A model generated the notes under the pieces. The model ran no database searches, had not been told where the DNA came from, and saw only the letters and a list, made by a program, of their open reading frames with translations. A DNA stretch of 64,000 nucleotides from Streptomyces caniscabiei (GTDB taxonomy: Bacteria; Actinomycetota; Actinomycetes; Streptomycetales; Streptomycetaceae): the NCBI RefSeq assembly GCF_014930365.1, contig NZ_JABXWI010000019.1, forward strand, positions 1-64,000, given 5' to 3'. The position numbers and the translations under genes were made by a program. This document shows, piece by piece, positions 1-64,000 of the stretch (position 1 is the stretch's first letter; each line of letters opens with the position of its first letter).

Positions 1-547
1 CCTTCGAACTCCGCGCCGTCCTCGCCGCCACCCTCTCCCCCACCTGGGGCGTCTACTCCGGCTACGAACTCTGCGAGAACGCCCCCCTCAAACCCGGCAG
101 CGAGGAATACCTCGACTCCGAGAAATACCAACTCCGCCCCCGCGACTGGGGCGCGGCCGAACGCGACGGACGTACGATCGCCCCACTGCTCGGCAAGCTC
201 AACGAGATCAGGCGCCGGAGCCCGGCGCTGCGTCAGTTGCGGGATCTGCACTTCCACGACGCCGACCAGGAAGCGGTGATCATCTACTCGAAGAGCGCGG
301 GATCGAACACGGTTCTGGTGGTGGTCAACCTCGACCCCCACCACACCCAGGAGGCCACGGTCTCGTTGGACATGCCGCGACTCGGCCTGGAATGGCACGA
401 GTCGGTGCTGGTGCGCGACGAGCTCACCGGCGAGGTCTACACCTGGGGCAGGAACAACTACGTACGTCTGGAACCGGGTCGCACGCCCGCCCATGTACTG
501 ACCGTCCTGCGACCGTCCAACCCGCAGATCGGGGGGTCACCCACACA

Positions 548-551
<4 letters not shown>
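1..551 (+). CDS. glgE: GlgE, alpha-1,4-glucan:maltose-1-phosphate maltosyltransferase, C-terminal part
   Basis: This is the last 182 codons of a gene that begins before the window; the frame is open from base 3. GlgE extends alpha-1,4-glucans using maltose-1-phosphate, the end product of the TreS/Pep2 route encoded just downstream. The visible piece contains the family-like stretch SPTWGVYSGYELCEN and then the C-terminal beta-sandwich of a GH13 enzyme. The catalytic residues lie outside the window. The TGA stop overlaps the ATG of treS (ATGA), so the two genes are probably translationally coupled. The identification rests on this C-terminal sequence and on the gene order glgE-treS-pep2-glgB. 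Confidence 0.9.
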
Positions 552-2248
<1,697 letters not shown>

Positions 2249-2260
2249 GCCCGACCGGAA

Positions 2261-2296
2261 CCCCGGGCGGGCCGGTTTCCCCCGGCCCGCCCGGGG
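2261..2296 (+). terminator. Strong intra-operon hairpin between treS and pep2
   Basis: Two perfect 15-bp G+C-only arms (2261-2275 and 2282-2296) flank a 6-nt loop. There is no T-tract after the stem. It lies 12 bp after the treS stop and 46 bp before the pep2 start. It may be an attenuator, a processing site or an mRNA 3'-end stabiliser that lowers pep2/glgB expression relative to treS. That role is inferred. Confidence 0.6.
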
Positions 2297-2342
2297 CACG
2301 CAGACAGGAACACCCCGCCCCCCGGGGAAAGGACGCGATTCC

Positions 2343-3830
2343 ATGTCGGAAGCCGCTTCGCACTCCACCGCGACAAGTCCTGCACCACCGCCCGCCGCCG
2401 AACCGCCGGCCGGGCTGCTCACCTCGCTGGAGCCTTTGCTGCGCGAGTGGCTGCCACGGCAGCGCTGGTTCGCGGGGAAAGGGCGGCCGGTCACCGGTTT
2501 CAGCCTCGTGGCGGCGACGGAACTGCTGCCGGTGGGCCCCGCCTCGGCCAGTGGGTCGCCGGGGGCCGGCGAGTCCAAGGCCGGGCTCTTGCATCTCCTC
2601 GTCCGCGCGCACCAGCCGCTGGTGCCGTCCCAGGGCGCTCCGGCGCATCCCGGCGACTGCTACCAGCTGCTGCTCGGCGTACGCCGGACCCTGCCGCCCC
2701 GGCTGGCACCCGCGCTGATCGGGCACGTGGAGCAGGGACCGCTCGCCGGGCGGACGGTGTACGAGGGACTGCACGACCCACGGCTCGCCGATGTCCTCCT
2801 GGAGGCGCTGCGGACCCAGGCCCGCGTGGGTGAGCTGCGGTGCGGACGCGACATGCGCCATGACATCCCCGAGGGCCTGGTGCCCCGCCTCGCCACCGCC
2901 GAGCAGTCCAACTCCTCGCTCGTCTACGGCGATACGTTCATCCTGAAGCTGTTCCGCCGGGTCGTGCCCGGGGACAACCCCGACCTCGAACTGCCGCTCA
3001 CCCTGTCCCGCGAGGGCTGCCCCCGGGTCCCGGCGCCGGTGGCGTGGATGGTGGCGGACCTGGGCCGCGCCGGCGACCCCGACGGCCATCACGTGCTGGG
3101 CGTCCTGCAACCGTTCCTGCACGGCGCGGCGGACGGCTGGGAACTGGCGCTGAGCATGCTGGCCAAAGGCGAGGACTTCACCGCCGAGGCGCGGGCGCTG
3201 GGGCGGGCGACCGCCGAGGTGCACACCGCGCTGACCCACGCCCTGCCCACGGTCACCCTGGGCCGGCCCCAACTGGAGGCGCTGGTCGAGGGGATGACCG
3301 AGCGCCTGGAGGCCGCCGCGCAGGCCGTACCCGCGCTGCGGCCGTACGCGCCCGGCCTGCACACCGCCTTCGAGGCACTGGCCGACCTGGCGGCCGAGGG
3401 GCGCTCCTGGACGGCCCAGCGCATCCATGGCGACCTGCACCTCGGGCAGTGTCTGCGCTCGCCCTCCGGCGAGTGGTCGCTCATAGATTTCGAGGGCGAG
3501 CCGTCGAAGCCGCTGGCCGAGCGGCGGATGCCGCAGCCCGTCGCCCGTGACATCGCCGGCATGCTCCGCTCCTTCGACTACGCCGCGCACTCCCTCCAGC
3601 CCCCGGCGGCCGACTGGGCGACCGCGTGCCGGGCCGCGTACTGCTCCGGGTACGCGGACGTGGCGGGGGTCGATCCACGGACCGATCCCGTGCTGCTGCG
3701 CGCGTACGAGACCGACAAGGCCGTGTACGAGGTCCTCTACGAGGCCCGGCACCGCCCCGACTGGCTCCCGGTACCCCTGGCCGCCGTCCGCCGGCTGGCC
3801 ACGGACCCCTGCACCGACACCACCCCCTGA
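2343..3830 (+). CDS. pep2: Pep2, maltokinase
   Basis: The 495-residue protein phosphorylates maltose with ATP to give maltose-1-phosphate, the donor used by GlgE. The fold is that of aminoglycoside phosphotransferase-like kinases: the catalytic loop RIHGDLHLGQCL carries Asp364, and the metal-binding Asp382 is in LIDFEGEP. The N-terminal cap contains the LPRQRWFAGKGRP segment typical of maltokinases. The ATG at 2343 has a purine-rich ribosome site (GGGGAAAGGA). The gene sits between treS and glgB in the usual GlgE-pathway order and is read in the same direction. Confidence 0.95.
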   Translation: MSEAASHSTATSPAPPPAAEPPAGLLTSLEPLLREWLPRQRWFAGKGRPVTGFSLVAATELLPVGPASASGSPGAGESKAGLLHLLVRAHQPLVPSQGAPAHPGDCYQLLLGVRRTLPPRLAPALIGHVEQGPLAGRTVYEGLHDPRLADVLLEALRTQARVGELRCGRDMRHDIPEGLVPRLATAEQSNSSLVYGDTFILKLFRRVVPGDNPDLELPLTLSREGCPRVPAPVAWMVADLGRAGDPDGHHVLGVLQPFLHGAADGWELALSMLAKGEDFTAEARALGRATAEVHTALTHALPTVTLGRPQLEALVEGMTERLEAAAQAVPALRPYAPGLHTAFEALADLAAEGRSWTAQRIHGDLHLGQCLRSPSGEWSLIDFEGEPSKPLAERRMPQPVARDIAGMLRSFDYAAHSLQPPAADWATACRAAYCSGYADVAGVDPRTDPVLLRAYETDKAVYEVLYEARHRPDWLPVPLAAVRRLATDPCTDTTP

Positions 3831-3857
3831 CACCACCCTCCCGAGGAGACCGTCCCT

Positions 3858-6800
3858 GTGACTCCCCGCCCGCCGTCCGACGACAGCACGCAGCACCCCG
3901 ACACCGGGGCCGAGGCACCGGCCCCGGCCCCGGTGAAGAAGACCGCCGCGAAGAAGACCGCGACGAGGAAGACGGCCGCGAAGAAGACGACGGCCACGAA
4001 GGAGACCGTCGCGAAGAAGGCGACGGCGAAGAAGTCGGCGACCAGGAAGACGGCGGCGAAGAGCACGACCGGGGCGGTCGCGGCCGAGGCGGCGACGGGG
4101 GCACCGGCGGCGAAGACCGTGGCGAAGAAAGCCGCGGTTAAAAAGGCAGCGGTGAAGAAGGCGACGGCGAAGAAGGCCGTGGCCACGAAGGCCGTCGCGA
4201 AGAAGGCCGTCGCGAAGAAGGCCGTCGCGAAGAAGGCCGTCGCGGAGAAGGCCGTCGCGAAGAAGGCCGTCGCGGAGAAGGCCGTCGCGGAGAAGGCCGA
4301 CGTCAAGACCGCGGCCGGAGTCAATGCGGCCGGAGAGAAGGCGGCGGGCGGGCGGAAGGCGGCGGCCAAGAAGACCGCGCCCCGGAAGACCACGGTGGGC
4401 GAGAAGACCACGGTGGCCGAGAAGACCACGGTGGCCGAGAAGACCACGGCCGGGCAAGCCGTGGCCGCCGAACCCGTCACGGCGGGATCCGTGGCCGCCG
4501 AAGGTGCCGCCGAGACGGCCGCCGCCAAGAAAGCCGTGGCCAAGAAAGCCGTCACGAAGAAGGCTGCCACGAAGAAGGCTGCCACGAAGAAGACCGTCGC
4601 GAAGAAGGCTGTTGCGAAGGCGGCTGGCGCGAAGACGGTCGGCGCGAAGACGACCGTCGCGAAGACGACCGTCGCGAAGACGGCCGCAGCCAAGCAGGGC
4701 TCCGCCGGGAAAGCGTCCGCGCGGAAGGCCGTGGCGGTGTCCGAGTCGGCCGGGGCCGAGCCGGCCGCCGCCGTGTCGGTTCTGGCGGGTTCGGCCACGC
4801 CTCCCGAGCCGACCGTCCCCCATCAGGCCACCCCGGAGCCGTCCGGCCCCGACCCGGTGGTCCCCCGGCAGTCCACGACCGAGCCGCTGCCCGACGAACC
4901 CCCGGCTGCCGCGCCGGTCGTCTCCCCCGAGGCCACCGAGCCCGCGTTCTCCCCCGCGATGGACGGCGGTGACCGGGAGCGATTGGTGGCCGGTACGCAT
5001 CATGAGCCGCACGCCGTGCTCGGAGCGCATCCGGCGCCCGGTGGTGTGGTGTTCCGGGCGTTCCGGCCGTACGCCCTCGGGGTGAGCGTGCTGGTGGGGT
5101 CGCTGCGGGCGGAGCTGCACGACGACGGGGGCGGCTTCTTCTCGGCGTTGCTGCCGCTGCGGGAGGTCCCGGAGGCGTACCGGCTGCTGGTGTCGTACGA
5201 GGGGACCGAGCAGGAGACCGAGGACGCGTACCGGTTCCTGCCCGCGATCGGTGAGCTGGACCTGTATCTCATCGGTGAGGGGCGGCACGAGCAGTTGTGG
5301 CGTGCGCTCGGCGCCGAGCCGATGACCCACCAGGGTGTCACCGGCACCCGCTTCACGGTGTGGGCGCCGAACGCGCGTGGTGTGCGCGTGGCCGGGACCT
5401 TCAACTTCTGGGACGGCACGGGCTTCCCGATGCGTGCGCTGGGCTCCTCGGGTGTGTGGGAGCTGTTCGTGCCCGGGATCGGCGAGGGCGAGCTGTACAA
5501 GTTCGAGATCACCCGGCCGGACGGTTCGCGGACGTTCCGGGCCGACCCGATGGCCCGTCGCACGGAGGTCCCGCCCGCCACGTCGTCCGTCGTGCACGCC
5601 TCGCACTACGAGTGGGGCGACGAGGAGTGGCTGGCCAGGCGCGCCGAGACCCCCGCGCACGAGGCGCCGTTCTCGGTCTACGAGGTCCATCTGGCGTCCT
5701 GGCGGCCGGGGCTGACGTACCGTCAGCTTGCCGAGCAGCTGCCGGCGTACGTCTCCGACCTCGGCTTCACGCACGTCGAGCTGCTGCCGGTCGCCGAGCA
5801 TCCCTTCGGGGGTTCCTGGGGCTACCAGGTCACCGGGTTCTACGCCCCGACGGCCCGGCTCGGCACCCCGGACGACTTCAAGTACCTGATCGACGCCCTG
5901 CACCGGGCGGGGATCGGGGTGCTGATGGACTGGGTACCGGCCCACTTCCCGCGTGACGACTGGGCGCTGGCGGAGTTCGACGGGCGCCCGCTGTACGAGC
6001 ACCAGGACCCGGCGCGGGCGGCGCACCCCGACTGGGGGACGCTGGAGTTCGACTACGGGCGCCGCGAGGTGCGCAACTTCCTGGTGGCCAACGCCGTCCA
6101 CTGGTGCGAGGAGTACCACATCGACGGGCTGCGGGTGGATGCCGTCGCGTCGATGCTGTACCTGGACTACTCGCGCGAGCCGGGCCAGTGGACGCCGAAC
6201 GAGCACGGCGGCCGGGAGAACCTGGACGCGGTCGCCTTCCTCCAGGAGATGAACGCCACCGTGTACCGGCGGGTGCCGGGCGTCGTGACGATCGCGGAGG
6301 AGTCCACGGCCTGGGACGGTGTCACGCGGGCCACCCACCACACCGGGCCGGGCGGGTTCGGCGGGCTCGGCTTCGGCCTGAAGTGGAACATGGGATGGAT
6401 GCACGACTCCCTGGGCTACATGGCCAAGGACCCCGTCCACCGCAAGCACCACCACCACGAGATGACCTTCTCGATGGTGTACGCGTACAGCGAGAACTAC
6501 GTCCTGCCGATCTCGCACGACGAGGTCGTGCACGGCAAGGGCTCGCTGGTGTCGAAGATGCCGGGCGACTGGTGGCAGCAGCGCGCCAACCACCGCGCCT
6601 ACCTGGGCTTCATGTGGGCCCATCCCGGCAAGCAACTCCTCTTCATGGGGCAGGAGTTCGCGCAGGGCGCGGAGTGGTCGGAGGCGCACGGGCCGGACTG
6701 GTGGCTGCTCGATCCGGCGTACGGCGCGGAGGCGGACCACCGGGGGGTGCGGGATCTCGTCCGTGACCTCAACGCGGTGTACCGCCGCACCCCGGCGCTC

Positions 6801-7136
6801 TGGGAGCAGGACACGCGGCCGGCGGGCTTCTCCTGGATCACGGGGGACTCGGCGGAGGACAACGTCCTGGCGTTCCTGCGGTTCGCCGAGGACGGGTCTC
6901 CGTTGCTGGCGGTGTCCAACTTCTCGCCGGTGGTGCGGCAGGACTACCGGCTGGGGGTTCCCGAGGATGTGCCCGCGTGGCGGGAGGTGCTGAACACGGA
7001 CGCGGGGGTGTACGGCGGGACGGATGTGACGGCGGCCGACCCGGTGAAGCCGGAGCCCCACCCCTGGCACGGCCGACCGGCCAGCATCCGCGTCACGCTC
7101 CCCCCGCTGACCACCCTCTGGCTCCGCCCGGCCTGA
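3858..7136 (+). CDS. glgB: GlgB, 1,4-alpha-glucan branching enzyme with a long Lys/Ala-rich N-terminal extension
   Basis: The protein has 1092 residues; the enzyme itself occupies about residues 368-1092, the usual size of about 725. It contains the N-terminal beta domains, then a GH13 barrel with the nucleophile in [15 protein letters not shown], the acid/base Glu in TIAEESTAW, and [11 protein letters not shown]. It adds alpha-1,6 branches to the glucan made by GlgE. Residues about 26-295 are built from KKAVA, KKTAA and EKTTV-type pentads, followed by a Pro/Glu linker to residue 367. This resembles the basic tails of histone H1-like and HupS proteins. The GTG at 3858 follows GAGGAG with normal spacing, and the frame is continuous, so the extension appears translated. 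An internal ATG at 4959 could give a core-only form. Confidence 0.9.
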
Positions 7137-7140
7137 CTTT

Positions 7141-7321
7141 CCTCGCCCCCGCCGCCCCTACCCGTCCCATCCCCAGGGGCTGCGCCCCTTCGACCCCCAC
7201 GTGCGGGTCCGGTGGGGGCTGGTCGCGCAGTTCCCCGCGCCCCTGAAAAGCAGGGGCTGCGCCCCGTGCTTTTCAGGCCCGAAAGGCCGGAGGCCTTTCA
7301 GGGGCGCGGGGAACTGCGCGA
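7141..7321. repeat. Composite intergenic repeat with nested inverted repeats (site 1)
   Basis: The gap between the convergent glgB and P450 genes is filled by a dispersed repeat. The 20-bp core CGCGCAGTTCCCCGCGCCCC lies at about 7225-7244 and its complement at about 7300-7319, giving a roughly 100-bp inverted repeat. Inside it are smaller hairpins, for example CTGAAAAGCA pairing with TGCTTTTCAG, and CCGAAAGGCC/GGCCTTTC. Bases 7141-7200 are the reverse complement of a G-rich block also found at 37081-37185 and 47880-47937. It may end transcription from both sides. Confidence 0.7.
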
Positions 7322-7368
7322 GAAGCCCCACCGGCCCGCAGCCGACAGGCCACCAGCCTGTTCCGGGG

Positions 7369-8808
7369 TCAGCCGGGCTTCCGTCGGCTCGACATCATCC
7401 GTCGCAGGAGCCCCATCAGCCCACTGCTCTCACCCCGCCGCACCTCCACCTCGACACCCCCACCCCCACCCCCCGGCGAAGCGACAGGCACCCCCACCGG
7501 CCGCTCCCCCACCCCACGCCCCACCAGCTCATATCGCACCGGCAACAGCCTCAACCCCCGCACCACAGGCCCCGACCGCCACGGCAACTGATCCGGCGGC
7601 AGCGTCAGCTCCGCCCGGCCGAAGTGTTCGAAGATCCGCCCCACCGCGGTCGTCACGATCGTCCCCGCCAACTCCCGCGCGGCACTGGGACACTGATGCT
7701 GCCCGGCCCCCCACGCCAGATGTGCCCGCGTACTGACCGCGGAGTCGACGAGGTGCGAGGACCCGATCTTCAGCAGGTCCCGGTGCGCCGCGGCGACGGA
7801 CGGCGACACGATGTCCCCGGCCCGGATCAGGAAGTTCCCGAGCCGCACATCACGCGCCGCGAACCGGAAGCACAGATTGGCCGTCGGCGGATTCACCAGC
7901 GCGGCCCGGTTCACGGTCTCCCCGAGCTGCCCGTTCGACAGGCTCCGCCGCACGGTGGTGTTCCCCCGCAGCACCTCCAGCAGCGTGTTGCAGACCATGT
8001 TGCCGGTGATGTCGTTGAGGTAGACCGCGTTCATGAACAGCTCGCGGCCCAACTGCTCGTCGCTGAGCGACGGGTCGGACAGCAGCAGGTAGGAGGTCAG
8101 GTCCTCCCCGGGCCGGGACCGCCGGTGCGCGGCGAGCCGGGTCATCGTCCCCAGCGCCCGCCCGGTCGCCGCCCCCGCGTCGGGCCCGCCGTCCAGCATC
8201 CGCCACAGGTCCATGACCATCTCGTCGCCGAGTTCGACGGGGCACCCGAACAGCTTGGTCGTCACCATCAGCAGCAGCGGCCGAGTGTACTGCGCCGCGA
8301 GGTCGGCGAACCCGGTGGTGCCGGACTCGGCGGCGAGCACGTCGATCAGTTCGTCGGCGTAGCGCGCGACGGCCGCCCGCAGCTCCCAGCCCTCGGGCGA
8401 GTGCCCGTCCTGGAAGGGCCGCATCGCCGAGTGGTAGCTCAGCCGCGCGTGCCGGTGCTCCTCGTCGTCGAAGAACATGGTCTGCCGGACCTCGTACCCG
8501 GCGAGCAGCGGCCAGTCCCGCGGCAGCCGCCCCTCCGCCCGTGCCCGCCAGTGCCGGACGTCGCGCCGCCACACGCTCTCGTTGCGCAGGACCTCCAGCA
8601 CCTCGCGGTAGTCGAGGACCAGCCAGGCCGGCACCCCCATCAGCCCCACCGGTGCCACGGGCCCGTACGTGCTCCGCAGTCGCTCGTAGACGCTGCCCGG
8701 ATCCCCGTCGAACTCCGAGGTCAGCAACGGCTCCACGGGCAGCGATTCCAGGCCGGGGCCGCCGGCCGTGGCGTCCGCGAACGGATGTGTTTCCATGCCG
8801 ACACGCAT
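7369..8808 (-). CDS. Cytochrome P450 lacking the ExxR motif
   Basis: The 479-residue protein has the P450 heme loop WGAGQHQCPSAARELA, with the proximal thiolate Cys373. The otherwise near-invariant ExxR of helix K reads E297-T-V-N, with Arg only at the next position. The I-helix acid/Thr motif is also altered (YLNDITGN). Loss of ExxR is known for a few Streptomyces P450s of the CYP156/CYP157 type, and this is likely a relative. A Gly-rich and basic tail of about 40 residues follows the normal P450 end. Start choice is uncertain: ATG at 8808 or 8796, neither with a clear ribosome site. The neighbours give no pathway, so the substrate is unknown. Confidence 0.85.
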   Translation of the reverse strand: MRVGMETHPFADATAGGPGLESLPVEPLLTSEFDGDPGSVYERLRSTYGPVAPVGLMGVPAWLVLDYREVLEVLRNESVWRRDVRHWRARAEGRLPRDWPLLAGYEVRQTMFFDDEEHRHARLSYHSAMRPFQDGHSPEGWELRAAVARYADELIDVLAAESGTTGFADLAAQYTRPLLLMVTTKLFGCPVELGDEMVMDLWRMLDGGPDAGAATGRALGTMTRLAAHRRSRPGEDLTSYLLLSDPSLSDEQLGRELFMNAVYLNDITGNMVCNTLLEVLRGNTTVRRSLSNGQLGETVNRAALVNPPTANLCFRFAARDVRLGNFLIRAGDIVSPSVAAAHRDLLKIGSSHLVDSAVSTRAHLAWGAGQHQCPSAARELAGTIVTTAVGRIFEHFGRAELTLPPDQLPWRSGPVVRGLRLLPVRYELVGRGVGERPVGVPVASPGGGGGGVEVEVRRGESSGLMGLLRRMMSSRRKPG

Positions 8809-8940
8809 ACCGCATGAATCGTGTACGAGCAGTGACGATGACGGTAACCGTTACGGGTTGGTGATCCCTGATGCACCTGTGGTGACGGTGGTGGGGGTGC
8901 GGCCTTGCGGGTACCCGGCAGGCCGCTCCCCCTGCCCACT

Positions 8941-11235
8941 TCAGGCCGGGGCCGGCAACTCCTCCAGCGCCTTCGGCAGTTCCTCCGCGTGCACGACTCC
9001 GAGCGCCTGGGTGGCCCGGGTCAGGGCGACGTACAGATCGCTCGTGCCGAAGCGCCCCGGCTCGACGACGAGGACGGAGTCGAACTCCAGGCCCTTGGCC
9101 TGCCGGGGGTCGAGGAGGACGACGGTGCGGGTCAGGTCGGGCTCCTCGCCCGCCGTGACGTCGTCGAGCCGGGCGGCCACCGCCCGGTGCAGCTCGCGCG
9201 GCGCGATCACCGCGAGGCGCCCCTCGGCGGGGGTGAGTTCGGCGACGGCCGCGGCCACCTCGGCGGGCAGCTCCCGTGCCGCCGCGCGGCGCGCCCAGGG
9301 CCGTACGCCGGTGGACCGTACGGAGCTGGGCGGTTCGAAGTCGGGCCGCTCGGCGCGGACGACACCGGCCGCGACCTCCATGATCTCGGCGGGGGTGCGG
9401 TAGTTGACGCCGAGTCGGGTGTGTTCCCAGCGGTCCTGGACGTACGGGGCGAGGATGTCGGCCCAGGAACCGACGCCCGCGGCCTCTGCGGTCTGCGCCG
9501 GGTCGCCGACCAGGGTCATGGAGCGGGTCGGCGAGCGGCGCATCAGCAGCCGCCACGCCATCGGCGACAGCTCCTGCGCCTCGTCGACGATGATGTGCCC
9601 GAACGCCCAGGTCCGGTCGGCCGCCGCCCGCTCGGCCGCGCTGCGGTGGTCGTCCTCCTCGTGCCGCTCGGCGAACCGCTCGGCGTCGATGACGTCGTGT
9701 GCGGAGAGCACCTCGGAGCCGTCGGGGTCGCTGTCCTCCTTGTCCTCGAACTCGTACGTCCGGGACGCGTAGGACACCTCCAGCACGCCCTGCGCGTAAG
9801 CGATCCGGGTCTCCCGCTCGCGCTCGGCGCGGGCCCGCGCCGGCCGGTCGTCCTCGCCCAGCAGTTCGGCGGCCTCGTCGAGCAGCGGTACGTCGGCGAC
9901 GGTCCACGCGCGCGTGACCGGACGGCGTACGGCGTCGGCGTCCTCCTCGGACAGATACGCGTCCGGCTCGGCCAGGAAGTCGGCGATCAGCCGACGCGGG
10001 GTGATCCGGGGCCAGAGCCGGCCGATGGCGGACCAGACCTCCGGGTTCTCGGCCAGTTCGTCGCGGATCTGGGTGATGTCACTGGCGTCGAGGAGGTTGG
10101 AGCCGTCGTACGGGTCGGTGCCGATGCGCTCGGCGACCATCTCGGTGAGGGTGTTGAGGATGTAGCCCTCGAAGTGCTCACGGGCCACGTTGTGCGGGAG
10201 CTTCGCCTCGCGGGTGCGCTCGCGGGCGACCCGTACGAGGTCGTCGTCGAGCATGAGGATCTCCCGGTCGTGCTCGATGGCGATCACCGGGTCGGGCAGC
10301 GCCTGCCGGTCCCGTACGACGGCCGCGAGGACGTCGGCCATGGCGGCGCTCCCCTTCACCCGGGCGGCGGCCGGGGTGTCGGTGGCGGTGGCCCGTACGC
10401 CGGGGAACAGTTCGCCGACCGTGGCCAGCAGCACGCCCGTCTCGCCCAGCGCCGGCAGCACCTCGCCGATGTAGCCGAGGAAGGCGGGGTTGGGTCCGAC
10501 GACGAGGACGGCGCGTTTGGCGAGGAGTTCGCGCTGCTCGTAGAGGAGGTAGGCGGCCCGGTGCAGGGCGACGGCGGTCTTGCCGGTGCCGGGGCCGCCC
10601 TCCACGACCATCACGCCCTGGTGCGGGGCGCGGATGACGCGGTCCTGCTCGGCCTGGATGGTCTGCACGATGTCGCCCATGCGGCCGGTGCGGGCGGAGT
10701 CGAGGGCGGCCAGCAGGACGGCGTCGCCGGTCGGGTCCTCGTACCCGGTGCGGGTCTCGTCGCCGAGGTCGAGGATCTCGTCGTGCAGGGCGGTGACCCG
10801 GCGGCCCTCGGTGGTGAGGTGCCGGCGGCGGCGCAGCCCCATCGGGGTGTGGCCGGTGGCGAGGTAGAAGGGCCGGGCGACGTCGGCGCGCCAGTCGATC
10901 AGGATCGGGGTGCGCTCGGTGTCGTCCTCGCGCAGCCCGATACGGCCGATGTGATGGATTGTGCCGTCGGCGAGGTCGAGCCGGCCGAAGCAGAGCGAAC
11001 CGTCGACGGCGTTGAGCGCGGCCAGCAGCCCCGAGCGCTCGGCGACCAGGATGTCCCGCTCCAGGCGGGCCTGCCTGGGCGTGTTGCCCTGGGCGAGCGC
11101 GTCCGTGACGGATCGCTCGGTTACACCGCGCAGGGCGTCCACGCGGGCGTACACCCCGTCGATGAATTCCTGCTCTCGCCGCAATTCGCTGTGTTCCTCA
11201 TGCTGTTCATCGTGCGAAAAGCCGGTGTTTGACAA
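8941..11235 (-). CDS. helD: HelD-type superfamily 1 helicase / RNA polymerase-associated ATPase
   Basis: A protein of about 764 residues resembling actinobacterial HelD, which binds RNA polymerase and releases it from stalled or inhibited complexes. Visible motifs are an N-terminal coiled-coil arm (REQEFIDGVYARVDALR), Walker A EGGPGTGKTAVALHR at about residues 212-226, DEAQELSPMAW (motif II), VGDPAQTAEAAG (motif III), and C-terminal VALTRATQALGVVH. A TTG at 11235 is preferred because GGGAG sits 5 nt upstream; a GTG at 11241 is the alternative. The start lies within a promoter that fires in the opposite direction (11229-11258). The nearby palindrome at 11326-11349 does not look like a rifamycin-associated element. 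Confidence 0.85.
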   Translation of the reverse strand: MSNTGFSHDEQHEEHSELRREQEFIDGVYARVDALRGVTERSVTDALAQGNTPRQARLERDILVAERSGLLAALNAVDGSLCFGRLDLADGTIHHIGRIGLREDDTERTPILIDWRADVARPFYLATGHTPMGLRRRRHLTTEGRRVTALHDEILDLGDETRTGYEDPTGDAVLLAALDSARTGRMGDIVQTIQAEQDRVIRAPHQGVMVVEGGPGTGKTAVALHRAAYLLYEQRELLAKRAVLVVGPNPAFLGYIGEVLPALGETGVLLATVGELFPGVRATATDTPAAARVKGSAAMADVLAAVVRDRQALPDPVIAIEHDREILMLDDDLVRVARERTREAKLPHNVAREHFEGYILNTLTEMVAERIGTDPYDGSNLLDASDITQIRDELAENPEVWSAIGRLWPRITPRRLIADFLAEPDAYLSEEDADAVRRPVTRAWTVADVPLLDEAAELLGEDDRPARARAERERETRIAYAQGVLEVSYASRTYEFEDKEDSDPDGSEVLSAHDVIDAERFAERHEEDDHRSAAERAAADRTWAFGHIIVDEAQELSPMAWRLLMRRSPTRSMTLVGDPAQTAEAAGVGSWADILAPYVQDRWEHTRLGVNYRTPAEIMEVAAGVVRAERPDFEPPSSVRSTGVRPWARRAAARELPAEVAAAVAELTPAEGRLAVIAPRELHRAVAARLDDVTAGEEPDLTRTVVLLDPRQAKGLEFDSVLVVEPGRFGTSDLYVALTRATQALGVVHAEELPKALEELPAPA

Positions 11236-11258
11236 TTCCACTCCCGCCCGGATATACT
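11229..11258 (+). promoter_or_regulatory. Near-consensus housekeeping promoter pointing away from helD
   Basis: TTGACA (11229-11234) and TATACT (11253-11258) are separated by 18 bp. This is the best match to a vegetative sigma promoter in the window. Transcription would start near 11265 and meet a terminator after about 90 nt, with no open reading frame between. On the other strand the same AT-rich patch offers TATATC as a possible -10 for helD, so the two promoters may overlap and compete. Confidence 0.65.
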
Positions 11259-11263
11259 GTGCT

Positions 11264-11353
11264 CACTGAACTTCTCTGCGACATATTTCTCGAAGTCGCG
11301 AACCATTTAATATACGCAGAAAAAACCCCCGAGCGCAATTGCTCGGGGGTTTT
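11264..11353 (+). ncRNA. Candidate small RNA of about 90 nt
   Basis: The segment between the promoter at 11229-11258 and the terminator at 11320-11353 is AT-richer than its surroundings and has no credible reading frame. TCTGCG (11275-11280) can pair with CGCAGA (11315-11320), while GCGAC (11278-11282) can instead pair with GTCGC (11295-11299), so two alternative folds exist. I do not recognise a known RNA family. An alternative is that it is only a divergent leader or a spurious transcript. Confidence 0.5.
11320..11353. terminator. Bidirectional intrinsic terminator
   Basis: A perfect 9-bp stem CCCCCGAGC / GCTCGGGGG with a 6-nt loop is preceded by six As (11320-11325) and followed by four Ts (11350-11353). 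It can stop the rightward small RNA and, on the other strand, the thioredoxin transcript whose stop codon is 23 bp away. Confidence 0.85.
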
Positions 11354-11375
11354 CTCGTCCCTGCTGCCGGAGATG

Positions 11376-11708
11376 TCAGAGCACGTCGTCCAGCTCCGCC
11401 AGCAGCCGCCGCTTCGGCCGCGCGCCGACCATGGCCTTCAGCGGCTCACCGCCCTTGAACACCATGAACGTCGGCATCGAGAGCACACGGTACGCGTTGG
11501 TGGTCTCCGGGTTGGTGTCCACGTCCAGCTGCACCACCTTCAGCCGCTCCCCCTCCTCCGCCGCGAGCGCGCTCAGCACCGGCCCCATCTGCCGGCACGG
11601 CGGGCACCAGTCGGCCGTGAACTCCACCAGCACCGGCAACTCGGCCCCGATCACCTCCGCCTCGAAGTCCGCGTCCGTCACCTCTGCCACACCCGCCGCC
11701 CTGATCAC
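11376..11708 (-). CDS. trxA: Thioredoxin
   Basis: A protein of about 110 residues with the thioredoxin fold and active site ADWCPPCRQMGP, the conserved cis-Pro in MPTFMVFKGG, and VDVDTNPETTNAYRV. The active-site dipeptide is PP rather than the classical GP, which usually shifts the redox potential. The GTG at 11708 overlaps the TGA of the MerR gene by 4 bp and has a GGGAGG ribosome site just upstream. The frame extends back to 11732, but only into the MerR gene. Coupling to a Cys-bearing MerR regulator suggests a thiol or metal stress function. The terminator at 11320-11353 ends the transcript. Confidence 0.9.
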   Translation of the reverse strand: MIRAAGVAEVTDADFEAEVIGAELPVLVEFTADWCPPCRQMGPVLSALAAEEGERLKVVQLDVDTNPETTNAYRVLSMPTFMVFKGGEPLKAMVGARPKRRLLAELDDVL

Positions 11709-12133
11709 AGCTCCCCGCCTCCCAGTTCGCACACGGGCTCCGGACCCCCCGGAGCCTCCGCCTCGGCCGCCAGCCGCGCCCGCGCCCGCTCGGCCCGCGC
11801 CAACTGCTCGCCGACCGACGCCCGCACCGCCGCCAACTCACCGATCAGCGCGTCGAGTTCGTCGAGCTTCCGCCGGTAGACCGCCAGCGACGCCGGGCAC
11901 GAGTCGCCCTCCGGGTGCCCGGCGCGCAGACACTCCACGAAGGGCCGGGTCTCCTCCAGGTCGAACCCGAAGTCCTGCAAGGTCCGGATCTGCCGCAGCA
12001 GTCTCAGATCCGCCTCGTCGTACGTCCGGTACCCGTTGCCCGTACGCCGCGCGGGCAACAGCCCCCGCGCCTCGTAGTACCGCAACGCCCGTGTCGTCGT
12101 CCCGGCCCGTTCGGCCAGCTCCCCGATGCGCAT
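11705..12133 (-). CDS. MerR-family regulator, cotranscribed with thioredoxin
   Basis: The 142-residue protein begins MRIGELAERAGTTTRALRYYE, a textbook MerR winged helix, followed by the dimer coiled coil (KLDELDALIGELAAVRASVG). Two cysteines, 11 residues apart in the effector region (ECLRAGHPEGDSCPAS), may sense thiol oxidants or a metal; this is inferred from position. The ATG at 12133 is chosen because the helix-turn-helix starts right there; the frame runs upstream to 12403 through a dispersed repeat. An inverted repeat 17 bp upstream (12150-12165) suits autoregulation of merR-trxA. Confidence 0.85.
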   Translation of the reverse strand: MRIGELAERAGTTTRALRYYEARGLLPARRTGNGYRTYDEADLRLLRQIRTLQDFGFDLEETRPFVECLRAGHPEGDSCPASLAVYRRKLDELDALIGELAAVRASVGEQLARAERARARLAAEAEAPGGPEPVCELGGGEL

Positions 12134-12149
12134 ACGAGGACGGTATTCC

Positions 12150-12165
12150 TTGACGCCGACGTCAA
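12150..12165 (-). promoter_or_regulatory. MerR-type operator/promoter candidate
   Basis: TTGACG and CGTCAA form 6-bp inverted arms around a 4-bp centre, 17 bp before the merR start. TTGACG can also serve as a -35 element, the arrangement expected for a MerR activator. No clean -10 is visible. Confidence 0.5.
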
Positions 12166-12179
12166 CGCCAACGCGCCCC

Positions 12180-12220
12180 GTCAGGGGCGCGGGGAACTGC
12201 GCGAGAAGCCCCACCGGCGG
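12180..12220. repeat. Dispersed intergenic repeat core (site 2)
   Basis: CAGGGGCGCGGGGAACTGCG, followed by CGAGAAGCCCCACCGG, matches the right half of site 1 (7298-7333) base for base. Here only one arm is present, with a short CGCCCCG/CGGGGCG-type pairing to the preceding bases. It lies between merR and dctA. Confidence 0.7.
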
Positions 12221-12243
12221 AGAGCGGACAGCGACGCGAAAAG

Positions 12244-12360
12244 CCGAGTGACCAGGTCTATAGGGGGAGGACCTGGCCACTCGGTGTACTTGGAGTTGTT
12301 CAGTTGTTCCGCCTGGTGTCCGTACGGCCGGGTCTACGGGGGAGGACCCGGCCGTACGGA
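12244..12360. terminator. Two tandem look-alike hairpins downstream of dctA
   Basis: Hairpin A (12244-12284) has 15-bp arms CCGAGTGACCAGGTC / GACCTGGCCACTCGG with one A/C mismatch. Hairpin B (12319-12360) has perfect 16-bp arms ending GGGTC / GACCC. Both carry nearly the same loop, TATAGGGGGAG against TACGGGGGAG. They lie 18-134 bp after the dctA stop (strand minus) and are a good candidate double terminator, although no T-tract is seen. The shared loop is unexplained. Confidence 0.65.
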
Positions 12361-12377
12361 GCTGTGGAGGCGGAGCA

Positions 12378-13763
12378 TCACGCCTTGGCGAGCTCCTTCT
12401 CACCCTCCGGCTCGGCGGGGGTGGCAGCCGGCGCAGCCGACCCGTGGCCGTCGTCCAGCAGCGTCGCCTCGTCGAACGGCGCCTGCCCGGCGAGGACCTG
12501 GCTCACCCGCTCCTTGTCGATCTCCTTGGTCCAGGTGCCGATGAGGACCGTGGCGACCGCGTTGCCCGCGAAGTTCGTCAGGGCGCGGGCCTCGCTCATG
12601 AAGCGGTCGATGCCGACGATGAGGCCGATGCCGTCCACCAGGGCCGGCTTGTGGGACTGGAGGCCGCCCGCGAGGGTCGCGAGACCGGCACCGGTGACAC
12701 CCGCCGCGCCCTTGGAGGCCACCAGCAGGAAGAGCAGCAGCGGGATCTGCTCCCCGACCGACATCGGCGTACCCATCGCGTCGGCGATGAACAGGGACGC
12801 CATGGTCATGTAGATCATGGTGCCGTCGAGGTTGAAGGAGTAGCCGGTCGGGACCGTGATGCCGACGACGGGCTTGCTGACACCCAGGTGCTCCATCTTC
12901 GCGATGAGGCGCGGCAGCGCCGACTCGGAGGAGGAGGTGGACAGGATCAGCAGGAACTCACGGCCCAGGTACTTGAAGAGCGTGAAGATGTTCATGCCTG
13001 CGACGACCCGCAGCAGCGCGCCGAGCACGATGAAGACGAAGAGGAAGCAGGTGACGTAGAAGCCGAGCATCAGGACGGCGAGGCTCTTGAGGGCGTCGAG
13101 GCCCGCGGAGCCGGTCACGGCCGCGATCGCGCCGAAGGCACCGATCGGGGCGGCCCACATCACCATCGCGAGGATGCGGAAGACCAGGCGCTGGATGTGC
13201 TCGACACCGCGCAGGATCGGCTGGCCGGAGTCACCCATGGCCTGGAGCGCGAAGCCGGCGAACAGGGCGACGAGAAGCGTCTGGAGGACCTCGCCGCCGG
13301 TGAAGGCGGAGACGATGGTCGTCGGGATGATGCCCAGCAGGAACTCGGTGGTGTCCTTGGCCTCGGCCGACACCTGCGCCTGACCGGTCTCCTTGATCGC
13401 GTCGGTGACCGCGAGGCCGGTGCCCGGCTCGACGATGTTGCCGACGACCAGGCCGATGCCGAGGGCGACCAGCGACATCACCGTGAAGTAGGCGAGGGCG
13501 ATACCGCCGACTGCGCCGACCTTCGCGGCCTTCCGTACGGAGCCGATGCCCAGCACGATCGTGCAGAAGATGATCGGCGAGATCATCATCTTGATCAGGT
13601 TCACGAACCCGGTGCCGATGGGCTTCAGCTCGACGGCGAAGTCGGGGGCGATGAGACCCACGGCGATGCCGAGGGCCACGGCCACGATCACGGCGATGTA
13701 CAGGTAGTGGGTGCGGTCCCGCTTGGCGGGAGCGGTAGGTGCCGTATGGGTGCTGCTGGCCAC
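12378..13763 (-). CDS. dctA: DctA, C4-dicarboxylate:cation symporter
   Basis: The 461-residue integral membrane protein belongs to the dicarboxylate/amino acid:cation symporter family (typical length 420-460) and probably imports succinate, fumarate and malate. Helix TM1 is YLYIAVIVAVALGIAVGLIA. Family hallmarks are MMISPIIFCTIVLGI, the Ser-rich hairpin LSTSSSESALPRLI, and GYSFNLDGTMIYMTMASLF, the ion and substrate site. The GTG at 13763 has AGGAGGG 5 nt upstream. The neighbouring CitA/CitB-type system at 14231-16704 is the likely inducer. The 5' region contains the hairpin array described at 13833-14119. Confidence 0.92.
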   Translation of the reverse strand: MASSTHTAPTAPAKRDRTHYLYIAVIVAVALGIAVGLIAPDFAVELKPIGTGFVNLIKMMISPIIFCTIVLGIGSVRKAAKVGAVGGIALAYFTVMSLVALGIGLVVGNIVEPGTGLAVTDAIKETGQAQVSAEAKDTTEFLLGIIPTTIVSAFTGGEVLQTLLVALFAGFALQAMGDSGQPILRGVEHIQRLVFRILAMVMWAAPIGAFGAIAAVTGSAGLDALKSLAVLMLGFYVTCFLFVFIVLGALLRVVAGMNIFTLFKYLGREFLLILSTSSSESALPRLIAKMEHLGVSKPVVGITVPTGYSFNLDGTMIYMTMASLFIADAMGTPMSVGEQIPLLLFLLVASKGAAGVTGAGLATLAGGLQSHKPALVDGIGLIVGIDRFMSEARALTNFAGNAVATVLIGTWTKEIDKERVSQVLAGQAPFDEATLLDDGHGSAAPAATPAEPEGEKELAKA

Positions 13764-14230
13764 GGCTGCCCTCCTCGTCGACGACGTCGTCGGCTCGCTG
13801 TTCCGGCGTGCGGCTCACGTCCGGGGGAATGCGGGAGTCGGTCTCCCTGGGGTGGGAACCGGCGGGTTCCCGGGTGGGAGACCGGCTCCCGGGGTCGGGA
13901 GCCGGCGGGCTCCCGGAGCCGGCAGCTGGGGGACTTCCGGCGGCGGTGGGAGCGGGGCTCCCGTGGGGTGTGGGAGCCGGGGCTCCCGGCGGTGGAAGCC
14001 GGCGGGCTTCCGGGGCCGGAGGCCGAGGCCTCCGGTGGGAGCTGGGGGGCTCCCGGGGGTGGGAGTCGGGCTCCCGGCGGCTCGGGTTGTGGGGTCCCGG
14101 GGGCGGGAGTCGTACTCCCTGTCGGTGTCCGTGCTGGACGAGTCGATGCAGTGACTATGTCCCTCCCTGTGAGGGCGGTCACCCTTCCGTTCATTTAGTT
14201 CACGCCAACCCGTACGTGCAGACTGTTGCC
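13764..14230. other. Divergent control region between dctA and the sensor kinase
   Basis: This 467-bp gap holds the hairpin array (13833-14119) and a less G+C-rich stretch at 14150-14229. The latter includes a repeated TTCATTTAGTTCA pair near 14189-14202, which could be a response-regulator site. I could not place a convincing promoter for either gene. No credible gene is present. Confidence 0.6.
13833..14119. repeat. Array of about 11 short hairpins, period about 22 bp, with compensating arms
   Basis: Inverted repeats of the form GGGAGC-n-GCTCCC follow one another at 13833, 13854, 13876, 13897, 13948, 13972, 13994, 14016, 14037, 14061 and 14105, with degenerate units near 13915 and 14084. 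Arms differ between units but stay paired: GGGAACC/GGTTCCC at 13854-13871, GGAAGCC/GGCTTCC at 13994-14011, GGAGGCC/GGCCTCC inside 14016-14035, and GGGAGT/ACTCCC at 14105-14119. The array fills the gap between the divergent dctA (start 13763) and the sensor kinase (start 14231). No protein of known type is encoded here. Confidence 0.8.
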
Positions 14231-16018
14231 ATGCGCGTCCCGCACCGCCTCCGCCCCCGCAGCCTGGCCGGTCAGCTCTTCGCCGTGCAGGCGGTGCTGA
14301 TCGCGGCCGTCGTGGCCGGATACGCACTGTTCACCTACGTCAGCGACCGCTCCCAGGCGGAGGAGGCGGGGCGCCGTCAGGCCATGGCCGTGGCGGCCAC
14401 GGTGGCGGACGCCCCCTCGGTGCGGGCGGCGATCCACACGTCCGATCCGACCGAGCGGCTCCAGCCGTACGCCACGGCGGTGCAGCAGCACGCCGGCGTC
14501 GACTTCGTCACGATCATGACCCGTGACGGCATCCGCTGGACGCACCCCGACCCCGACCGGATAGGCGAGCACTTCCTCGGCCACATCGAGAAGCCGCAGA
14601 ACGGCGAGTCCTTCACCGAGACCTACACCGGCACCCTCGGCCCGTCGGTCCGCGCGGTCACCCCGATCATGGAGAACGGCGAGGTCATCGGCCTGGTCAG
14701 CGCCGGCATCCGGGTCCAGGCGATCAGCGACCGCGTCCAGGACCAGCTCACGGCCCTGGTCGGCGTGGCCGTCGGCGCGCTCGCCCTCGGCGGCATCGGC
14801 ACCTATATCGTCAACGCCCGCCTGCGCCGCCACACCCACAACATGAACGCCTCCGAGCTCAGCAACATGCACGACTACCACCAGGCCGCCCTGCACGCCG
14901 TGCGCGAGGGCCTGCTGATGCTCGACGGCCAGTACCGGGTGGCCCTCATCAACGACGGGGCGCGGGAGCTGCTGGGGGTGACGGACGAGGCGGTCGGCCG
15001 TTCGGTGGCGGAGCTGGGGCTGCCCGCGCCGCTGACGGGCGCCCTGCTCTCCTCCGAGCCCCGGGTGGACGAGGTGCTCCTCACCGCCGAACGGGTGCTG
15101 GTGGTGAACACCTCTCCGGTCTCGGGCGGCCAGCGCCGGGGCGCGGTGGTCACCCTGCGCGACGTGACCGAGTTGCAGTCCCTCACGGGCGAGCTGGACT
15201 CCGAACGGGGCTTCACCCAGGCGCTGCGTTCCCAGGCGCACGAGGCCGCCAACCGCCTCCACACGGTCGTCTCGCTCATCGAGCTGGGCCGCTCGGACGA
15301 GGCGATCGACTTCGCGACGGCGGAGCTGGAGCTGGCGCAGGCGCTGACGGACCAGGTCGTGGCGGCGGTCAGCGAACCGGTGCTCGCCGCGCTGCTGCTG
15401 GGCAAGGCCGCGCAGGCGAACGAGCGGGGCGTCGAGCTGGTGGTCTCCGAGGACAGCCGCATCGACGACGGCCTCCTCCCGGAGTCCCTCCCGGCCCGTG
15501 ACCTGGTCACGGTCCTGGGCAACCTGATCGACAACGCGGTGGACGCGGCGCAGGGCTCGATGGGGGCGAGGGTGACGGTGACGGCGTACACGGATGAAGC
15601 GGGCGAGCCCGCCGAGACGGACGGGACGGACTGGACGAGCGAGGCGGGCGGGGCAGGTGCGACCGCCGAGGTGACGGAGGGCGGCTCGGACACCTCCGTC
15701 CTGGTGCTGCGCGTCGCCGACACCGGCGCCGGCGTGGACCCCGCCCTCGCGGAGGCCGTCTTCGAACGCGGCTTCTCGACGAAACCCTCCGGCCCCGGCG
15801 GCCGCGGCCTCGGGCTGGCCCTCGTGCGGCAGACGGCGCGCCGGCACGGGGGCACGCTGACGGTGTCGCAGGCACCCGGCGGCGGGGCCCAGTTCGAGGT
15901 ACGGCTGCCGCTGGGCACCAGCGGTACGCACCGGACGGGGCAGGCCGTACCGGCCGCACCGACCGCACATGCTGTCCAGGCCCCCCGGGCCACTGTGGCT
16001 GGAGGCGACGACGTATGA
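14231..16018 (+). CDS. CitA/DcuS-type sensor histidine kinase
   Basis: The 595-residue membrane kinase probably senses C4-dicarboxylates or citrate. TM1 is about residues 15-38, an extracytoplasmic PAS/sCache domain runs to about 170, and TM2 (VGVAVGALALGGIGTYIV) follows. A cytoplasmic PAS domain (ALHAVREGLLMLDGQYRVALIN) precedes the phospho-acceptor His in RSQAHEAANRLHTVVSLIE, the form typical of CitA/DcuS. The ATPase has LGNLIDNAVDA, DTGAGVD and GGRGLGLALV. An insertion rich in Glu, Thr and Gly lies near the ATP lid. The ATG at 14231 begins a clean membrane anchor; an upstream open frame to 13739 reads through the hairpin array and is rejected. The stop overlaps the regulator start (ATGA). 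Confidence 0.9.
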   Translation: MRVPHRLRPRSLAGQLFAVQAVLIAAVVAGYALFTYVSDRSQAEEAGRRQAMAVAATVADAPSVRAAIHTSDPTERLQPYATAVQQHAGVDFVTIMTRDGIRWTHPDPDRIGEHFLGHIEKPQNGESFTETYTGTLGPSVRAVTPIMENGEVIGLVSAGIRVQAISDRVQDQLTALVGVAVGALALGGIGTYIVNARLRRHTHNMNASELSNMHDYHQAALHAVREGLLMLDGQYRVALINDGARELLGVTDEAVGRSVAELGLPAPLTGALLSSEPRVDEVLLTAERVLVVNTSPVSGGQRRGAVVTLRDVTELQSLTGELDSERGFTQALRSQAHEAANRLHTVVSLIELGRSDEAIDFATAELELAQALTDQVVAAVSEPVLAALLLGKAAQANERGVELVVSEDSRIDDGLLPESLPARDLVTVLGNLIDNAVDAAQGSMGARVTVTAYTDEAGEPAETDGTDWTSEAGGAGATAEVTEGGSDTSVLVLRVADTGAGVDPALAEAVFERGFSTKPSGPGGRGLGLALVRQTARRHGGTLTVSQAPGGGAQFEVRLPLGTSGTHRTGQAVPAAPTAHAVQAPRATVAGGDDV

Positions 16019-16704
16019 CGCAGGCCGGGTCCGACCCCATCAGAGTCCTGGTCGTCGAGGACGACCCCGTTGCCGCCGACGCGCACATGATGTACGTCGG
16101 CCGTGTCCCCGGCTTCACCGCGGTCGGCAAGGCGCACACGGGCGCGGAGGCGCGGCGCGCGCTGGACCGTATGCCGGTGGACCTGCTGCTGCTGGACCTC
16201 CACCTGCCGGACGTGCACGGTCTGCAGCTGGCCCGTTCCCTCCGCGCGGCCGGCTACCACGCGGACGTGATAGCGGTGACGTCGGCGCGGGACCTGACGG
16301 TGGTCCGGGAGGGCGTCTCGCTGGGCGTGGTCCAGTACGTCCTCAAACCCTTCACGTTCGCAACCCTCCGTGACCGTCTCGTCCGCTACGCCGAGTTCCA
16401 CGCGGCGGCGGGCGAGGCCAGCGGCCAGGACGAGGTGGACCGGGCGCTGGCGACCCTGCGGGCCCCCGGCCCGGCGGCGCTGCCGAAAGGGCTGAGCGCC
16501 CCGACGCTGGAGCGGGTGACGGTGGCCCTGCGGGACTCGGGCGAGGGCCTGACGGCGGCCGGGGTGGCGGAGGCGGTCGGCATCTCACGCATCACGGCCC
16601 GACGCTATCTGGAGCACCTGGTCGACGCGGGCCGAGCGGCACGCAGCCCGCAGTACGGTCAGGTGGGACGGCCGGAACTGCAGTACCGATGGGTGAAGGG
16701 GTAG
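16015..16704 (+). CDS. CitB/DcuR-type response regulator
   Basis: The 229-residue partner of the kinase has a receiver domain with acidic pocket VEDD, the phospho-acceptor in LLLLDLHLPD, the Thr/Ser switch in AVTSARD and Lys in VLKPF. The C-terminal half (GLTAAGVAEAVGISRITARRYLEHLV) is the helix-turn-helix of the CitB class. It is translationally coupled to the kinase. By family and position it most likely activates dctA across the 467-bp divergent region. Confidence 0.9.
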   Translation: MTQAGSDPIRVLVVEDDPVAADAHMMYVGRVPGFTAVGKAHTGAEARRALDRMPVDLLLLDLHLPDVHGLQLARSLRAAGYHADVIAVTSARDLTVVREGVSLGVVQYVLKPFTFATLRDRLVRYAEFHAAAGEASGQDEVDRALATLRAPGPAALPKGLSAPTLERVTVALRDSGEGLTAAGVAEAVGISRITARRYLEHLVDAGRAARSPQYGQVGRPELQYRWVKG

Positions 16705-16713
16705 TAGAGGGGA

Positions 16714-16823
16714 CGGGGTCAGCCCGGAGGCACCGGGCGCACGAAGGGGCCGGGGTCGGTCGGGAGCACCGGGCGCGCGGAGGAGCCGGGGTCAGCCGGC
16801 CGCACCCGGCGCGCGAAAGGGCG
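16714..16823. repeat. Three tandem copies of a 36-37 bp unit overlapping a gene end
   Basis: Units at 16714-16750, 16751-16786 and 16787-16823 all start CGGGGTC, contain CACC(C)GGCGC and end in a purine-rich run. The third copy is the last few codons and stop of the gene at 16792-17151, so the other two look like duplicated gene-end segments. Confidence 0.6.
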
Positions 16824-17151
16824 CGGCGTGGGCGACGACCTGCATGCCGAGCCCGACGATCGTGAGGGCCTCGGCGGCGGAGAGCACGACGAGTCCGGTG
16901 CTGGTCCGCCCGCTCACCCAGTACACCAGCAGCCCGGCGAACGGGACGACGCAGAAGGCCGGCAGATCGATCCCGCACTGGATGAGCTTGCGGGAGCGCC
17001 TGCGCGCATCGGCCCGGTGTGCGACTTCCCAGTCGAAAACTCTCTCCGCCCCGGCGAGCCGGGCCGGCCGCAGCCCGAGATCGCCCCGCATGGCCGGCTG
17101 CTTCGCCTGCGCCGAGGCGGCGATGACGGCGGCGAGCACGGTGAGGGGCAC
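16792..17151 (-). CDS. Small putative membrane protein, unknown function
   Basis: A protein of about 119 residues with two clear hydrophobic segments (IDLPAFCVVPFAGLLVYWVSG and LVVLSAAEALTIVGLGMQVV) and a shorter hydrophobic start (MPLTVLAAVIAASAQ). Between them lies a basic stretch (HRADARRRSRKLI). No family recognised. The GTG at 17151 is the only start seen and has no strong ribosome site, so the N-terminus is uncertain. It stands alone between the dicarboxylate regulator and the sugar transporter. The stop codon lies in a three-copy tandem repeat. Codon bias supports the frame. Confidence 0.55.
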   Translation of the reverse strand: MPLTVLAAVIAASAQAKQPAMRGDLGLRPARLAGAERVFDWEVAHRADARRRSRKLIQCGIDLPAFCVVPFAGLLVYWVSGRTSTGLVVLSAAEALTIVGLGMQVVAHAAPFRAPGAAG

Positions 17152-17232
17152 ATGGAGAAGACACCCCTGCCCCTGTCCCGGCGCCGACGAAGCCTCTGCT
17201 CAAGCGCCTTGAGGGGATCCGGTGCAGACGCA

Positions 17233-17261
17233 TTGACCTGACTAGACCACTCCCCTTACCG
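17233..17261 (+). promoter_or_regulatory. Candidate promoter with a DasR/GntR-like operator
   Basis: ACCTGACTAGACCACT (17236-17251) matches 13 of 16 positions of the DasR-type site ACTGGTCTAGACCACT, with a perfect right half (TAGACCA). It overlaps a TTGACC that could be a -35, with a weak TTACCG at -10. It lies 64 bp upstream of the solute-binding protein start, so control of the transporter by a GntR-family sugar regulator is plausible. Confidence 0.4.
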
Positions 17262-17314
17262 TCACCGGGCACCACCCAAGGCCACAGCGACGTAGCCAGC
17301 AGGAGGTCGTGCTC

Positions 17315-18730
17315 GTGCGCCCCACCGCACCCAGTTCCCGCCGATCCCCCCTCCGTCTCCTCCTCACCGCCGCCCTCGCGGTCACCGCGCCGGGCGTGCT
17401 CGCCGCCTGCGGCAGCGGCTCCGGCAGCGACCCGGACACGGTGGAGGTCTCCTACAAGCAGTCCACGGACAACCAGGTCCGGGTGATGGACACCTTCCTC
17501 GCCGACGTGAAGAAGCAGTTCGAGAAGGCGCACCCTGGCAAGAAGGTGAAACTCGTCCCGATCAAGGCCCCGGACTCGGAGTACTACACCAAGGTGCAGC
17601 AGATGCTGCGCTCACCGAAGACGGCACCGGATCTGGTCTACGAGGACACGTTCCTCATCAACTCGGACATCACCAGCGGCTATCTGAAGCCCCTGGACGA
17701 CTACCTGGCCGGCTGGAAGGACTGGGACCAGTTCATCGACACGGCCAAGACCGCGGCGAAGGCCGAGGACGGAAAGACGTACGGAATTCCCGATGGCACG
17801 GACACCCGCGGCCTCTGGTTCGACAAGGCGATCTTCGCGAAGGCGGGCCTGCCGGCGGACTGGCAGCCGAAGACGTGGGCTGACGTGCTCGACGCGGCCC
17901 GCGCCATCAAGCGGAAGGTCCCGGACGTCATCCCGCTGAACGTCTACACGGGCAAACCGGCCGGTGAGGCCGCGACCATGCAGGGCTTCGAGATGCTGCT
18001 CTACGGCACGGAGGGCGCGACGGCGGCCGGCGCGACCGACCCGCTGTACGACGAGAAGTCGAAGAAATGGAAGGCGGGCACCCAGGGCTTCAAGGACGCC
18101 CTCACCTTCGTGGAGACGGTCTACCAGGAGAAACTGGGCCCGGAGGTCTCCGACGCCCTCGACCCCAACATCTCCACCCGGGTTCGCGGCGAACTCCTCC
18201 CCGAGGGGAAACTCGGCATCAACCTGGACGGCTCCTGGCTCCCCCAGGACTGGCTGCCCGGCAGCGGTCATGAATGGCCGGAGTGGTCGGAGAAACTGGG
18301 CCTCGCCGCCATGCCGACCCAGAACGGCCAGTCGCCCGGCAAGGTGAGCATGTCCGGCGGCTGGACCTGGGCCATTCCCGAAAAGGCCGGAAACCCCGAC
18401 CTCGCCTTCGAGTTCATCAAGACGATGCAGTCGAAGGCGAACGCCCAGAAGTGGTACATCGCCAATTCGGGAATCGCCGTCCGCAAGGACGTGGCCGCCG
18501 ACCCGGCCTATGTGAAGGCGCAGCCCGGCATCAAGTTCTTCACCGATCTGGTGTCGAGCACGCACTACCGCCCGGCGTATCCGGCGTATCCGAAGGTCTC
18601 CACGGCCATCCAGGAGGCGATGGAATCCGTGACGACCGGCGACGCCTCGGTGGCGGAGGCGGCGAAGAGCTACGACGAGGAGCTGAGGACGGCGACGGAC
18701 GACCAGGTGGTCGAGGGGACGGAAGAATGA
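17315..18730 (+). CDS. Carbohydrate ABC transporter solute-binding lipoprotein
   Basis: A protein of about 471 residues with a basic N-terminus, a hydrophobic signal segment and a lipobox ending VLAAC (Cys32), so it is a membrane-anchored receptor outside the cell. The rest matches the extracellular sugar-binding family: FEKAHPGKKVKLVPI, DLVYEDTFLINSD, PDGTDTRGLWFDK and SGGWTWAIPEKA. AGGAGG at 17301-17306 is 8 nt from the GTG at 17315 but only 2 nt from the GTG at 17309, so 17315 is preferred. The two permeases follow at once. The sugar cannot be read from the sequence. Confidence 0.9.
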   Translation: MRPTAPSSRRSPLRLLLTAALAVTAPGVLAACGSGSGSDPDTVEVSYKQSTDNQVRVMDTFLADVKKQFEKAHPGKKVKLVPIKAPDSEYYTKVQQMLRSPKTAPDLVYEDTFLINSDITSGYLKPLDDYLAGWKDWDQFIDTAKTAAKAEDGKTYGIPDGTDTRGLWFDKAIFAKAGLPADWQPKTWADVLDAARAIKRKVPDVIPLNVYTGKPAGEAATMQGFEMLLYGTEGATAAGATDPLYDEKSKKWKAGTQGFKDALTFVETVYQEKLGPEVSDALDPNISTRVRGELLPEGKLGINLDGSWLPQDWLPGSGHEWPEWSEKLGLAAMPTQNGQSPGKVSMSGGWTWAIPEKAGNPDLAFEFIKTMQSKANAQKWYIANSGIAVRKDVAADPAYVKAQPGIKFFTDLVSSTHYRPAYPAYPKVSTAIQEAMESVTTGDASVAEAAKSYDEELRTATDDQVVEGTEE

Positions 18731-18740
18731 GCCCCCGCGC

Positions 18741-19676
18741 ATGAAGGGGCCGGCCACGGGACGGCCGGTGACGGGACGGCCGGTGACGGGACGGCCGGTG
18801 ACGGGACCTCCTCACCCCGCGTTCCGGGCGTTCACCCGGGCCCTCCCCCTCACCCCCGCCACCGTCCTCCTGCTCCTCTTCCTCGCCGGCCCGATCGGCT
18901 ACTGCGCCTACATCGCCTTCACCGACCTCCAACTCACCGGCCAGGCCGAGGACTCCTTCATCGGCTTCGAGAACTTCCGTACGGCGTTCGGGGACGAGGC
19001 GTTCCTCAACGCGGTCTGGCTGACCCTGGTCTTCACGGTGGTCTCGGCGCTGCTGGGCCAGAACACGCTGGGCCTGGCGCTGGCGGCGCTGATGCAGCGC
19101 GCGTCGAAGCCGGTTCGCACGCTGGTCGGGGGAATCGTCGTCACGGCGTGGGTCCTCCCGGAGGTCGTGGCCGGGTTCCTCCTCTACGCCTTCTTCCGCC
19201 GCGAAGGCACCCTGAACGCCGTCCTGGACTGGCTCCATCTCCCCACCCAGAACTGGCTGTACACGCTCCCGATCCTCGCGGTGTCGTTCGCGAACGTCTG
19301 GCGGGGGACGGCCTTCTCGATGCTGGTGTACTCGGCGGCCCTGAACGAGATCCCGAAGGAGATCACGGAGGCGGCGGAGATGGACGGCGCGGGCGGCTGG
19401 CGCCGTATGTGGCACATCACGCTCCCGATGATCCGCCGCTCGATCGGCACGAACCTCATGCTGATCACCCTCCAGACCCTGTCGGTCTTCGGCCTGATCT
19501 GGGTGATGACGCGAGGCGGCCCCGGCGGCAAGAGCCAGACCCTCCCCCTCTTCATGTACGAGGAGGCGTTCCAGAAGAGCATGATCGGTTACGGCACGGC
19601 GGTGGCGCTGTTGTTGCTGGTGGTGGGTTCGCTGTTCTCGGTGGTCTATCTGCGGCTGCTGCGGACGGAGGTGTGA
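18741..19676 (+). CDS. Sugar ABC transporter permease (MalF type)
   Basis: The 311-residue inner-membrane permease has six predicted helices, the first at VLLLLFLAGPIGYCAYIAF. The EAA loop that docks the ATPase reads EAAEMDGAGGWRRMWHITLP. The N-terminus carries three copies of GRPVT, encoded by a 15-bp tandem repeat (18756-18800), before the first helix. The gene starts 10 bp after the receptor gene. No ATPase gene is nearby; Streptomyces sugar importers usually share the distant MsiK ATPase, which probably applies here. Confidence 0.9.
   Translation: MKGPATGRPVTGRPVTGRPVTGPPHPAFRAFTRALPLTPATVLLLLFLAGPIGYCAYIAFTDLQLTGQAEDSFIGFENFRTAFGDEAFLNAVWLTLVFTVVSALLGQNTLGLALAALMQRASKPVRTLVGGIVVTAWVLPEVVAGFLLYAFFRREGTLNAVLDWLHLPTQNWLYTLPILAVSFANVWRGTAFSMLVYSAALNEIPKEITEAAEMDGAGGWRRMWHITLPMIRRSIGTNLMLITLQTLSVFGLIWVMTRGGPGGKSQTLPLFMYEEAFQKSMIGYGTAVALLLLVVGSLFSVVYLRLLRTEV
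18756..18800 (+). repeat. 15-bp tandem repeat inside the permease gene
   Basis: Three exact copies of ACGGGACGGCCGGTG, followed by a partial fourth, encode TGRPV units in the cytoplasmic N-terminus. Copy number could vary between strains without changing the frame. Confidence 0.8.
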
Positions 19677-19681
19677 GTGCC

Positions 19682-20506
19682 GTGGCCTCCTCGAACACCC
19701 GACGGCTCGCGGCCGACGCGGGGCTGCTCGTCATCGCCGCGGCCTTCGTCCTTCCGCTGGCGTGGGTGATCCTCTCGTCGGTGGACCCGAAGGCGGACCT
19801 GACGGTGAAGGTGCCGGACGGGGTGACGCCGGACAACTTCGACGCGGTACTGACCCCCGACATCACCTTCACGCCCCTGCTCAACAGCCTGCTGCTGTGC
19901 GGCGGGGGCACGGCGCTCACGGTGGTGTGCGCGGCCCTGGCGGCGTACCCGCTCTCCCGCTTCCGCTCCCGCCTGAACCGCCCGTTCCTCCTGACGATCC
20001 TGTTCGCGACGAGCCTGCCGATCACGGCGATCATGGTGCCGGTGTACGCGCTGTTCGTCCAGGTGAACCTGATCGACACCATGCAGGGCACGATCTTCTT
20101 CTTCGCGGCGTCCCAACTCCCCTTCGCCATCTGGCTGATGAAGAACTTCATGGACGGCGTACCGAAGGAACTGGAGGAGGCGGCGTGGACGGACGGCGCG
20201 TCGTCGCTCCAGTCCCTGCTGCGGGTCGTACTGCCGCTGATGGGCCCGGGCGTCGCGGTGGTGACCGTCTTCTCGTTCGTGATGATGTGGGGCAACTTCT
20301 TCGTCCCGTTCATGCTGCTGCTCACGCCGGAGCAGATGCCGGCGGCGGTGAGCATCAACGAGTTCTTCGGGAACCGGGGGACGGTCGTCTACGGGCAGTT
20401 GGCGGCGTTCTCGGTGATCTATTCCACGCCGGTGATCTTGTTGTACGTGGGGGTGGCCAGACGGTTGGGCGGGGGGTTCGCTCTGGGTGGGGCGGTCAAG
20501 GGGTGA
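19682..20506 (+). CDS. Sugar ABC transporter permease (MalG type)
   Basis: The protein has about 274 residues and six helices. It is the second permease of the importer. The ATPase-docking loop is EAAWTDGASSLQSLLRVVLP. GGAGG at 19667-19671 is 10 nt from the GTG at 19682; a GTG at 19673 overlaps the previous stop (GTGA) but has no room for a ribosome site. The 3' end overlaps the convergent RidA gene by 11 bp, so the two transcripts collide or share a terminator region. Confidence 0.9.
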   Translation: MASSNTRRLAADAGLLVIAAAFVLPLAWVILSSVDPKADLTVKVPDGVTPDNFDAVLTPDITFTPLLNSLLLCGGGTALTVVCAALAAYPLSRFRSRLNRPFLLTILFATSLPITAIMVPVYALFVQVNLIDTMQGTIFFFAASQLPFAIWLMKNFMDGVPKELEEAAWTDGASSLQSLLRVVLPLMGPGVAVVTVFSFVMMWGNFFVPFMLLLTPEQMPAAVSINEFFGNRGTVVYGQLAAFSVIYSTPVILLYVGVARRLGGGFALGGAVKG

Positions 20507-20912
20507 GGCCGGGCCGCACGTCGAGACGCACGAGCGCGCCCATCTCCACGAGTTGGTCCGGCAGGGCCAGGTCGGAGACACCCATGACCGTGCTGGCGGG
20601 CCGGTGCTCCCCGAAGTACTCGGCGTGGAGGCGTGCCGTCGTGTCGAAGTTCTCCCGCAGGTTCCGCACCAGAACCGTGGTCTCCACTATCTGGCCGCGC
20701 TCGGCCCCGAACTCCTTCAGCACCAGGTCCAGGTTCTCCAGCGTGGTGCGGACCTGCAGTTCGAAGTCGCCCGCGCCCACGAAGGTGCCGTCCCGGTCGT
20801 GGGAGAGCTGTCCCGACACATGAACCGTGTCACCGACCTGGACGGCCTGGCTGTACCCGTAGATCGACTCCCACGGCACACCGAAGCCGTACGTCTTCGC
20901 CTGCGAACCCAT
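20496..20912 (-). CDS. RidA/YjgF-family protein
   Basis: The 138-residue protein matches the RidA superfamily: SGQLSHDRDGTFVGAGDFELQ, NLDLVLKEFGAERGQIVETTV, and a C-terminal VEMGALVRLDV. True RidA deaminates reactive enamine intermediates using an Arg in a C-terminal G-V-x-x-L-x-R-P-type motif. Here the region reads STVMGVSDLALPDQLVEM and that Arg is not obvious, so this may be a divergent subgroup with another role. The ATG at 20912 has AAGGAG 6 nt upstream. Confidence 0.85.
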   Translation of the reverse strand: MGSQAKTYGFGVPWESIYGYSQAVQVGDTVHVSGQLSHDRDGTFVGAGDFELQVRTTLENLDLVLKEFGAERGQIVETTVLVRNLRENFDTTARLHAEYFGEHRPASTVMGVSDLALPDQLVEMGALVRLDVRPGLTP

Positions 20913-21057
20913 GACTCACTCCTTGCGACAGTGCGAGCCCGTCGGTCGTGAACAGGCCCCTTGCACGCAGAAGTTACGGGTCCGCACGGACGGCGCTTGT
21001 CCGGGAGCGACATGAAAGTGGTCTCTGCGCGCAGAGTTCGCGCGCACGCGGCGGGTC

Positions 21058-21519
21058 TCACCCCTCGGGCAACACCCCGGGCCGGAACGGCTCCACCCCC
21101 ACCACCCGCCGTACCCGCACCGGCTCGATCAGGATCATCAGGCGGCGCTCCCCGGGCAGGAGCCACGGATAGCGCTCCTGCCCGATGTACTTCCGGGTGA
21201 GGCGGTCCATCGCGCGGTCCGCCTCCTCCCCCTCCACGAAGCGGACGACGCGGCCTCGGATCTCGGCACGGTCGTAGGGGTTCTCGGGGTCGTGGTGGGA
21301 CAGGGACACGAGGGGGTTGCGGCGCAGGTTCTCCTCCTTCACCCGCCCCACCGACGTGTTGACCATGACGTACTCGGGCCCGGAGGCGTCCTCTCCGTCC
21401 CTCTCGATGTCCACCCACATGGGTGACACCTGAGGCGCCCCGTCCGGTCCCACCGTCGCCAAGTGCCAGAAGTTCGGCGCCAGTAGGCGCTCCCGTATGT
21501 GCCCGTCCAGCTTCGTCAT
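21058..21519 (-). CDS. PPOX-class (split-barrel flavin/F420) oxidoreductase
   Basis: The 153-residue protein has the pyridoxamine-phosphate-oxidase split barrel: NFWHLATVGPDGAPQVSPMWVD, a central YVMVNTSVGRVKEENLRRNPLVSLS and MILIEPVRVRRVVGV. Actinobacterial members of this group often bind F420 rather than FMN; the cofactor is not decidable by eye. The ATG at 21519 (MTKLDGHIRE) is preferred over the 14-codon extension to 21561, which has no family sequence. Confidence 0.85.
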   Translation of the reverse strand: MTKLDGHIRERLLAPNFWHLATVGPDGAPQVSPMWVDIERDGEDASGPEYVMVNTSVGRVKEENLRRNPLVSLSHHDPENPYDRAEIRGRVVRFVEGEEADRAMDRLTRKYIGQERYPWLLPGERRLMILIEPVRVRRVVGVEPFRPGVLPEG

Positions 21520-21623
21520 GGCGTCATCCCTACCCAGGCCCGTCCAGACATCCGCCCGCACGCCCCTCGGATCCCAGGAGTCACAGGTCTCCCACCACCC
21601 GTAGCTTCCTACAATCCGTGTTT

Positions 21624-22487
21624 GTGGCCGAACAGCCCGTAGTCACCGCAGCCCCGCGCCCCTACGTTGTGCGCGTGCACCGACGCTCAGCCCACGAACG
21701 GCAGCCCCAGCACCCGTACCCACAGCCGCAGGCACAGGCGCGCCCGGCCCCACAGGCCACCGCCCCCACCCCGCCCTTCAACGCCCCCGCCGCCCGTAGG
21801 ATCCGCGCGGCGCTGGGCATGGAGCCCGAACACGTCGCCTACGGGATGCGCTCCTCGTACGGCCTCCCGTACGTCACCCCGGACCTGGTCGCCGCCTGGG
21901 AACGCGGCGCCGCCTCCCCCACCGGCTCCGAACTCACCGCGCTCGCGGGGGTGTTGTGGTGCTCGGCCGGTGAACTCATCAGCTCCCCCAGGACCTTGCG
22001 TGAGCACCGCATGGCCCAGGGCATCGCCGCCGAGGACGTCGCCCGCGCGGTCGGCCTCGAACTCACCCCGTACCTGGGAATGGAGGAGACCGGGGAGTGG
22101 CGCGGCACCGACCGTCAGGCGGCCGTCCTCGCCACCGTGCTCGATCTGACGCTGCCCGAACTCACCACCGTGACGGGGCGCGAGACCAGGCTCGGGGAAC
22201 TGCTCCGCGGCGCGGTCACCACCCGCTGGCAGGCCCACGTACGGCCGATCGCCAAACTGCTCGCCCTCGACCGGCACCTCGACAAGCAAGCCGACCGGCA
22301 CCTCGACCGGCATCTCCTCGAAGACGTCCTCCAGGAGTTGCACGCCGACTACCAGGGCCTGATGGCCGCCACCCTCACCTGGGCGAACGGCACCGCCGCG
22401 ACCGACTCGGGCGACGCCGGCCGCGACTTCCTGGACGGGATCGTCGACCGCTTCTGGTCACTGGTCCGACGGACAGCCTCCTACTGA
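21624..22487 (+). CDS. Helix-turn-helix (XRE-like) regulator, Streptomyces-type
   Basis: A protein of about 287 residues. A Pro/Gln-rich N-terminus is followed by two diverged helix-turn-helix-like units (AARRIRAALGMEPEHVAYGM and LREHRMAQGIAAEDVARAVG), each followed by a W/E-G-x-x segment. The C-terminal 80 residues (RHLLEDVLQELHADYQGLMAATLTW) are helical. A TACAAT -10 (21610-21615) ends 9 bp before the GTG at 21624 and there is no ribosome site, suggesting a leaderless mRNA. GTG at 21675 is the alternative start. Its targets are unknown. Confidence 0.7.
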   Translation: MAEQPVVTAAPRPYVVRVHRRSAHERQPQHPYPQPQAQARPAPQATAPTPPFNAPAARRIRAALGMEPEHVAYGMRSSYGLPYVTPDLVAAWERGAASPTGSELTALAGVLWCSAGELISSPRTLREHRMAQGIAAEDVARAVGLELTPYLGMEETGEWRGTDRQAAVLATVLDLTLPELTTVTGRETRLGELLRGAVTTRWQAHVRPIAKLLALDRHLDKQADRHLDRHLLEDVLQELHADYQGLMAATLTWANGTAATDSGDAGRDFLDGIVDRFWSLVRRTASY

Positions 22488-22511
22488 CCCACCCAAGACC
22501 GACAGGAGCCC

Positions 22512-23537
22512 CTAGAACACCGACTCCGCCTCGTCCATCCGGTCCTTCGGCACCGTCTTCAGCTCGGTCACCGCCTCCGCCAGCGGCACCATCACCACCT
22601 CGGTGCCGCGCAGGGCGGTCATCCGGCCGTAGTCGGCCCGGTGCGCGGCCTCGACCGCGTGCCAGCCGAAGCGCGTGGCGAGCACCCTGTCGTACGCGGT
22701 CGGGGTGCCGCCCCGCTGGACATGGCCCAGAATGACCGGCTTGGCCTCCTTGCCGAGGCGGCGCTCCAGCTCGTACGCCAGCGCCGTGCCGATGCCCTGG
22801 AAGCGTTCGTGGCCGAACTGGTCGATCTCGCCGTGGCCGTAGTCCATGGAGCCCTCGGCCGGGTGCGCGCCCTCGGCGACGCAGATGACCGCGAACTTCT
22901 TGCCCCGCGAGAAGCGCTCCTCCACCATCTTCACCAGGTCGGCGGGGTCGAAGGCGCGCTCCGGCAGGCAGATGCCGTGCGCGCCCGCCGCCATGCCGGA
23001 CTCCAGCGCGATCCAGCCGGCGTGCCGGCCCATGACCTCGACGACCATCACGCGCTGATGGGACTCGGCGGTCGTCTTCAGGCGGTCCATCGCCTCCGTG
23101 GCGACACCCACGGCCGTGTCGAAGCCGAACGTGCGATCGGTGGACGAGATGTCGTTGTCGATGGTCTTCGGGACGCCGACCACCGGCAGGCCGGCGTCAC
23201 TGAGCATCCGCGCGGCCGTGAGCGTGCCCTCGCCCCCGATCGGGATCAGGACGTCGATGCCGAACTGGTGGGCCATGTCCTGCGCGTTCTCGCAGGCCTC
23301 GCGGAGGCGGTCGCGCTGGAGGCGGGAGGAGCCGAGAATGGTGCCGCCGCGGGCCAGGATGCCGCCGACGTCCTCCAGGTCGAGGGTGCGGTAGCGGCCG
23401 TCGAGGAGGCCGGCGTAGCCGTCCTCGAAGCCGATGACCTCGTCGCCGTACTGGGCGACCGCTCGGTGCACGACCGACCGGATCACTGCGTTCAGGCCCG
23501 GACAGTCGCCGCCTGCGGTGAGAACTCCGATACGCAT
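22512..23537 (-). CDS. pfkA: ATP-dependent 6-phosphofructokinase
   Basis: The 341-residue enzyme makes fructose-1,6-bisphosphate in glycolysis. TAGGDCPGLNAVIR binds phosphate and IGGEGTL has Gly at the position that separates ATP users from pyrophosphate users (which have Asp). PKTIDND holds the catalytic Asp; the Lys there is common in actinobacterial enzymes. MGRHAGWIAL and HVQRGGTPTAYDR complete the substrate site. The ATG at 23537 has AGGAG upstream, preceded by three further AGGA-bearing 9-bp repeats. The gene is divergent from pta. Confidence 0.95.
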   Translation of the reverse strand: MRIGVLTAGGDCPGLNAVIRSVVHRAVAQYGDEVIGFEDGYAGLLDGRYRTLDLEDVGGILARGGTILGSSRLQRDRLREACENAQDMAHQFGIDVLIPIGGEGTLTAARMLSDAGLPVVGVPKTIDNDISSTDRTFGFDTAVGVATEAMDRLKTTAESHQRVMVVEVMGRHAGWIALESGMAAGAHGICLPERAFDPADLVKMVEERFSRGKKFAVICVAEGAHPAEGSMDYGHGEIDQFGHERFQGIGTALAYELERRLGKEAKPVILGHVQRGGTPTAYDRVLATRFGWHAVEAAHRADYGRMTALRGTEVVMVPLAEAVTELKTVPKDRMDEAESVF

Positions 23538-23555
23538 CGTGCTGTGTCTCCTGCT

Positions 23556-23582
23556 CGTCCTGATCGTCCTGAGCGTCCTGAG
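23556..23582 (-). repeat. 9-bp tandem repeat just upstream of the pfkA ribosome site
   Basis: Read on the minus strand, TCAGGACG-type units repeat three times and lead straight into the real AGGAG. Four AGGA cores are thus spaced 9 bp apart before the start codon, which could act as stand-by ribosome sites. Confidence 0.6.
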
Positions 23583-23810
23583 TGTCCGGCTCGGTGCTGG
23601 TACTTATGAGCCAGTCCGATTGTTTCACGGCCGACCGGGGGTCGCCGCGCCCGTCCGGCCCAGCCCGGCACCCCTCCCCGCTGATGGGCGCCTTATCCAT
23701 GGTCAGGGGTATTGTCAAGAGGGTTTCCGTCCGCCGCGACGGTGATTTCCACCCCTCCCCTGCCGAATCAGTCGAACCACATGAAGTCGAACCAGAAACG
23801 GAGTGCACAC

Positions 23811-25904
23811 GTGACGCGCAGCGTGTACGTGACCGGGATCGATCGCGGCGACGGCCGCCAGGTCGTCGAACTGGGGGTGATGGAGCTCCTGACCCGCCAG
23901 GTCGACCGGGTCGGGGTGTTCCGGCCGCTGCTGCACCACGGACCGGACCGGCTCTTCGACCTGCTGCGCGCCCGCTACCGGCTCACCCAGGACCCGGCGA
24001 CCGTGTACGGCATGGACTACCACGAGGCGTCCACGCTCCAGGCCGAGCACGGCACGGACGAGCTGGTCTCCACGCTCGTCGACCGGTTCCACACCGTCGC
24101 CCGGGACTACGACGTCGTCCTCGTCCTGGGGACCGACTTCGCCGACACCCAGTTCCCGGACGAGCTGTCGCTCAACGCCCGGCTCGCCAACGAGTTCGGC
24201 GCGTCCGTCATCCCGGTGGTCGGCGGACGGAAGCAGACCGCCGAGTCGGTCGTGGCCGAGACGCACAACGCCTACCGCGCGTACGAGGGCCTCGGCTGCG
24301 ACGTGCTCGCCATGGTCGTCAACCGGGTCGCGCCCGCCGACCGCGACGGGATAGCCGAGCGGCTCGGTGACTCCCGGCTGCCGCTCCCCGCGCCCTGCTA
24401 CGTGCTGCCCGACGAGCCCGCGCTCTCCGCGCCCACCGTCGCCCAGATCACCCACGCGCTGGGCGGCAAGGTCCTGCTCGGCGACGACTCGGGCCTCGCG
24501 CGCGACGCGCTGAACTTCGTCTTCGGCGGGGCCATGCTGCCGAACTTCCTCAACGCCCTGACCCCGGGCTGTCTGGTCGTCACCCCCGGCGACCGCGCGG
24601 ACCTCGTCATCGGCGCCCTCGCCGCACACAGTGCCGGCACCCCGCCGATCGCGGGCCTGCTGCTCACCCTCGACGAGCGGCCCAGCGACGAGATCCTCAC
24701 CCTCGCCGCCCGCCTCGCCCCCGGCACGCCCGTCGTCGCCGTCGAGTCCGGCTCCTTCCTCACCGCCTCCGAACTCTTCTCCATGGAGGGCAAGTTGAGC
24801 GCGGTGACCCCGCGCAAGGCGGAGACGGCGCTCGGGCTCTTCGAGCGGCACGTGGACACCGCCGAGCTGCGGGGCCGGGTCTCGGCGCCGAGCAGCGACC
24901 GGGTCACGCCGATGATGTTCGAGCACACCCTCCTCGAACAGGCCCGCTCCGAGCGGCGCCGGGTGGTGCTCCCCGAGGGCACGGAGGAGCGCGTCCTGCA
25001 CGCGGCCGAGGTCATCCTCCGCCGCGACGTCTGCGACCTCACCCTCCTCGGCCCCGTCGAGCAGATCCGCAAGAAGGCCGCCGACCTGGGCATCGACCTC
25101 GGCGACAGCATGCTGGTGGACCCGGCGACCTCCGAGTGGCGCGACTCCTTCGCGGAGAGGTACGCCCAGTTCCGCGCCCACAAGAACGTCAGCATGGAGC
25201 TGGCGTACGACGTGGTGTCCGATGTGAACTACTTCGGCACGCTGATGGTCCAGGAAGGGCTGGCGGACGGGATGGTCTCGGGGTCGGTGCACTCCACCGC
25301 CGCCACCATCCGGCCCGCCTTCGAGATCATCAAGACCCGGCCGGACGCCGGCATCGTCTCGTCGGTCTTCTTCATGTGTCTCGCCGACAAGGTGCTGGTG
25401 TACGGGGACTGCGCGGTGAACCCGGACCCGAACGCCGAGCAGCTCGCCGACATCGCGATCCAGTCCGCCGCCACCGCGCGACAGTTCGGGGTCGAGCCGA
25501 GGATCGCAATGTTGTCGTACTCCACGGGGACGTCCGGGTCGGGCGCCGATGTCGACAAGGTGCGCGAGGCCACCGACATCGTGCGCTCGCGGCGGCCCGA
25601 TCTGCTGATCGAGGGACCGATCCAGTACGACGCCGCCGTGGAGCCGAGTGTCGCGGCGACCAAGCTGCCGGACTCCGAAGTGGCGGGCCAGGCCACGGTG
25701 TTGATCTTCCCGGACCTCAACACCGGCAACAACACGTACAAGGCCGTACAGCGGTCGGCGGGCGCGCTCGCGGTCGGGCCGGTCCTCCAGGGGCTGCGCA
25801 AGCCGGTCAACGACCTGTCCCGGGGCGCGCTGGTCCAGGACATCGTGACCACGGTCGCCATCACGGCGATCCAGGCCCGGACGCCCACGCCCGCGGCCCA
25901 GTGA
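23811..25904 (+). CDS. pta: Phosphate acetyltransferase, long (DRTGG-containing) type
   Basis: The 697-residue enzyme converts acetyl-CoA and phosphate to acetyl phosphate. It has the long three-part form: an N-terminal P-loop-like domain (SVYVTGIDRGDGRQVVELG), a middle DRTGG domain to about residue 330, and the catalytic PTA domain (RRVVLPEGTEERVLHAAE, VSGSVHSTAATIRPAFEI, SYSTGTSGSG, VLIFPDLNTGNNTYKAVQR). The Walker-like motif is reduced (TGIDRGDGR, without GKT). GTG 23811 has GGAG at 23800-23803. ackA follows at 29 bp, so the two form the acetate kinase pathway operon. Confidence 0.95.
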   Translation: MTRSVYVTGIDRGDGRQVVELGVMELLTRQVDRVGVFRPLLHHGPDRLFDLLRARYRLTQDPATVYGMDYHEASTLQAEHGTDELVSTLVDRFHTVARDYDVVLVLGTDFADTQFPDELSLNARLANEFGASVIPVVGGRKQTAESVVAETHNAYRAYEGLGCDVLAMVVNRVAPADRDGIAERLGDSRLPLPAPCYVLPDEPALSAPTVAQITHALGGKVLLGDDSGLARDALNFVFGGAMLPNFLNALTPGCLVVTPGDRADLVIGALAAHSAGTPPIAGLLLTLDERPSDEILTLAARLAPGTPVVAVESGSFLTASELFSMEGKLSAVTPRKAETALGLFERHVDTAELRGRVSAPSSDRVTPMMFEHTLLEQARSERRRVVLPEGTEERVLHAAEVILRRDVCDLTLLGPVEQIRKKAADLGIDLGDSMLVDPATSEWRDSFAERYAQFRAHKNVSMELAYDVVSDVNYFGTLMVQEGLADGMVSGSVHSTAATIRPAFEIIKTRPDAGIVSSVFFMCLADKVLVYGDCAVNPDPNAEQLADIAIQSAATARQFGVEPRIAMLSYSTGTSGSGADVDKVREATDIVRSRRPDLLIEGPIQYDAAVEPSVAATKLPDSEVAGQATVLIFPDLNTGNNTYKAVQRSAGALAVGPVLQGLRKPVNDLSRGALVQDIVTTVAITAIQARTPTPAAQ

Positions 25905-25933
25905 CCCCCACCGTCGACAGGAAGCCCACCCCC

Positions 25934-27145
25934 GTGACCGCCACCCGCGTCCTCGTCCTCAACTCCGGCTCCTCGTCGGTGAAGTACCAGCTCCTCGACA
26001 TGCGCGACAGCAGCCGCCTGGCCATGGGCCTGGTGGAACGCATCGGCGAGGAGACCTCCCGGCTGAAGCACACCCCGCTCACGAACGGGGACGCCTCCCG
26101 CGAGCGCACCGAGCCGATCGCCGACCACGAGGCCGCCCTGCGGGCCGTGGCGGACGAGCTGGCCAAGGACAGCCTCGGCCTGGACTCCGCCGAGCTGGCC
26201 GCCATCGGCCACCGCGTGGTGCACGGCGGGCAGAGCTTCACCCGGCCGACCGTGATCGACGACGCCGTGATCGCCGAGATCGAGCGGCTGATCCCGGTGG
26301 CACCGCTGCACAACCCGGCCAACCTCACCGGGATCCGCACGGCGCGGGCGCTGCGCCCGGACCTGCCGCAGGTGGCGGTGTTCGACACGGCGTTCCACAC
26401 CACCATGCCGGAGTCGGCGGCCCGCTACGCCATCGACGTCGAGACGGCCGACGCGCACCGCATCCGCCGCTACGGCTTCCACGGCACCTCGCACGCGTAC
26501 GTGTCCCGGGCGACGGCCGAACTGCTGGGCAGGGACCCGTCCGAGGTGAACGTCATCGTGCTGCACCTCGGCAACGGGGCGTCCGCGTCGGCGGTCCGCG
26601 GCGGGCGGTGCGTGGACACCTCCATGGGGCTGACGCCCTTGGAGGGGCTCGTGATGGGTACCCGGTCCGGAGACATGGACCCGGCCGTCATCTTTCATTT
26701 GATGCGCGTTGGCGGAATGTCCACGGACGAGATCGACACTCTCCTCAACAAGAAGAGCGGTCTGATCGGGTTGTGCGGCGACAACGACATGCGGGAAATC
26801 CGCCGGCGAATCGACGAGGGCGACGAACGGGCGAAGCTGGCCTTCGACATCTACATTCACCGGTTGAAGAAGTACATCGGCGCCTACTGCGCGGTGCTCG
26901 GCCGGGTGGACGCGGTCGCGTTCACGGCGGGTGTCGGCGAGAACGCGGCGCCGGTGCGGGAGGCCGCCGTAGCGGGTCTGGAGGGGCTGGGCCTGGCCGT
27001 GGACAGCGACCTCAACGCCGTACGGGGCGACGCGCCGCGGCTGATCTCGCCGGCCGGCGCGCGGGTCGCCGTGGCGGTGGTCCCGACGGACGAGGAACTG
27101 GAGATCGCGGCCCAGACGTACGCCCTGGTCGGAAAGAACATCTGA
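25934..27145 (+). CDS. ackA: Acetate kinase
   Basis: The 403-residue protein makes ATP and acetate from acetyl phosphate, working with Pta. The N-terminal motif LVLNSGSSSVKYQL, the substrate loop FDTAFHTTMPE, GFHGTSHAYV, and nucleotide motif HLGNGASASA are all present, as are GLTPLEGLVMGTRSGDMDP and FTAGVGEN. The length is the family norm. GTG 25934 has AGGAAG about 10 nt upstream; a GTG at 25901 overlaps the pta stop but lacks a ribosome site. Confidence 0.95.
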   Translation: MTATRVLVLNSGSSSVKYQLLDMRDSSRLAMGLVERIGEETSRLKHTPLTNGDASRERTEPIADHEAALRAVADELAKDSLGLDSAELAAIGHRVVHGGQSFTRPTVIDDAVIAEIERLIPVAPLHNPANLTGIRTARALRPDLPQVAVFDTAFHTTMPESAARYAIDVETADAHRIRRYGFHGTSHAYVSRATAELLGRDPSEVNVIVLHLGNGASASAVRGGRCVDTSMGLTPLEGLVMGTRSGDMDPAVIFHLMRVGGMSTDEIDTLLNKKSGLIGLCGDNDMREIRRRIDEGDERAKLAFDIYIHRLKKYIGAYCAVLGRVDAVAFTAGVGENAAPVREAAVAGLEGLGLAVDSDLNAVRGDAPRLISPAGARVAVAVVPTDEELEIAAQTYALVGKNI

Positions 27146-27229
27146 GCTTCGAAAAGAACAACTGAGCACCATCGGGCAATACACGCCGGTAACACGCCTG
27201 AGCGCATAGCCGCCCATATGAATTGCAGC

Positions 27230-27251
27230 ATTCCGCCAGACGGAATATTCC
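27230..27251. promoter_or_regulatory. Overlapping palindromes in the pyk promoter
   Basis: ATTCCG-5-CGGAAT (27230-27246) runs into a second palindrome GGAATATTCC (27242-27251). A likely -10, TAGGAT (27269-27274), lies 7 bp before the pyk ATG, placing the palindromes at about -35. They are candidate operator sites for control of pyk. Confidence 0.45.
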
Positions 27252-27280
27252 GGAGCGAAACAAACCGATAGGATCGTCCC

Positions 27281-28711
27281 ATGCGCCGTTCGAAAATCGT
27301 CTGTACTCTCGGCCCCGCGGTCGACTCCCACGAGCAACTGGTCGCCCTCATCGAGGCCGGCATGAACGTGGCCCGTTTCAATTTCAGCCACGGCAGCCAC
27401 GCCGAGCACCAGGGCCGCTACGACCGGGTCCGGGCCGCCGCCGCCGAGACCGGCAACGCCATCGGCGTCCTCGCCGACCTCCAAGGCCCGAAGATCCGTC
27501 TGGAGACCTTCGCCGAGGGTCCCGTCGAGCTGGTGCGCGGTGACGAGTTCACCATCACCGCCGAGGACGTGCCGGGCGACAAGCAGATCTGCGGTACGAC
27601 GTACAAGGGCCTGCCCGGTGACGTCTCCCCCGGCGACCAGGTCCTCATCAACGACGGCAACGTCGAGCTGAGGGTCATCGAGGTCGACGGGCCGCGCGTG
27701 CGGACCGAGGTCGTCGAGGGCGGTGTCATCTCCGACCACAAGGGCATCAACCTGCCCGGCGCGGCCGTCAACGTGCCGGCGCTGTCCGAGAAGGACGTCG
27801 AGGACCTGCGGTTCGCGCTGCGGATGGGCTGCGACCTGGTCGCGCTGTCCTTCGTGCGGGACGCGAACGACGTGCGGGACGTCCACAAGGTGATGGACGA
27901 GGTGGGCCGCCGGGTCCCCGTCATCGCCAAGGTGGAGAAGCCGCAGGCGGTGGAGAACATGGAGGACGTCGTGATGGCGTTCGACGGTGTGATGGTCGCC
28001 CGTGGCGACCTGGCCGTCGAGTACCCGCTCGAGAAGGTCCCCATGGTGCAGAAGCGCCTCATCGAGCTGTGCCGCCGCAACGCCAAGCCGGTGATCGTGG
28101 CGACCCAGATGATGGAGTCGATGATCACCAACTCCCGCCCCACGCGCGCCGAGGCCTCCGACGTGGCCAACGCGATCCTGGACGGCGCGGACGCGGTCAT
28201 GCTGTCGGCGGAGTCCAGCGTGGGCGCGTACCCGCTGGAGACGGTGCGGACGATGTCGAAGATCGTCACGGCGGCCGAGGAGGAGCTGCTCTCCAAGGGC
28301 CTCCAGCCGCTGGTGCCCGGCAAGAAGCCGCGCACGCAGGGTGGTTCGATCGCCCGTGCCGCCTGTGAGATCGCCGACTTCCTCGGCGGCCGGGCCCTGG
28401 TGGCGTTCACGCAGTCCGGTGACACCGCCCGCCGGCTCTCGCGCTATCGCGCGTCGCAGCCGATCATCGCGTACACCACCGACGAGTCCACCCGGAACCA
28501 GCTGGCGCTCAGCTGGGGTGTCGAGTCGCACGTCGTGCCGTTCGTGAACAGCACCGACGAGATGGTCGACCTGGTCGACCACGAGATGGTCAAGCTCAAC
28601 CGCTTCAACGAGGGCGACATCGCGGTCATCACCGCCGGCTCGCCCCCCGGCGTCCCCGGCACCACCAACATGGTCCGGGTGCACCACCTGGGCGGCGGCG
28701 CCCGCGACTGA
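27281..28711 (+). CDS. pyk: Pyruvate kinase
   Basis: The 476-residue glycolytic enzyme converts phosphoenolpyruvate and ADP to pyruvate and ATP. Motifs in order: MRRSKIVCTLGPAV, MNVARFNFSHGSH, LADLQGPKIRLE, the catalytic Lys in VIAKVEKPQAVENM, MVARGDLAVEYP, and VATQMMESMI. The C-terminal domain (GSIARAACEIADFLGGRALV) is the allosteric/regulatory part. No ribosome site precedes the ATG, and TAGGAT ends 7 bp upstream, so a leaderless mRNA is likely. A strong terminator follows at 28739. Confidence 0.95.
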   Translation: MRRSKIVCTLGPAVDSHEQLVALIEAGMNVARFNFSHGSHAEHQGRYDRVRAAAAETGNAIGVLADLQGPKIRLETFAEGPVELVRGDEFTITAEDVPGDKQICGTTYKGLPGDVSPGDQVLINDGNVELRVIEVDGPRVRTEVVEGGVISDHKGINLPGAAVNVPALSEKDVEDLRFALRMGCDLVALSFVRDANDVRDVHKVMDEVGRRVPVIAKVEKPQAVENMEDVVMAFDGVMVARGDLAVEYPLEKVPMVQKRLIELCRRNAKPVIVATQMMESMITNSRPTRAEASDVANAILDGADAVMLSAESSVGAYPLETVRTMSKIVTAAEEELLSKGLQPLVPGKKPRTQGGSIARAACEIADFLGGRALVAFTQSGDTARRLSRYRASQPIIAYTTDESTRNQLALSWGVESHVVPFVNSTDEMVDLVDHEMVKLNRFNEGDIAVITAGSPPGVPGTTNMVRVHHLGGGARD

Positions 28712-28738
28712 CGCGGCCGTCATCGCCGTAGGACGACA

Positions 28739-28774
28739 CCGAGGGCGCCCCCCGGAAACAGGGGGCGCCCTCGG
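28739..28774 (+). terminator. Terminator after pyk
   Basis: CCGAGGGCGCCCCC pairs with GGGGGCGCCCTCGG around a short loop, starting 28 bp after the pyk stop. A T-tract is absent, as is common in this genus. Confidence 0.8.
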
Positions 28775-28840
28775 CGCTGTGCGGCTCCCGGACGGGTCCT
28801 GGGGCGGCCCGGTGACCCGGGCCGCGGGGTGACCGGCCGC

Positions 28841-30277
28841 TCAGTCGGTCATGAACTGGTGCATGCCGGGAACGGTGAGCGTTCCGCCGAACTGGCCCGC
28901 CTGGACGACCTTGACCTTCGTGAAGTAGATCAGCGGGATGTTCAGCGGCGGCGGGTGCTTCGGGTCGAAGGTCACCGGGATCAGCCCGAGCAGGTTGCCG
29001 GAGATGCTCTCGGTGTACATGACCGTCTTGCCTTCACGGATCGTGGACGTCGTGCCCTTGCCGGCCTGCACGTGGTAGGTCACGCCGGCCTGCTTGTCGT
29101 CGACCGTCTGGTGGAGGTCGCCGATGTCGGTGCCGTCGGAGATGACGTACTTCAGCACCTCCTTGACCGAGCCGTCGGCGGTCTTCACCTTGACGACGCC
29201 CTGGTAGTCGGCGCCCTTCAGCAGCAGCGAGCTGGCGTCCAGGTACCAGGGGTCGTTCGGCAGCGGCGGAATGCCCTTCTCGACGCCGCTCTCGTCGTCC
29301 GTGGCGACCGGGCAGCCCTCGGTGTCCGCGCTCTCGCTCGGCGAGGGGCTCGGCGTGGCGGTGGCGTCGTCCGTGGCATCGTCGGTGGCGTCCTCGGCCG
29401 CCTTCTCGGCGTCCTCGGTGTCCCCCGCGGTGTCGGTGACGTCCTTGGCGGCGTCCTCGACCTTGTCGGAGGCGTTGCCGGCGGTGTCCTTCGCGTCCTT
29501 GCCGGCGTCCGAGCCCGCGTCGTCGTCCTCCTTCGAGCCGGAGGCGTCCTCCGACGGGGAGGGCGACGGGGACGGGCTGGTCGACGTGGAGGGAGTGGTC
29601 TCCGTCTCCTTGTCGTCCGGCTTGAACAGGTCCTCGATCGCGGTGCCGATGTCCTCCAGCACGTTGCCGCCGCCGTCGGTCTCGGAGGTGTCGGCCGAGG
29701 GGGCCTCGCCGGAACCGGCCGTGTCGGTCGCGGACTTGTCGCTGTCGTCCGTCGACGACTCGTCCGAGGCGGAGCCGTCCTTGTCGTCGGAACCTGAATC
29801 CGACGACGCGGAGTCGTCCGTGGCCGTGTCGTCGGAGGCCGAGTCTCCGGAGGAGTTGCTGTCGTCGGCGGAGTCGTCGCCCGTGGACGTGTCCTTGCCC
29901 TCGTCCGTCGACGTGTCCTCGTCCGTGGAGGGGCTCTCGTCCGTGGAGTCGGTGCTCTCCTCGGCGGACGGGGTCGGCGTCGGCGTCGCGGAGGCGTCGG
30001 TGCCCTCCTCGGCGGCCTCCAGGGCCTCCACGCAGTCCTTGTACTCGTCGGCCGTCAGAGACAGCTTCGTCGGGTCGTCGGCGCGGGCGAGCGTCAGCGT
30101 GGGCGTGAAGCCCATGCCCATGAGGACCGCCGTCGGCATCGCCGCCAGGGCTATCGCCTTGCCCGCCGGCATGTTCAGCCGGGTGAGAAGGGGCTTCTTG
30201 GGCGCCGCGTGCCGCGGTCCGGATCTCGCACGGGACTCTCCCACCGAAGTCCCGTGGGTCACCTCGTCAGCCGGCAC
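28841..30277 (-). CDS. Secreted/anchored protein with a long acidic Ser/Thr/Asp repeat region
   Basis: A 478-residue protein, third gene of an operon. A hydrophobic segment (about residues 38-62, KAIALAAMPTAVLMGMGFTPTL) suggests export. Residues about 92-318 are low complexity: Asp, Ser, Glu, Thr and Pro with blocks such as TDESPSTDEDTSTDEG. The last 160 residues form a folded domain (GIPPLPNDPWYLDASSLLLKG to GTLTVPGMHQFMTD) that resembles the beta-rich DUF6230 protein at the operon head in style. GTG 30277 has GGGAGG upstream and overlaps the previous gene by 11 bp. Likely a wall-spanning acidic stalk carrying a surface domain; that is inference. Confidence 0.75.
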   Translation of the reverse strand: MPADEVTHGTSVGESRARSGPRHAAPKKPLLTRLNMPAGKAIALAAMPTAVLMGMGFTPTLTLARADDPTKLSLTADEYKDCVEALEAAEEGTDASATPTPTPSAEESTDSTDESPSTDEDTSTDEGKDTSTGDDSADDSNSSGDSASDDTATDDSASSDSGSDDKDGSASDESSTDDSDKSATDTAGSGEAPSADTSETDGGGNVLEDIGTAIEDLFKPDDKETETTPSTSTSPSPSPSPSEDASGSKEDDDAGSDAGKDAKDTAGNASDKVEDAAKDVTDTAGDTEDAEKAAEDATDDATDDATATPSPSPSESADTEGCPVATDDESGVEKGIPPLPNDPWYLDASSLLLKGADYQGVVKVKTADGSVKEVLKYVISDGTDIGDLHQTVDDKQAGVTYHVQAGKGTTSTIREGKTVMYTESISGNLLGLIPVTFDPKHPPPLNIPLIYFTKVKVVQAGQFGGTLTVPGMHQFMTD

Positions 30278-30890
30278 TGTGCCTCCCGTTCGTCCCGTTC
30301 GTGTGGGTGGTACCTGTGAGGTCGTCGCCCTCGCCGTTCGCCGCCCCGCTCGCCGAGCCCGCTCCCGCGGACTCCGGGGCGTCGCCCTTGTGCAGGGGGA
30401 CCGCACTTTGCTGTGCCGTGTTCTCGGGAGCCGTGTCCTGCGCGACCGGTGTCCGCGACGGGGTCCTGTAGGTGGACGGCACCGCCGCCTCCTCGTGACC
30501 GGGCGCCCAGGCGATGGCCAGTGCACCGCCGATCAGGGAGAGCAGGAAGCCGACACCGAAGCCACCGAGGTTGGAGACCGGGATGGACACGAGCGCCAGG
30601 AGGATCGCCGCCGTACCGGCGAAGGTGCGTACGTGCCGCTGGAACCAGAGGCTGACCCCGAGCACCACCAGCAGCACGCCGATGATGAGGGATCCCGCGC
30701 CGCCCGTCGTCGACATGGCGAGCGTCAGATGACCGATCTGCAGGTTCGCGTACGGCAGATACATGATCGGGAAACCGCCGAGCAGGACCAACAGGCCCGC
30801 CCAGAAGGGACGAGAGCCCCTCCAGTCGCTAAAGCGCCGCCGAAAGGCGCGGAGATAGTCTTCGTTCTGCCCCGTTGACTCGGCGCTCAT
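30267..30890 (-). CDS. DUF6114 membrane protein
   Basis: A 207-residue integral membrane protein. About four helices are visible, for example PFWAGLLVLLGGFPIMYLPY, AGSLIIGVLLVVLGVSLWF, TAAILLALVSIPVS and GFGVGFLLSLIGGALAIAW, followed by a hydrophilic tail rich in Ala, Gly and Thr. The family is found with DUF6230 proteins in sporulating actinobacteria and has no assigned biochemical role. ATG 30890 has GGGAG upstream. The genes before and after are read in the same direction. Confidence 0.8.
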   Translation of the reverse strand: MSAESTGQNEDYLRAFRRRFSDWRGSRPFWAGLLVLLGGFPIMYLPYANLQIGHLTLAMSTTGGAGSLIIGVLLVVLGVSLWFQRHVRTFAGTAAILLALVSIPVSNLGGFGVGFLLSLIGGALAIAWAPGHEEAAVPSTYRTPSRTPVAQDTAPENTAQQSAVPLHKGDAPESAGAGSASGAANGEGDDLTGTTHTNGTNGRHSAG

Positions 30891-31055
30891 GGACAACAGC
30901 TCCCTGGAACGGTGTTGCTGTGAGAAGTTCGCGTACGACGCGTACGACGCGGGCGTACGGAATTCAGGTACGGAGATCGTGTGCGCGGTGGAGCGCACGA
31001 CGAGAGGGACGGGCGGGCGAAGAAGCGGACGCCCCCTCACCCGCCCAGGGAGTGC

Positions 31056-31691
31056 CTAGTAGCACTCCACGACGCCCTTGTGGAGCGACATCTTCAAGTT
31101 GCTCAGCTTGAAGGTTCCTGCAGTGGTCGCCCACGCCGTCTGCTTCACGCCGGTGAGCGAGGCCGAGTCGGCCTGCTGAGCGAACCCGTAGGGGTTGGCC
31201 TGCTCCGAGCCACCCTTCATGCCAGGACCCTTGTTGGCGTCCTTCGCGGCCACACCGATGTCGATGCCCTTGAAGACGGCGTCCGCCTCGAGGTCCTCGA
31301 CGTCGATGTAGAGGTTCTCGGCCTCGACCTTCTTGCCACCGGTGCCAGCGGTCAGCTTGAGGCTGACGCTACCGAGGATCGGGACACCGGGGGTGACGAC
31401 CGACTGGCACATGTTGGTGATGGTCGCGGACTTGAACGCCGAAACGGCGACGGGGTGAACCGTCTTCTCGCCCTTGAGGGTGTAACCCTCGTCGAGCGCT
31501 CCGTACTGCGAGAAGCCCGTACCGTCGAGCTGACCCGCCGTCACCTTGAACGACTGGCCCGACACACTGAACGACGCGGCGAGAGCACCCTGCGCGAGGG
31601 CGACACCTATCGCTGCCGTGGCGGCGACGCTGGGCACCATGACCACAGCGAACCGCTTCCATCTGGTCCCGCCACGCACCTGGGACTCCAT
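31056..31691 (-). CDS. DUF6230 exported protein
   Basis: The 211-residue protein has an N-terminal signal-like segment (FAVVMVPSVAATAAIGVALAQGALA) and a beta-rich body with VSGQSFKVTAGQLDGTGFSQYG and TAGTFKLSNLKMSLHKGVVECY at the end. Databases often label this family cholesterol esterase, but I see no serine hydrolase motif, so that label is not adopted. GGAGG sits ideally before the ATG at 31691. It heads a three-gene operon with DUF6114 and the acidic repeat protein; all three look envelope-directed. Confidence 0.8.
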   Translation of the reverse strand: MESQVRGGTRWKRFAVVMVPSVAATAAIGVALAQGALAASFSVSGQSFKVTAGQLDGTGFSQYGALDEGYTLKGEKTVHPVAVSAFKSATITNMCQSVVTPGVPILGSVSLKLTAGTGGKKVEAENLYIDVEDLEADAVFKGIDIGVAAKDANKGPGMKGGSEQANPYGFAQQADSASLTGVKQTAWATTAGTFKLSNLKMSLHKGVVECY

Positions 31692-32062
31692 ATTTCCTCC
31701 TTCTCGGACGTACATCTCCTGATACCGGCTCGCCCCTTGGCGGCGGCTCGGCCGGACAGGGATGGGAGAAGTGCTACGTCCTCGGGAAGGAGAGCGCCCG
31801 CGCTCGGTGGCGCGAAAAGCGCCCGAATCACCGGCGATCACCCCCGAGCGACAACCACTGGTCGCGCCTGACACGCATCACGCACAACCTGCTGGACAGG
31901 CTCCGCGGTTGAGCGGAGACCCCCCTGCCCAAGAGCCGGCGCCACTGTCGCCCGCTCTACTCGGTGGGGACCCAGAAAACCCGTTGACCCGACTGGCTGG
32001 CGGGGTACGGGACAGGACCGAGCGTCGCCGATCGTGGTGCATTCTCGCCGCCCCCGCAAGGG

Positions 32063-32107
32063 GGGTCGTTACTGGCTAGTAACGGACGGATAACCGAACA
32101 ACGACCC
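32063..32107. promoter_or_regulatory. Nested palindrome, operator candidate 1
   Basis: GTTACTGGCTAGTAAC (32068-32083) has perfect 6-bp arms. An outer pair, GGGTCGTT (32063-32070) and AACGACCC (32100-32107), encloses it. The motif TTACT-n-AGTAA recurs at 32199-32211, as expected for a dimeric repressor with more than one site. Confidence 0.55.
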
Positions 32108-32198
32108 ATCGGCATCGGCCAGCGACCCTGGGTGGCGCCGAGTGAGGCGACACATGGGTGGACAGTCGGACAGAGTCCGACAGATCGACGGGATTCTC

Positions 32199-32252
32199 TT
32201 ACTGCCAGTAACAGCGGCCGCGATTACCAAGATTTGGTAAAACGCGGCCGCG
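32199..32252. promoter_or_regulatory. Operator candidates 2 and 3 within a long inverted repeat
   Basis: TTACTGCCAGTAA (32199-32211) is a perfect palindrome around one base. TTACCAA-GAT-TTGGTAA (32224-32240) has 7-bp arms and is framed by GCGGCCGCG (32214-32222) and CGCGGCCGC (32244-32252). The 39-nt structure could also terminate the thioredoxin-TPR transcript that ends at 32386. Confidence 0.55.
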
Positions 32253-32385
32253 GTGTCGCTGTGTCGCCAAATCTCTCACTCGCGCACCACACGTCCCGGC
32301 ACTCCGGGACGGAGGTGCTCACGAGCCCCCGGGCCTCCGCCCGTCACAGCCGACGCTCAACCGAGGCAGGGGGTCCACAGACAGG

Positions 32386-33363
32386 TCAGAACAGGGCCCG
32401 CGCCAGCGAGCGACGCGCCGCGGCCACCCGCGGATCGTCACCGCCGACCACCTCGAAGAGCTCCAGCAGCCGCAGCCGTACGGCGTCCCGGTCGTCACCG
32501 GCCGTGCGCCGCACCGTGTCGATGAGTCGTCCGAACGCGTCCTCCACATGTCCGCCGACGAGGTCGAGGTCCGCCGCCGCGATCTGCGCCTGCGCGTCGC
32601 CCGGGTTCTCGGCGGCCGCCTTGCGCACGTCCTGCGGGTCGACGCCCTGCACACGCTGGAGCAACTCGGCCTGGGCGAGGCCGAGTTTGGCCTCCGTGTT
32701 GCCCGGGTCGTCGCTCAGCACGTTCTTGTACGCCTGCACCGCGCCACCGAAGTCGCCCGCGTCCAGGGCTCGTACGGCGGCTTCGAGCAGGTGGTCGTAA
32801 GGGCCGGCCGGGATCTGCGGGGCCGCCTCGACGGGGGCGCCGGACTCGGCGTCCGGGTCCACCACCAGGCCGGTGAGCCCGAAGCGCTCCTCGGCGACCT
32901 GCACGAGCTGGTCGAGGGTCGCGCGGATCTGCTGCTCGGGGGCGGCGCCCTGGAAGAGGGGGAGGGCCTGACCGGCGACGACGGCGAACACGGCCGGGAT
33001 CCCCTGGATCCCGAACTGCTGCATCAACATCTGGTTGGCGTCGACATCGATCTTCGCGAGGACGAACTTGCCGTTGTACTCGACGGCGAGGCGCTCCAGC
33101 ACCGGGCTGAGCTGCTTGCAGGGCTGGCACCACTCGGCCCAGAAGTCGATGACGACGGGGACTTCGGTGGACCGCTGCAGGACCTCGCTCTCGAACCCGG
33201 CCTCATCGACGTCGATGACCAGGTCGGCCGGGGAGACCGCCCCTCCCCCGCCCTGCCGGGCCGTTTCGGCGCGCGCCTGCTCCGCCTTCGCCTTGGCCTC
33301 CTGGGCCGCCTTCACCGCGGCGAGGTCGACGACTCCGCTCATGGACATGTTCCGTGGCTGCAT
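32386..33363 (-). CDS. Thioredoxin-TPR protein, CnoX/YbbN type
   Basis: The 325-residue protein joins a thioredoxin domain (about residues 45-155; active site WAEWCQPC with Cys79 and Cys82) to a C-terminal helical repeat region (HLLEAAVRALDAGDFGGAVQAYKNVLSDDPGNTEAK and on). This is the layout of CnoX/YbbN, a redox-linked holdase that works with chaperonins. Unlike E. coli CnoX, both active-site cysteines are present, so oxidoreductase activity is likely kept. A charged Ala/Lys/Glu helix (residues 15-37) precedes the domain. ATG 33363 has GGAGG 8 nt upstream. Confidence 0.9.
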   Translation of the reverse strand: MQPRNMSMSGVVDLAAVKAAQEAKAKAEQARAETARQGGGGAVSPADLVIDVDEAGFESEVLQRSTEVPVVIDFWAEWCQPCKQLSPVLERLAVEYNGKFVLAKIDVDANQMLMQQFGIQGIPAVFAVVAGQALPLFQGAAPEQQIRATLDQLVQVAEERFGLTGLVVDPDAESGAPVEAAPQIPAGPYDHLLEAAVRALDAGDFGGAVQAYKNVLSDDPGNTEAKLGLAQAELLQRVQGVDPQDVRKAAAENPGDAQAQIAAADLDLVGGHVEDAFGRLIDTVRRTAGDDRDAVRLRLLELFEVVGGDDPRVAAARRSLARALF

Positions 33364-33551
33364 GAGTACATCCTCCCCCTTCCGAGCACGCAGGTGAAAA
33401 GCGTCCTGGAGCCGGGCACCCACCCGGCTTTCGCTACGACTCGTAGCGTAACCGTCCCGGCGACTCTCCTGCACCCCTCACTACCCACTCCGCAGTGATC
33501 TGCCTCACGACGACGGGGAGGACTTCGACAACGGCCGGATATGGTCGCCGG

Positions 33552-34175
33552 ATGCAGAGCCGCACCCCCGCCGCACGCGCCACGGGCGGCCGTCCGCGCA
33601 GCGCCGCCGCGGACGCCGCGATCCTGGCCGCGACCCGTGCGGCGCTGGTCGACCTGGGCTGGTCGAAGCTGACCCTGGGCGACGTGGCGACCCGGGCCGG
33701 TGTCGCGAAGACGACCCTCTACCGCCGCTGGGCCGGCAAGAACGAACTCGTCGTGGACGCGGTGGCGGAACTCTTCGACGAGCTGCGCCTCCCGGACCGG
33801 GGCAGCCTGGCGGCCGACATCGAGGGCGTGGTGCTCCAGTTCGCGGCGATCCTGGCCCGCCCGGAGGCCAAGAGCGGCCTCATGGCCGTCGTCGCCGAGT
33901 CGACCCATGACGACGCCCTGCGCGAGCGCATCCGCGCGTCCGTCGTCGACCGCCAGAAACGCCTCGTCCTGGAGGGCCGCGCCCGGGCCCAGGCCCGCGG
34001 CGAACTCCCCCCGGAATCCGACCCCGCCACCGCCGCCCGCACCGTCGACCTCATCTTCGACGTGGTCGTGGGTACGGTCGTCCACCGCACGCTGGTCAGC
34101 GCGGAACCGGCGGACGAGGAGTGGGCCCGGGACTTCACGACCCTCTTGCTGAACGGCCTGAGGGGCACTGCATAA
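33552..34175 (+). CDS. TetR-family regulator
   Basis: A 207-residue protein with the TetR DNA-binding domain at about residues 22-65 (ILAATRAALVDLGWSKLTLGDVATRAGVAKTTLYRRW) and the C-terminal helical domain of the TetR_C_11-like kind (DLIFDVVVGTVVHRTLVSAEP). TATGGT ends 7 bp before the ATG and there is no ribosome site, so a leaderless transcript is likely. It is divergent from the thioredoxin-TPR gene and convergent with icmA. It could recognise the TTACT palindromes or the icmA operator, but nothing proves either. Confidence 0.85.
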   Translation: MQSRTPAARATGGRPRSAAADAAILAATRAALVDLGWSKLTLGDVATRAGVAKTTLYRRWAGKNELVVDAVAELFDELRLPDRGSLAADIEGVVLQFAAILARPEAKSGLMAVVAESTHDDALRERIRASVVDRQKRLVLEGRARAQARGELPPESDPATAARTVDLIFDVVVGTVVHRTLVSAEPADEEWARDFTTLLLNGLRGTA

Positions 34176-34189
34176 AACGCGCGCCGTAA

Positions 34190-34236
34190 GACGCGCCCCG
34201 CAAGGGGCGCGGGGACTGCGCGAGAAGCCCCCACCC
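34190..34236. repeat. Dispersed intergenic repeat core (site 3)
   Basis: CGCCCCG/CAAGGGGCGCGGGGACTGCG followed by CGAGAAGCCCC repeats the site 1-2 sequence, with one A missing. It lies between the convergent TetR and icmA genes. Confidence 0.65.
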
Positions 34237-34286
34237 ACCCGCACCCGACAACGGCCCTCGCCCGCCCCCGCCGGAGGCAACCGCGC

Positions 34287-35987
34287 CTAGAACCCCGCCG
34301 GCTCCGTGTACACCCCCCACTCCTCCCGCAGCACCCCGCAGATCTCCCCCAGCGTCGCCTCGGCCCGCACCGCGTCGAGCATCGGCCCGATCATGTTGGC
34401 CCCGCCGCGCGCCGCCGCGAGCATCGCGTCGAGCGCGGACCGCACGGCCCCGTCGTCGCGCGCCCCCTTCCGCCCCGCGAGCACCCTCACCTGCTCCCGC
34501 TCCACCTCGTGACTGACCCGCAGGATCTCCAGGTCCCCGGTCACGGACCCATGGTGGACATTGACGCCGACGACCCGCTTCTCCCCCTTCTCCAGCGCCT
34601 GTTGGTACCGGAAGGCGGACTCCGCGATCTCCCCGGTGAACCACCCGTCCTCGATCCCCCGCAGGATCCCGGAGGTGATCGGCCCGATCGGATGCGTCCC
34701 GTCCGGATGCGCCCGCAGCCCCCGCTCCTTGATCTGGTCGAAGATCTTCTCTGCGTCGGCCTCGATACGGTCCGTCAGCTGCTCGACGTACCACGAACCA
34801 CCCAGCGGATCGGCGACATTGGCGACCCCGGTCTCCTCCATCAGCACCTGCTGCGTCCGCAGCGCGATCTCCGCGGCCTGTTCCGACGGCAGCGCCAGCG
34901 TCTCGTCCAGCGCGTTGGTGTGCAGCGAGTTGGTCCCGCCGAGCACCGCCGACAGCGCCTCCACCGCCGTACGCACCACGTTGTTGTACGGCTGCTGCGC
35001 GGTCAGCGAGACCCCGGCGGTCTGCGTGTGGAAGCGCAGCCACTGGGCCTTCTCCGTGCGCGCCCCGTACACGTCCCGCATCCACCGCGCCCAGATCCGG
35101 CGCGCCGCGCGGAACTTGGCGATCTCCTCGAAGAAGTCGACGTGCGCGTCGAAGAAGAAGGACAGCCCGGGCGCGAACACGTCGACGTCCAGCCCCCGGC
35201 TGAGCCCCAGCTCCACGTATCCGAAGCCGTCCGCGAGGGTGTACGCCAGCTCCTGCGCGGCCGTGGCCCCGGCCTCCCGGATGTGGTAGCCGGAGACGGA
35301 GAGCGGCTTGTACGCGGGGATCTCGGCCGCGCAGTGCTCCATGAGGTCCCCGATGAGGCGCAGATGCGGCTCGGGCTGGAAGAGCCACTCCTTCTGCGCG
35401 ATGTACTCCTTGAAGATGTCGGTCTGGAGGGTGCCGTTGAGCACACCCGGGTCGACGCCCTGCCGCTCGGCGGCGACGAGGTACATGCAGAAGACGGGGA
35501 CGGCGGGCCCGCTGATCGTCATGGACGTGGTGACGTCACCCAGCGGGATGTCCCTGAACAGCACCTCCATGTCGGCAGCGGAGTCGATGGCGACCCCGCA
35601 GTGCCCCACCTCACCGAGCGAGCGCGGCTCGTCCGAGTCCCGCCCCATCAGCGTCGGCATGTCGAACGCGACGGACAGTCCTCCGCCTCCGTTGGCGAGG
35701 ATCTTCTTGTAGCGCTCGTTCGTCTGCTCCGCGTTCCCGAACCCCGCGAACTGGCGGATCGTCCACGTCCGCCCCCGGTAGCCGGTCGGATACAGCCCGC
35801 GCGTGAAGGGGAACTCCCCCGGCCAGCCGATCCGCTCGAACCCCTCGTACACATCGCCCGGCCGGGGCCCGTACACGGGCTCCACGGGGTCCCCGGAGAG
35901 CGTCGTGAAGTCGGCCTCCCGCTTCCGCGCGGAGTCGTAACGGTCCTGCCAGCGGCGGCGGCCCTCATCGATGGCGTCAGCGTCCAT
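34287..35987 (-). CDS. icmA: Isobutyryl-CoA mutase large subunit
   Basis: A 566-residue B12-dependent mutase catalytic chain that interconverts isobutyryl-CoA and n-butyryl-CoA. It is related to methylmalonyl-CoA mutase (GLYPTGYRGRTWTIRQFAGF; SVSGYHIREAGATAAQELAY) but lacks the C-terminal cobalamin domain. The residues known to separate the two activities read Phe80 and Gln198, as in IcmA, not Tyr and Arg. The small B12-binding partner IcmB is not in the window. A 22-bp perfect palindrome lies 8 bp before the ATG. The GTPase chaperone MeaB is at 47946-48902. Confidence 0.93.
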   Translation of the reverse strand: MDADAIDEGRRRWQDRYDSARKREADFTTLSGDPVEPVYGPRPGDVYEGFERIGWPGEFPFTRGLYPTGYRGRTWTIRQFAGFGNAEQTNERYKKILANGGGGLSVAFDMPTLMGRDSDEPRSLGEVGHCGVAIDSAADMEVLFRDIPLGDVTTSMTISGPAVPVFCMYLVAAERQGVDPGVLNGTLQTDIFKEYIAQKEWLFQPEPHLRLIGDLMEHCAAEIPAYKPLSVSGYHIREAGATAAQELAYTLADGFGYVELGLSRGLDVDVFAPGLSFFFDAHVDFFEEIAKFRAARRIWARWMRDVYGARTEKAQWLRFHTQTAGVSLTAQQPYNNVVRTAVEALSAVLGGTNSLHTNALDETLALPSEQAAEIALRTQQVLMEETGVANVADPLGGSWYVEQLTDRIEADAEKIFDQIKERGLRAHPDGTHPIGPITSGILRGIEDGWFTGEIAESAFRYQQALEKGEKRVVGVNVHHGSVTGDLEILRVSHEVEREQVRVLAGRKGARDDGAVRSALDAMLAAARGGANMIGPMLDAVRAEATLGEICGVLREEWGVYTEPAGF

Positions 35988-35995
35988 GGAACCAA

Positions 35996-36017
35996 TTTAC
36001 TAGGACGTCCTAGTAAA
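35996..36017. promoter_or_regulatory. Perfect 22-bp palindrome upstream of icmA
   Basis: Two 11-bp arms, TTTACTAGGAC and its exact complement, meet without a spacer. On the icmA strand the right arm holds TAGTAA, a possible -10 ending 9 bp before the start codon. A repressor bound here would block icmA directly. It also lies 65 bp before the divergent DUF3817 gene. Confidence 0.7.
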
Positions 36018-36081
36018 CGACAGCAACGCAGCTCAGGACGCGCGCGCGGGGCGCGAAACGGCACCCGTTACGCTCGGTGCC

Positions 36082-36423
36082 ATGAAGAAGAGCGTCTTGA
36101 CCCGCTACCGGGTGATGGCCTACGTCACCGCCGTGCTGCTGATCCTGCTGACGGTGGGCGTGATCGGGAAGCGCCTGCTGGGCATGGACGGCTTCGACGG
36201 CTTCGTCACGGTGATCGGCTTCGCCCACGGCTGGCTGTACGTGCTCTACCTGGTCTTCGCCTTCGACCTCGGCAGCAAGGCCAAGATGCCGCTGGGCCGC
36301 CTCGCCTGGGTGCTGCTCGCCGGTACCGTGCCGACGGCCGCCTTCTTCGTGGAGCGCAAGGTCAGCCGCGAGGTCGAGCCGCTGATCATCAAGGAGGCGG
36401 CCCCGAACCCGGCCGCCGCCTGA
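36082..36423 (+). CDS. DUF3817 membrane protein
   Basis: A 113-residue protein with three helices (VMAYVTAVLLILLTVGVIG, FAHGWLYVLYLVFAFDLG, LAWVLLAGTVPTAAFFVE). This matches the short DUF3817 family, whose function is unknown. TACGCT ends 7 bp before the ATG with no ribosome site, so the mRNA is probably leaderless. A paralogue is encoded at 39818-40162. It is divergent from icmA across a region containing the palindrome at 35996-36017. Confidence 0.85.
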   Translation: MKKSVLTRYRVMAYVTAVLLILLTVGVIGKRLLGMDGFDGFVTVIGFAHGWLYVLYLVFAFDLGSKAKMPLGRLAWVLLAGTVPTAAFFVERKVSREVEPLIIKEAAPNPAAA

Positions 36424-36455
36424 CCGCCTCCCGACCGCCTCCTGACCGCCTCCGG

Positions 36456-36965
36456 TCAGTCCTCCTCAAAGTCCCCCGCCGCCACCCGCAGCGGCCTGAG
36501 CATCGCGAAGATCTCCGCGCACTCCTCGGCGTCGTAGGCGCCGAGGCCGAAGTCCATGGCCATGAGATCGCGGGTGGCCGCGTCGCAGACCTCGCGGCCC
36601 TTGTCGGTGATGGAGGCGAGGGTGCCGCGGCCGTCGTTGGGATTGGGGCGCTTGTCGACCAGACCGGACTTCACCAGCCGGTCGACGGTGTTCGTCACGG
36701 ACGTGGGGTGCACCATGAGCCGCTCACCGATCTTGGACATCGGCAGCTCGCCCTTCTGCGAGAAGGTCAGCAGCACGAGGGCCTCATAGCGGGCGAACGT
36801 CAGCCCGTACGGTTTGACCACCGCGTCGACCTCCGCCAGCAGGATCTGCTGGGCACGCATGATCGACGTGATCGCGGCCATGGACGGCACATTTCCCCAG
36901 CGCTGCTTCCAGTGCTCGTCGGCGCGCGAGATGGGGTCGAAGGAGAGGCTGAGCGGCTTCGGCAC
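36456..36965 (-). CDS. MarR-family regulator
   Basis: The 169-residue protein has the MarR winged helix: LTFARYEALVLLTFSQKGELPMSKIGERLMVHPTSVT, then the wing LVDKRPNPNDGRG. The N-terminal 30 residues (LSLSFDPISRADEHWKQRWG) form an extra arm seen in several Streptomyces MarR proteins. TAAGGT ends 7 bp before the GTG at 36965, so it may be leaderless. No divergent target is present; the upstream gap carries a dispersed repeat. It is convergent with the DUF3817 gene. Confidence 0.85.
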   Translation of the reverse strand: MPKPLSLSFDPISRADEHWKQRWGNVPSMAAITSIMRAQQILLAEVDAVVKPYGLTFARYEALVLLTFSQKGELPMSKIGERLMVHPTSVTNTVDRLVKSGLVDKRPNPNDGRGTLASITDKGREVCDAATRDLMAMDFGLGAYDAEECAEIFAMLRPLRVAAGDFEED

Positions 36966-37017
36966 GGCATCGACCTTACCGGCCGGTCACATGCTGGTCA
37001 GCCCCGTCTCGCCTTTC

Positions 37018-37185
37018 GGTCGCCCCCAAGGGGCGCGGGGAACTGCGCGAACGGGGTCCGGGGCGGAGCCCCGAATCCTTGACGGGGGTCGAAGGCGGCG
37101 CGCAGCCCCTGGGTGGGGGCACCTCCCGCTCGAGCGAAGCCGAGAGTGGGGGAGGGACGGGTAGGGGCGGCGGGGGCGACAAAAC
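37018..37185. repeat. Composite intergenic repeat with an inserted hairpin element (site 4)
   Basis: The core (37028-37050) continues into a block reading CGGGGTCCGGGGCGGAGCCC and on to CGCGCAGCCCCTGG, then GGGACGGGTAGGGGCGGCGG. The same order occurs at 47818-47937 and, inverted, at 7141-7247. Unlike those copies, this one has about 40 extra bases (about 37113-37153) containing GGCACCTCCCGCTCGAGCGAA and AGTGGGGGAG, apparently a second mobile or repeat element inside the first. Confidence 0.7.
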
Positions 37186-37222
37186 CCCGCCGCGCCAACG
37201 GCAGCCCCCGCACCCCGACGCC

Positions 37223-37855
37223 TCAACGCCCCGCGGCCCTCCGCAACTGATGCCGCACCGCCCGCTGCGCCACCGGCCCGAGACCGTCCAGCGCGGCGAC
37301 GAGCCCCGCGAGCTGCTCCAGCGCCCCGAGCGCCTCCCCCGCCCCCTCCGGGTCGACCCCCTCGTACAGCTCCAGCCCCACGAACGACGCCGCCACGGCC
37401 CGCGCCAGCCCACCCGCGTCGGCGAACTCCCCGAGCGGCGAGGCCGCGAGGACCCGGCGCAGCACCCCCTCGACCTCCGCGATCCACAGGTCCAGCCCGG
37501 CGGCCGTCGCCGGCGCCAGTCGGGCGTGGGTCTGCGCCCCCGCGAGGAGCTGCCCCAGCACGGCCACATGTCCCGCCGCCCGCTCCTCCACGTGCATCTC
37601 CCGCCCGAAGGCCAGCAGTTCGGAGAGCGAGCCGATCGCCGCCATCCGCTCCCGGTGGCGGGCGACCCGCTGCTCCGCCCCGTACCGGCAGGCCGCCGCC
37701 AGGAGTTCGTCGACCGACCCGAAGTGGTAGAAGACGAGCGCCTGGTTCACCCCGGCGGTCGCGGCGATCGTACGGGCGGACGTCTTGGCGATCCCCTGCT
37801 CGACGAGCGTCCGCAGCGCGCCCTCCAGCAGCTTCGTCCGGGTCGCCCCGCTCAC
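37223..37855 (-). CDS. TetR-family regulator of the DUF4166 operon
   Basis: A 210-residue protein with a TetR helix-turn-helix (LLEGALRTLVEQGIAKTSARTIAATAGVNQALVFYHFGS) and a helical ligand domain. GTG 37855 overlaps the DUF4166 stop by 4 bp and has GAGGAGG upstream. It is the last gene of a three-gene operon, and two TTGAGCG-type palindromes lie in front of the first gene (39392-39449). Autoregulation of the whole operon is therefore likely; this is inferred from the layout. Confidence 0.87.
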   Translation of the reverse strand: MSGATRTKLLEGALRTLVEQGIAKTSARTIAATAGVNQALVFYHFGSVDELLAAACRYGAEQRVARHRERMAAIGSLSELLAFGREMHVEERAAGHVAVLGQLLAGAQTHARLAPATAAGLDLWIAEVEGVLRRVLAASPLGEFADAGGLARAVAASFVGLELYEGVDPEGAGEALGALEQLAGLVAALDGLGPVAQRAVRHQLRRAAGR

Positions 37856-38613
37856 GCCCGCGCCTCCTCGCGGACCGGCCGCAGCCCGGGCCGGACCCCG
37901 CACACCCGGACGTCCTGGTAGGTCGCGGTGAAGGAGCCCTCGTAGCCGAAGAGCGGCCCGAAGTGCCGGTTCACCACCCGCACCTGGATCCGGAAGCGTC
38001 CCGTCCGATCGTCGAACCGCTCCCGCACCTCGGCGTCCGCGCCGATGAGCCCGGGGACCCGGACGTCGAGGGGCCCCTCGCGGAAGCGGTGCTCGCCGGA
38101 GCGGATCAGCAGCGACCCGTCGGGCTCCGCACGGAAGTGCAGGTCGCTGGCGAGGTGCTGGTGGGTGCCGAGGTAGTCGAGGACGCGGTCGCCCTGGGGG
38201 CTCAGCACCATCTGGGCGTCGAACCGGCGGGACCGGCCGGGCAGGTCGAAGGTACGCACGAAGCTCACCGTCTCACGGCCGAAACCGTCGGTGTACGGCA
38301 CGTTCTCGATGGTGAAGGGAACGTGCCGCCCCTCGCGCGGGACGAGGATGTTCCGGGTGCCCCCGAGCGCGAGGAAGGGTTTCACCAGGCCCCGCCCGTG
38401 CCAGACACGGTCCATCACCCCCCGGCCCGTGCACGCCTGCCCGCTCGCCAGTCCGACCGAGAAGCGGCGACGCAGCTCGGGGTGCAGCCGCTCGAAGTCG
38501 GCGCCCATGACGGTACGGAAGATCGAGGCCGGAGAAGCGGGAGAAGCCGGGGAGGCCGACGGGGCGGAGGGGGACGGGGTGGTCCCCGGAGTCGTGGCGT
38601 CCATGCCGGTCAT
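37852..38613 (-). CDS. DUF4166 domain protein
   Basis: A 253-residue protein. After a Pro/Ser/Ala-rich start, the DUF4166 body runs from IFRTVMGADFERLHPELRRRFSVG through RNILVPREGRHVPFTIENV to NRHFGPLFGYEGSFTATY. The family is predicted to be a beta-rich fold, often next to lipid or membrane genes; no activity is known. It starts 5 bp after the SRPBCC gene and overlaps the TetR gene, so all three are coupled. ATG at 38604 (MDATTPG) is an alternative start. Confidence 0.8.
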   Translation of the reverse strand: MTGMDATTPGTTPSPSAPSASPASPASPASIFRTVMGADFERLHPELRRRFSVGLASGQACTGRGVMDRVWHGRGLVKPFLALGGTRNILVPREGRHVPFTIENVPYTDGFGRETVSFVRTFDLPGRSRRFDAQMVLSPQGDRVLDYLGTHQHLASDLHFRAEPDGSLLIRSGEHRFREGPLDVRVPGLIGADAEVRERFDDRTGRFRIQVRVVNRHFGPLFGYEGSFTATYQDVRVCGVRPGLRPVREEARA

Positions 38614-38617
38614 CCCG

Positions 38618-39364
38618 TCATCCCTTCAGGGTCGCGAGCAGTCGGGGCGCACGCGCGCGTGCGGGCGCGGTCCGCACACAGCGGCGGGCGGACGGGGTGC
38701 CGGGCAGGGGCGGCGCCAACAGGGCGGCCAGGACCGCCGACACGGCCAGGACCGGGGTCGCGAACAGCGCGAGCGGCGCCAGGGCGCCCGCCGGGTCCCC
38801 CAGCGCCCCGTACGCGAGCCCGGCGCAGGCGGCCAGGACCGTCAGCACGCGGACGACCGCCTCGGCGAGCCAGTGCCGCAGGGCCCGCTCGGGGGTGATG
38901 TCCCGCTCCAGCCACAGGCGGAGCCGGTCGAAGGACCAGGCGGTGGCCCAGCCCATGAGCGGGCGGAACAGCATCCGGTCGACGAGGGCGCCCGGCCGGC
39001 CCCAGCGGGGGAGGTAGTCGTAGCCGGTGAGGAAGCGCACGCCGTCGCCGTCCGGCACGTAGCGCCAGTAGCCGCTGCCCTCGGCGATCAGGGAGAGCGG
39101 GTGCGGCGAGGCGAACCGCAGGGCGGAGGTGCGGGTGCCGTCCGGCCGCTCCTTCTCCCCGGCCGACACACCGGTCCCGGCGACCGTCAGGCCGGGGAGC
39201 ACGCGGGTGGCGTACCGGAAGCGCTGCGGCTCGCCCTCCACCCGCGGGAGGTGGCCGATCTCCGTGAACCGGAGGTCCCACCGCTGATGGAGTGCGGGGT
39301 CCTGGGTACGGGCCCACACCTCCTCCAGGTCCGCCCGTACTCGTGCCTCGATGTAGAGCCCCAT
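38618..39364 (-). CDS. SRPBCC/START-like protein with C-terminal membrane helices
   Basis: A 248-residue protein. The first about 150 residues look like a START/SRPBCC lipid-binding fold (MGLYIEARVRADLEEVWART, DLRFTEIGHLPRVEGEPQRF, GSGYWRYVPDGDGVRFLTGY). The remainder holds hydrophobic helices (VLTVLAACAGLAYGALG, LALFATPVLAVSAVLAALLAPPL). A membrane-tethered lipid-handling role with the DUF4166 partner is reasonable but inferred. It heads the TetR-controlled operon. Confidence 0.8.
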   Translation of the reverse strand: MGLYIEARVRADLEEVWARTQDPALHQRWDLRFTEIGHLPRVEGEPQRFRYATRVLPGLTVAGTGVSAGEKERPDGTRTSALRFASPHPLSLIAEGSGYWRYVPDGDGVRFLTGYDYLPRWGRPGALVDRMLFRPLMGWATAWSFDRLRLWLERDITPERALRHWLAEAVVRVLTVLAACAGLAYGALGDPAGALAPLALFATPVLAVSAVLAALLAPPLPGTPSARRCVRTAPARARAPRLLATLKG

Positions 39365-39391
39365 CCGCGTTCCCCCAGGTCGACGAAGTTT

Positions 39392-39449
39392 TTGAGCGAA
39401 TGCTCAACCTGTCGGGGACGACCGTACTCCGATTTGAGCGATCGCTCAA
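39392..39449. promoter_or_regulatory. Two TetR-type operators, 42 bp apart
   Basis: TTGAGCGAATGCTCAA (39392-39407) and TTGAGCGATCGCTCAA (39434-39449) share the same arms; the second is fully symmetrical. Centres are 42 bp apart, four helical turns, so two dimers would sit on one face. They lie 28-85 bp upstream of the SRPBCC gene, whose operon encodes a TetR protein. Confidence 0.75.
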
Positions 39450-39467
39450 TCAGCAGGGCATGAGAAA

Positions 39468-39492
39468 ACCCCGGCCCTCGGGGGCCGGGGTT
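39468..39492 (-). terminator. Terminator after the thiamine-binding protein gene
   Basis: ACCCCGGCCC and GGGCCGGGGT pair around a short loop. On the minus strand the stem is followed by TTTTC, giving a classical intrinsic terminator 30 bp after the stop at 39522. Confidence 0.8.
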
Positions 39493-39521
39493 CCGGCAGC
39501 CGCGGCAGCGCCCGCGGCGGG

Positions 39522-39821
39522 CTATGACGGCTCGGACAGGTGGCGCTCCACCGTCTCCACCTTGGACGTGAGGCCGTCCGTGACGCCGGGGCGGATGTCG
39601 GCCTTGAGGACGAGGGAGACGCGGGGCGCGCGCTCCTCGACGACGGCGACGGCGCGGCGCACGACGTCCATGACCTCGTCCCAGTCACCTTCGATCGAGG
39701 TGAACATGGCGTCGGTCCGGTTCGGCAGACCCGACTCACGGACGACCCGGACGGCGTCGGCGACGTACTCCCCCACCTCCTCGCCGACACCGAGGGGGGT
39801 CACGGAGAAGGCGACGATCAC
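39522..39821 (-). CDS. MTH1187/DUF77-type thiamine-binding protein
   Basis: A 99-residue ferredoxin-like protein: [43 protein letters not shown] and [14 protein letters not shown]. Members of this family bind thiamine or related ligands and form tetramers; their cell role is unsettled. GTG 39821 overlaps the DUF3817 stop (GTGA), so the two are coupled. A longer frame upstream lies in the DUF3817 gene. Confidence 0.82.
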
Positions 39822-40162
39822 GCGTTCACGACCCCTTCCTTGCGGGCGCGCGTGGCGATCACCGCGTCGTCGGCCTCGCGGCGCAGCCTGCGGTCGGCGA
39901 AGAAGCCGCCGGTGGGCAGGACGGAGAGGGCGAAGTAGAGCGCGGCGGTCTTCAGCGACCACTTCGTACGGTTCCAGGCGTCGGCCCAGAAGATCAGGTA
40001 CAGGACGAAGAAGCCGGCGTGGACCCAGCCCATCACGGGCACCGCGTCGAACTCCGTGGTCCGCTTCAGCACCGAGCAGACGAGCAGCAGCAGGAAGGAG
40101 ACGGCCTCGGGGGCGGAGACGAGGCGCAGACGGCGGAGGGCGGAGACGGTCTTTATGTCCAC
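39818..40162 (-). CDS. DUF3817 membrane protein, second copy
   Basis: A 114-residue paralogue of the protein at 36082-36423, with the same three-helix plan ([57 protein letters not shown]). The pattern HGWLYVLYLVF against [11 protein letters not shown] shows the kinship. It is coupled to the thiamine-binding protein gene and divergent from the AIM24 operon. Function unknown. Confidence 0.85.
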
Positions 40163-40317
40163 GGGTCACCTTCGGTGGGGTCGGTTTGTGAACGGAAGCA
40201 CAAGCTCGGCCCATTCTGGCATCCGCCGATCGCCCGGCGCCCCCTAGGGTCCCTTCGGGGTCGAGATCCACCCCTGGGCCCTGTCCTGTCCGGCCATCGG
40301 CCGGTTAACGTCACCCC

Positions 40318-40956
40318 GTGGCAATGTTCCGACTTCAAGGCAGCAAAGTGCTGGCCGTCGACATGACCGGGGACGCCGTGAAGGCGAAGAACGGCTCGAT
40401 GGTCGCCTACGACGGTCAGATGTCGTTCAAGAAACTGAGCGGCGGCGGTGAGGGCCTGCGCGGGATGGTGACGCGGCGACTCACAGGTGAGCAGATGACG
40501 TTGATGGAGGTGACCGGGCAAGGGACCTGCTGGTTCGCGGACCGGGCGTCCGAGATCAACCTCGTGAATCTTCAGGGGGACAAGCTGTACGTGGAGTCGA
40601 GCAATCTGCTCGCGACGGACTCCGGGCTGCGTACGGGCACGAGCTTCACGGGGCTGCGCGGCGCCTCGCAGGGCAACGGCCTGTTCACCACGACCATAGA
40701 GGGCCACGGCCAGGCGGCGATCATGTCCGACGGCCCGGCGGTGGTGCTCCGGGTGAGCCATCAGTACCCGCTGACGGTGGACCCCGGGGCGTACATCGCC
40801 CACCAGGGCAACCTCCAGCAGTCCTTCCAGTCCGGTGTGACGTTCCGCACGTTCATGGGCGAGGGCGGCGGCGAGGCCTTCCAGATCCGCTTCGAGGGCG
40901 ACGGACTCGTCTACGTCCAGCCCAGCGAGCGCAACACGGTGGCGGGGGACGTCTGA
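40318..40956 (+). CDS. AIM24-family protein, copy 1
   Basis: A 212-residue beta-rich protein of the AIM24/TIGR00266 type: SKVLAVDMTGDAVKAKNGSMVAY, GQGTCWFADRASEINLVNLQ and a C-terminal GEAFQIRFEGDGLVYVQPSE. In yeast an AIM24 protein organises mitochondrial inner membrane complexes; the bacterial role is unknown. TAACGT ends 6 bp before GTG 40318 and there is no ribosome site, pointing to a leaderless mRNA; ATG 40324 is an alternative. First of three consecutive paralogues. Confidence 0.85.
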   Translation: MAMFRLQGSKVLAVDMTGDAVKAKNGSMVAYDGQMSFKKLSGGGEGLRGMVTRRLTGEQMTLMEVTGQGTCWFADRASEINLVNLQGDKLYVESSNLLATDSGLRTGTSFTGLRGASQGNGLFTTTIEGHGQAAIMSDGPAVVLRVSHQYPLTVDPGAYIAHQGNLQQSFQSGVTFRTFMGEGGGEAFQIRFEGDGLVYVQPSERNTVAGDV

Positions 40957-40957
40957 C

Positions 40958-41608
40958 ATGGCCTTCCGTGAGATCAACTCGAAGATGATCGAGGCGACCG
41001 TGATGCCGGGCCAGCGGCTGTTCAGCCAGCGCGGCGCGATGCTCGCCTACAAGGGCGAGGTGTCCTTCACTCCCAACATCCAGGGCGGGCAGGGCGGTAT
41101 CGCGTCGATGATCGGCCGCCGGGTGGCGGGCGAGGCGACACCGCTGATGACCGTCGAGGGCAGCGGCACGGTGCTGTTCGGGCACGGCGGCCACCACATC
41201 CAGGTGATCAGCCTGACGGGCGAGACGCTCTACGTCGAGGCCGACCGGCTGCTGGCCTTCGACGGCACCCTCCAGCAGGGCACGATGTTCATGGGCTCGC
41301 AGGGCGGCGTCATGGGCATGGTGCGCGGCCAGGTGACGGGCCAGGGCCTGTTCACCACCACCCTCAAGGGGCACGGGGCGGTCGCGGTCATGGCGCACGG
41401 CGGGGTGATCGAGGTCCCGATCACCCCCCAGCGCCCGGTCCATGTCGACCCGCAGGCGTACGTGGCGCACCACGGCGACGTACGCAACAAGCTCTCCACC
41501 GCGCTCGGCTGGCGCGACATGGTGGGCCGGGGCTCCGGCGAGGCGTTCCAGCTGGAGCTGAGCGGCAGTGGTGCGGTGTACGTCCAGGCCTCGGAGGAGA
41601 AGCTGTGA
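40958..41608 (+). CDS. AIM24-family protein, copy 2
   Basis: A 216-residue paralogue of its neighbours: MIEATVMPGQRLFSQRGAML, GSGTVLFGHGGHHIQVISL, ending GEAFQLELSGSGAVYVQASE. It begins 1 bp after the stop of copy 1 and its own stop overlaps the start of copy 3 (GTGA), so the three are made in step and may form a hetero-oligomer; that is inference. Confidence 0.85.
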   Translation: MAFREINSKMIEATVMPGQRLFSQRGAMLAYKGEVSFTPNIQGGQGGIASMIGRRVAGEATPLMTVEGSGTVLFGHGGHHIQVISLTGETLYVEADRLLAFDGTLQQGTMFMGSQGGVMGMVRGQVTGQGLFTTTLKGHGAVAVMAHGGVIEVPITPQRPVHVDPQAYVAHHGDVRNKLSTALGWRDMVGRGSGEAFQLELSGSGAVYVQASEEKL

Positions 41609-42408
41609 GCATGTACGGGGCCCCGGTCGCCGGTCCGACCGTCCACGACCCGATGACGCTGCCGTCCGACGACAACGTCAACAACTACACCTTCTGCGTG
41701 GAGCTCAAGGGGAGCCAGTGGTTCCTGCAGAAGGGCAAGATGATCGCCTACTACGGCCAGATGGAGTTCAACGGCATCGGGCACGGCCGTCTCGGCGGTC
41801 TCGTCCGTACGTCGTTCCATTCGCCTCTGCACGCGAGCGACTGGGTCGTGGCGGAGGGATCGGGCAAGATGCTCCTCGCCGACCGGGCCTTCGACGTCAA
41901 TTCGTATGACCTGGAGGACGGCAACCTCACCATTCGCTCGGGCAACCTCCTCGCTTTTCAGCCAAGTCTCGCGCTGAAGCAGTCGATCGTCCCGGGCTTC
42001 CTGACCCTCATCGGCACGGGCAAGTTCGTGGCGGCCTCCAACGGCCCGGTGGTGTTCATGGAACCCCCCATCCGGGTGGACCCGCAGGCCCTGGTCGGGT
42101 GGGCCGACTGCCCCTCGCCGTGCCACCACTACGACCACACCTACATGTCCGGGGTCATGGGCGGTCTACGTGCGATGACGGGGATCGGCGGGGCGTCCGG
42201 CGAGGAGCACCAGTTCGAGTTCGTCGGGGCGGGCACGGTGCTGCTCCAGTCGTCCGAGACGCTCATGGCCGAGCAGGCCACGGGTGTGGTCCCGCACGAG
42301 CCGGGCGTACCCGGCGGCGGTGGGGTACCCGGGCATCACGGACAGCCGGCGGGGGCACCGCGCCTTCCCGGACAGCTGGGGGACCTCCAGCGTCGCTTCG
42401 GGCTGTGA
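41605..42408 (+). CDS. AIM24-family protein, copy 3, with C-terminal tail
   Basis: A 267-residue paralogue: NVNNYTFCVELKGSQWFLQK, GSGKMLLADRAFDVNSYDLE, and GEEHQFEFVGAGTVLLQSSE. It is longer than copies 1 and 2 by an extra segment (VGWADCPSPCHHYDHTYM), with two Cys and three His that could bind metal, and by a Gly/Pro-rich tail of about 45 residues. GTG 41605 overlaps the stop of copy 2. Confidence 0.85.
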   Translation: MSMYGAPVAGPTVHDPMTLPSDDNVNNYTFCVELKGSQWFLQKGKMIAYYGQMEFNGIGHGRLGGLVRTSFHSPLHASDWVVAEGSGKMLLADRAFDVNSYDLEDGNLTIRSGNLLAFQPSLALKQSIVPGFLTLIGTGKFVAASNGPVVFMEPPIRVDPQALVGWADCPSPCHHYDHTYMSGVMGGLRAMTGIGGASGEEHQFEFVGAGTVLLQSSETLMAEQATGVVPHEPGVPGGGGVPGHHGQPAGAPRLPGQLGDLQRRFGL

Positions 42409-42531
42409 GCGGTAGTCTGCGGAGTGTGACATCGAACGTGTGCGCGTTGTCATGCTCCAACCCGTAAGACCCGACCTGTCCGCACGAGAGACACACCCGA
42501 CCCTCACTAGTTCGCATTTCAACATTTTAGG

Positions 42532-42537
42532 TAGACT
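42532..42537 (+). promoter_or_regulatory. Probable -10 element for leaderless absC
   Basis: TAGACT ends 6 bp before the absC ATG in an unusually A+T-rich 35-bp stretch, so transcription should start at or next to the A of the start codon. No -35 of consensus form is seen. Confidence 0.5.
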
Positions 42538-42543
42538 TCATTC

Positions 42544-43020
42544 ATGGAGACCGAAACGGCCACGCGCTGGCTGACCGATGCGGAGCAGTGCGCCTGGCGC
42601 ACCCATCTGGACGTCAACAGGCTGCTGACGCATCAGCTCGAAAGGGATCTGCAGCCGTTCGGCCTGACAATGAACGACTACGAGATCCTGGTGAACCTCT
42701 CCGAGTCCGAGGGGCGGCGGATGCGGATGAGCGATCTCGCCGCCGCCACGCTCCAGTCCAAGAGCCGCCTCTCGCACCAGATCACCCGGATGGAGAACGC
42801 CGACCTGGTGCGCCGGGAGAACTGCGAGTCCGACCGGCGCGGGCTGTTCGCCGTGCTCACGGAGCACGGCATGGCGACGATGCAGCGGGTGGCTCCGCAC
42901 CATGTCGCCTCCGTGCGGCGGCACTTCATCGATCTGCTGTCGGAGGAGGCGATGGAGGAGCTGCACAAGTCGCTGGTGCCGATCGCGGAACATCTCCGAA
43001 TCCACAGGGGTAAACCGTAG
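42544..43020 (+). CDS. absC: AbsC, MarR-family pleiotropic antibiotic regulator
   Basis: The 158-residue protein has a MarR winged helix (MNDYEILVNLSESEGRRMRMSDLAAATLQSKSRLSHQI; wing VRRENCESDRRGLF). Length and order after AIM24 genes match AbsC of S. coelicolor, which at low zinc controls antibiotic production and zinc uptake genes. His and Cys residues for zinc binding (CESD, PHHVASVRRHF) are visible. The start appears leaderless. Naming is by resemblance remembered from S. coelicolor, not by alignment. Confidence 0.8.
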   Translation: METETATRWLTDAEQCAWRTHLDVNRLLTHQLERDLQPFGLTMNDYEILVNLSESEGRRMRMSDLAAATLQSKSRLSHQITRMENADLVRRENCESDRRGLFAVLTEHGMATMQRVAPHHVASVRRHFIDLLSEEAMEELHKSLVPIAEHLRIHRGKP

Positions 43021-43070
43021 GGGGTCGGGGGGCTGCCGGTTCGGTTTCGGCCGCGGGTTCGTCGTGGCTG

Positions 43071-43093
43071 GTCGCGCAGTTCCCCGCGCCCCT
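43071..43093. repeat. Dispersed intergenic repeat core (site 5)
   Basis: GTCGCGCAGTTCCCCGCGCC followed by CCT lies between the convergent absC and histidine kinase genes and touches the kinase stop codon. Confidence 0.65.
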
Positions 43094-44529
43094 TAAGTAC
43101 TCGGGGGTCGCAAAGGCAGCCTCAGTTCGAACAGTGCGCCTCCGCCGGGGGCGTCGTCGATCGTCAGGGTGCCTCCGTGGCGGGTGGCGATGTCCCTGGC
43201 GATCGCGAGGCCCAGGCCCGCGCCGCCGTCGTCCCTCGCGCGGGACTCGTCCAGGCGGACGAAGCGTTCGAAGATGCGCTCCCGGTCGGCGGGCGGAACG
43301 CCCGAGCCGTCGTCGGTGACCTGGAGAATCGCCAGGTCGGGCGTGGTGCGCAGGGTGACGGCGACGCGACTGTGGGCGTGGCGGGCCGCGTTGTCCAGGA
43401 GGTTGCCGAGGACCCGGCAGATCTGGTTGCGCGAGCCGCGCAGTTCCACCGCGTCCACGCCGTCCAGCGTCACGCCCTCCCGGGACGCCACCTCTTCCCG
43501 TACGACCCGCGCCAGGTCGAACCGCGCGTCCGGCGGCGGCCGCTCCCCCGCGTCCAGACGGGCGAGCAGCAGCAGGTCGGCGGCGAGGCTCTGCAGCCGC
43601 ACGGTGTCCTCGACCGCCCCGTCCAGGTCCAGCAGCTCCGGGTGCGCGGCGCCCACTTCCAGCTGGGTGCGCAGCGAGGCGATGGGGCTGCGCAGTTCGT
43701 GCGAGGCGTCCGCGACGAACGCGCGCTGCCGCTCCACCGAGGCCTCCAGGGCGGCCAGCGTCTCGTTGGTGGTGCGGGCGAGCCGGGCGACCTCGTCGTG
43801 CGTGTCCGGCTCGGGGACGCGTCGGGAGAGGTCCTCGGAGGCCGTGATCGCCGCCATCTCCGCACGGATGCCCTCGACGGGCCGCAGTGCCCGCCGGGTG
43901 ACGACGTACGTCACCCCGCTCACCGTCAGCAGCAGCAGCGGCAGCCCGATGAGCATCGTCGTCAGCGCGGTGCCGACGGCGTCCTCCTCGGTGGAGAGCG
44001 GGGCGCCCGCGTAGACGGTCAGCGGCACCCCCGCCGGCGTGACCACGTCGACCCCGGCGAACCGGTAGTCCGCCGTGTCCCCTTCGACGGTCGCGGTGCC
44101 CTCGCCGTACCAGGTCTCGTCGGCGATCTCGCCCGCCCGGAGGCTGCCCCCGTCCTCGGCGTCCTTGTCGCCCTCCGCCCGGTCGTCGGCGTCGTCGTTG
44201 GTCTCGGAGTTCAGGCGGTCCGAGTCGATGGCGGTCACGTCCATGCCCTCGACGTCCTCGCCGACGGCGACGGGCTTCTCGTCCCGGTCCAGGACCTCGA
44301 CCGGGTTCTCGTCGCCGTCCGGCAGACGCAACTCGGCGTAGGCGAACCCGTTCGCCAGCGCGGAGGCCGCGTTGCGGGCCACGGAGTCGGCCTCCGCGTC
44401 CGCCTTGTCGGTGAGGGTGAAGCGCAGCGAGAGCAGGACGGCGGCGCCGGCGGCGACCAGGGCCACCGCGACGACGACGGTCGCGGCGAGGGTCGCACGG
44501 GCCCGTACCGAGCCGAGACGGCGTTTCAC
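43093..44529 (-). CDS. Sensor histidine kinase (HAMP type)
   Basis: A 478-residue membrane kinase. TM1 (ATLAATVVVAVALVAAGAAVLLSL), an acidic extracytoplasmic domain of about 150 residues (NDDADDRAEGDKDAEDGG), TM2 (TTMLIGLPLLLLTVSGVTYVV), HAMP, then the H box FVADASHELRSPIASLR. The ATPase shows LGNLLDNAARHA, DDGSGVP and GAGLGLAIARDI. GTG start overlaps the regulator stop. With the PepSY gene divergently placed, an envelope signal is likely. Confidence 0.9.
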   Translation of the reverse strand: MKRRLGSVRARATLAATVVVAVALVAAGAAVLLSLRFTLTDKADAEADSVARNAASALANGFAYAELRLPDGDENPVEVLDRDEKPVAVGEDVEGMDVTAIDSDRLNSETNDDADDRAEGDKDAEDGGSLRAGEIADETWYGEGTATVEGDTADYRFAGVDVVTPAGVPLTVYAGAPLSTEEDAVGTALTTMLIGLPLLLLTVSGVTYVVTRRALRPVEGIRAEMAAITASEDLSRRVPEPDTHDEVARLARTTNETLAALEASVERQRAFVADASHELRSPIASLRTQLEVGAAHPELLDLDGAVEDTVRLQSLAADLLLLARLDAGERPPPDARFDLARVVREEVASREGVTLDGVDAVELRGSRNQICRVLGNLLDNAARHAHSRVAVTLRTTPDLAILQVTDDGSGVPPADRERIFERFVRLDESRARDDGGAGLGLAIARDIATRHGGTLTIDDAPGGGALFELRLPLRPPST

Positions 44530-45194
44530 GAGCGGCCCTCCAGTCTGTATCCGGCCCCGCGCACGGTCTTGATGAGCGGGGAACCGAGCTTGCGGCGCAG
44601 GGCGCTGATGTAGACCTCGACGATGTTCGGGTCGCCGTCGTAGGCGAAGTCCCAGACGTGCTCCAGGATGTCGGCCTTCGAGACGACCTCACCGGCTCTC
44701 AGGACGAGTTGCTCCAGGACGGAGAACTCCTTGGTGGTGAGGGTGATCTCGTCGTCGGCGAGGAACACGCGCCGGGCGGCGGTGTCGACCTTCAGATCGC
44801 CGACCTCGTGCACGGGCGAGGCGCCGCCCGAGGGGCCGCGCCGCCGCAGCAGCGCCTTCACCCGGGCGACCAGGACGACGTACGAGAACGGCTTGGTCAG
44901 ATAGTCGTCGGCGCCCGTGTCGAGGCCCTCGGCCTCGTCGTACTCGCCGTCCTTGGCGGTGAGCATCAGGATCGGCACGTCGTGGCCGGCGGCGCGCAGG
45001 GCGGCGCAGACGCGGTAGCCGTTCATGCCGGGCAGCATGATGTCGAGGATCACGAGGTCGTAGGACCCCTCGCTCGCCCGGTGCAGTCCGTCGATCCCGT
45101 CGTGGACGACGTCCACGGCGTACCCCTCGGCCGTCAGGCCCTTGGCCAGCGACACCGCGAGCCGCTTCTCATCTTCCACGATCAACAGGCGCAT
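44526..45194 (-). CDS. OmpR-family response regulator
   Basis: A 222-residue regulator: MRLLIVEDEKRLAVSLAKGL, the phospho-acceptor in LVILDIMLPGMNGY, TAKDGEYDEAEG, KPFSYVVLVARVKALLRRR, and a C-terminal winged helix (EFSVLEQLVLRAGEVVSKADIL; YISALRRKLG). It forms one operon with the kinase. Three direct CTTCAG repeats and one inverted CTGAAG (45217-45254) lie just upstream and fit binding of tandem OmpR-type dimers, controlling itself and the divergent PepSY gene. Confidence 0.92.
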   Translation of the reverse strand: MRLLIVEDEKRLAVSLAKGLTAEGYAVDVVHDGIDGLHRASEGSYDLVILDIMLPGMNGYRVCAALRAAGHDVPILMLTAKDGEYDEAEGLDTGADDYLTKPFSYVVLVARVKALLRRRGPSGGASPVHEVGDLKVDTAARRVFLADDEITLTTKEFSVLEQLVLRAGEVVSKADILEHVWDFAYDGDPNIVEVYISALRRKLGSPLIKTVRGAGYRLEGRS

Positions 45195-45216
45195 GCGTTC
45201 AGCTTGGCAAACCGAA

Positions 45217-45254
45217 CCTGAAGCGGTCTTCAGGGGGCTTCAGGTCCGCTTCAG
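45217..45254. promoter_or_regulatory. Phased CTTCAG repeats, likely response-regulator box
   Basis: CTTCAG occurs at 45228, 45238 and 45249 (spacings 10 and 11 bp), and CCTGAAG in the opposite sense at 45217. Tandem half-sites one helical turn apart are the usual target of OmpR-family regulators. The box is 23-60 bp from the regulator start and about 125 bp from the PepSY gene. Confidence 0.7.
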
Positions 45255-45376
45255 CGTCGGTCGGCCAGATTGGTCCACGTCGAAAGCAGACGAGGCGGAT
45301 AAGCCCGGACAAGCCCCGCTGCGACCGCGACATCATCCGTAACTGGTCGCAGCCAGTCGCATCCTGGAGGAACCCC

Positions 45377-46093
45377 ATGAAGCGCAACATCGTCATCGCC
45401 ACCATCACGGCCGTCGCCCTGATCGGCGGCGGCACCGCGACCGCCATCGCGGTCTCGGGTGACGACGAGGCGCCGGCGAAGAAGACCGTGTCGGTGTCGA
45501 ACGACGACAACGACCGCGACGACGTCAACGACGTGAACGACGACTCCGACGACACCGCCCAGGACAGCGCGGACGACAAGGCCGAGGACCGGGCCGCCCG
45601 CGACACGGACCAGGACGCCGACGACAAGGCCGAGAACGCGGCCGAGGCGAAGGCCGGTCAGGTCACGGCCGCCGACGCGATCGCCACCGCGCTCAAGTCC
45701 AAGGCCGGTACGGCCGTCTCCGCCGACCTCGACGACGAGGGCACGAACCTGGTGTGGGACGTCGACGTCCTGACCGCCGGTGACAAGTGGTTCAGCGTCC
45801 AGGTCGACCCGAGCACCGGCAAGGTCCTCGGCACGCACGCCGACCGCGACGACGACGGTGACGACGCCGCCGAGACCGCGCAGATCCGGGCCGCGCTGAA
45901 GGGCAGCTCCGTGACCGCCGCCGAGGCCGCCGAGGCCGCCGCGGACAAGGGCACCGTGACCTCCGTGGACCTCGACGAGGAGAGCGCGGACCAGGCCTGG
46001 GAGGTCGACACCACCGCCGCCGACGGCACCGGCAGCGACTGGAGGGTGAACCTCGACTCCGGCAAGCTGACCGCCGACCGCACGGAGGACTGA
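45377..46093 (+). CDS. Exported protein with two PepSY-like domains
   Basis: A 238-residue protein with a signal-like start (NIVIATITAVALIGGGTATAIAV), an Asp/Asn-rich acidic stretch (NDDNDRDDVNDVNDDSDD) and two PepSY-type repeats (VTAADAIATALKSKAG to VQVDPSTGKVLG, and VTAAEAAEAAADKGTV to RVNLDSGKLT). PepSY domains often inhibit proteases or modulate envelope kinases. It is divergent from the two-component genes and has GGAGG before ATG 45377, so it is a likely direct target. Confidence 0.87.
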   Translation: MKRNIVIATITAVALIGGGTATAIAVSGDDEAPAKKTVSVSNDDNDRDDVNDVNDDSDDTAQDSADDKAEDRAARDTDQDADDKAENAAEAKAGQVTAADAIATALKSKAGTAVSADLDDEGTNLVWDVDVLTAGDKWFSVQVDPSTGKVLGTHADRDDDGDDAAETAQIRAALKGSSVTAAEAAEAAADKGTVTSVDLDEESADQAWEVDTTAADGTGSDWRVNLDSGKLTADRTED

Positions 46094-46270
46094 CCCGCGC
46101 GGTCCCGTTGAACCACCGGGAGGACCGACCCCGCCGACCCCCTCGGCCGGGCGTCGTCCTCCAGGAGGACCGGTGCTCTCCCCCCACACCCCGGGAGCCC
46201 GGTTCCTCCTTCCACGCCGGGAAGCCCGCCACCTCGCCCCCCCCAGAGGTGAGCGGCCTTCCTCACCCCA

Positions 46271-46302
46271 GGTAGGGGCACCCGACACCGGGTGCCCCTA
46301 CC
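46271..46302. terminator. Bidirectional terminator between PepSY and MFS genes
   Basis: GGTAGGGGCACCCG and CGGGTGCCCCTACC form a near-perfect stem with a tiny loop, midway between two convergent genes. Confidence 0.8.
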
Positions 46303-46330
46303 GCCGTTCGCACGGTCGGCTCACCTCACC

Positions 46331-47614
46331 TCACGGGGATTCCGTCACCCCCGCCGTCGCACTCCCGACCCGCTCGGTCGTGGGCCCCTCAGCTTCCGGC
46401 ACAGTCTTACGGCCTCCCCGGCTCCCCACGGCCACGACCGCCGCCGTGAGCAGGGCCACGCCGCCCGCGAGGGCGAAGCCGAGGGCGGGCGAGACCCGGG
46501 CCACCAGCAGCCCGGAGCCGGCCGCCCCCACCGAGACGCCGGCGTTGACGGCCATGTTGACCCAGGCGCCGGACCGGGTGCGGGCCGCGGGCGGGGCGGA
46601 GTCGTCGGCGACGAGGTACGCCGTGGTGAGCGCCGGGGCGACGAAGAGCCCGGCACAGACGACCGCGCCGGTGAGGACCGCCAGGTTCGGCGCGAGCCCG
46701 GCACCCGCGAGGGCGAGGCCCAGCCCGGCCGCCAACAGCGACAGCCGTGCGCGCGCGCCGGAGCGCCACCCGACCGCGCCGTACAGCAGCCCGCCCACGG
46801 CGCTGCCGGCGGACAGCGCGGCGAAGATCCAGGCCACCACGTCGTCCCCGTGGCCCCGTTGTCCGGCGAAGGCCAGCACCAGCAGGTCGAGCGCGCCGAG
46901 CGACAGTCCGACGCCGCCGGCCGCGACGACGGGCGGCACGATCGCGGAGACGGCCCACGAACCCCGTCGGCCCGCGGGCTCCTTCGGGACCGCGCTCCGT
47001 CCCGGGACGCGCGCGACGGCCGGGGAGGCGGCGAACGCGAAGGTCCCCGCCGCCACCAGCACGGCGCCCAGGGCCACGGCGGCGGCCGGAGGCGCGATCT
47101 GCACCACCGCGCCCACCACCAACGGCCCCGACACGAACAGCAGTTCCTCCGCGACCCCGTCGAGGCTGTACGCGCGTGGCAACAGCCCCCGGTCGGCGGC
47201 GAGTTCGCTCCACACCGTGCGCATCGTCGGTCCGAGCGGCGGCGTACAGGCACCCGCCGCGACCGCGATCGCGCCCAGCACCGGGGCCGAGGTGCCCGGC
47301 AGCAGGCTCGCCGGCGCCAGCAGCCCGAGCAGCACGGCGTACAGGGAGGCCATCGGCGGCAGTGCCCGGCGCGGGCCGTACCGGTCGACGAGCGCCGCCC
47401 TCGCGGGCGACAGGAGGACACTGGTGGCCCCGAACAGGGCCATGACCGTGCCGGCGACGGCGTACGAGCCCGTCGCCCGGGTCACGGCGAGCAGCACGGC
47501 GACCGGCACCATGCCGTAGGAGAGGCGGCCGACGAGTGCGGCGGCGAAGGTGCGGCGGGCGTACGGGAGGCGGAGCACCGCTGCGTACGACGGCCGCGGG
47601 GAGGTCGCGGACAT
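46331..47614 (-). CDS. MFS transporter
   Basis: A 427-residue protein with about 12 predicted helices, for example FAAALVGRLSYGMVPVAVLLAV, VLGAIAVAAGACTPPLGPTM and LLYGAVGWRSGARARLSLLAAG. The loop ARAALVDRYGPRRALP after the second helix matches the MFS signature. Resemblance is to drug or metabolite exporters, but the substrate cannot be inferred. The upstream 331 bp holds a dispersed repeat and no visible regulator. Confidence 0.87.
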   Translation of the reverse strand: MSATSPRPSYAAVLRLPYARRTFAAALVGRLSYGMVPVAVLLAVTRATGSYAVAGTVMALFGATSVLLSPARAALVDRYGPRRALPPMASLYAVLLGLLAPASLLPGTSAPVLGAIAVAAGACTPPLGPTMRTVWSELAADRGLLPRAYSLDGVAEELLFVSGPLVVGAVVQIAPPAAAVALGAVLVAAGTFAFAASPAVARVPGRSAVPKEPAGRRGSWAVSAIVPPVVAAGGVGLSLGALDLLVLAFAGQRGHGDDVVAWIFAALSAGSAVGGLLYGAVGWRSGARARLSLLAAGLGLALAGAGLAPNLAVLTGAVVCAGLFVAPALTTAYLVADDSAPPAARTRSGAWVNMAVNAGVSVGAAGSGLLVARVSPALGFALAGGVALLTAAVVAVGSRGGRKTVPEAEGPTTERVGSATAGVTESP

Positions 47615-47945
47615 GCGAAAGGTTCCTCACCGGGAGGCGTGAACAGGGACACCGATGCCCCGCGCGACGTCGGCACGTCGTCTGCGGGGGGGCGTCTCTA
47701 CGCAAGGTGAGTGAACACGCGGCCAAGCTAGCAGCTCGCGACAGGGGTCGGGGGTTCGGGTGCGCGGGCGTCTACGGGCCGGTGAGGCTTCTCGCGCAGT
47801 TCCCCGCGCCCCTTCAGGGGCGCGGGGAACTGCGCGAACGGGGTCCGGGGCGGAGCCCCGAGTCTTTGACGCGGGGGTCGGAGGCGGCGCGCAGCCCCTG
47901 GAGGACGGGACGGGTAGGGGCGGCGGGGGCGAGAAAGATCCGAGG
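47615..47945. other. Intergenic region between MFS and meaB genes
   Basis: The first about 170 bp form the leader of the MFS gene (minus strand) with several Cys/Arg codons in short frames but no convincing leader peptide. The rest is the composite dispersed repeat (47792-47937). No further gene seen. Confidence 0.6.
47792..47937. repeat. Composite intergenic repeat with a perfect 22-bp-arm palindrome (site 6)
   Basis: Both arms of the core lie back to back: TCGCGCAGTTCCCCGCGCCC (from 47792) and its complement (to 47837), with a 2-base centre. The composite tail CGGGGTCCGGGGCGGAGCCC to GGGACGGGTAGGGGCGGCGG follows to 47937. This is the cleanest palindromic copy in the window. Confidence 0.8.
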
Positions 47946-48902
47946 TCAGCCCTCCGTCAGTCCCGCGACCAGCTCATCCGCCGCCCGATACGGATCCAGC
48001 TCGCCCGTCACGATGCGCTCGGCCAGCGCGTCCAGCCGTCGGTCACCGTGCAGGTCCCCGATCCGCTCCCGCAGCGCGGTCATCGCGATCGCCTCCACCT
48101 CACGAGCCGCCCGCGCCCGGCGCCGCTCCGCGAGAACCCCCCGCTCCTCCATCCACGCCCGGTGCTTCTCCAGCGCCTCCACGACCTCGTCGACCCCCTC
48201 GGCCCGCGCCGCGACCGTCTTGACGATCGGCGGCCGCCAGTCACCGGGCCCCCGCGACTCGCCGAGCCCCAGCATGTGGTTCAGCTCGCGCACGGTCGCG
48301 TCCGCGCCGTCCCGGTCGGCCTTGTTGACGACGTAGACGTCACCGATCTCCAGGATCCCGGCCTTGGCCGCCTGGATGCCGTCGCCCATGCCGGGGGCGA
48401 GCAGCACCACGGACGTGTCCGCCTGGGAGGCGATCTCCACCTCGGACTGGCCGACCCCGACCGTCTCGACGAGGACCACGTCGCAGCCCGCCGCGTCCAG
48501 GACCCGGATCGCCTGCGGGGCGGCCCAGGCGAGGCCGCCCAGATGACCCCGGGTCGCCATCGAACGGATGTACACCCCGGGGTCGGAGGCGTGATCCGAC
48601 ATCCGCACCCGGTCACCGAGCAGCGCGCCACCGCTGAACGGCGAGGACGGATCCACCGCCAGCACCCCGACCCGCCTGCCGGCCCTGCGGTACGCGGTCA
48701 CCAGCGCCGACGTGGACGTGGACTTGCCCACGCCGGGCGAGCCGGTGAGGCCCACGACGTACGCCCCGCCGGTGAGCGGGGCCAGTGCCGCCATGACCTC
48801 ACGCAGCTGCGGGGACGCCCCCTCCACCAGGGAGATCAGCCGGGCGACGGCCCGGGGCCGCCCTTCCCTGGCCTGTGCCACCAGCGTGGGGACGTCCTGC
48901 AT
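47946..48902 (-). CDS. meaB: MeaB, GTPase chaperone of B12-dependent acyl-CoA mutases
   Basis: The 318-residue G3E GTPase loads and protects adenosylcobalamin mutases such as methylmalonyl-CoA and isobutyryl-CoA mutase. It has the P-loop LTGSPGVGKSTSTSALV, VDPSSPFSGGALLGDRVRM (switch region), VLVETVGVGQSEVEI and the specificity motif VNKADRDG. ATG 48902 has GGAG 5 nt upstream; a GTG one codon earlier is too close. With the thiolase and epimerase next door, the locus supports propionate and branched-chain CoA metabolism. Confidence 0.93.
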   Translation of the reverse strand: MQDVPTLVAQAREGRPRAVARLISLVEGASPQLREVMAALAPLTGGAYVVGLTGSPGVGKSTSTSALVTAYRRAGRRVGVLAVDPSSPFSGGALLGDRVRMSDHASDPGVYIRSMATRGHLGGLAWAAPQAIRVLDAAGCDVVLVETVGVGQSEVEIASQADTSVVLLAPGMGDGIQAAKAGILEIGDVYVVNKADRDGADATVRELNHMLGLGESRGPGDWRPPIVKTVAARAEGVDEVVEALEKHRAWMEERGVLAERRRARAAREVEAIAMTALRERIGDLHGDRRLDALAERIVTGELDPYRAADELVAGLTEG

Positions 48903-48955
48903 CACAGCTCCGATCCGAGAAGACGAGGGCCACGTACGCCCGGAACCGACGGGCC

Positions 48956-50158
48956 TCAGGCCTTGGGTACCCGCACGATCAGCGCGTCACCCTGACCACC
49001 GCCGCCGCACAGCGCGGCCGCGCCGACCCCGCCGCCGCGCCGCTTCAGCTCCAGGGCGAGATGGAGGACGAGCCGGGCGCCGGACATGCCGATGGGGTGC
49101 CCGAGAGCGATCGCACCACCGTTGACGTTCACCCTTTCCGGGGACACGCCGAGGTCCTTCATCGACTGCACGGCGACCGCGGCGAAGGCCTCGTTGATCT
49201 CGATGAGGTCCAGGTCCGCCACCTCCAGGCCGTCCTTCTTCAGGGCGTGCCGGATCGCGTTCGACGGCTGGGACTGGAGCGAGTTGTCCGGACCGGCGAC
49301 GTTGCCGTGGGCGCCGATCTCGGCGAGCCAGGTGAGGCCCAGCTCCTCCGCCTTGGCCTTGCTCATGACGACCACGGCGGCGGCGCCGTCGGAGATCTGC
49401 GAGGCGGACCCGGCCGTGATCGTGCCGTCCTTGGCGAAGGCCGGACGCAGCTTGCCCAGCGACTCGCTGGTCGTCTCGCCCCGGATGCCCTCGTCCTGGC
49501 TGAAGACGACCGGCTCACCCTTGCGCTGCGGGATCTCCACCGGCGTGATCTCGGCGTCGAAGAGGCCGTTCTTCTGGGCGGCGGCGGCGCGCTGGTGGGA
49601 CTGCGCGGCGATCTCGTCCTGCTCGGGGCGCAGGATGCCGAGGCGGGTGTTGTGCTTCTCGGTGGACTCGCCCATGGCGATGTTCTCGAAGGAGTCCGTG
49701 AGCCCGTCGTGCGCCATCGCGTCGAGCATCTGGATCGCCCCGTACTTGTAACCCTCACGGGACTTCGGGAGCAGATGGGGGGCGTTGGTCATGGACTCCT
49801 GGCCGCCCGCGACGATCACGTCGAACTCGCCGGCGCGGATCAGCTGGTCGGCGAGCGCGATGGCGTCGAGGCCCGACAGACAGACCTTGTTGATCGTGAG
49901 CGCGGGGACGTTCATGGGGATGCCCGCCTTGACCGCGGCCTGGCGCGCCGGGATCTGCCCCGCCCCGGCCTGGAGCACCTGGCCCATGATCACGTACTGC
50001 ACCTGGTCGCCGCCGATCCCCGCACGGTCGAGGGCGGCCTTGATCGCGAAGCCGCCGAGGTCGGCTCCGGTAAAGGACTTCAGCGATCCGAGCAACCGTC
50101 CCATGGGCGTACGGGCGCCCGCGACGATCACCGATGTGTTGCCGTTCGAACCAGACAT
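48956..50158 (-). CDS. Acetyl-CoA C-acetyltransferase (thiolase)
   Basis: The 400-residue thiolase joins or cleaves acetoacetyl-CoA. The acylated Cys is in [15 protein letters not shown], followed by [12 protein letters not shown], the His in [18 protein letters not shown] and the second Cys in [17 protein letters not shown] 50158 ([14 protein letters not shown]) fits the family N-terminus. It is divergent from the epimerase gene by 148 bp and precedes meaB. The exact chain-length preference is not readable. Confidence 0.92.
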
Positions 50159-50306
50159 GAGGTGCGATCCCCTTCCAGCTTGCACAGCCGAGGAGTGAAC
50201 GAGGGTTTACTTCGAATGTACTGAGTGGCACTCCGTGCCGTCATCGGGCTGTCGGTGTGATCGCTGGCACGTTGCGTAACCGCCCGGGGAGCGCTGCACT
50301 GACACC

Positions 50307-50747
50307 ATGCTGACGCGAATCGACCACATCGGAATCGCCTGTTTCGATCTCGACACCACCGTCGAGTTCTACCGGGCCACGTACGGCTTCGAGGTGTTCC
50401 ACTCCGAGGTCAACGAGGAGCAGGGCGTACGCGAGGCCATGCTCAAGATCAACAGCACGGACGACGGCGGCGCCTCCTACCTGCAGCTCCTGGAGCCGAC
50501 CCGCGAGGACTCCACGGTCGCGAAGTGGCTGGCCAAGAACGGCGAGGGGGTCCACCACATCGCCTTCGGTACGGCGGATGTCGACGGCGAGGCGGCCGCG
50601 ATCAAGGACAAGGGCGTACGCGTCCTGTACGAGGAGCCGCGAGTCGGTTCCATGGGGTCACGGATCACGTTCCTGCACCCCAAGGATTGTCATGGCGTAC
50701 TGACAGAACTGGTCACTTCGGCGCCAGTTGAGTCACCTGAGCACTGA
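50307..50747 (+). CDS. mce: Methylmalonyl-CoA epimerase
   Basis: The 146-residue VOC-fold enzyme interconverts (R)- and (S)-methylmalonyl-CoA. Metal ligands are suggested by His in MLTRIDHIGIACFD, by HHIAFG and by the Glu in VLTELV. It is in line with the thiolase and meaB genes across a divergent promoter region that contains a small palindrome, GAGTGGCACTC (50223-50233). The enzyme supplies methylmalonyl-CoA for polyketides and for mutase flux. Confidence 0.93.
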   Translation: MLTRIDHIGIACFDLDTTVEFYRATYGFEVFHSEVNEEQGVREAMLKINSTDDGGASYLQLLEPTREDSTVAKWLAKNGEGVHHIAFGTADVDGEAAAIKDKGVRVLYEEPRVGSMGSRITFLHPKDCHGVLTELVTSAPVESPEH

Positions 50748-51023
50748 CCCCCGTACATATGGGCCGGTAGGGTTGGGGTCGGCCGTCGCCTTCGAGGGGG
50801 ACGGCCCGGGTCCTGCCGCCTTCCGAGGAGCGGGATCCAAGGGCACCGCGGAGATCCATCAGCGGTTGTCCTAGGGCCGGGGTCCAGGTTTCGGGGGACG
50901 AGGGTGAGGGCGGCAGCCCGTGCTCCGCCGTTGATCTGACACCATGCCCCGGGGGCCCCGTTCGGCGGTTGGACGGAGCTCGTTTGCCAGAGGTTGCGAC
51001 CAGGGGACGGATGGGACCGCGCA

Positions 51024-54000
51024 GTGCGGGGCTACGAACGCCAGGAGCGAGAGCCGGCGGCTGACGTCGACCACCTCTCTCGGTTCGAGGCCGAGATGGA
51101 GCGGCTGAAGACCGAGCGGGAAAAGGCGATCCAGCACGCCGAGGACCTCGGCTACCAGGTCGAGGTGCTGCGCGCCAAGCTGCACGAGGCGCGCCGCACC
51201 CTCATGTCCCGGCCCGCCTACGACAGCGGCGGCGACCTCGGCTACCAGGCCGAGCAGATGCTCCGCCAGGCCCAGATGCAGGCCGACCAGCTGCGCGCGG
51301 ACGCCGAGCGCGAGCTGAGCCAGGCCCGGGCGCAGACCCAGCGGATCCTCCAGGAGCACGCCGAGCAGGCCGCGCGGCTCCAGGCGGAGCTGCACCAGGA
51401 GGCGGTCACCCGCCGCCAGCAGCTCGACCAGGAGCTCTCCGAGCGCCGTCAGACGGTCGAGTCGCACGTCAACGAGAACGTGGCGTGGGCCGAACAGCTG
51501 CGCGCCCGCAGCGAGTCCCAGGCCCGTCGGCTCGTGGACGAGTCGCGCGCGGAGGCCGAGCAGGCGCTGGCCGCCGCCCGCGCCGAGGCCGAGCGGCTCG
51601 CCAGCGAGGCCCGCCAGCGGCTCCAGAGCGACTCGGAGGCCGCCCGCAGCGAGGCCGACCAGATCCTGCGCCGGGCCCGCGCCGAGGCCGAGCGGCTGCT
51701 GAACGCGGCGTCCACCCAGGCCCAGGAGGCCACCGAGCACGCCGAGCAACTGCGTACCTCGACCGCCACCGAGTCGGACTCCGCCCGCCGTCAGGCCTCC
51801 GAGCTGAGCCGGGCCGCCGAGCAGCGCGCCGCGGACGCGGAGGCCGCGCTGCGCGAGGCGCGCGCCGAGGCCGAGAAGCTGGTCGCCGAGGCCAAGGAGA
51901 ACGCGGCCAAGTCGATCGCCGGCGCCGAGTCGACCAACGAACAGCGCACGCGTACGGCGAAGGAGCAGGTCGCCCGGCTGGTCGAGGAGGCCACCAAGGA
52001 GGCCGAGGCGACCAAGGCGTCCGCCGAGGAGGTCGTCGCCGACGCCAAGGCCGAGGCCGAGAAGATCGTCGCCGAGGCCTCCGAGAAGGCCCGCTCGATC
52101 ACCGCGGAGGAGTCCGCCTCCCAGCTCGCCAAGACGGCCAAGACCGCCGAGGACGTGCTGAACAAGGCGTCCGAGGAGGCCCGGAACACCACCAAGGCCG
52201 CCGCCGAGGAGGCCGAGCGCATCCGCGCCGAGGCCGAGGCCGAGGCGGACCGGCTGCGGGCCGAGGCCCACGACCTCGCCGAACAGCTCAAGGGCACGGC
52301 GAAGGACGACACCGAGGAGTACCGCGCCAAGACCGTCGAGCTGCAGGAGGAGGCGCGCCGGCTGCGCGGCGAGGCCGAGCAGCTGCGCTCCGACGCGGTC
52401 GCCGAGGGCGAGCGGATCCGCTCCGAGGCCCGGCGCGAGGCCGTCCAGCAGATCGAGGAGGCGGCCAAGACCGCCGAGGAGCTGCTCGCCAAGGCCCGGA
52501 CGGACGCCGACGAGCTGCGGCAGACGGCCACCGCGGACAGCGAGAAGGTCCGCACGGAGGCCATCGAACGCGCGTCCACGCTGCGCCGCCAGGCCGAGGA
52601 GACGCTGGAGCGCACCCGCAAGGAGGCCGAGCGGCACCGCGCCGAGGCCGAGGAGCAGTCCGAGGAGCTGAAGGCCGAGGCCGAGCGCGCCGCCCGTGAG
52701 CTGCGCGAGGAGACCGAGCGCGGCGTCGAGGCCCGCAAGGCGGAGGCAGCCGAGGAGCTGACCCGGCTGCACACCGAGGCCGAGGGCCGGCTGGCGTCCG
52801 CCGAGGAGGCGCTCGCCGACGCCCGCGCCGAGGCCGAGCGGATCCGCCGCGAGGCCGGCGAGGAGAGCGACCGGCTGCGCTCCGAGGCCGCCGAGCGCAT
52901 CCGCACGCTCCAGGCGCAGGCCGAGGCCGAGGTCGAACGGATGCGCGACGAGGCCGCGTCCGACGCGTCCGCGTCCCGCGCCGAGGGCGAGGCCATCGCC
53001 GTACGCCTGCGGTCGGAGGCCGCGTCCGAGGCCGAGCGGCTGAAGTCGGAGGCCCAGGAGACCGCCGACCGGGTACGGGCGGAGGCGCAGGCCGCGGCCG
53101 AGCGGCTCGCCACGGAGGCCTCTCAGGCGCTGGCCGCCGCGCAGGAGGAGGCCGCCCGGCGCCGCCGCGAGGCCGAGGAGCTCCTCGGCGCGGCCCGTCA
53201 GGAGGCCGACCAGGAGCGGCTGCGGGCCCGCGAGCAGAGCGAGGAACTGCTGGCCTCGGCGCGCAAGCGCGTCGAGGAGGCCCAGGCCGAGGCCGTACGG
53301 CTGGTCGAGGAGGCCGAGCGGCGCGCCGGCGAGATGGTGTCGGCGGCCGAGCAGCACGCGCAGCAGGTGCGGGACTCCGTCGCCGGGCTGCACGAGCAGG
53401 CCCAGGAGGAGATCGCCGGGCTGCGCAACACCGCCGAGCACGTGGCGGACCGGATGCGCCGGGAGGCCGAGGAGGAGTCGGACCGCGTCCGCGCCGACGC
53501 CTACGCGGAGCGGGAGCGGGCCACCGAGGACGCCAATCGGGTGCGCCGCGAGGCCCGGGAGGAGTCGGAGGCCGCCAAGTCGCTCGCCGAGCGCACGGTC
53601 GCCGAGGCCATCGCCGAGGCGGAGCGGGTGCGTTCCGACGCCTCCGAGCACGCCCAGCGGGTCCGTACGGAGGCCTCGGACACCGTCGCGCGGGCCGACC
53701 AGGACGCCTCGCGCACCCGTGCGGAGGCCCGCGAGGACGCCAACCGCATGCGTTCGGACGCGGCGACCCAGGCCGACACCCTGATCACCGAGGTGACGGC
53801 CGAGGCGGAGCGGCTGACCCGGGAGACCAACGAGGAGGCCGAGCGGGTCCGGGCCGAGTCCGTCGCCAAGGCCGACCGGCTGATCGGCGAGGCCACCGAC
53901 GAGGCCGAGCGGCTGCGGGCCGAGGCCGCAGAGACGGTGGGCTCCGCGCAGCAGCACGCCGAGCGGGTCCGGGCCGACGCCGAGCGCGCGCGGGCCGAGG

Positions 54001-54875
54001 CGGAGGCGGAGGCCGACCGGCTCATGGCGCACGCCCGCGAGGAGGCCGACAACACCCTCGACGAGGCCCGCAAGGACGCCAACAAGCGGCGTTCCGAGGC
54101 CGCCGAGCAGGTCGACAAGCTCATCTCGGAGACGGCGGCCGAGGCCGACAAGCTGCTCACCGAGGCGCAGACGCAGGCCCTGCAGACCACCGCGGACGCC
54201 GAGGGGCAGGCCGACTCCATGGTCGGCGCGGCCCGCAAGGAGGCCGAGCGGCTGGTCGCCGAGGCGACCGTCGAGGGCAACTCCACGGTGGAGAAGGCCC
54301 GTACGGACGCCGACGAGCTGCTCGTCGGCGCGCGCCGGGACGCTACCGCCATAAGGGAGCGGGCCGAGGAGCTGCGCGACCGGATCACGGCCGAGATCGA
54401 GGCGCTGCACACGCGGGCCCGGCGTGAGGCCGCCGAGACGATGAAATCCACCGGTGATCGCTGTGACGCGCTCATCAAGGCCGCCGAGGAGCAGTTGGAG
54501 AAGGCGACGGCCAAGGCCAAGGAGATCGTTTCCGAGGCGAACTCCGAGGCGGGCAAGGTGCGTATCGCCGCGGTGAAGAAGGCCGAGGGTCTGCTGAAGG
54601 AAGCCGAGCAGAAGAAGTCCACGCTGGTGCGTGAGGCCGAGGAGCTGAAGGCCGAGGCGATCCGCGAGGCCCGCCGTACGGTCGAGGAGGGCAAGCGCGA
54701 GCTGGAGGTGCTGGTCCGCCGCCGCGAGGACATCAATGCGGAGATCTCCCGTGTCCAGGACGTGCTGGTCGCGTTGGAGTCTTTTGAGGCCCCGTCGAGC
54801 GGCAAGGACGGTGGAGTCAAGACGGGCGCCGCGGCGGGCGCGACCCGTTCGGGTGGCAAGTCGTCAGACGGCTAG
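51024..54875 (+). CDS. scy: Scy, giant coiled-coil polarity protein
   Basis: A protein of about 1283 residues that is almost entirely Ala/Glu/Arg-rich coiled coil. Streptomyces Scy assembles at hyphal tips with DivIVA and FilP and sets tip number. The N-terminus (GYERQEREPAADVDHLSRFEAEM) is the non-repetitive family start; the body has EAEAERLRAEA-type units with the 11-based periodicity reported for Scy and FilP. A shorter C-terminal region (AIREARRTVEEGKRELEVLVRRR) ends in a Gly/Ser tail. GTG 51024 is chosen; the frame reaches TTG 50994. The long frame on the other strand is a mirror of the repeat. Confidence 0.93.
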   Translation: MRGYERQEREPAADVDHLSRFEAEMERLKTEREKAIQHAEDLGYQVEVLRAKLHEARRTLMSRPAYDSGGDLGYQAEQMLRQAQMQADQLRADAERELSQARAQTQRILQEHAEQAARLQAELHQEAVTRRQQLDQELSERRQTVESHVNENVAWAEQLRARSESQARRLVDESRAEAEQALAAARAEAERLASEARQRLQSDSEAARSEADQILRRARAEAERLLNAASTQAQEATEHAEQLRTSTATESDSARRQASELSRAAEQRAADAEAALREARAEAEKLVAEAKENAAKSIAGAESTNEQRTRTAKEQVARLVEEATKEAEATKASAEEVVADAKAEAEKIVAEASEKARSITAEESASQLAKTAKTAEDVLNKASEEARNTTKAAAEEAERIRAEAEAEADRLRAEAHDLAEQLKGTAKDDTEEYRAKTVELQEEARRLRGEAEQLRSDAVAEGERIRSEARREAVQQIEEAAKTAEELLAKARTDADELRQTATADSEKVRTEAIERASTLRRQAEETLERTRKEAERHRAEAEEQSEELKAEAERAARELREETERGVEARKAEAAEELTRLHTEAEGRLASAEEALADARAEAERIRREAGEESDRLRSEAAERIRTLQAQAEAEVERMRDEAASDASASRAEGEAIAVRLRSEAASEAERLKSEAQETADRVRAEAQAAAERLATEASQALAAAQEEAARRRREAEELLGAARQEADQERLRAREQSEELLASARKRVEEAQAEAVRLVEEAERRAGEMVSAAEQHAQQVRDSVAGLHEQAQEEIAGLRNTAEHVADRMRREAEEESDRVRADAYAERERATEDANRVRREAREESEAAKSLAERTVAEAIAEAERVRSDASEHAQRVRTEASDTVARADQDASRTRAEAREDANRMRSDAATQADTLITEVTAEAERLTRETNEEAERVRAESVAKADRLIGEATDEAERLRAEAAETVGSAQQHAERVRADAERARAEAEAEADRLMAHAREEADNTLDEARKDANKRRSEAAEQVDKLISETAAEADKLLTEAQTQALQTTADAEGQADSMVGAARKEAERLVAEATVEGNSTVEKARTDADELLVGARRDATAIRERAEELRDRITAEIEALHTRARREAAETMKSTGDRCDALIKAAEEQLEKATAKAKEIVSEANSEAGKVRIAAVKKAEGLLKEAEQKKSTLVREAEELKAEAIREARRTVEEGKRELEVLVRRREDINAEISRVQDVLVALESFEAPSSGKDGGVKTGAAAGATRSGGKSSDG

Positions 54876-55132
54876 CGGTGCCGGGGTGTTGCGGGTATCT
54901 TCCCGCCTCGCCCTGGCGTTACGGACACCAATTTGTGCTCGTTCTGTGCTTGCCATCTGTGCCGTCTGTGCTTTCAGGGCCTTTACGCAAAGTTTCTGGC
55001 AAGTATTCCGATGGTCGGCCACTCAAAAGGGGTGTCATTCTCCAGATCAAACGTGCATCTGCTCGATGACACGCCGCTTCGCCCCCTAGGATTCCACCTA
55101 TCACCTCACCGGTCTCATTCGACAGGAACCCC
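54876..55132 (+). promoter_or_regulatory. filP upstream region with phased TGTGC repeats
   Basis: The 257-bp gap is poorer in G+C than either gene. TGTGC occurs at 54934, 54945, 54958 and 54967 (11, 13 and 9 bp apart), always after a T-rich triplet. filP therefore has its own control region apart from scy. Confidence 0.5.
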
Positions 55133-56071
55133 ATGAGCGACACTTCCCCCTACGGCTTCGAGCTTGTGCGGCGTGGATACGACCGCGCTCAGGTGGACGA
55201 ACGTATCTCCAAGCTCGTCTCCGACCGTGACTCCGCTCTCGCCCGCATCACCGCCCTGGAGAAGCGCATCGAGGAGCTCCACCTCGAGACGCAGAACGCC
55301 CAGGCCGCGGTGACCGACGCCGAGCCGTCCTACGCCGGTCTCGGCGCGCGCGTCGAGAAGATCCTCCGCCTCGCCGAGGAGGAGGCGAAGGACCTGCGCG
55401 AGGAGGCCCGCCGCGCCGCCGAGCAGCACCGTGAGCTCGCCGAGTCGGCGGCCCAGCAGGTGCGCAACGACGCGGAGTCCTTCTCCGCGGAGCGCAAGGC
55501 CAAGGCCGAGGACGAGGGCGTCCGGATCGTCGAGAAGGCCAAGAGCGACGCGTCGCAGCTGCGTGCCGAGGCGCAGAAGGACGCGCAGTCCAAGCGCGAG
55601 GAGGCGGACGCCCTCTTCGAGGAGACCCGTGCGAAGGCCGCGCAGGCCGCCGCCGACTTCGAGACGAACCTCGCCAAGCGTCGCGAGCAGTCCGAGCGTG
55701 ACCTGGCCTCGCGTCAGCAGAAGGCCGAGAAGCGTCTCGCGGAGATCGAGCACCGCGCGGAGCAGCTCCGCCTGGAGGCCGAGAAGCTGCGCACCGACGC
55801 CGAGCGCCGCGCCCGCCAGACGGTGGAGACCGCGCAGCGTCAGGCCGAGGACATCGTCGCGGACGCGAACGCCAAGGCGGACCGGATCCGTTCGGAATCC
55901 GAGCGCGAGCTGGCGGCGCTCACCAACCGCCGCGACTCGATCAACGCGCAGCTGACGAACGTGCGCGAGATGCTGGCGACCCTCACGGGCGCGGCGGTCG
56001 CCGCCGCGGGCACGCCGGTCACCGACGACGAGCCGATCTCCCGCGGGGTTCCGGCGCAGCAGTCCCGGTAA
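55133..56071 (+). CDS. filP: FilP, cytoskeletal coiled-coil protein
   Basis: A 312-residue rod protein that forms filaments giving hyphae stiffness, interacts with DivIVA and Scy, and gathers below the tip. A short non-coil N-terminus with a GYDRAQVDERI motif like that of DivIVA-related proteins is followed by long coiled coil (EEEAKDLREEARRAAEQHRE). It ends with a Pro/Gly-rich tail. ATG 55133 has AGGA upstream. Size and place after scy match FilP. Confidence 0.94.
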   Translation: MSDTSPYGFELVRRGYDRAQVDERISKLVSDRDSALARITALEKRIEELHLETQNAQAAVTDAEPSYAGLGARVEKILRLAEEEAKDLREEARRAAEQHRELAESAAQQVRNDAESFSAERKAKAEDEGVRIVEKAKSDASQLRAEAQKDAQSKREEADALFEETRAKAAQAAADFETNLAKRREQSERDLASRQQKAEKRLAEIEHRAEQLRLEAEKLRTDAERRARQTVETAQRQAEDIVADANAKADRIRSESERELAALTNRRDSINAQLTNVREMLATLTGAAVAAAGTPVTDDEPISRGVPAQQSR

Positions 56072-56109
56072 CCCCGTCTCCTGCCGTCCCACCGGCCGAG
56101 GCACCACGG

Positions 56110-56139
56110 GCCCGCGTCTCCCCTCCGGGGGGCGCGGGC
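56110..56139 (+). terminator. Terminator after filP
   Basis: GCCCGCG and CGCGGGC pair around a loop rich in C and G, with a TT after the stem, 39 bp past the filP stop. Confidence 0.6.
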
Positions 56140-56300
56140 TTCGGCGTTCCGGGGGCTGGCCTTCGGTGCCCTCGCGACGCCGCCCGGCCGGCCGCTCCCG
56201 CCAACCGGCCGCCCCCGCCTGCGGGCAGCCGGCTCTGGCGCCGGGTGCCTATTGGGTCGGGGGTATACGTCGGATCGCGGCTGCCACCGGTACGTGGCTG

Positions 56301-56325
56301 GGCGCGCAGTTCCCCGCGCCCCTGA
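56301..56325. repeat. Dispersed intergenic repeat core (site 7)
   Basis: GGCGCGCAGTTCCCCGCGCC followed by CCTGAAAAGC matches the left arm of site 1, including the CTGAAAAGC inner-stem sequence. It lies between filP and the first ABC gene; the other 200 bp of the gap (56140-56390) show nothing else. Confidence 0.65.
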
Positions 56326-56390
56326 AAAGCGGGGCGGCGGTCACCAGTGCTCCGGTGGCAGGGCCCCAGGCACCGTTCTAGCGTGGCCGC

Positions 56391-57365
56391 ATGATCGAGC
56401 TCGACGGGCTGACCAAGCGGTACGGCGAGAAGGTCGCGGTGAACAATCTGACCTTCGCCGTGCGGCCCGGGATCGTGACCGGTTTCCTCGGGCCCAACGG
56501 AGCCGGGAAATCGACGACGATGCGGATGATCCTGGGGCTGGACCGCCCGACGGCGGGTGACGTCCGGATCGACGGCACCCACTACGACCGCCTGCGGGAC
56601 CCGTTGACGTACATCGGCGCCCTGCTGGACGCCAAGGCCATGCACGGCGGCCGCAGCGCCTTCAACCATCTGCTGTGCCTCGCCCAGAGCAACGGGATCC
56701 CCCGGGCCCGGGTGCACGAGGTGCTGGACACGGTCGGACTGACGTCGGTCGCGCGGAAGAAGGCGAAGGGGTTCTCGCTCGGCATGGGCCAGCGGCTCGG
56801 CATCGCCGGCGCGCTGCTCGGCGACCCCCGGATCCTGATGTTCGACGAGCCCGTCAACGGCCTCGACCCCGAGGGCATCCACTGGATCCGGAACCTGATG
56901 AAGTCCCTCGCCGCCCAGGGCAGGACCGTGTTCGTCTCCTCGCACCTGATGAGCGAGATGGCGCTGACCGCCGACCACCTCGTGGTGATCGGACAGGGAC
57001 GGCTCCTCGCCGACACCTCGATGGCGCAGTTCATCCAGCGGAACTCACGGTCGTACGTACGGATCCGCACTCCCCAGCCGGAACAGCTGCTCGACGCGCT
57101 GCACACGGTCGGCGTCGTGTCCGCGGCGACGGGTGACGGGGCGCTGGAGGTGGACGGCGGAAAACCGGAACAGATCGGCGAGCTGGCCGCCCGGCACCGG
57201 ATCGTGCTGCACGAGCTGAGCCCCCAACAGGCCTCGCTGGAGGAGGCGTTCATGCGGCTGACCGCCGAGTCGGTGGAGTACCACGCGCACGACGGCACCC
57301 CGGTGGCGAGCCCGCCCTCCGCGCCCGCCTGGGGCGCCGACTGGAAGCGGGAGGGCCGGCCGTGA
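56391..57365 (+). CDS. ABC-2 exporter ATPase (DrrA/CcmA type), system 1
   Basis: A 324-residue ATPase: Walker A FLGPNGAGKSTTMRMILGL, signature KGFSLGMGQRLGIAGALLG, Walker B LMFDEPVNGLDPEGI, and the His switch SSHLMSE. TAGCGT ends 6 bp before the ATG and no ribosome site is seen, so it may be leaderless. It is coupled by GTGA to its permease. The system at 58313-60459 is a close duplicate. Substrate unknown; location after scy/filP is conserved. Confidence 0.9.
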   Translation: MIELDGLTKRYGEKVAVNNLTFAVRPGIVTGFLGPNGAGKSTTMRMILGLDRPTAGDVRIDGTHYDRLRDPLTYIGALLDAKAMHGGRSAFNHLLCLAQSNGIPRARVHEVLDTVGLTSVARKKAKGFSLGMGQRLGIAGALLGDPRILMFDEPVNGLDPEGIHWIRNLMKSLAAQGRTVFVSSHLMSEMALTADHLVVIGQGRLLADTSMAQFIQRNSRSYVRIRTPQPEQLLDALHTVGVVSAATGDGALEVDGGKPEQIGELAARHRIVLHELSPQQASLEEAFMRLTAESVEYHAHDGTPVASPPSAPAWGADWKREGRP

Positions 57366-58132
57366 CCGCGGCACAGGTCGTCCGCTCGGAATGGACCAAG
57401 ATCCGTTCGGTGGCGTCGACGGTGTGGACGCTGTCGCTGGCCGGGCTCGTCACGATCGCGCTCGGGGTGCTGATCTCCCTGCTGTCGAAGAACGAGTTCG
57501 ACAATCTGAGCCGCGACGACCGGCTCTCGTTCGACCCGACGTTCATCAGTTTCGCGGGCATGACCCTCGGCCAGCTGGCGATGATCGTGTTCGGGGTGCT
57601 GGTGGTGTCGAACGAGTACAGCACCGGCATGATCCGGACCTCGCTGGCCGCCGTGCCGCAGCGCGGCACCTTCCTCTTCAGCAAGATCGCCGTGGCCACC
57701 GCCCTCTCCTTCGCGGTGGGGCTCGTGACCAGCTTCGTGACGTTCTTCCTCGGCCAGGCGATGCTCGGCTCGCACCGGGCCGAGATCGGCGATCCGGGTG
57801 TCCTGCGCGCGGTCTTCGGCGGCGGGCTCTACATGACGCTGATCGCGATGTTCTCGATGGGCGTCGCTGCGATCCTGCGCAGCCCGATGCTGTCGCTCGG
57901 CATCCTGATGCCGTTCTTCTTCCTGATCTCCAACATCCTGGGCAACGTCGGCGCCACCGAGAAGGTCGGCCGCTATCTCCCCGACCAGGCCGGCAGCAGG
58001 ATCATGCAGGTGGTCACCCCGGTCGACGACGACACGCCCTACGGCCCCTGGGGCGGCCTCGCCGTCATGGCGCTGTGGGTGGCCGCGGCCCTGCTCGGCG
58101 GATATCTCTCGCTGAAGCGGCGCGACGCGTGA
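57362..58132 (+). CDS. ABC-2 transporter permease, system 1
   Basis: A 256-residue permease with six predicted helices. The N-terminus TAAQVVRSEWTKIRSVASTVWTL is the usual start of these proteins and matches the paralogue's SSEWTKIKSVRSTMWTL. The GTG start overlaps the ATPase stop. It includes the motif VVSNEYSTGMIRTSLAAVPQRG that contacts the ATPase. Confidence 0.9.
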   Translation: MTAAQVVRSEWTKIRSVASTVWTLSLAGLVTIALGVLISLLSKNEFDNLSRDDRLSFDPTFISFAGMTLGQLAMIVFGVLVVSNEYSTGMIRTSLAAVPQRGTFLFSKIAVATALSFAVGLVTSFVTFFLGQAMLGSHRAEIGDPGVLRAVFGGGLYMTLIAMFSMGVAAILRSPMLSLGILMPFFFLISNILGNVGATEKVGRYLPDQAGSRIMQVVTPVDDDTPYGPWGGLAVMALWVAAALLGGYLSLKRRDA

Positions 58133-58312
58133 GCAGGTCCTGACCAGCGGTTACGTACATGCCAAAACAACCGGCCCGTGACCTGCGCGGTTTTACTTCC
58201 TCTTGGCCGGAACCGTCAGCGCCCCGATAAGCTCCTAATCCTTACGGGGGCGTGCGCCCCGACGTCCTGAGACGAGTCCGAGACGTCACGAACCGTTCGA
58301 TGGGTGCGGAGC

Positions 58313-59596
58313 ATGATCGAGGCAGTCGGCCTGACGAAGCGCTATGGCGCCAAGACGGCCGTGTACAACCTTTCCTTCCAGGTGCGGCCGGGCGCCGTCA
58401 CCGGCTTCCTGGGCCCCAACGGGTCGGGCAAGTCGACGACGATGCGCATGATCCTCGGCCTGGACAACCCCACCTCCGGGCAGGTGACGATCGGCGGCTA
58501 TCCGTACCGCAAGCTGCCGAACGCGGCCCGTCAGGTCGGTGCGCTCCTCGACGCCAAGGCGGTGCACGGCGGCCGGCACGCCCGCAGCCACCTGCTGTCC
58601 CTGGCCCAGCTGTCGGGCATCCCGGCCCGCCGGGTGGACGAGGTGCTCGGTGTCGTCGGCCTCCAGGACGTCGCCAAGAAGCGCTCCAAGGGCTTCTCGC
58701 TCGGCATGGGCCAGCGGCTCGGCATCGCCGCCGCCCTGCTCGGCGACCCCCAGGTGCTCCTCTTCGACGAGCCCGTCAACGGCCTCGACCCCGAGGGCAT
58801 CCTCTGGGTCCGCAACCTGATGAAGGCGCTCGCCGCCGAGGGCCGTACGGTCTTCGTCTCCTCGCACCTGATGAGCGAGATGGCGCTGACCGCCGACCAC
58901 CTCATCGTCATCGGGCGCGGCCAGCTGCTCTCCGACATGAGCATCAAGGACTTCATCTCGGCGAACTCCGCCGACTTCGCACGGGTACGGACGCCGGACA
59001 CCGAGCCGCAGCAGCGCGAGAAGCTGTCGGCGGCGCTGACCGAGGCAGGCGGCCAGGTGCTGCCCGAGCAGGACGGGGCACTGCGTGTCATGGGTCTGCC
59101 GCTCCCCCGGATCAGCGACCTCGCGCACGGCGCCGACGTACGGCTGTGGGAGCTGTCGCCGCACCAGGCCTCGCTGGAGGAGGCGTACATGCGGATGACC
59201 CAGGGCGCGGTCGACTACCGCTCGACGACCGACCAGAAGGCCGGTCTCCAGCAGCCCCTGCCGCCCGGCGCCCAGCCGCCGATGCCGGTGCCCGGGCAGG
59301 GCCAGCCGGGCTGGTACGCCCCGCCGGCCCCGCAGCAGGGCGGCCAGCCGTACGCGCCGCAGGGCCACCCGGCACCGCAGGGTCAGCCGCCGGCCGGTCC
59401 CTACGGCGCTCCGGCTCCCGCGGCGCACGCTCCGGCGCCCGCGCAGCCCCAGCCGAACCCGTACGCCCAGTCCGCTCCCCCGGCCGCGCCCCTGGCCCCC
59501 GCGCAGCCCGCCGCCGCGCCCGCTCCGGCGCCCGCCCCCTCCCCCGCGGCCCCCGCGCCCGCCGCCGACCTGACGAAGTCCGAGGACGCCCGATGA
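58313..59596 (+). CDS. ABC-2 exporter ATPase with Pro/Gln/Ala-rich tail, system 2
   Basis: A 427-residue ATPase. The first about 320 residues closely parallel system 1: FLGPNGSGKSTTMRMILGL, KGFSLGMGQRLGIAAALLG, LLFDEPVNGLDPEGI and SSHLMSE. About 110 further residues are a disordered tail of Pro, Gln, Ala and Gly (PPMPVPGQGQPGWYAPPAP). ATG 58313 is preferred for its match to system 1 (MIEAVGLTKRYG); the frame reaches GTG 58304. The ATGA overlap links it to its permease, whose N-terminus is also Pro/Gln-rich. Confidence 0.88.
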   Translation: MIEAVGLTKRYGAKTAVYNLSFQVRPGAVTGFLGPNGSGKSTTMRMILGLDNPTSGQVTIGGYPYRKLPNAARQVGALLDAKAVHGGRHARSHLLSLAQLSGIPARRVDEVLGVVGLQDVAKKRSKGFSLGMGQRLGIAAALLGDPQVLLFDEPVNGLDPEGILWVRNLMKALAAEGRTVFVSSHLMSEMALTADHLIVIGRGQLLSDMSIKDFISANSADFARVRTPDTEPQQREKLSAALTEAGGQVLPEQDGALRVMGLPLPRISDLAHGADVRLWELSPHQASLEEAYMRMTQGAVDYRSTTDQKAGLQQPLPPGAQPPMPVPGQGQPGWYAPPAPQQGGQPYAPQGHPAPQGQPPAGPYGAPAPAAHAPAPAQPQPNPYAQSAPPAAPLAPAQPAAAPAPAPAPSPAAPAPAADLTKSEDAR

Positions 59597-60459
59597 GCAC
59601 GCCCCAGCCGCCCCTCACCCAGCAGCCGCCCGCCCCCAACTGGCAGGGCGCGCCGGGCACTTCGTACACCTCGCCGATCCCGATCGTGCGCACCCACCTC
59701 GGGCACGCGATCTCGTCCGAGTGGACGAAGATCAAGTCGGTCCGCTCGACGATGTGGACGCTGGGCGTCTTCGTCGTCCTGGTGATCGGTCTCGGTCTGC
59801 TCTTCGCCCTGATCGCCGCCTCCACGGACATGAACCTGGAGGGCGAGTCGCCGCTCGGCCTCGGTCTGTTCGGGCTGATGATCGGCAGCGTCTGCGTCAT
59901 CACGCTCGGAGTGCTGACCACCGCGTCCGAGTACGGCACGGGGATGATCCGCACCACGATGACGGCCTGCCCGAGCCGTGGCCGGGTGCTGCTCGCGAAG
60001 GCGATCGTGTTCTTCGCGCTCACCTTCACGGTCACCCTGGTCACGACCGCGTTCGTCGGCTTCGCCCAGGTCGCGATCCTGGAGGGCAACGGGGTGGTGA
60101 GCCCCGACGGCGAGGAGTGGTTCAAGGCCACCGTCGGCGTGAGCCTGTTCCTCGCGCTCTTCGGGCTGCTGTCGCTGCTGATGGGCTCGCTGATCCGGCA
60201 CTCCGCCGGCGCGATCACCATCATGCTCGGTGTCTTCCTCGCGCCGCTGGTCATCGCGATCTTCATGTTCTCGGAGTCGCTGAAGGACGTGCAGGAGTTC
60301 CTGCTGGAGTACTCGATCCCGAGTCAGCTCAGCGTCTTCTACGGCGCGGAGCTCAGCCAGACCGGCCCGTCGGGCTGGGACCCGCTGTGGATCATGCTCG
60401 GTCTGGTGGTCGCCGCGTTCGTCGGCGCGTACGCCCTGCTGGAGCAGCGGGACGTCTGA
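59593..60459 (+). CDS. ABC-2 transporter permease, system 2
   Basis: A 288-residue permease with six predicted helices and a cytoplasmic N-terminus MSTPQPPLTQQPPAPNWQ that resembles the tail of its ATPase in composition. TTASEYGTGMIRTTMTACPSRG corresponds to the ATPase-contact motif. It is a paralogue of the system 1 permease. Coupled by ATGA to the ATPase gene. Substrate unknown. Confidence 0.9.
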   Translation: MSTPQPPLTQQPPAPNWQGAPGTSYTSPIPIVRTHLGHAISSEWTKIKSVRSTMWTLGVFVVLVIGLGLLFALIAASTDMNLEGESPLGLGLFGLMIGSVCVITLGVLTTASEYGTGMIRTTMTACPSRGRVLLAKAIVFFALTFTVTLVTTAFVGFAQVAILEGNGVVSPDGEEWFKATVGVSLFLALFGLLSLLMGSLIRHSAGAITIMLGVFLAPLVIAIFMFSESLKDVQEFLLEYSIPSQLSVFYGAELSQTGPSGWDPLWIMLGLVVAAFVGAYALLEQRDV

Positions 60460-60489
60460 CCGGGACCACGACCCAGGGTCCGCGAGGTG

Positions 60490-60840
60490 TCAGAACCTCG
60501 GCGCGTTACGGGACCGCTGCACCCGCGAGGTGCGGCGGTCCTTCGCGTTCCAGCAGGCCTTGTGCCAGTGCCGGCGCTCGTCGACGCCGGAGTGCTCGGG
60601 CCAGGCGACGACGTGCGGCACCCCGGAGGGGATCATCTGGTCGCAGCCGGGGCAGCGGTAGGTCTTGCCGGCCGCGCTCGCGCCCGCCACATGGCGCACG
60701 CTCCACTCCTCGCCCCGCCAGGGCTCACTGGTCTGCCAGCCGCCGTACCGGTCCGACGGGTCCTCGTCCGCGCTGCGGCCTGGCGGACCCGACGGGCCCG
60801 ACGCACCGGAGTCCTTGGGGCGGTTGCGACGCGGGGACAC
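60490..60840 (-). CDS. Small zinc-ribbon-like protein
   Basis: A protein of about 116 residues. CPGCDQMI, then HVVAWPEHSG and HWHKACW supply four or more Cys/His ligands for one zinc ion. The N-terminus is Ser/Gly/Pro-rich and the C-terminus basic (AKDRRTSRVQRSRN), so nucleic acid binding is possible. Streptomyces relatives are often labelled ATP/GTP-binding; no P-loop is present here. GAGGTG lies 4 nt before GTG 60840; an earlier GTG is at 60852. It is convergent with the ABC permease. Confidence 0.75.
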   Translation of the reverse strand: MSPRRNRPKDSGASGPSGPPGRSADEDPSDRYGGWQTSEPWRGEEWSVRHVAGASAAGKTYRCPGCDQMIPSGVPHVVAWPEHSGVDERRHWHKACWNAKDRRTSRVQRSRNAPRF

Positions 60841-61061
60841 GGAACACCTCACGGGGCTATACAGGGAGCAGGGTTGGTGTCCAGCCTACGCGGACCCGGT
60901 GGGGGTACGCGTACGTCGCCAATCCCCTCAGAACGCCCTCCGCCCGGCGCATTCTGCAGACAATCCGCAAATCTCGTCGCCAGGCCGTGTCTTCGGCACG
61001 TGTCACGGGGTTATGCCGGTGGGGGAGCTCCCGAGTCGGAGCCGAGGAAGCAGGAAGAGCG

Positions 61062-62090
61062 ATGCACGTAGGAACATTTGTACTGGGCGCCCAGTTCCCC
61101 GGCCAGGGCCAGGGGGAGGCGCTCCACCGGGCGGTGCGGACCGCCGAAGTGGCGGACGAGGCGGGGCTGGACGCGGTCTGGCTGGCCGAGCACCACTTCG
61201 TGCCGTACGGCACCTGCCCGTCGGCGATCACCCTCGCCGCGTTACTGCTGGGGCGCACCCGGCGCATCCGGGTCGGCACGGCGGTCAGTGTGCTGCCCAC
61301 CGTCCATCCCGTGGCCCTGGGCGAACAGGCCGCGTTGCTGCATGTGACCTCCGGCGGACGCTTCTCCCTGGGCGTCGGGCGGGGCGGGCCGTGGGTCGAC
61401 CTGGAGGTGTTCGGCTCCGGGCTGGAGGCGTACGAGAAGGGCTTCCCGGAATCACTCGATCTGCTCATGCGCTGGCTGCGGGAGCCCGCGGTGTCGGCGT
61501 CGGGGGAACGATTCAGCTTCCGCGAGGTCCCCGTCGTGCCGAGGCCGGCGGAGGACCTGGACGAGACACCGGGCCCGGAGGTCGTCGTCGCCTGCACCTC
61601 GCCGACGAGTGTGAAGCTGGCCGCCGAGCGCGGGCTGTCGATGCTCCTCGGCATGCACGTCGGGGACGAGGAGAAGGCCGAGATGGTCGCGCTGTGGCGC
61701 GACTGCGCCCGGGCGGCGGGCCGTTCGCCGGAGGAGATCTCCGGCGCGGCCCATGTCTCGGCCGGCGTCTGCCAGATCGCGGACCGGCGCACCGACGCCG
61801 TGGAGGCGCTCACCAAGGCGATGCCGGGCTGGCTGAAGCAGGGCCTCGACGCGCATGTCACCGTCGACGGCCGCGCTCGCGCCATGCGGGACCCGCTGGC
61901 CTACACCGAACTGCTCTGCGGGCTGCACCCGGTGGGGACCCCTCGGCTGTGCGCCGACCGGCTCGCGGCGACCAGTGAGCGGACGGGCATCTCCCGCTTC
62001 GCCCTGCTCGTCGAGGGCACCGGCGATCTGGCGGCGACGGAGGAGAACGTACGACGACTCGGTGCCGAGGTGCTGCCTCACCTCGGCTGA
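61062..62090 (+). CDS. LLM-class (luciferase-like) flavin/F420 oxidoreductase
   Basis: The 342-residue protein has the bacterial luciferase-like barrel: MHVGTFVLGAQFPGQGQGEA, GLDAVWLAEHHFVPYGTCPS, GTAVSVLPTVHPVALGEQAA, and FSLGVGRGGPWVDLEVFG. Actinobacterial members use F420 or FMN; which one is not decidable here. AGGAAGAGCG precedes ATG 61062. It is monocistronic between a zinc-ribbon gene and a convergent conserved gene. The substrate is unknown. Confidence 0.87.
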   Translation: MHVGTFVLGAQFPGQGQGEALHRAVRTAEVADEAGLDAVWLAEHHFVPYGTCPSAITLAALLLGRTRRIRVGTAVSVLPTVHPVALGEQAALLHVTSGGRFSLGVGRGGPWVDLEVFGSGLEAYEKGFPESLDLLMRWLREPAVSASGERFSFREVPVVPRPAEDLDETPGPEVVVACTSPTSVKLAAERGLSMLLGMHVGDEEKAEMVALWRDCARAAGRSPEEISGAAHVSAGVCQIADRRTDAVEALTKAMPGWLKQGLDAHVTVDGRARAMRDPLAYTELLCGLHPVGTPRLCADRLAATSERTGISRFALLVEGTGDLAATEENVRRLGAEVLPHLG

Positions 62091-62175
62091 GCCACCGCGA
62101 CCGTGGGGAGCTTGCCGCCCCGGTTACCGATGCACCTCCCGCGATGGGAGCGGCAAGCTGTGGCGCGTCATGTCC

Positions 62176-62568
62176 TCAGCAGTCCCGGAGTTCCGGGGAC
62201 TGGTTGAGGAGCTGGCCGCGGATCGAGGTGAAGCGGGCCAGCCTGTCGTCCACGGACGGGTCCAGCGGGAACACCGCCACCCGGTGGCAGTTCTGGAAGG
62301 CCAGCCGTACACCGAAGTGCCGCTGGAGCGCGCCGCGAATCGCGTCACTGGCGAGCGCGCGCAGCAGCTGCCCGCGCGCCTGCTCGTCCGGCGGGGGCGT
62401 CTGGTTGTCGGCGAACTCTCCGCCGTCGACCTTCAGCTGGGCCACCAGAGAGCTGATCATCTCCCACGCGTAAGGCAGGGAGGTCCGGACGCAGTCGACG
62501 AAGGCGGCTTCGTCGACCTCGCCTCGCTCGGCCTGTTCGAGTAGGGCCGGTGAGACGTCGAGCGACAT
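62176..62568 (-). CDS. Conserved protein of unknown function next to nucS
   Basis: A 130-residue protein: MSLDVSPALLEQAERGEVDE, FVDCVRTSLPYAWEMISSLVAQL, and RGALQRHFGVRLAFQNCHRVAVFPL. The middle is helical and amphipathic, with no signal peptide or membrane segment. I recognise it only as a Streptomyces-conserved protein. GAGGAG sits ideally before ATG 62568. It is divergent from nucS over 418 bp and convergent with the LLM oxidoreductase. Confidence 0.75.
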   Translation of the reverse strand: MSLDVSPALLEQAERGEVDEAAFVDCVRTSLPYAWEMISSLVAQLKVDGGEFADNQTPPPDEQARGQLLRALASDAIRGALQRHFGVRLAFQNCHRVAVFPLDPSVDDRLARFTSIRGQLLNQSPELRDC

Positions 62569-62986
62569 GGGTTCTCCTCTCGCACCCCCACAACAACAGG
62601 GGTTGACGGACAGGGGCGGAGATCGGGTCGGCGAACACGCAGAGTGCACGCTTCGCGACCTCCAGTTTCTACCGTAAGCAACCGAACGTGACCGCACCAG
62701 GAGATTGCGCGCACCGACAGGGCGTGTGACGCACACAATCAGCCAATGCCGAACAGGAGTTGACAGTGGCACATGCCGGGGGACGACGAAGGCGCACGTG
62801 AGGGGCGGGATGACGTGACGGAGGGCGACAGTCACCGGGCGGGATCGGCGGAGCTGTCGAACGGTGCACGGTGGGGCCGTCGAACGGTGCGCGGGAGGGT
62901 GCGACGGCAGAGGAGCGGGCTCGGGTGAGGGCTGTTCCGGTGGTCGAATCGCGCGCACCCGTCGGCGTCGAGTAGCGTTGCCGACC
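62569..62986. other. Divergent intergenic region upstream of nucS
   Basis: This 418-bp gap holds no credible gene. GTCGAACGGTGC occurs twice as a direct repeat (62856-62867 and 62879-62890, 23 bp apart). A -10-like TAGCGT (62973-62978) ends 8 bp before the nucS ATG. Nothing else stands out. Confidence 0.55.
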
Positions 62987-63658
62987 ATGCGTCTCGTCAT
63001 TGCCCGTTGCTCCGTCGACTACGCGGGCCGGCTCACCGCCCATCTCCCCTCGGCCCCCCGCCTGATCCTGGTGAAGGCGGACGGCAGCGTCTCGATCCAC
63101 GCGGACGACCGGGCCTACAAGCCCCTCAACTGGATGTCGCCGCCCTGCACGCTGAAGGAGGGCTCCGGTGACGAGGAGGGCGTCTGGACCGTCGTCAACA
63201 AGGCGGGCGAGAAGCTCATCATCACGATGGAGGAGGTCCTCCACGACTCCTCGCACGAGCTGGGCGTCGACCCCGGGCTGATCAAGGACGGCGTCGAGGC
63301 GCATCTGCAGGAACTCCTCGCCGACCGCATCGAGACCCTGGGCGAGGGCTACACCCTCATCCGCCGCGAGTACATGACCGCCATCGGCCCCGTCGACATC
63401 CTGTGCCGGGACGCCGACGGCGCGACCGTCGCGGTGGAGATCAAGCGGCGGGGCGAGATCGACGGCGTCGAGCAACTCACGCGCTACCTGGAGCTGTTGA
63501 ACCGCGACCCGCATCTCGCGCCGGTCCGCGGCATCTTCGCCGCCCAGGAGATCAAGCCCCAGGCCCGCGTCCTCGCCACCGACCGCGGCATCGGCTGCGC
63601 GGTCCTCGACTACAACGCCCTGCGCGGCATCGAGGACGACAAGCTGCGCCTGTTCTAG
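62987..63658 (+). CDS. nucS: NucS/EndoMS, non-canonical mismatch-repair endonuclease
   Basis: The 223-residue nuclease cuts both strands at mismatches in actinobacteria that lack MutS/Mut[21 protein letters not shown] is the dimer/DNA-binding start. The nuclease site follows the D-ExK pattern in [13 protein letters not shown] and [24 protein letters not shown]. The last four residues, LRLF, match the sliding-clamp-binding tail known for actinobacterial NucS. No ribosome site; TAGCGT is placed for leaderless transcription. Confidence 0.94.
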
Positions 63659-63673
63659 CCGCGCCCCCTCCCC

Positions 63674-63725
63674 TGCCCGCGAACCGACCCGCGGGCACGG
63701 GAGGCCGCCCCCTGTTTCCGGGGGC
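63674..63725 (+). terminator. Two tandem hairpins after nucS
   Basis: TGCCCGC/GCGGGCA (63674-63697) and GCCCCC/GGGGGC (63707-63725) follow the nucS stop by 15 bp. Confidence 0.6.
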
Positions 63726-63814
63726 TCACGCGTCACTGTCACGTGTCCAGGGACAGTACAAACCCCGGGCATCCGCTCTCGCGCCGAACTCGCCCGCCCC
63801 CGTGCCGGCGGCTC

Positions 63815-64000
63815 TTAAAGAGCGGGACATACCGTCGGCCGCGGCTCTGACGTGGGGCACCACCCGGGTGGGAACACGATCGCGTAGCCCTGCCGTCGCA
63901 CCGCGGCCAGGCTGCGTCTCAGGGTGGCACTGTCGGTGATCGTGGCGGGGGTGTGTGCACGCAGCGGGTCGGCGCGATACGGCAGGAGAGGACGGAGTCG
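63815..64000 (-). pseudogene. Possible IclR-family regulator remnant, cut by the window edge
   Basis: On the minus strand 61 codons run from the edge to a TAA at 63815. The part reading LRAHTPATITDSATLRRSL and AAVRRQGYAI matches the IclR ligand domain, where the usual continuation is a Glu-rich loop and about 60 more residues. Here the sequence instead changes to VFPPGWCPTSEPRPTVCPAL and stops, so the C-terminus is missing or frameshifted. The rare TAA stop fits decay. A degraded gene is most likely, but only the edge is visible. Confidence 0.5.

Follow-up and report, generated by a model that had tools for sequence, protein, structure and literature searches.

The divergent region between a dctA-like dicarboxylate symporter gene and a sensor kinase gene in Streptomyces caniscabiei holds a tandem array of 13 stem-loops, which we interpret with moderate confidence as a dctA mRNA leader whose hairpins multiplied in one particular lineage; most likely, it would serve as an additive damper at the RNA level. 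All coordinates refer to the window, i.e., the whole stretch of 64,000 nucleotides that was analyzed.

Layout, folding and putative promoter of the array

A reading of the window from sequence only (hereafter the sequence-only reading) had placed the array between a dicarboxylate transporter and its likely two-component controller, and domain searches bore this setting out. dctA lies on the minus strand, whereas the sensor kinase gene and then the response regulator gene lie on the plus strand. The features are as follows:

12378–13763, minus strand: dctA-like sodium:dicarboxylate symporter gene (Pfam SDF, E 1.7e-98)
13803–13824, minus strand: dctA-proximal leader hairpin CCGG-CGTG/CACG-CCGG (direct reading; also read in most array-free species)
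13833–14119, minus strand (assigned from the promoter footprint): tandem array of 13 stem-loops of the GGGAGC-loop-GCTCCC family
13854–13871, no strand assigned: unit with the paired variant GGGAACC/GGTTCCC (direct reading and parse)
13994–14011, no strand assigned: unit with the paired variant GGAAGCC/GGCTTCC (direct reading and parse)
14016–14035, no strand assigned: unit with the paired variant CCGGAGGCC/GGCCTCCGG; orthologues have GGAGGC/GCTTCC (G.T) or GGAAAC/GTTTCC (A-T)
14154–14182, minus strand: putative dctA promoter (−35 GTGACC at 14182–14177, 17-nt spacer, −10 CATAGT at 14159–14154)
14189–14202, minus strand: direct repeat TGAAC-N4-TGAAC beside the promoter, conserved, though somewhat variable in the most distant loci
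14219–14224, plus strand: −10-like CAGACT, conserved as CA[GC]ACT and separated from the downstream kinase ATG by six nt
14231–16018, plus strand: sensor histidine kinase gene (sCache_3_2, PAS, and HATPase_c domains)
16015–16704, plus strand: response regulator gene with a DpiA-like HTH_64 domain (domain search)

Direct reading and parsing recovered the tandem stem-loops that had been described at 13833–14119, including two degenerate units, which are poor hairpins at about 13916–13939 and 14078–14102. The units run head-to-tail with start-to-start steps of 15–29, mostly 19–27; loops comprise 3–6 nt, except in the degenerate twelfth unit, and linkers mostly 3–9 nt. The proposed period of about 22 bp holds as a mean but not as a fixed spacing, the distance between neighboring units being 22.7 on average with a standard deviation of 4.1 (157 distinct unit pairs). 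All four paired variants named beforehand are present in their units, i.e., GGGAACC/GGTTCCC, GGAAGCC/GGCTTCC, GGAGGCC/GGCCTCC (14016–14035), and GGGAGT/ACTCCC (14105–14119). Loops and linkers of the window's array are 67% G on the plus strand, corresponding to C on the dctA mRNA strand. The core of the dctA-proximal hairpin (CGTGCGGCTCACG, at most two substitutions) was found in 109 of 110 surveyed genomes.

Several other explanations were rejected. An assembly artefact is contradicted by other assemblies that contain the same array at the corresponding position, among them the complete chromosome of S. scabiei 87.22 (NC_013929.1, locus L096). A CRISPR array does not fit, as the units vary and the linkers are short and alike. 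A coding repeat was discarded as well: although a reading frame runs through the array without a stop codon, the unit steps are not multiples of three, and the same holds for several length differences between species.

The array comprises eight non-overlapping perfect hairpins (≥ 6 bp), a number that averaged 1.4 and never exceeded 6 in 1000 dinucleotide shuffles. It is the densest 287-bp hairpin window in 1.264 Mb scanned of the 10.9-Mb genome (the window and 60 further 20-kb stretches); the next separate hairpin-dense place in this sample reaches 6, and no 287-bp window outside the array reaches 7. Folding of both strands, as the sequence-only reading had proposed, revealed z-scores of −4.8 for the plus and −9.0 for the minus strand. 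As minus-strand RNA, 11 of the 13 units fold singly at −5.9 to −17.7 kcal/mol, and the two degenerate units at −5.2 kcal/mol. In 14 of 15 species, folding fell below its own shuffles by a wider margin for the minus strand than for the plus strand; in the L080–L085/L091 and L093/L094/L100 groups, the margin of the minus strand was only moderate (z −2.4 to −3.8). Pairing within units amounted to 70/78 in the window versus 56/72 in the neighbor register, and in-unit pairing was lower in one of 12 species (L071); this comparison is not used as evidence because the unit parser itself scored in-unit pairs.

Upstream of the array, on the minus strand, a conserved box allowed the alignment of 62 out of 63 loci, corresponding to 60 distinct rows. 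GTGACC occurs in all 62 aligned loci, a count that is conditional because the alignment anchor overlaps the −35 element. The count for the −10 hexamer is unconditional: at a spacing of 17, A2 and T6 are present in 59 of the 62 loci (GATAGT in 42, CATAGT in 12). This promoter-like footprint is common to array-bearing and array-free species and fits the NTGACC and TANNNT motifs given for S. coelicolor promoters in PMC4895711, except for −10 position 1, where G or C usually replaces T. No promoter was detected in this region by a generic sigma-70 scan. In the array-bearing loci read, the array lies on the dctA side of the −10 element rather than towards the kinase gene, and is followed by the dctA-proximal hairpin. 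Since the conserved footprint lies upstream of the array, we place the array in the putative 5′ leader of dctA, and a structured dctA leader, one of the options offered beforehand, is the one that the footprint in 62 of 63 loci appears to favor. Transcription would be expected to start near 14147, about 30 nt before the array, giving a predicted leader of about 385 nt with the whole array, compared to about 80 nt in array-free species. Leaders over 150 nt are reported for 413 S. coelicolor transcripts (15.3%) in PMC4895711.

On the opposite strand, CA[GC]ACT was found in the last 40 nt before the kinase start in 61 of 63 loci, with a gap of 6 nt in 39. Such a −10-like element just before the start codon suggests that the kinase mRNA is leaderless and does not include the array. 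Both the putative dctA promoter and TGAAC-N4-TGAAC, a possible response-regulator site, fall into a block of about 50 bp (14154–14203) with strong conservation among the Streptomyces loci read. A GTGA-N6-TCAC motif, which we take to be Crp-like, overlaps the putative promoter within 14154–14182.

Distribution, growth by duplication and constraint

The conserved box together with the kinase start has matches in 376 of 392 Streptomyces genomes sampled. To survey the leader, we used 110 genomes (30 search loci plus 80 fetched as nearest by the box, hence not a random sample). Under a strict rule, GGGAG-type hairpins were absent in 96 genomes, while one was found in five, two in one, three in one, and 7–15 in seven genomes; this rule undercounts, as L153 and L156, with the arrays of L080 and L085, score only 3 and 1. 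In L042, L064, and L151, two or three copies of the dctA-proximal leader element (TGCGGCTCAC) are present, and the dctA leader thus seems prone to multiplying hairpins.

In a tree of DctA plus kinase (69 loci, 887 columns), the 26 array-bearing tips formed one clade with a support of 0.99, and the array was found in every tip of this clade. Its internal branching is partly weak, two nodes having a support of 0.39 and 0.59, and some species are probably represented by two tips each (L096/L104, L074/L109). Two of the 71 candidate loci were excluded from the tree as they have no adjacent full dctA: in L086 (S. cyaneus), the kinase gene is not adjoined by a full dctA and none was found in the fetched stretch, and L088 (S. 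regalis) contains only a partial dctA at the locus edge, 2.6 kb from the kinase gene. Parsed unit numbers were 4–6 in S. ruber, S. poonensis, and S. sclerotialus (some doubtful), 6–9 in the spongiae/bluensis group, 8–10 in the ipomoeae/neyagawaensis group, and 13–18 in the scabies group. The variable region spans 108–440 bp inside the array clade and 16–72 bp in 32 of the 43 outside tips where it was measurable. Recent unit copies are visible as near-identical neighbors in L069, L105, and L106. Regarding other changes at the locus, an insertion in L094 (S. sclerotialus, about 2200–2930) splits the conserved box from the kinase start; presumably, it carries a TnpB-like zinc-finger C-terminus of IS200/IS605 type.

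Array DNA matched at E ≤ 1e-6 in 12 of the 392 genomes. Seven of these matches lie at dctA, including that of the present genome; the other five (L110–L114) look, on reading, like unrelated repeats or coding sequence. One of them, L110, belongs to a 5.3-Mb genome (G363) without a match to the dctA–kinase box; at about 1500–1600, it contains about four copies of a tandemly repeated 22-bp hairpin (GAGGCC-GG-GGCCTC, GGGGTGC linkers), which perhaps form an independent hairpin array. The end of contig G000:C4 (L011) and the start of G000:C24 (L014) share the same kind of GGCCGGGGCCGGAGGCC tandem repeat and are possibly one locus broken in assembly.

A second copy of the array was not found in the 10.9-Mb genome, the best other DNA match having an E-value of 4e-4 (40 of 135 first-look candidates scored). 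The pattern GGGAGC-N2-8-GCTCCC occurs at 25 sites in the 10.9 Mb, four of them in the array, compared to 55 for a reversed control pattern. A REP/BIME element or mobile palindrome, the latter suggested by the sequence-only reading, was rejected for want of dispersed copies in this search. That reading had also considered a multi-site operator with a period of two helical turns. A multi-site DNA operator for the neighboring response regulator or another dimeric protein would account for the strongly conserved half-site GGGAG/CTCCC and for the position next to a two-component system. Centre distances do cluster at 10.5 bp (Rayleigh R = 0.405) with a tiny naive p-value, yet resampling of loop and linker lengths yielded the same R (0.397, 45% of nulls as high), and helical phasing is thus absent beyond the length distribution. 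Furthermore, the gap between half-sites varies (mostly 2–7 nt), the same box is present in the 96 of 110 genomes without a GGGAG-type hairpin under the strict rule, and a different conserved repeat, TGAAC-N4-TGAAC, adjoins the promoter. Phasing equal to the null, variable half-site spacing, and the missing second copy argue against both an operator array and a mobile palindrome, and we regard the operator as quite unlikely.

Compared to seven relatives (L068, L104, L096, L066, L067, L105, and L106, of which L096 and L104 share the same array), arms differed by 2–4%, loops by 3–10%, and spacers by 5–10% (aligned positions of gapped alignments), whereas fourfold sites differed by 13–17% in dctA and by 20–28% in the kinase gene. 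The arms thus change several times more slowly than fourfold sites, and the array is therefore constrained. As a noncoding control, we used the region from the regulator to the next gene, for which eight loci were tried and three had no pair of flanking genes. Differences amounted to 20% in L066 and 16% in L069, both of comparable length, and to 4%, 4%, and 14% in L068, L067, and L070, where the comparison is unfair because 111, 126, and 109 bp were freely gapped into 604. With two of its five values equal to the array's own 4%, this control is weak, and it is with this caveat that we conclude that the array is not drifting freely. Neutral expansion of a functionless local tandem repeat would fit the widely varying unit number and the two control values as low as that of the array, although these are unfair by length; given the constrained arms and the presence of the array in all 26 clade tips, we consider it very improbable. 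Local unit duplication together with arm constraint supports the earlier proposal that selection or copying acts on the paired structure.

Paired changes between units and orthologues

To avoid circularity in the test for paired changes, only the consensus was used to anchor the arms, and the 3′ arms were reassigned at random. The window's array contains three double-changed pairs that are still complementary, compared to a shuffle mean of 0.3 (3 of 2000 shuffles reach 3). Among the 141 distinct units of all loci then read, 19 such pairs were found versus a mean of 4.7 (0 of 2000), and among 85 distinct arm pairs 11 versus 4.6 (13 of 2000); these shuffle counts are not probabilities, as units of related species are non-independent and the parser is loose, also admitting doubtful single units of array-free species. 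Between orthologues, one unit of the ipomoeae-type group shows A-T (L074, L097), A.C (L070, L072), and G-C (L095), and unit 9 of the scabies group shows G-C (window, L068), G.T (L066, L067, L069), and A-T (L096, which was misaligned in the orthologue comparison and was read by eye instead). Across six near arrays, variation affects 7 of the 83 pairs; with three more arrays included, the number rises to 14 of 83, partly due to misalignment. As the array is conserved and most variant units are common to the scabies group, orthologues show few new compensatory changes relative to one another. The paired changes claimed in the sequence-only reading thus exceed shuffles between units, but involve few double changes between orthologues.

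The strand preference of imperfect pairs was also determined, as A.C on the plus strand would be G.U in the dctA mRNA. No G-U bias toward the dctA strand was detected, either among the 141 distinct units (26 G.T versus 13 A.C on the plus strand) or in the orthologue comparisons (2 versus 3, and 3 versus 3). In one tally, the wobble counts run against the reading as dctA-strand RNA.

This absence of strand preference is in line with a mutation process at the DNA level that mainly keeps the pairing, where template switching corrects quasi-palindromes and slippage multiplies units without selection on RNA. Both the formation and the maintenance of hairpins by template switching have been reported (PMC8794818). 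The recent unit duplications in L069, L105, and L106 point in the same direction, as do inner stem pairs that vary yet match (GGGAGCCT/AGGCTCCC in L106; GGGAACTC/GAGTTCCC in L074 and L097). However, correction alone does not predict arms that evolve several times more slowly than fourfold sites, uncompensated arm mismatches persist (e.g., T.T in unit 1 of the window), and no comparable array was found in the 1.264 Mb scanned of this genome. We regard such a process as a possible but rather unlikely main explanation; template switching does account for some of the paired change, and could well be the source of its raw material.

Proposed mechanism and comparison with known systems

For the expanded dctA leader, we propose the following course of events. 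A short ancestral leader of about 80 nt with one conserved hairpin would have gained a CGGGAG-loop-CTCCCG stem-loop, which would have been multiplied by tandem duplication, reaching 13–18 units in the scabies group, under continued constraint on the paired arms. During leftward transcription, the array would fold one hairpin after another as it emerges from RNA polymerase, with the C-rich linkers competing little for pairing. Each hairpin might slightly reduce productive dctA expression, be it by pausing, U-less termination, or slower ribosome access, and the row of hairpins would thereby form an additive damper with the regulated promoter on one side and the ribosome site on the other. Of these elements, the array, its single clade, the local multiplication of units, the constrained arms, and the promoter-like footprint are shown by the data, whereas array transcription, an effect as RNA, and damping are inferred. 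A more far-reaching and rather doubtful idea is that of a natural rheostat leader, in which copy number (about 4 to 18, depending on the species) sets dctA output via additive transcription damping or multivalent binding by an RNA-binding protein of actinobacteria; its evolution would proceed by duplication of units together with paired correction of the arms. If the leader reading is true, a structured leader has been built by tandem multiplication of one hairpin, and living Streptomyces show the stages of 0, 1–3, 4–6, and up to 18 units; it would then be directly testable how multiplying stems stay paired and whether hairpin number tunes output.

Regarding known RNA families, a search of 13000–15000 against Rfam gave no match above the gathering score. 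A known riboswitch was rejected, as the sole match, a Na+ riboswitch, scored 19.5 bits against a cut-off of 40.5 bits and lies on the other strand. Like structured 5′ leaders and attenuators, the array is a conserved structured stretch after a promoter-like footprint; unlike these, it has no Rfam family or T-run terminator and repeats a near-identical unit. REP/BIME elements are extragenic palindromes in tandem with many copies dispersed in the genome. The array shares the extragenic, tandem palindromes, but is not dispersed in this genome. CsrB/RsmZ-type RNAs are sRNAs with many similar protein-binding hairpins, additive valency, and GGA in the loop. The array would likewise present many similar hairpins in one RNA; however, its GGA lies in the stem instead of the loop, and it is a putative mRNA leader instead of an sRNA. 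We know of no binding protein for the array hairpins.

In open-licence PMC literature, no tandem hairpin array in a dctA leader or in any Streptomyces leader was found among the matches listed (for some searches, the best 10 of 846 and the best 12 of 134). The closest geometry is that of hairpin clusters for intrinsic termination, which are described in PMC8355165 as short stems in close tandem downstream of stop codons, most often two hairpins. The array could accordingly be viewed as a U-less hairpin cluster that serves as terminator or insulator (tandem I-shaped terminators): its stems (2–10 bp), less than 15 bases apart, fit these clusters, for which no U-tract is needed, and U-less, I-shaped-like hairpin 3′ ends located downstream of genes are reported for S. 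clavuligerus in PMC8269248. The array hairpins have no T-run as in a classical Rho-independent terminator, and none of the three terminator-like matches in 13700–14300 lies in the array. No annotated-type transcription unit ends here because both flanking genes point away, and the array thus does not lie downstream of a stop codon. A terminator would need to act prematurely inside the dctA leader, which overlaps with the expanded-leader reading, and as a separate explanation we deem it unlikely. Hairpin clusters and U-less ends are already known, but in both sources (PMC8355165, PMC8269248) they are described downstream of genes, whereas the present array consists of 13 hairpins derived from one repeated unit and precedes a start codon in the region that separates two divergent genes.
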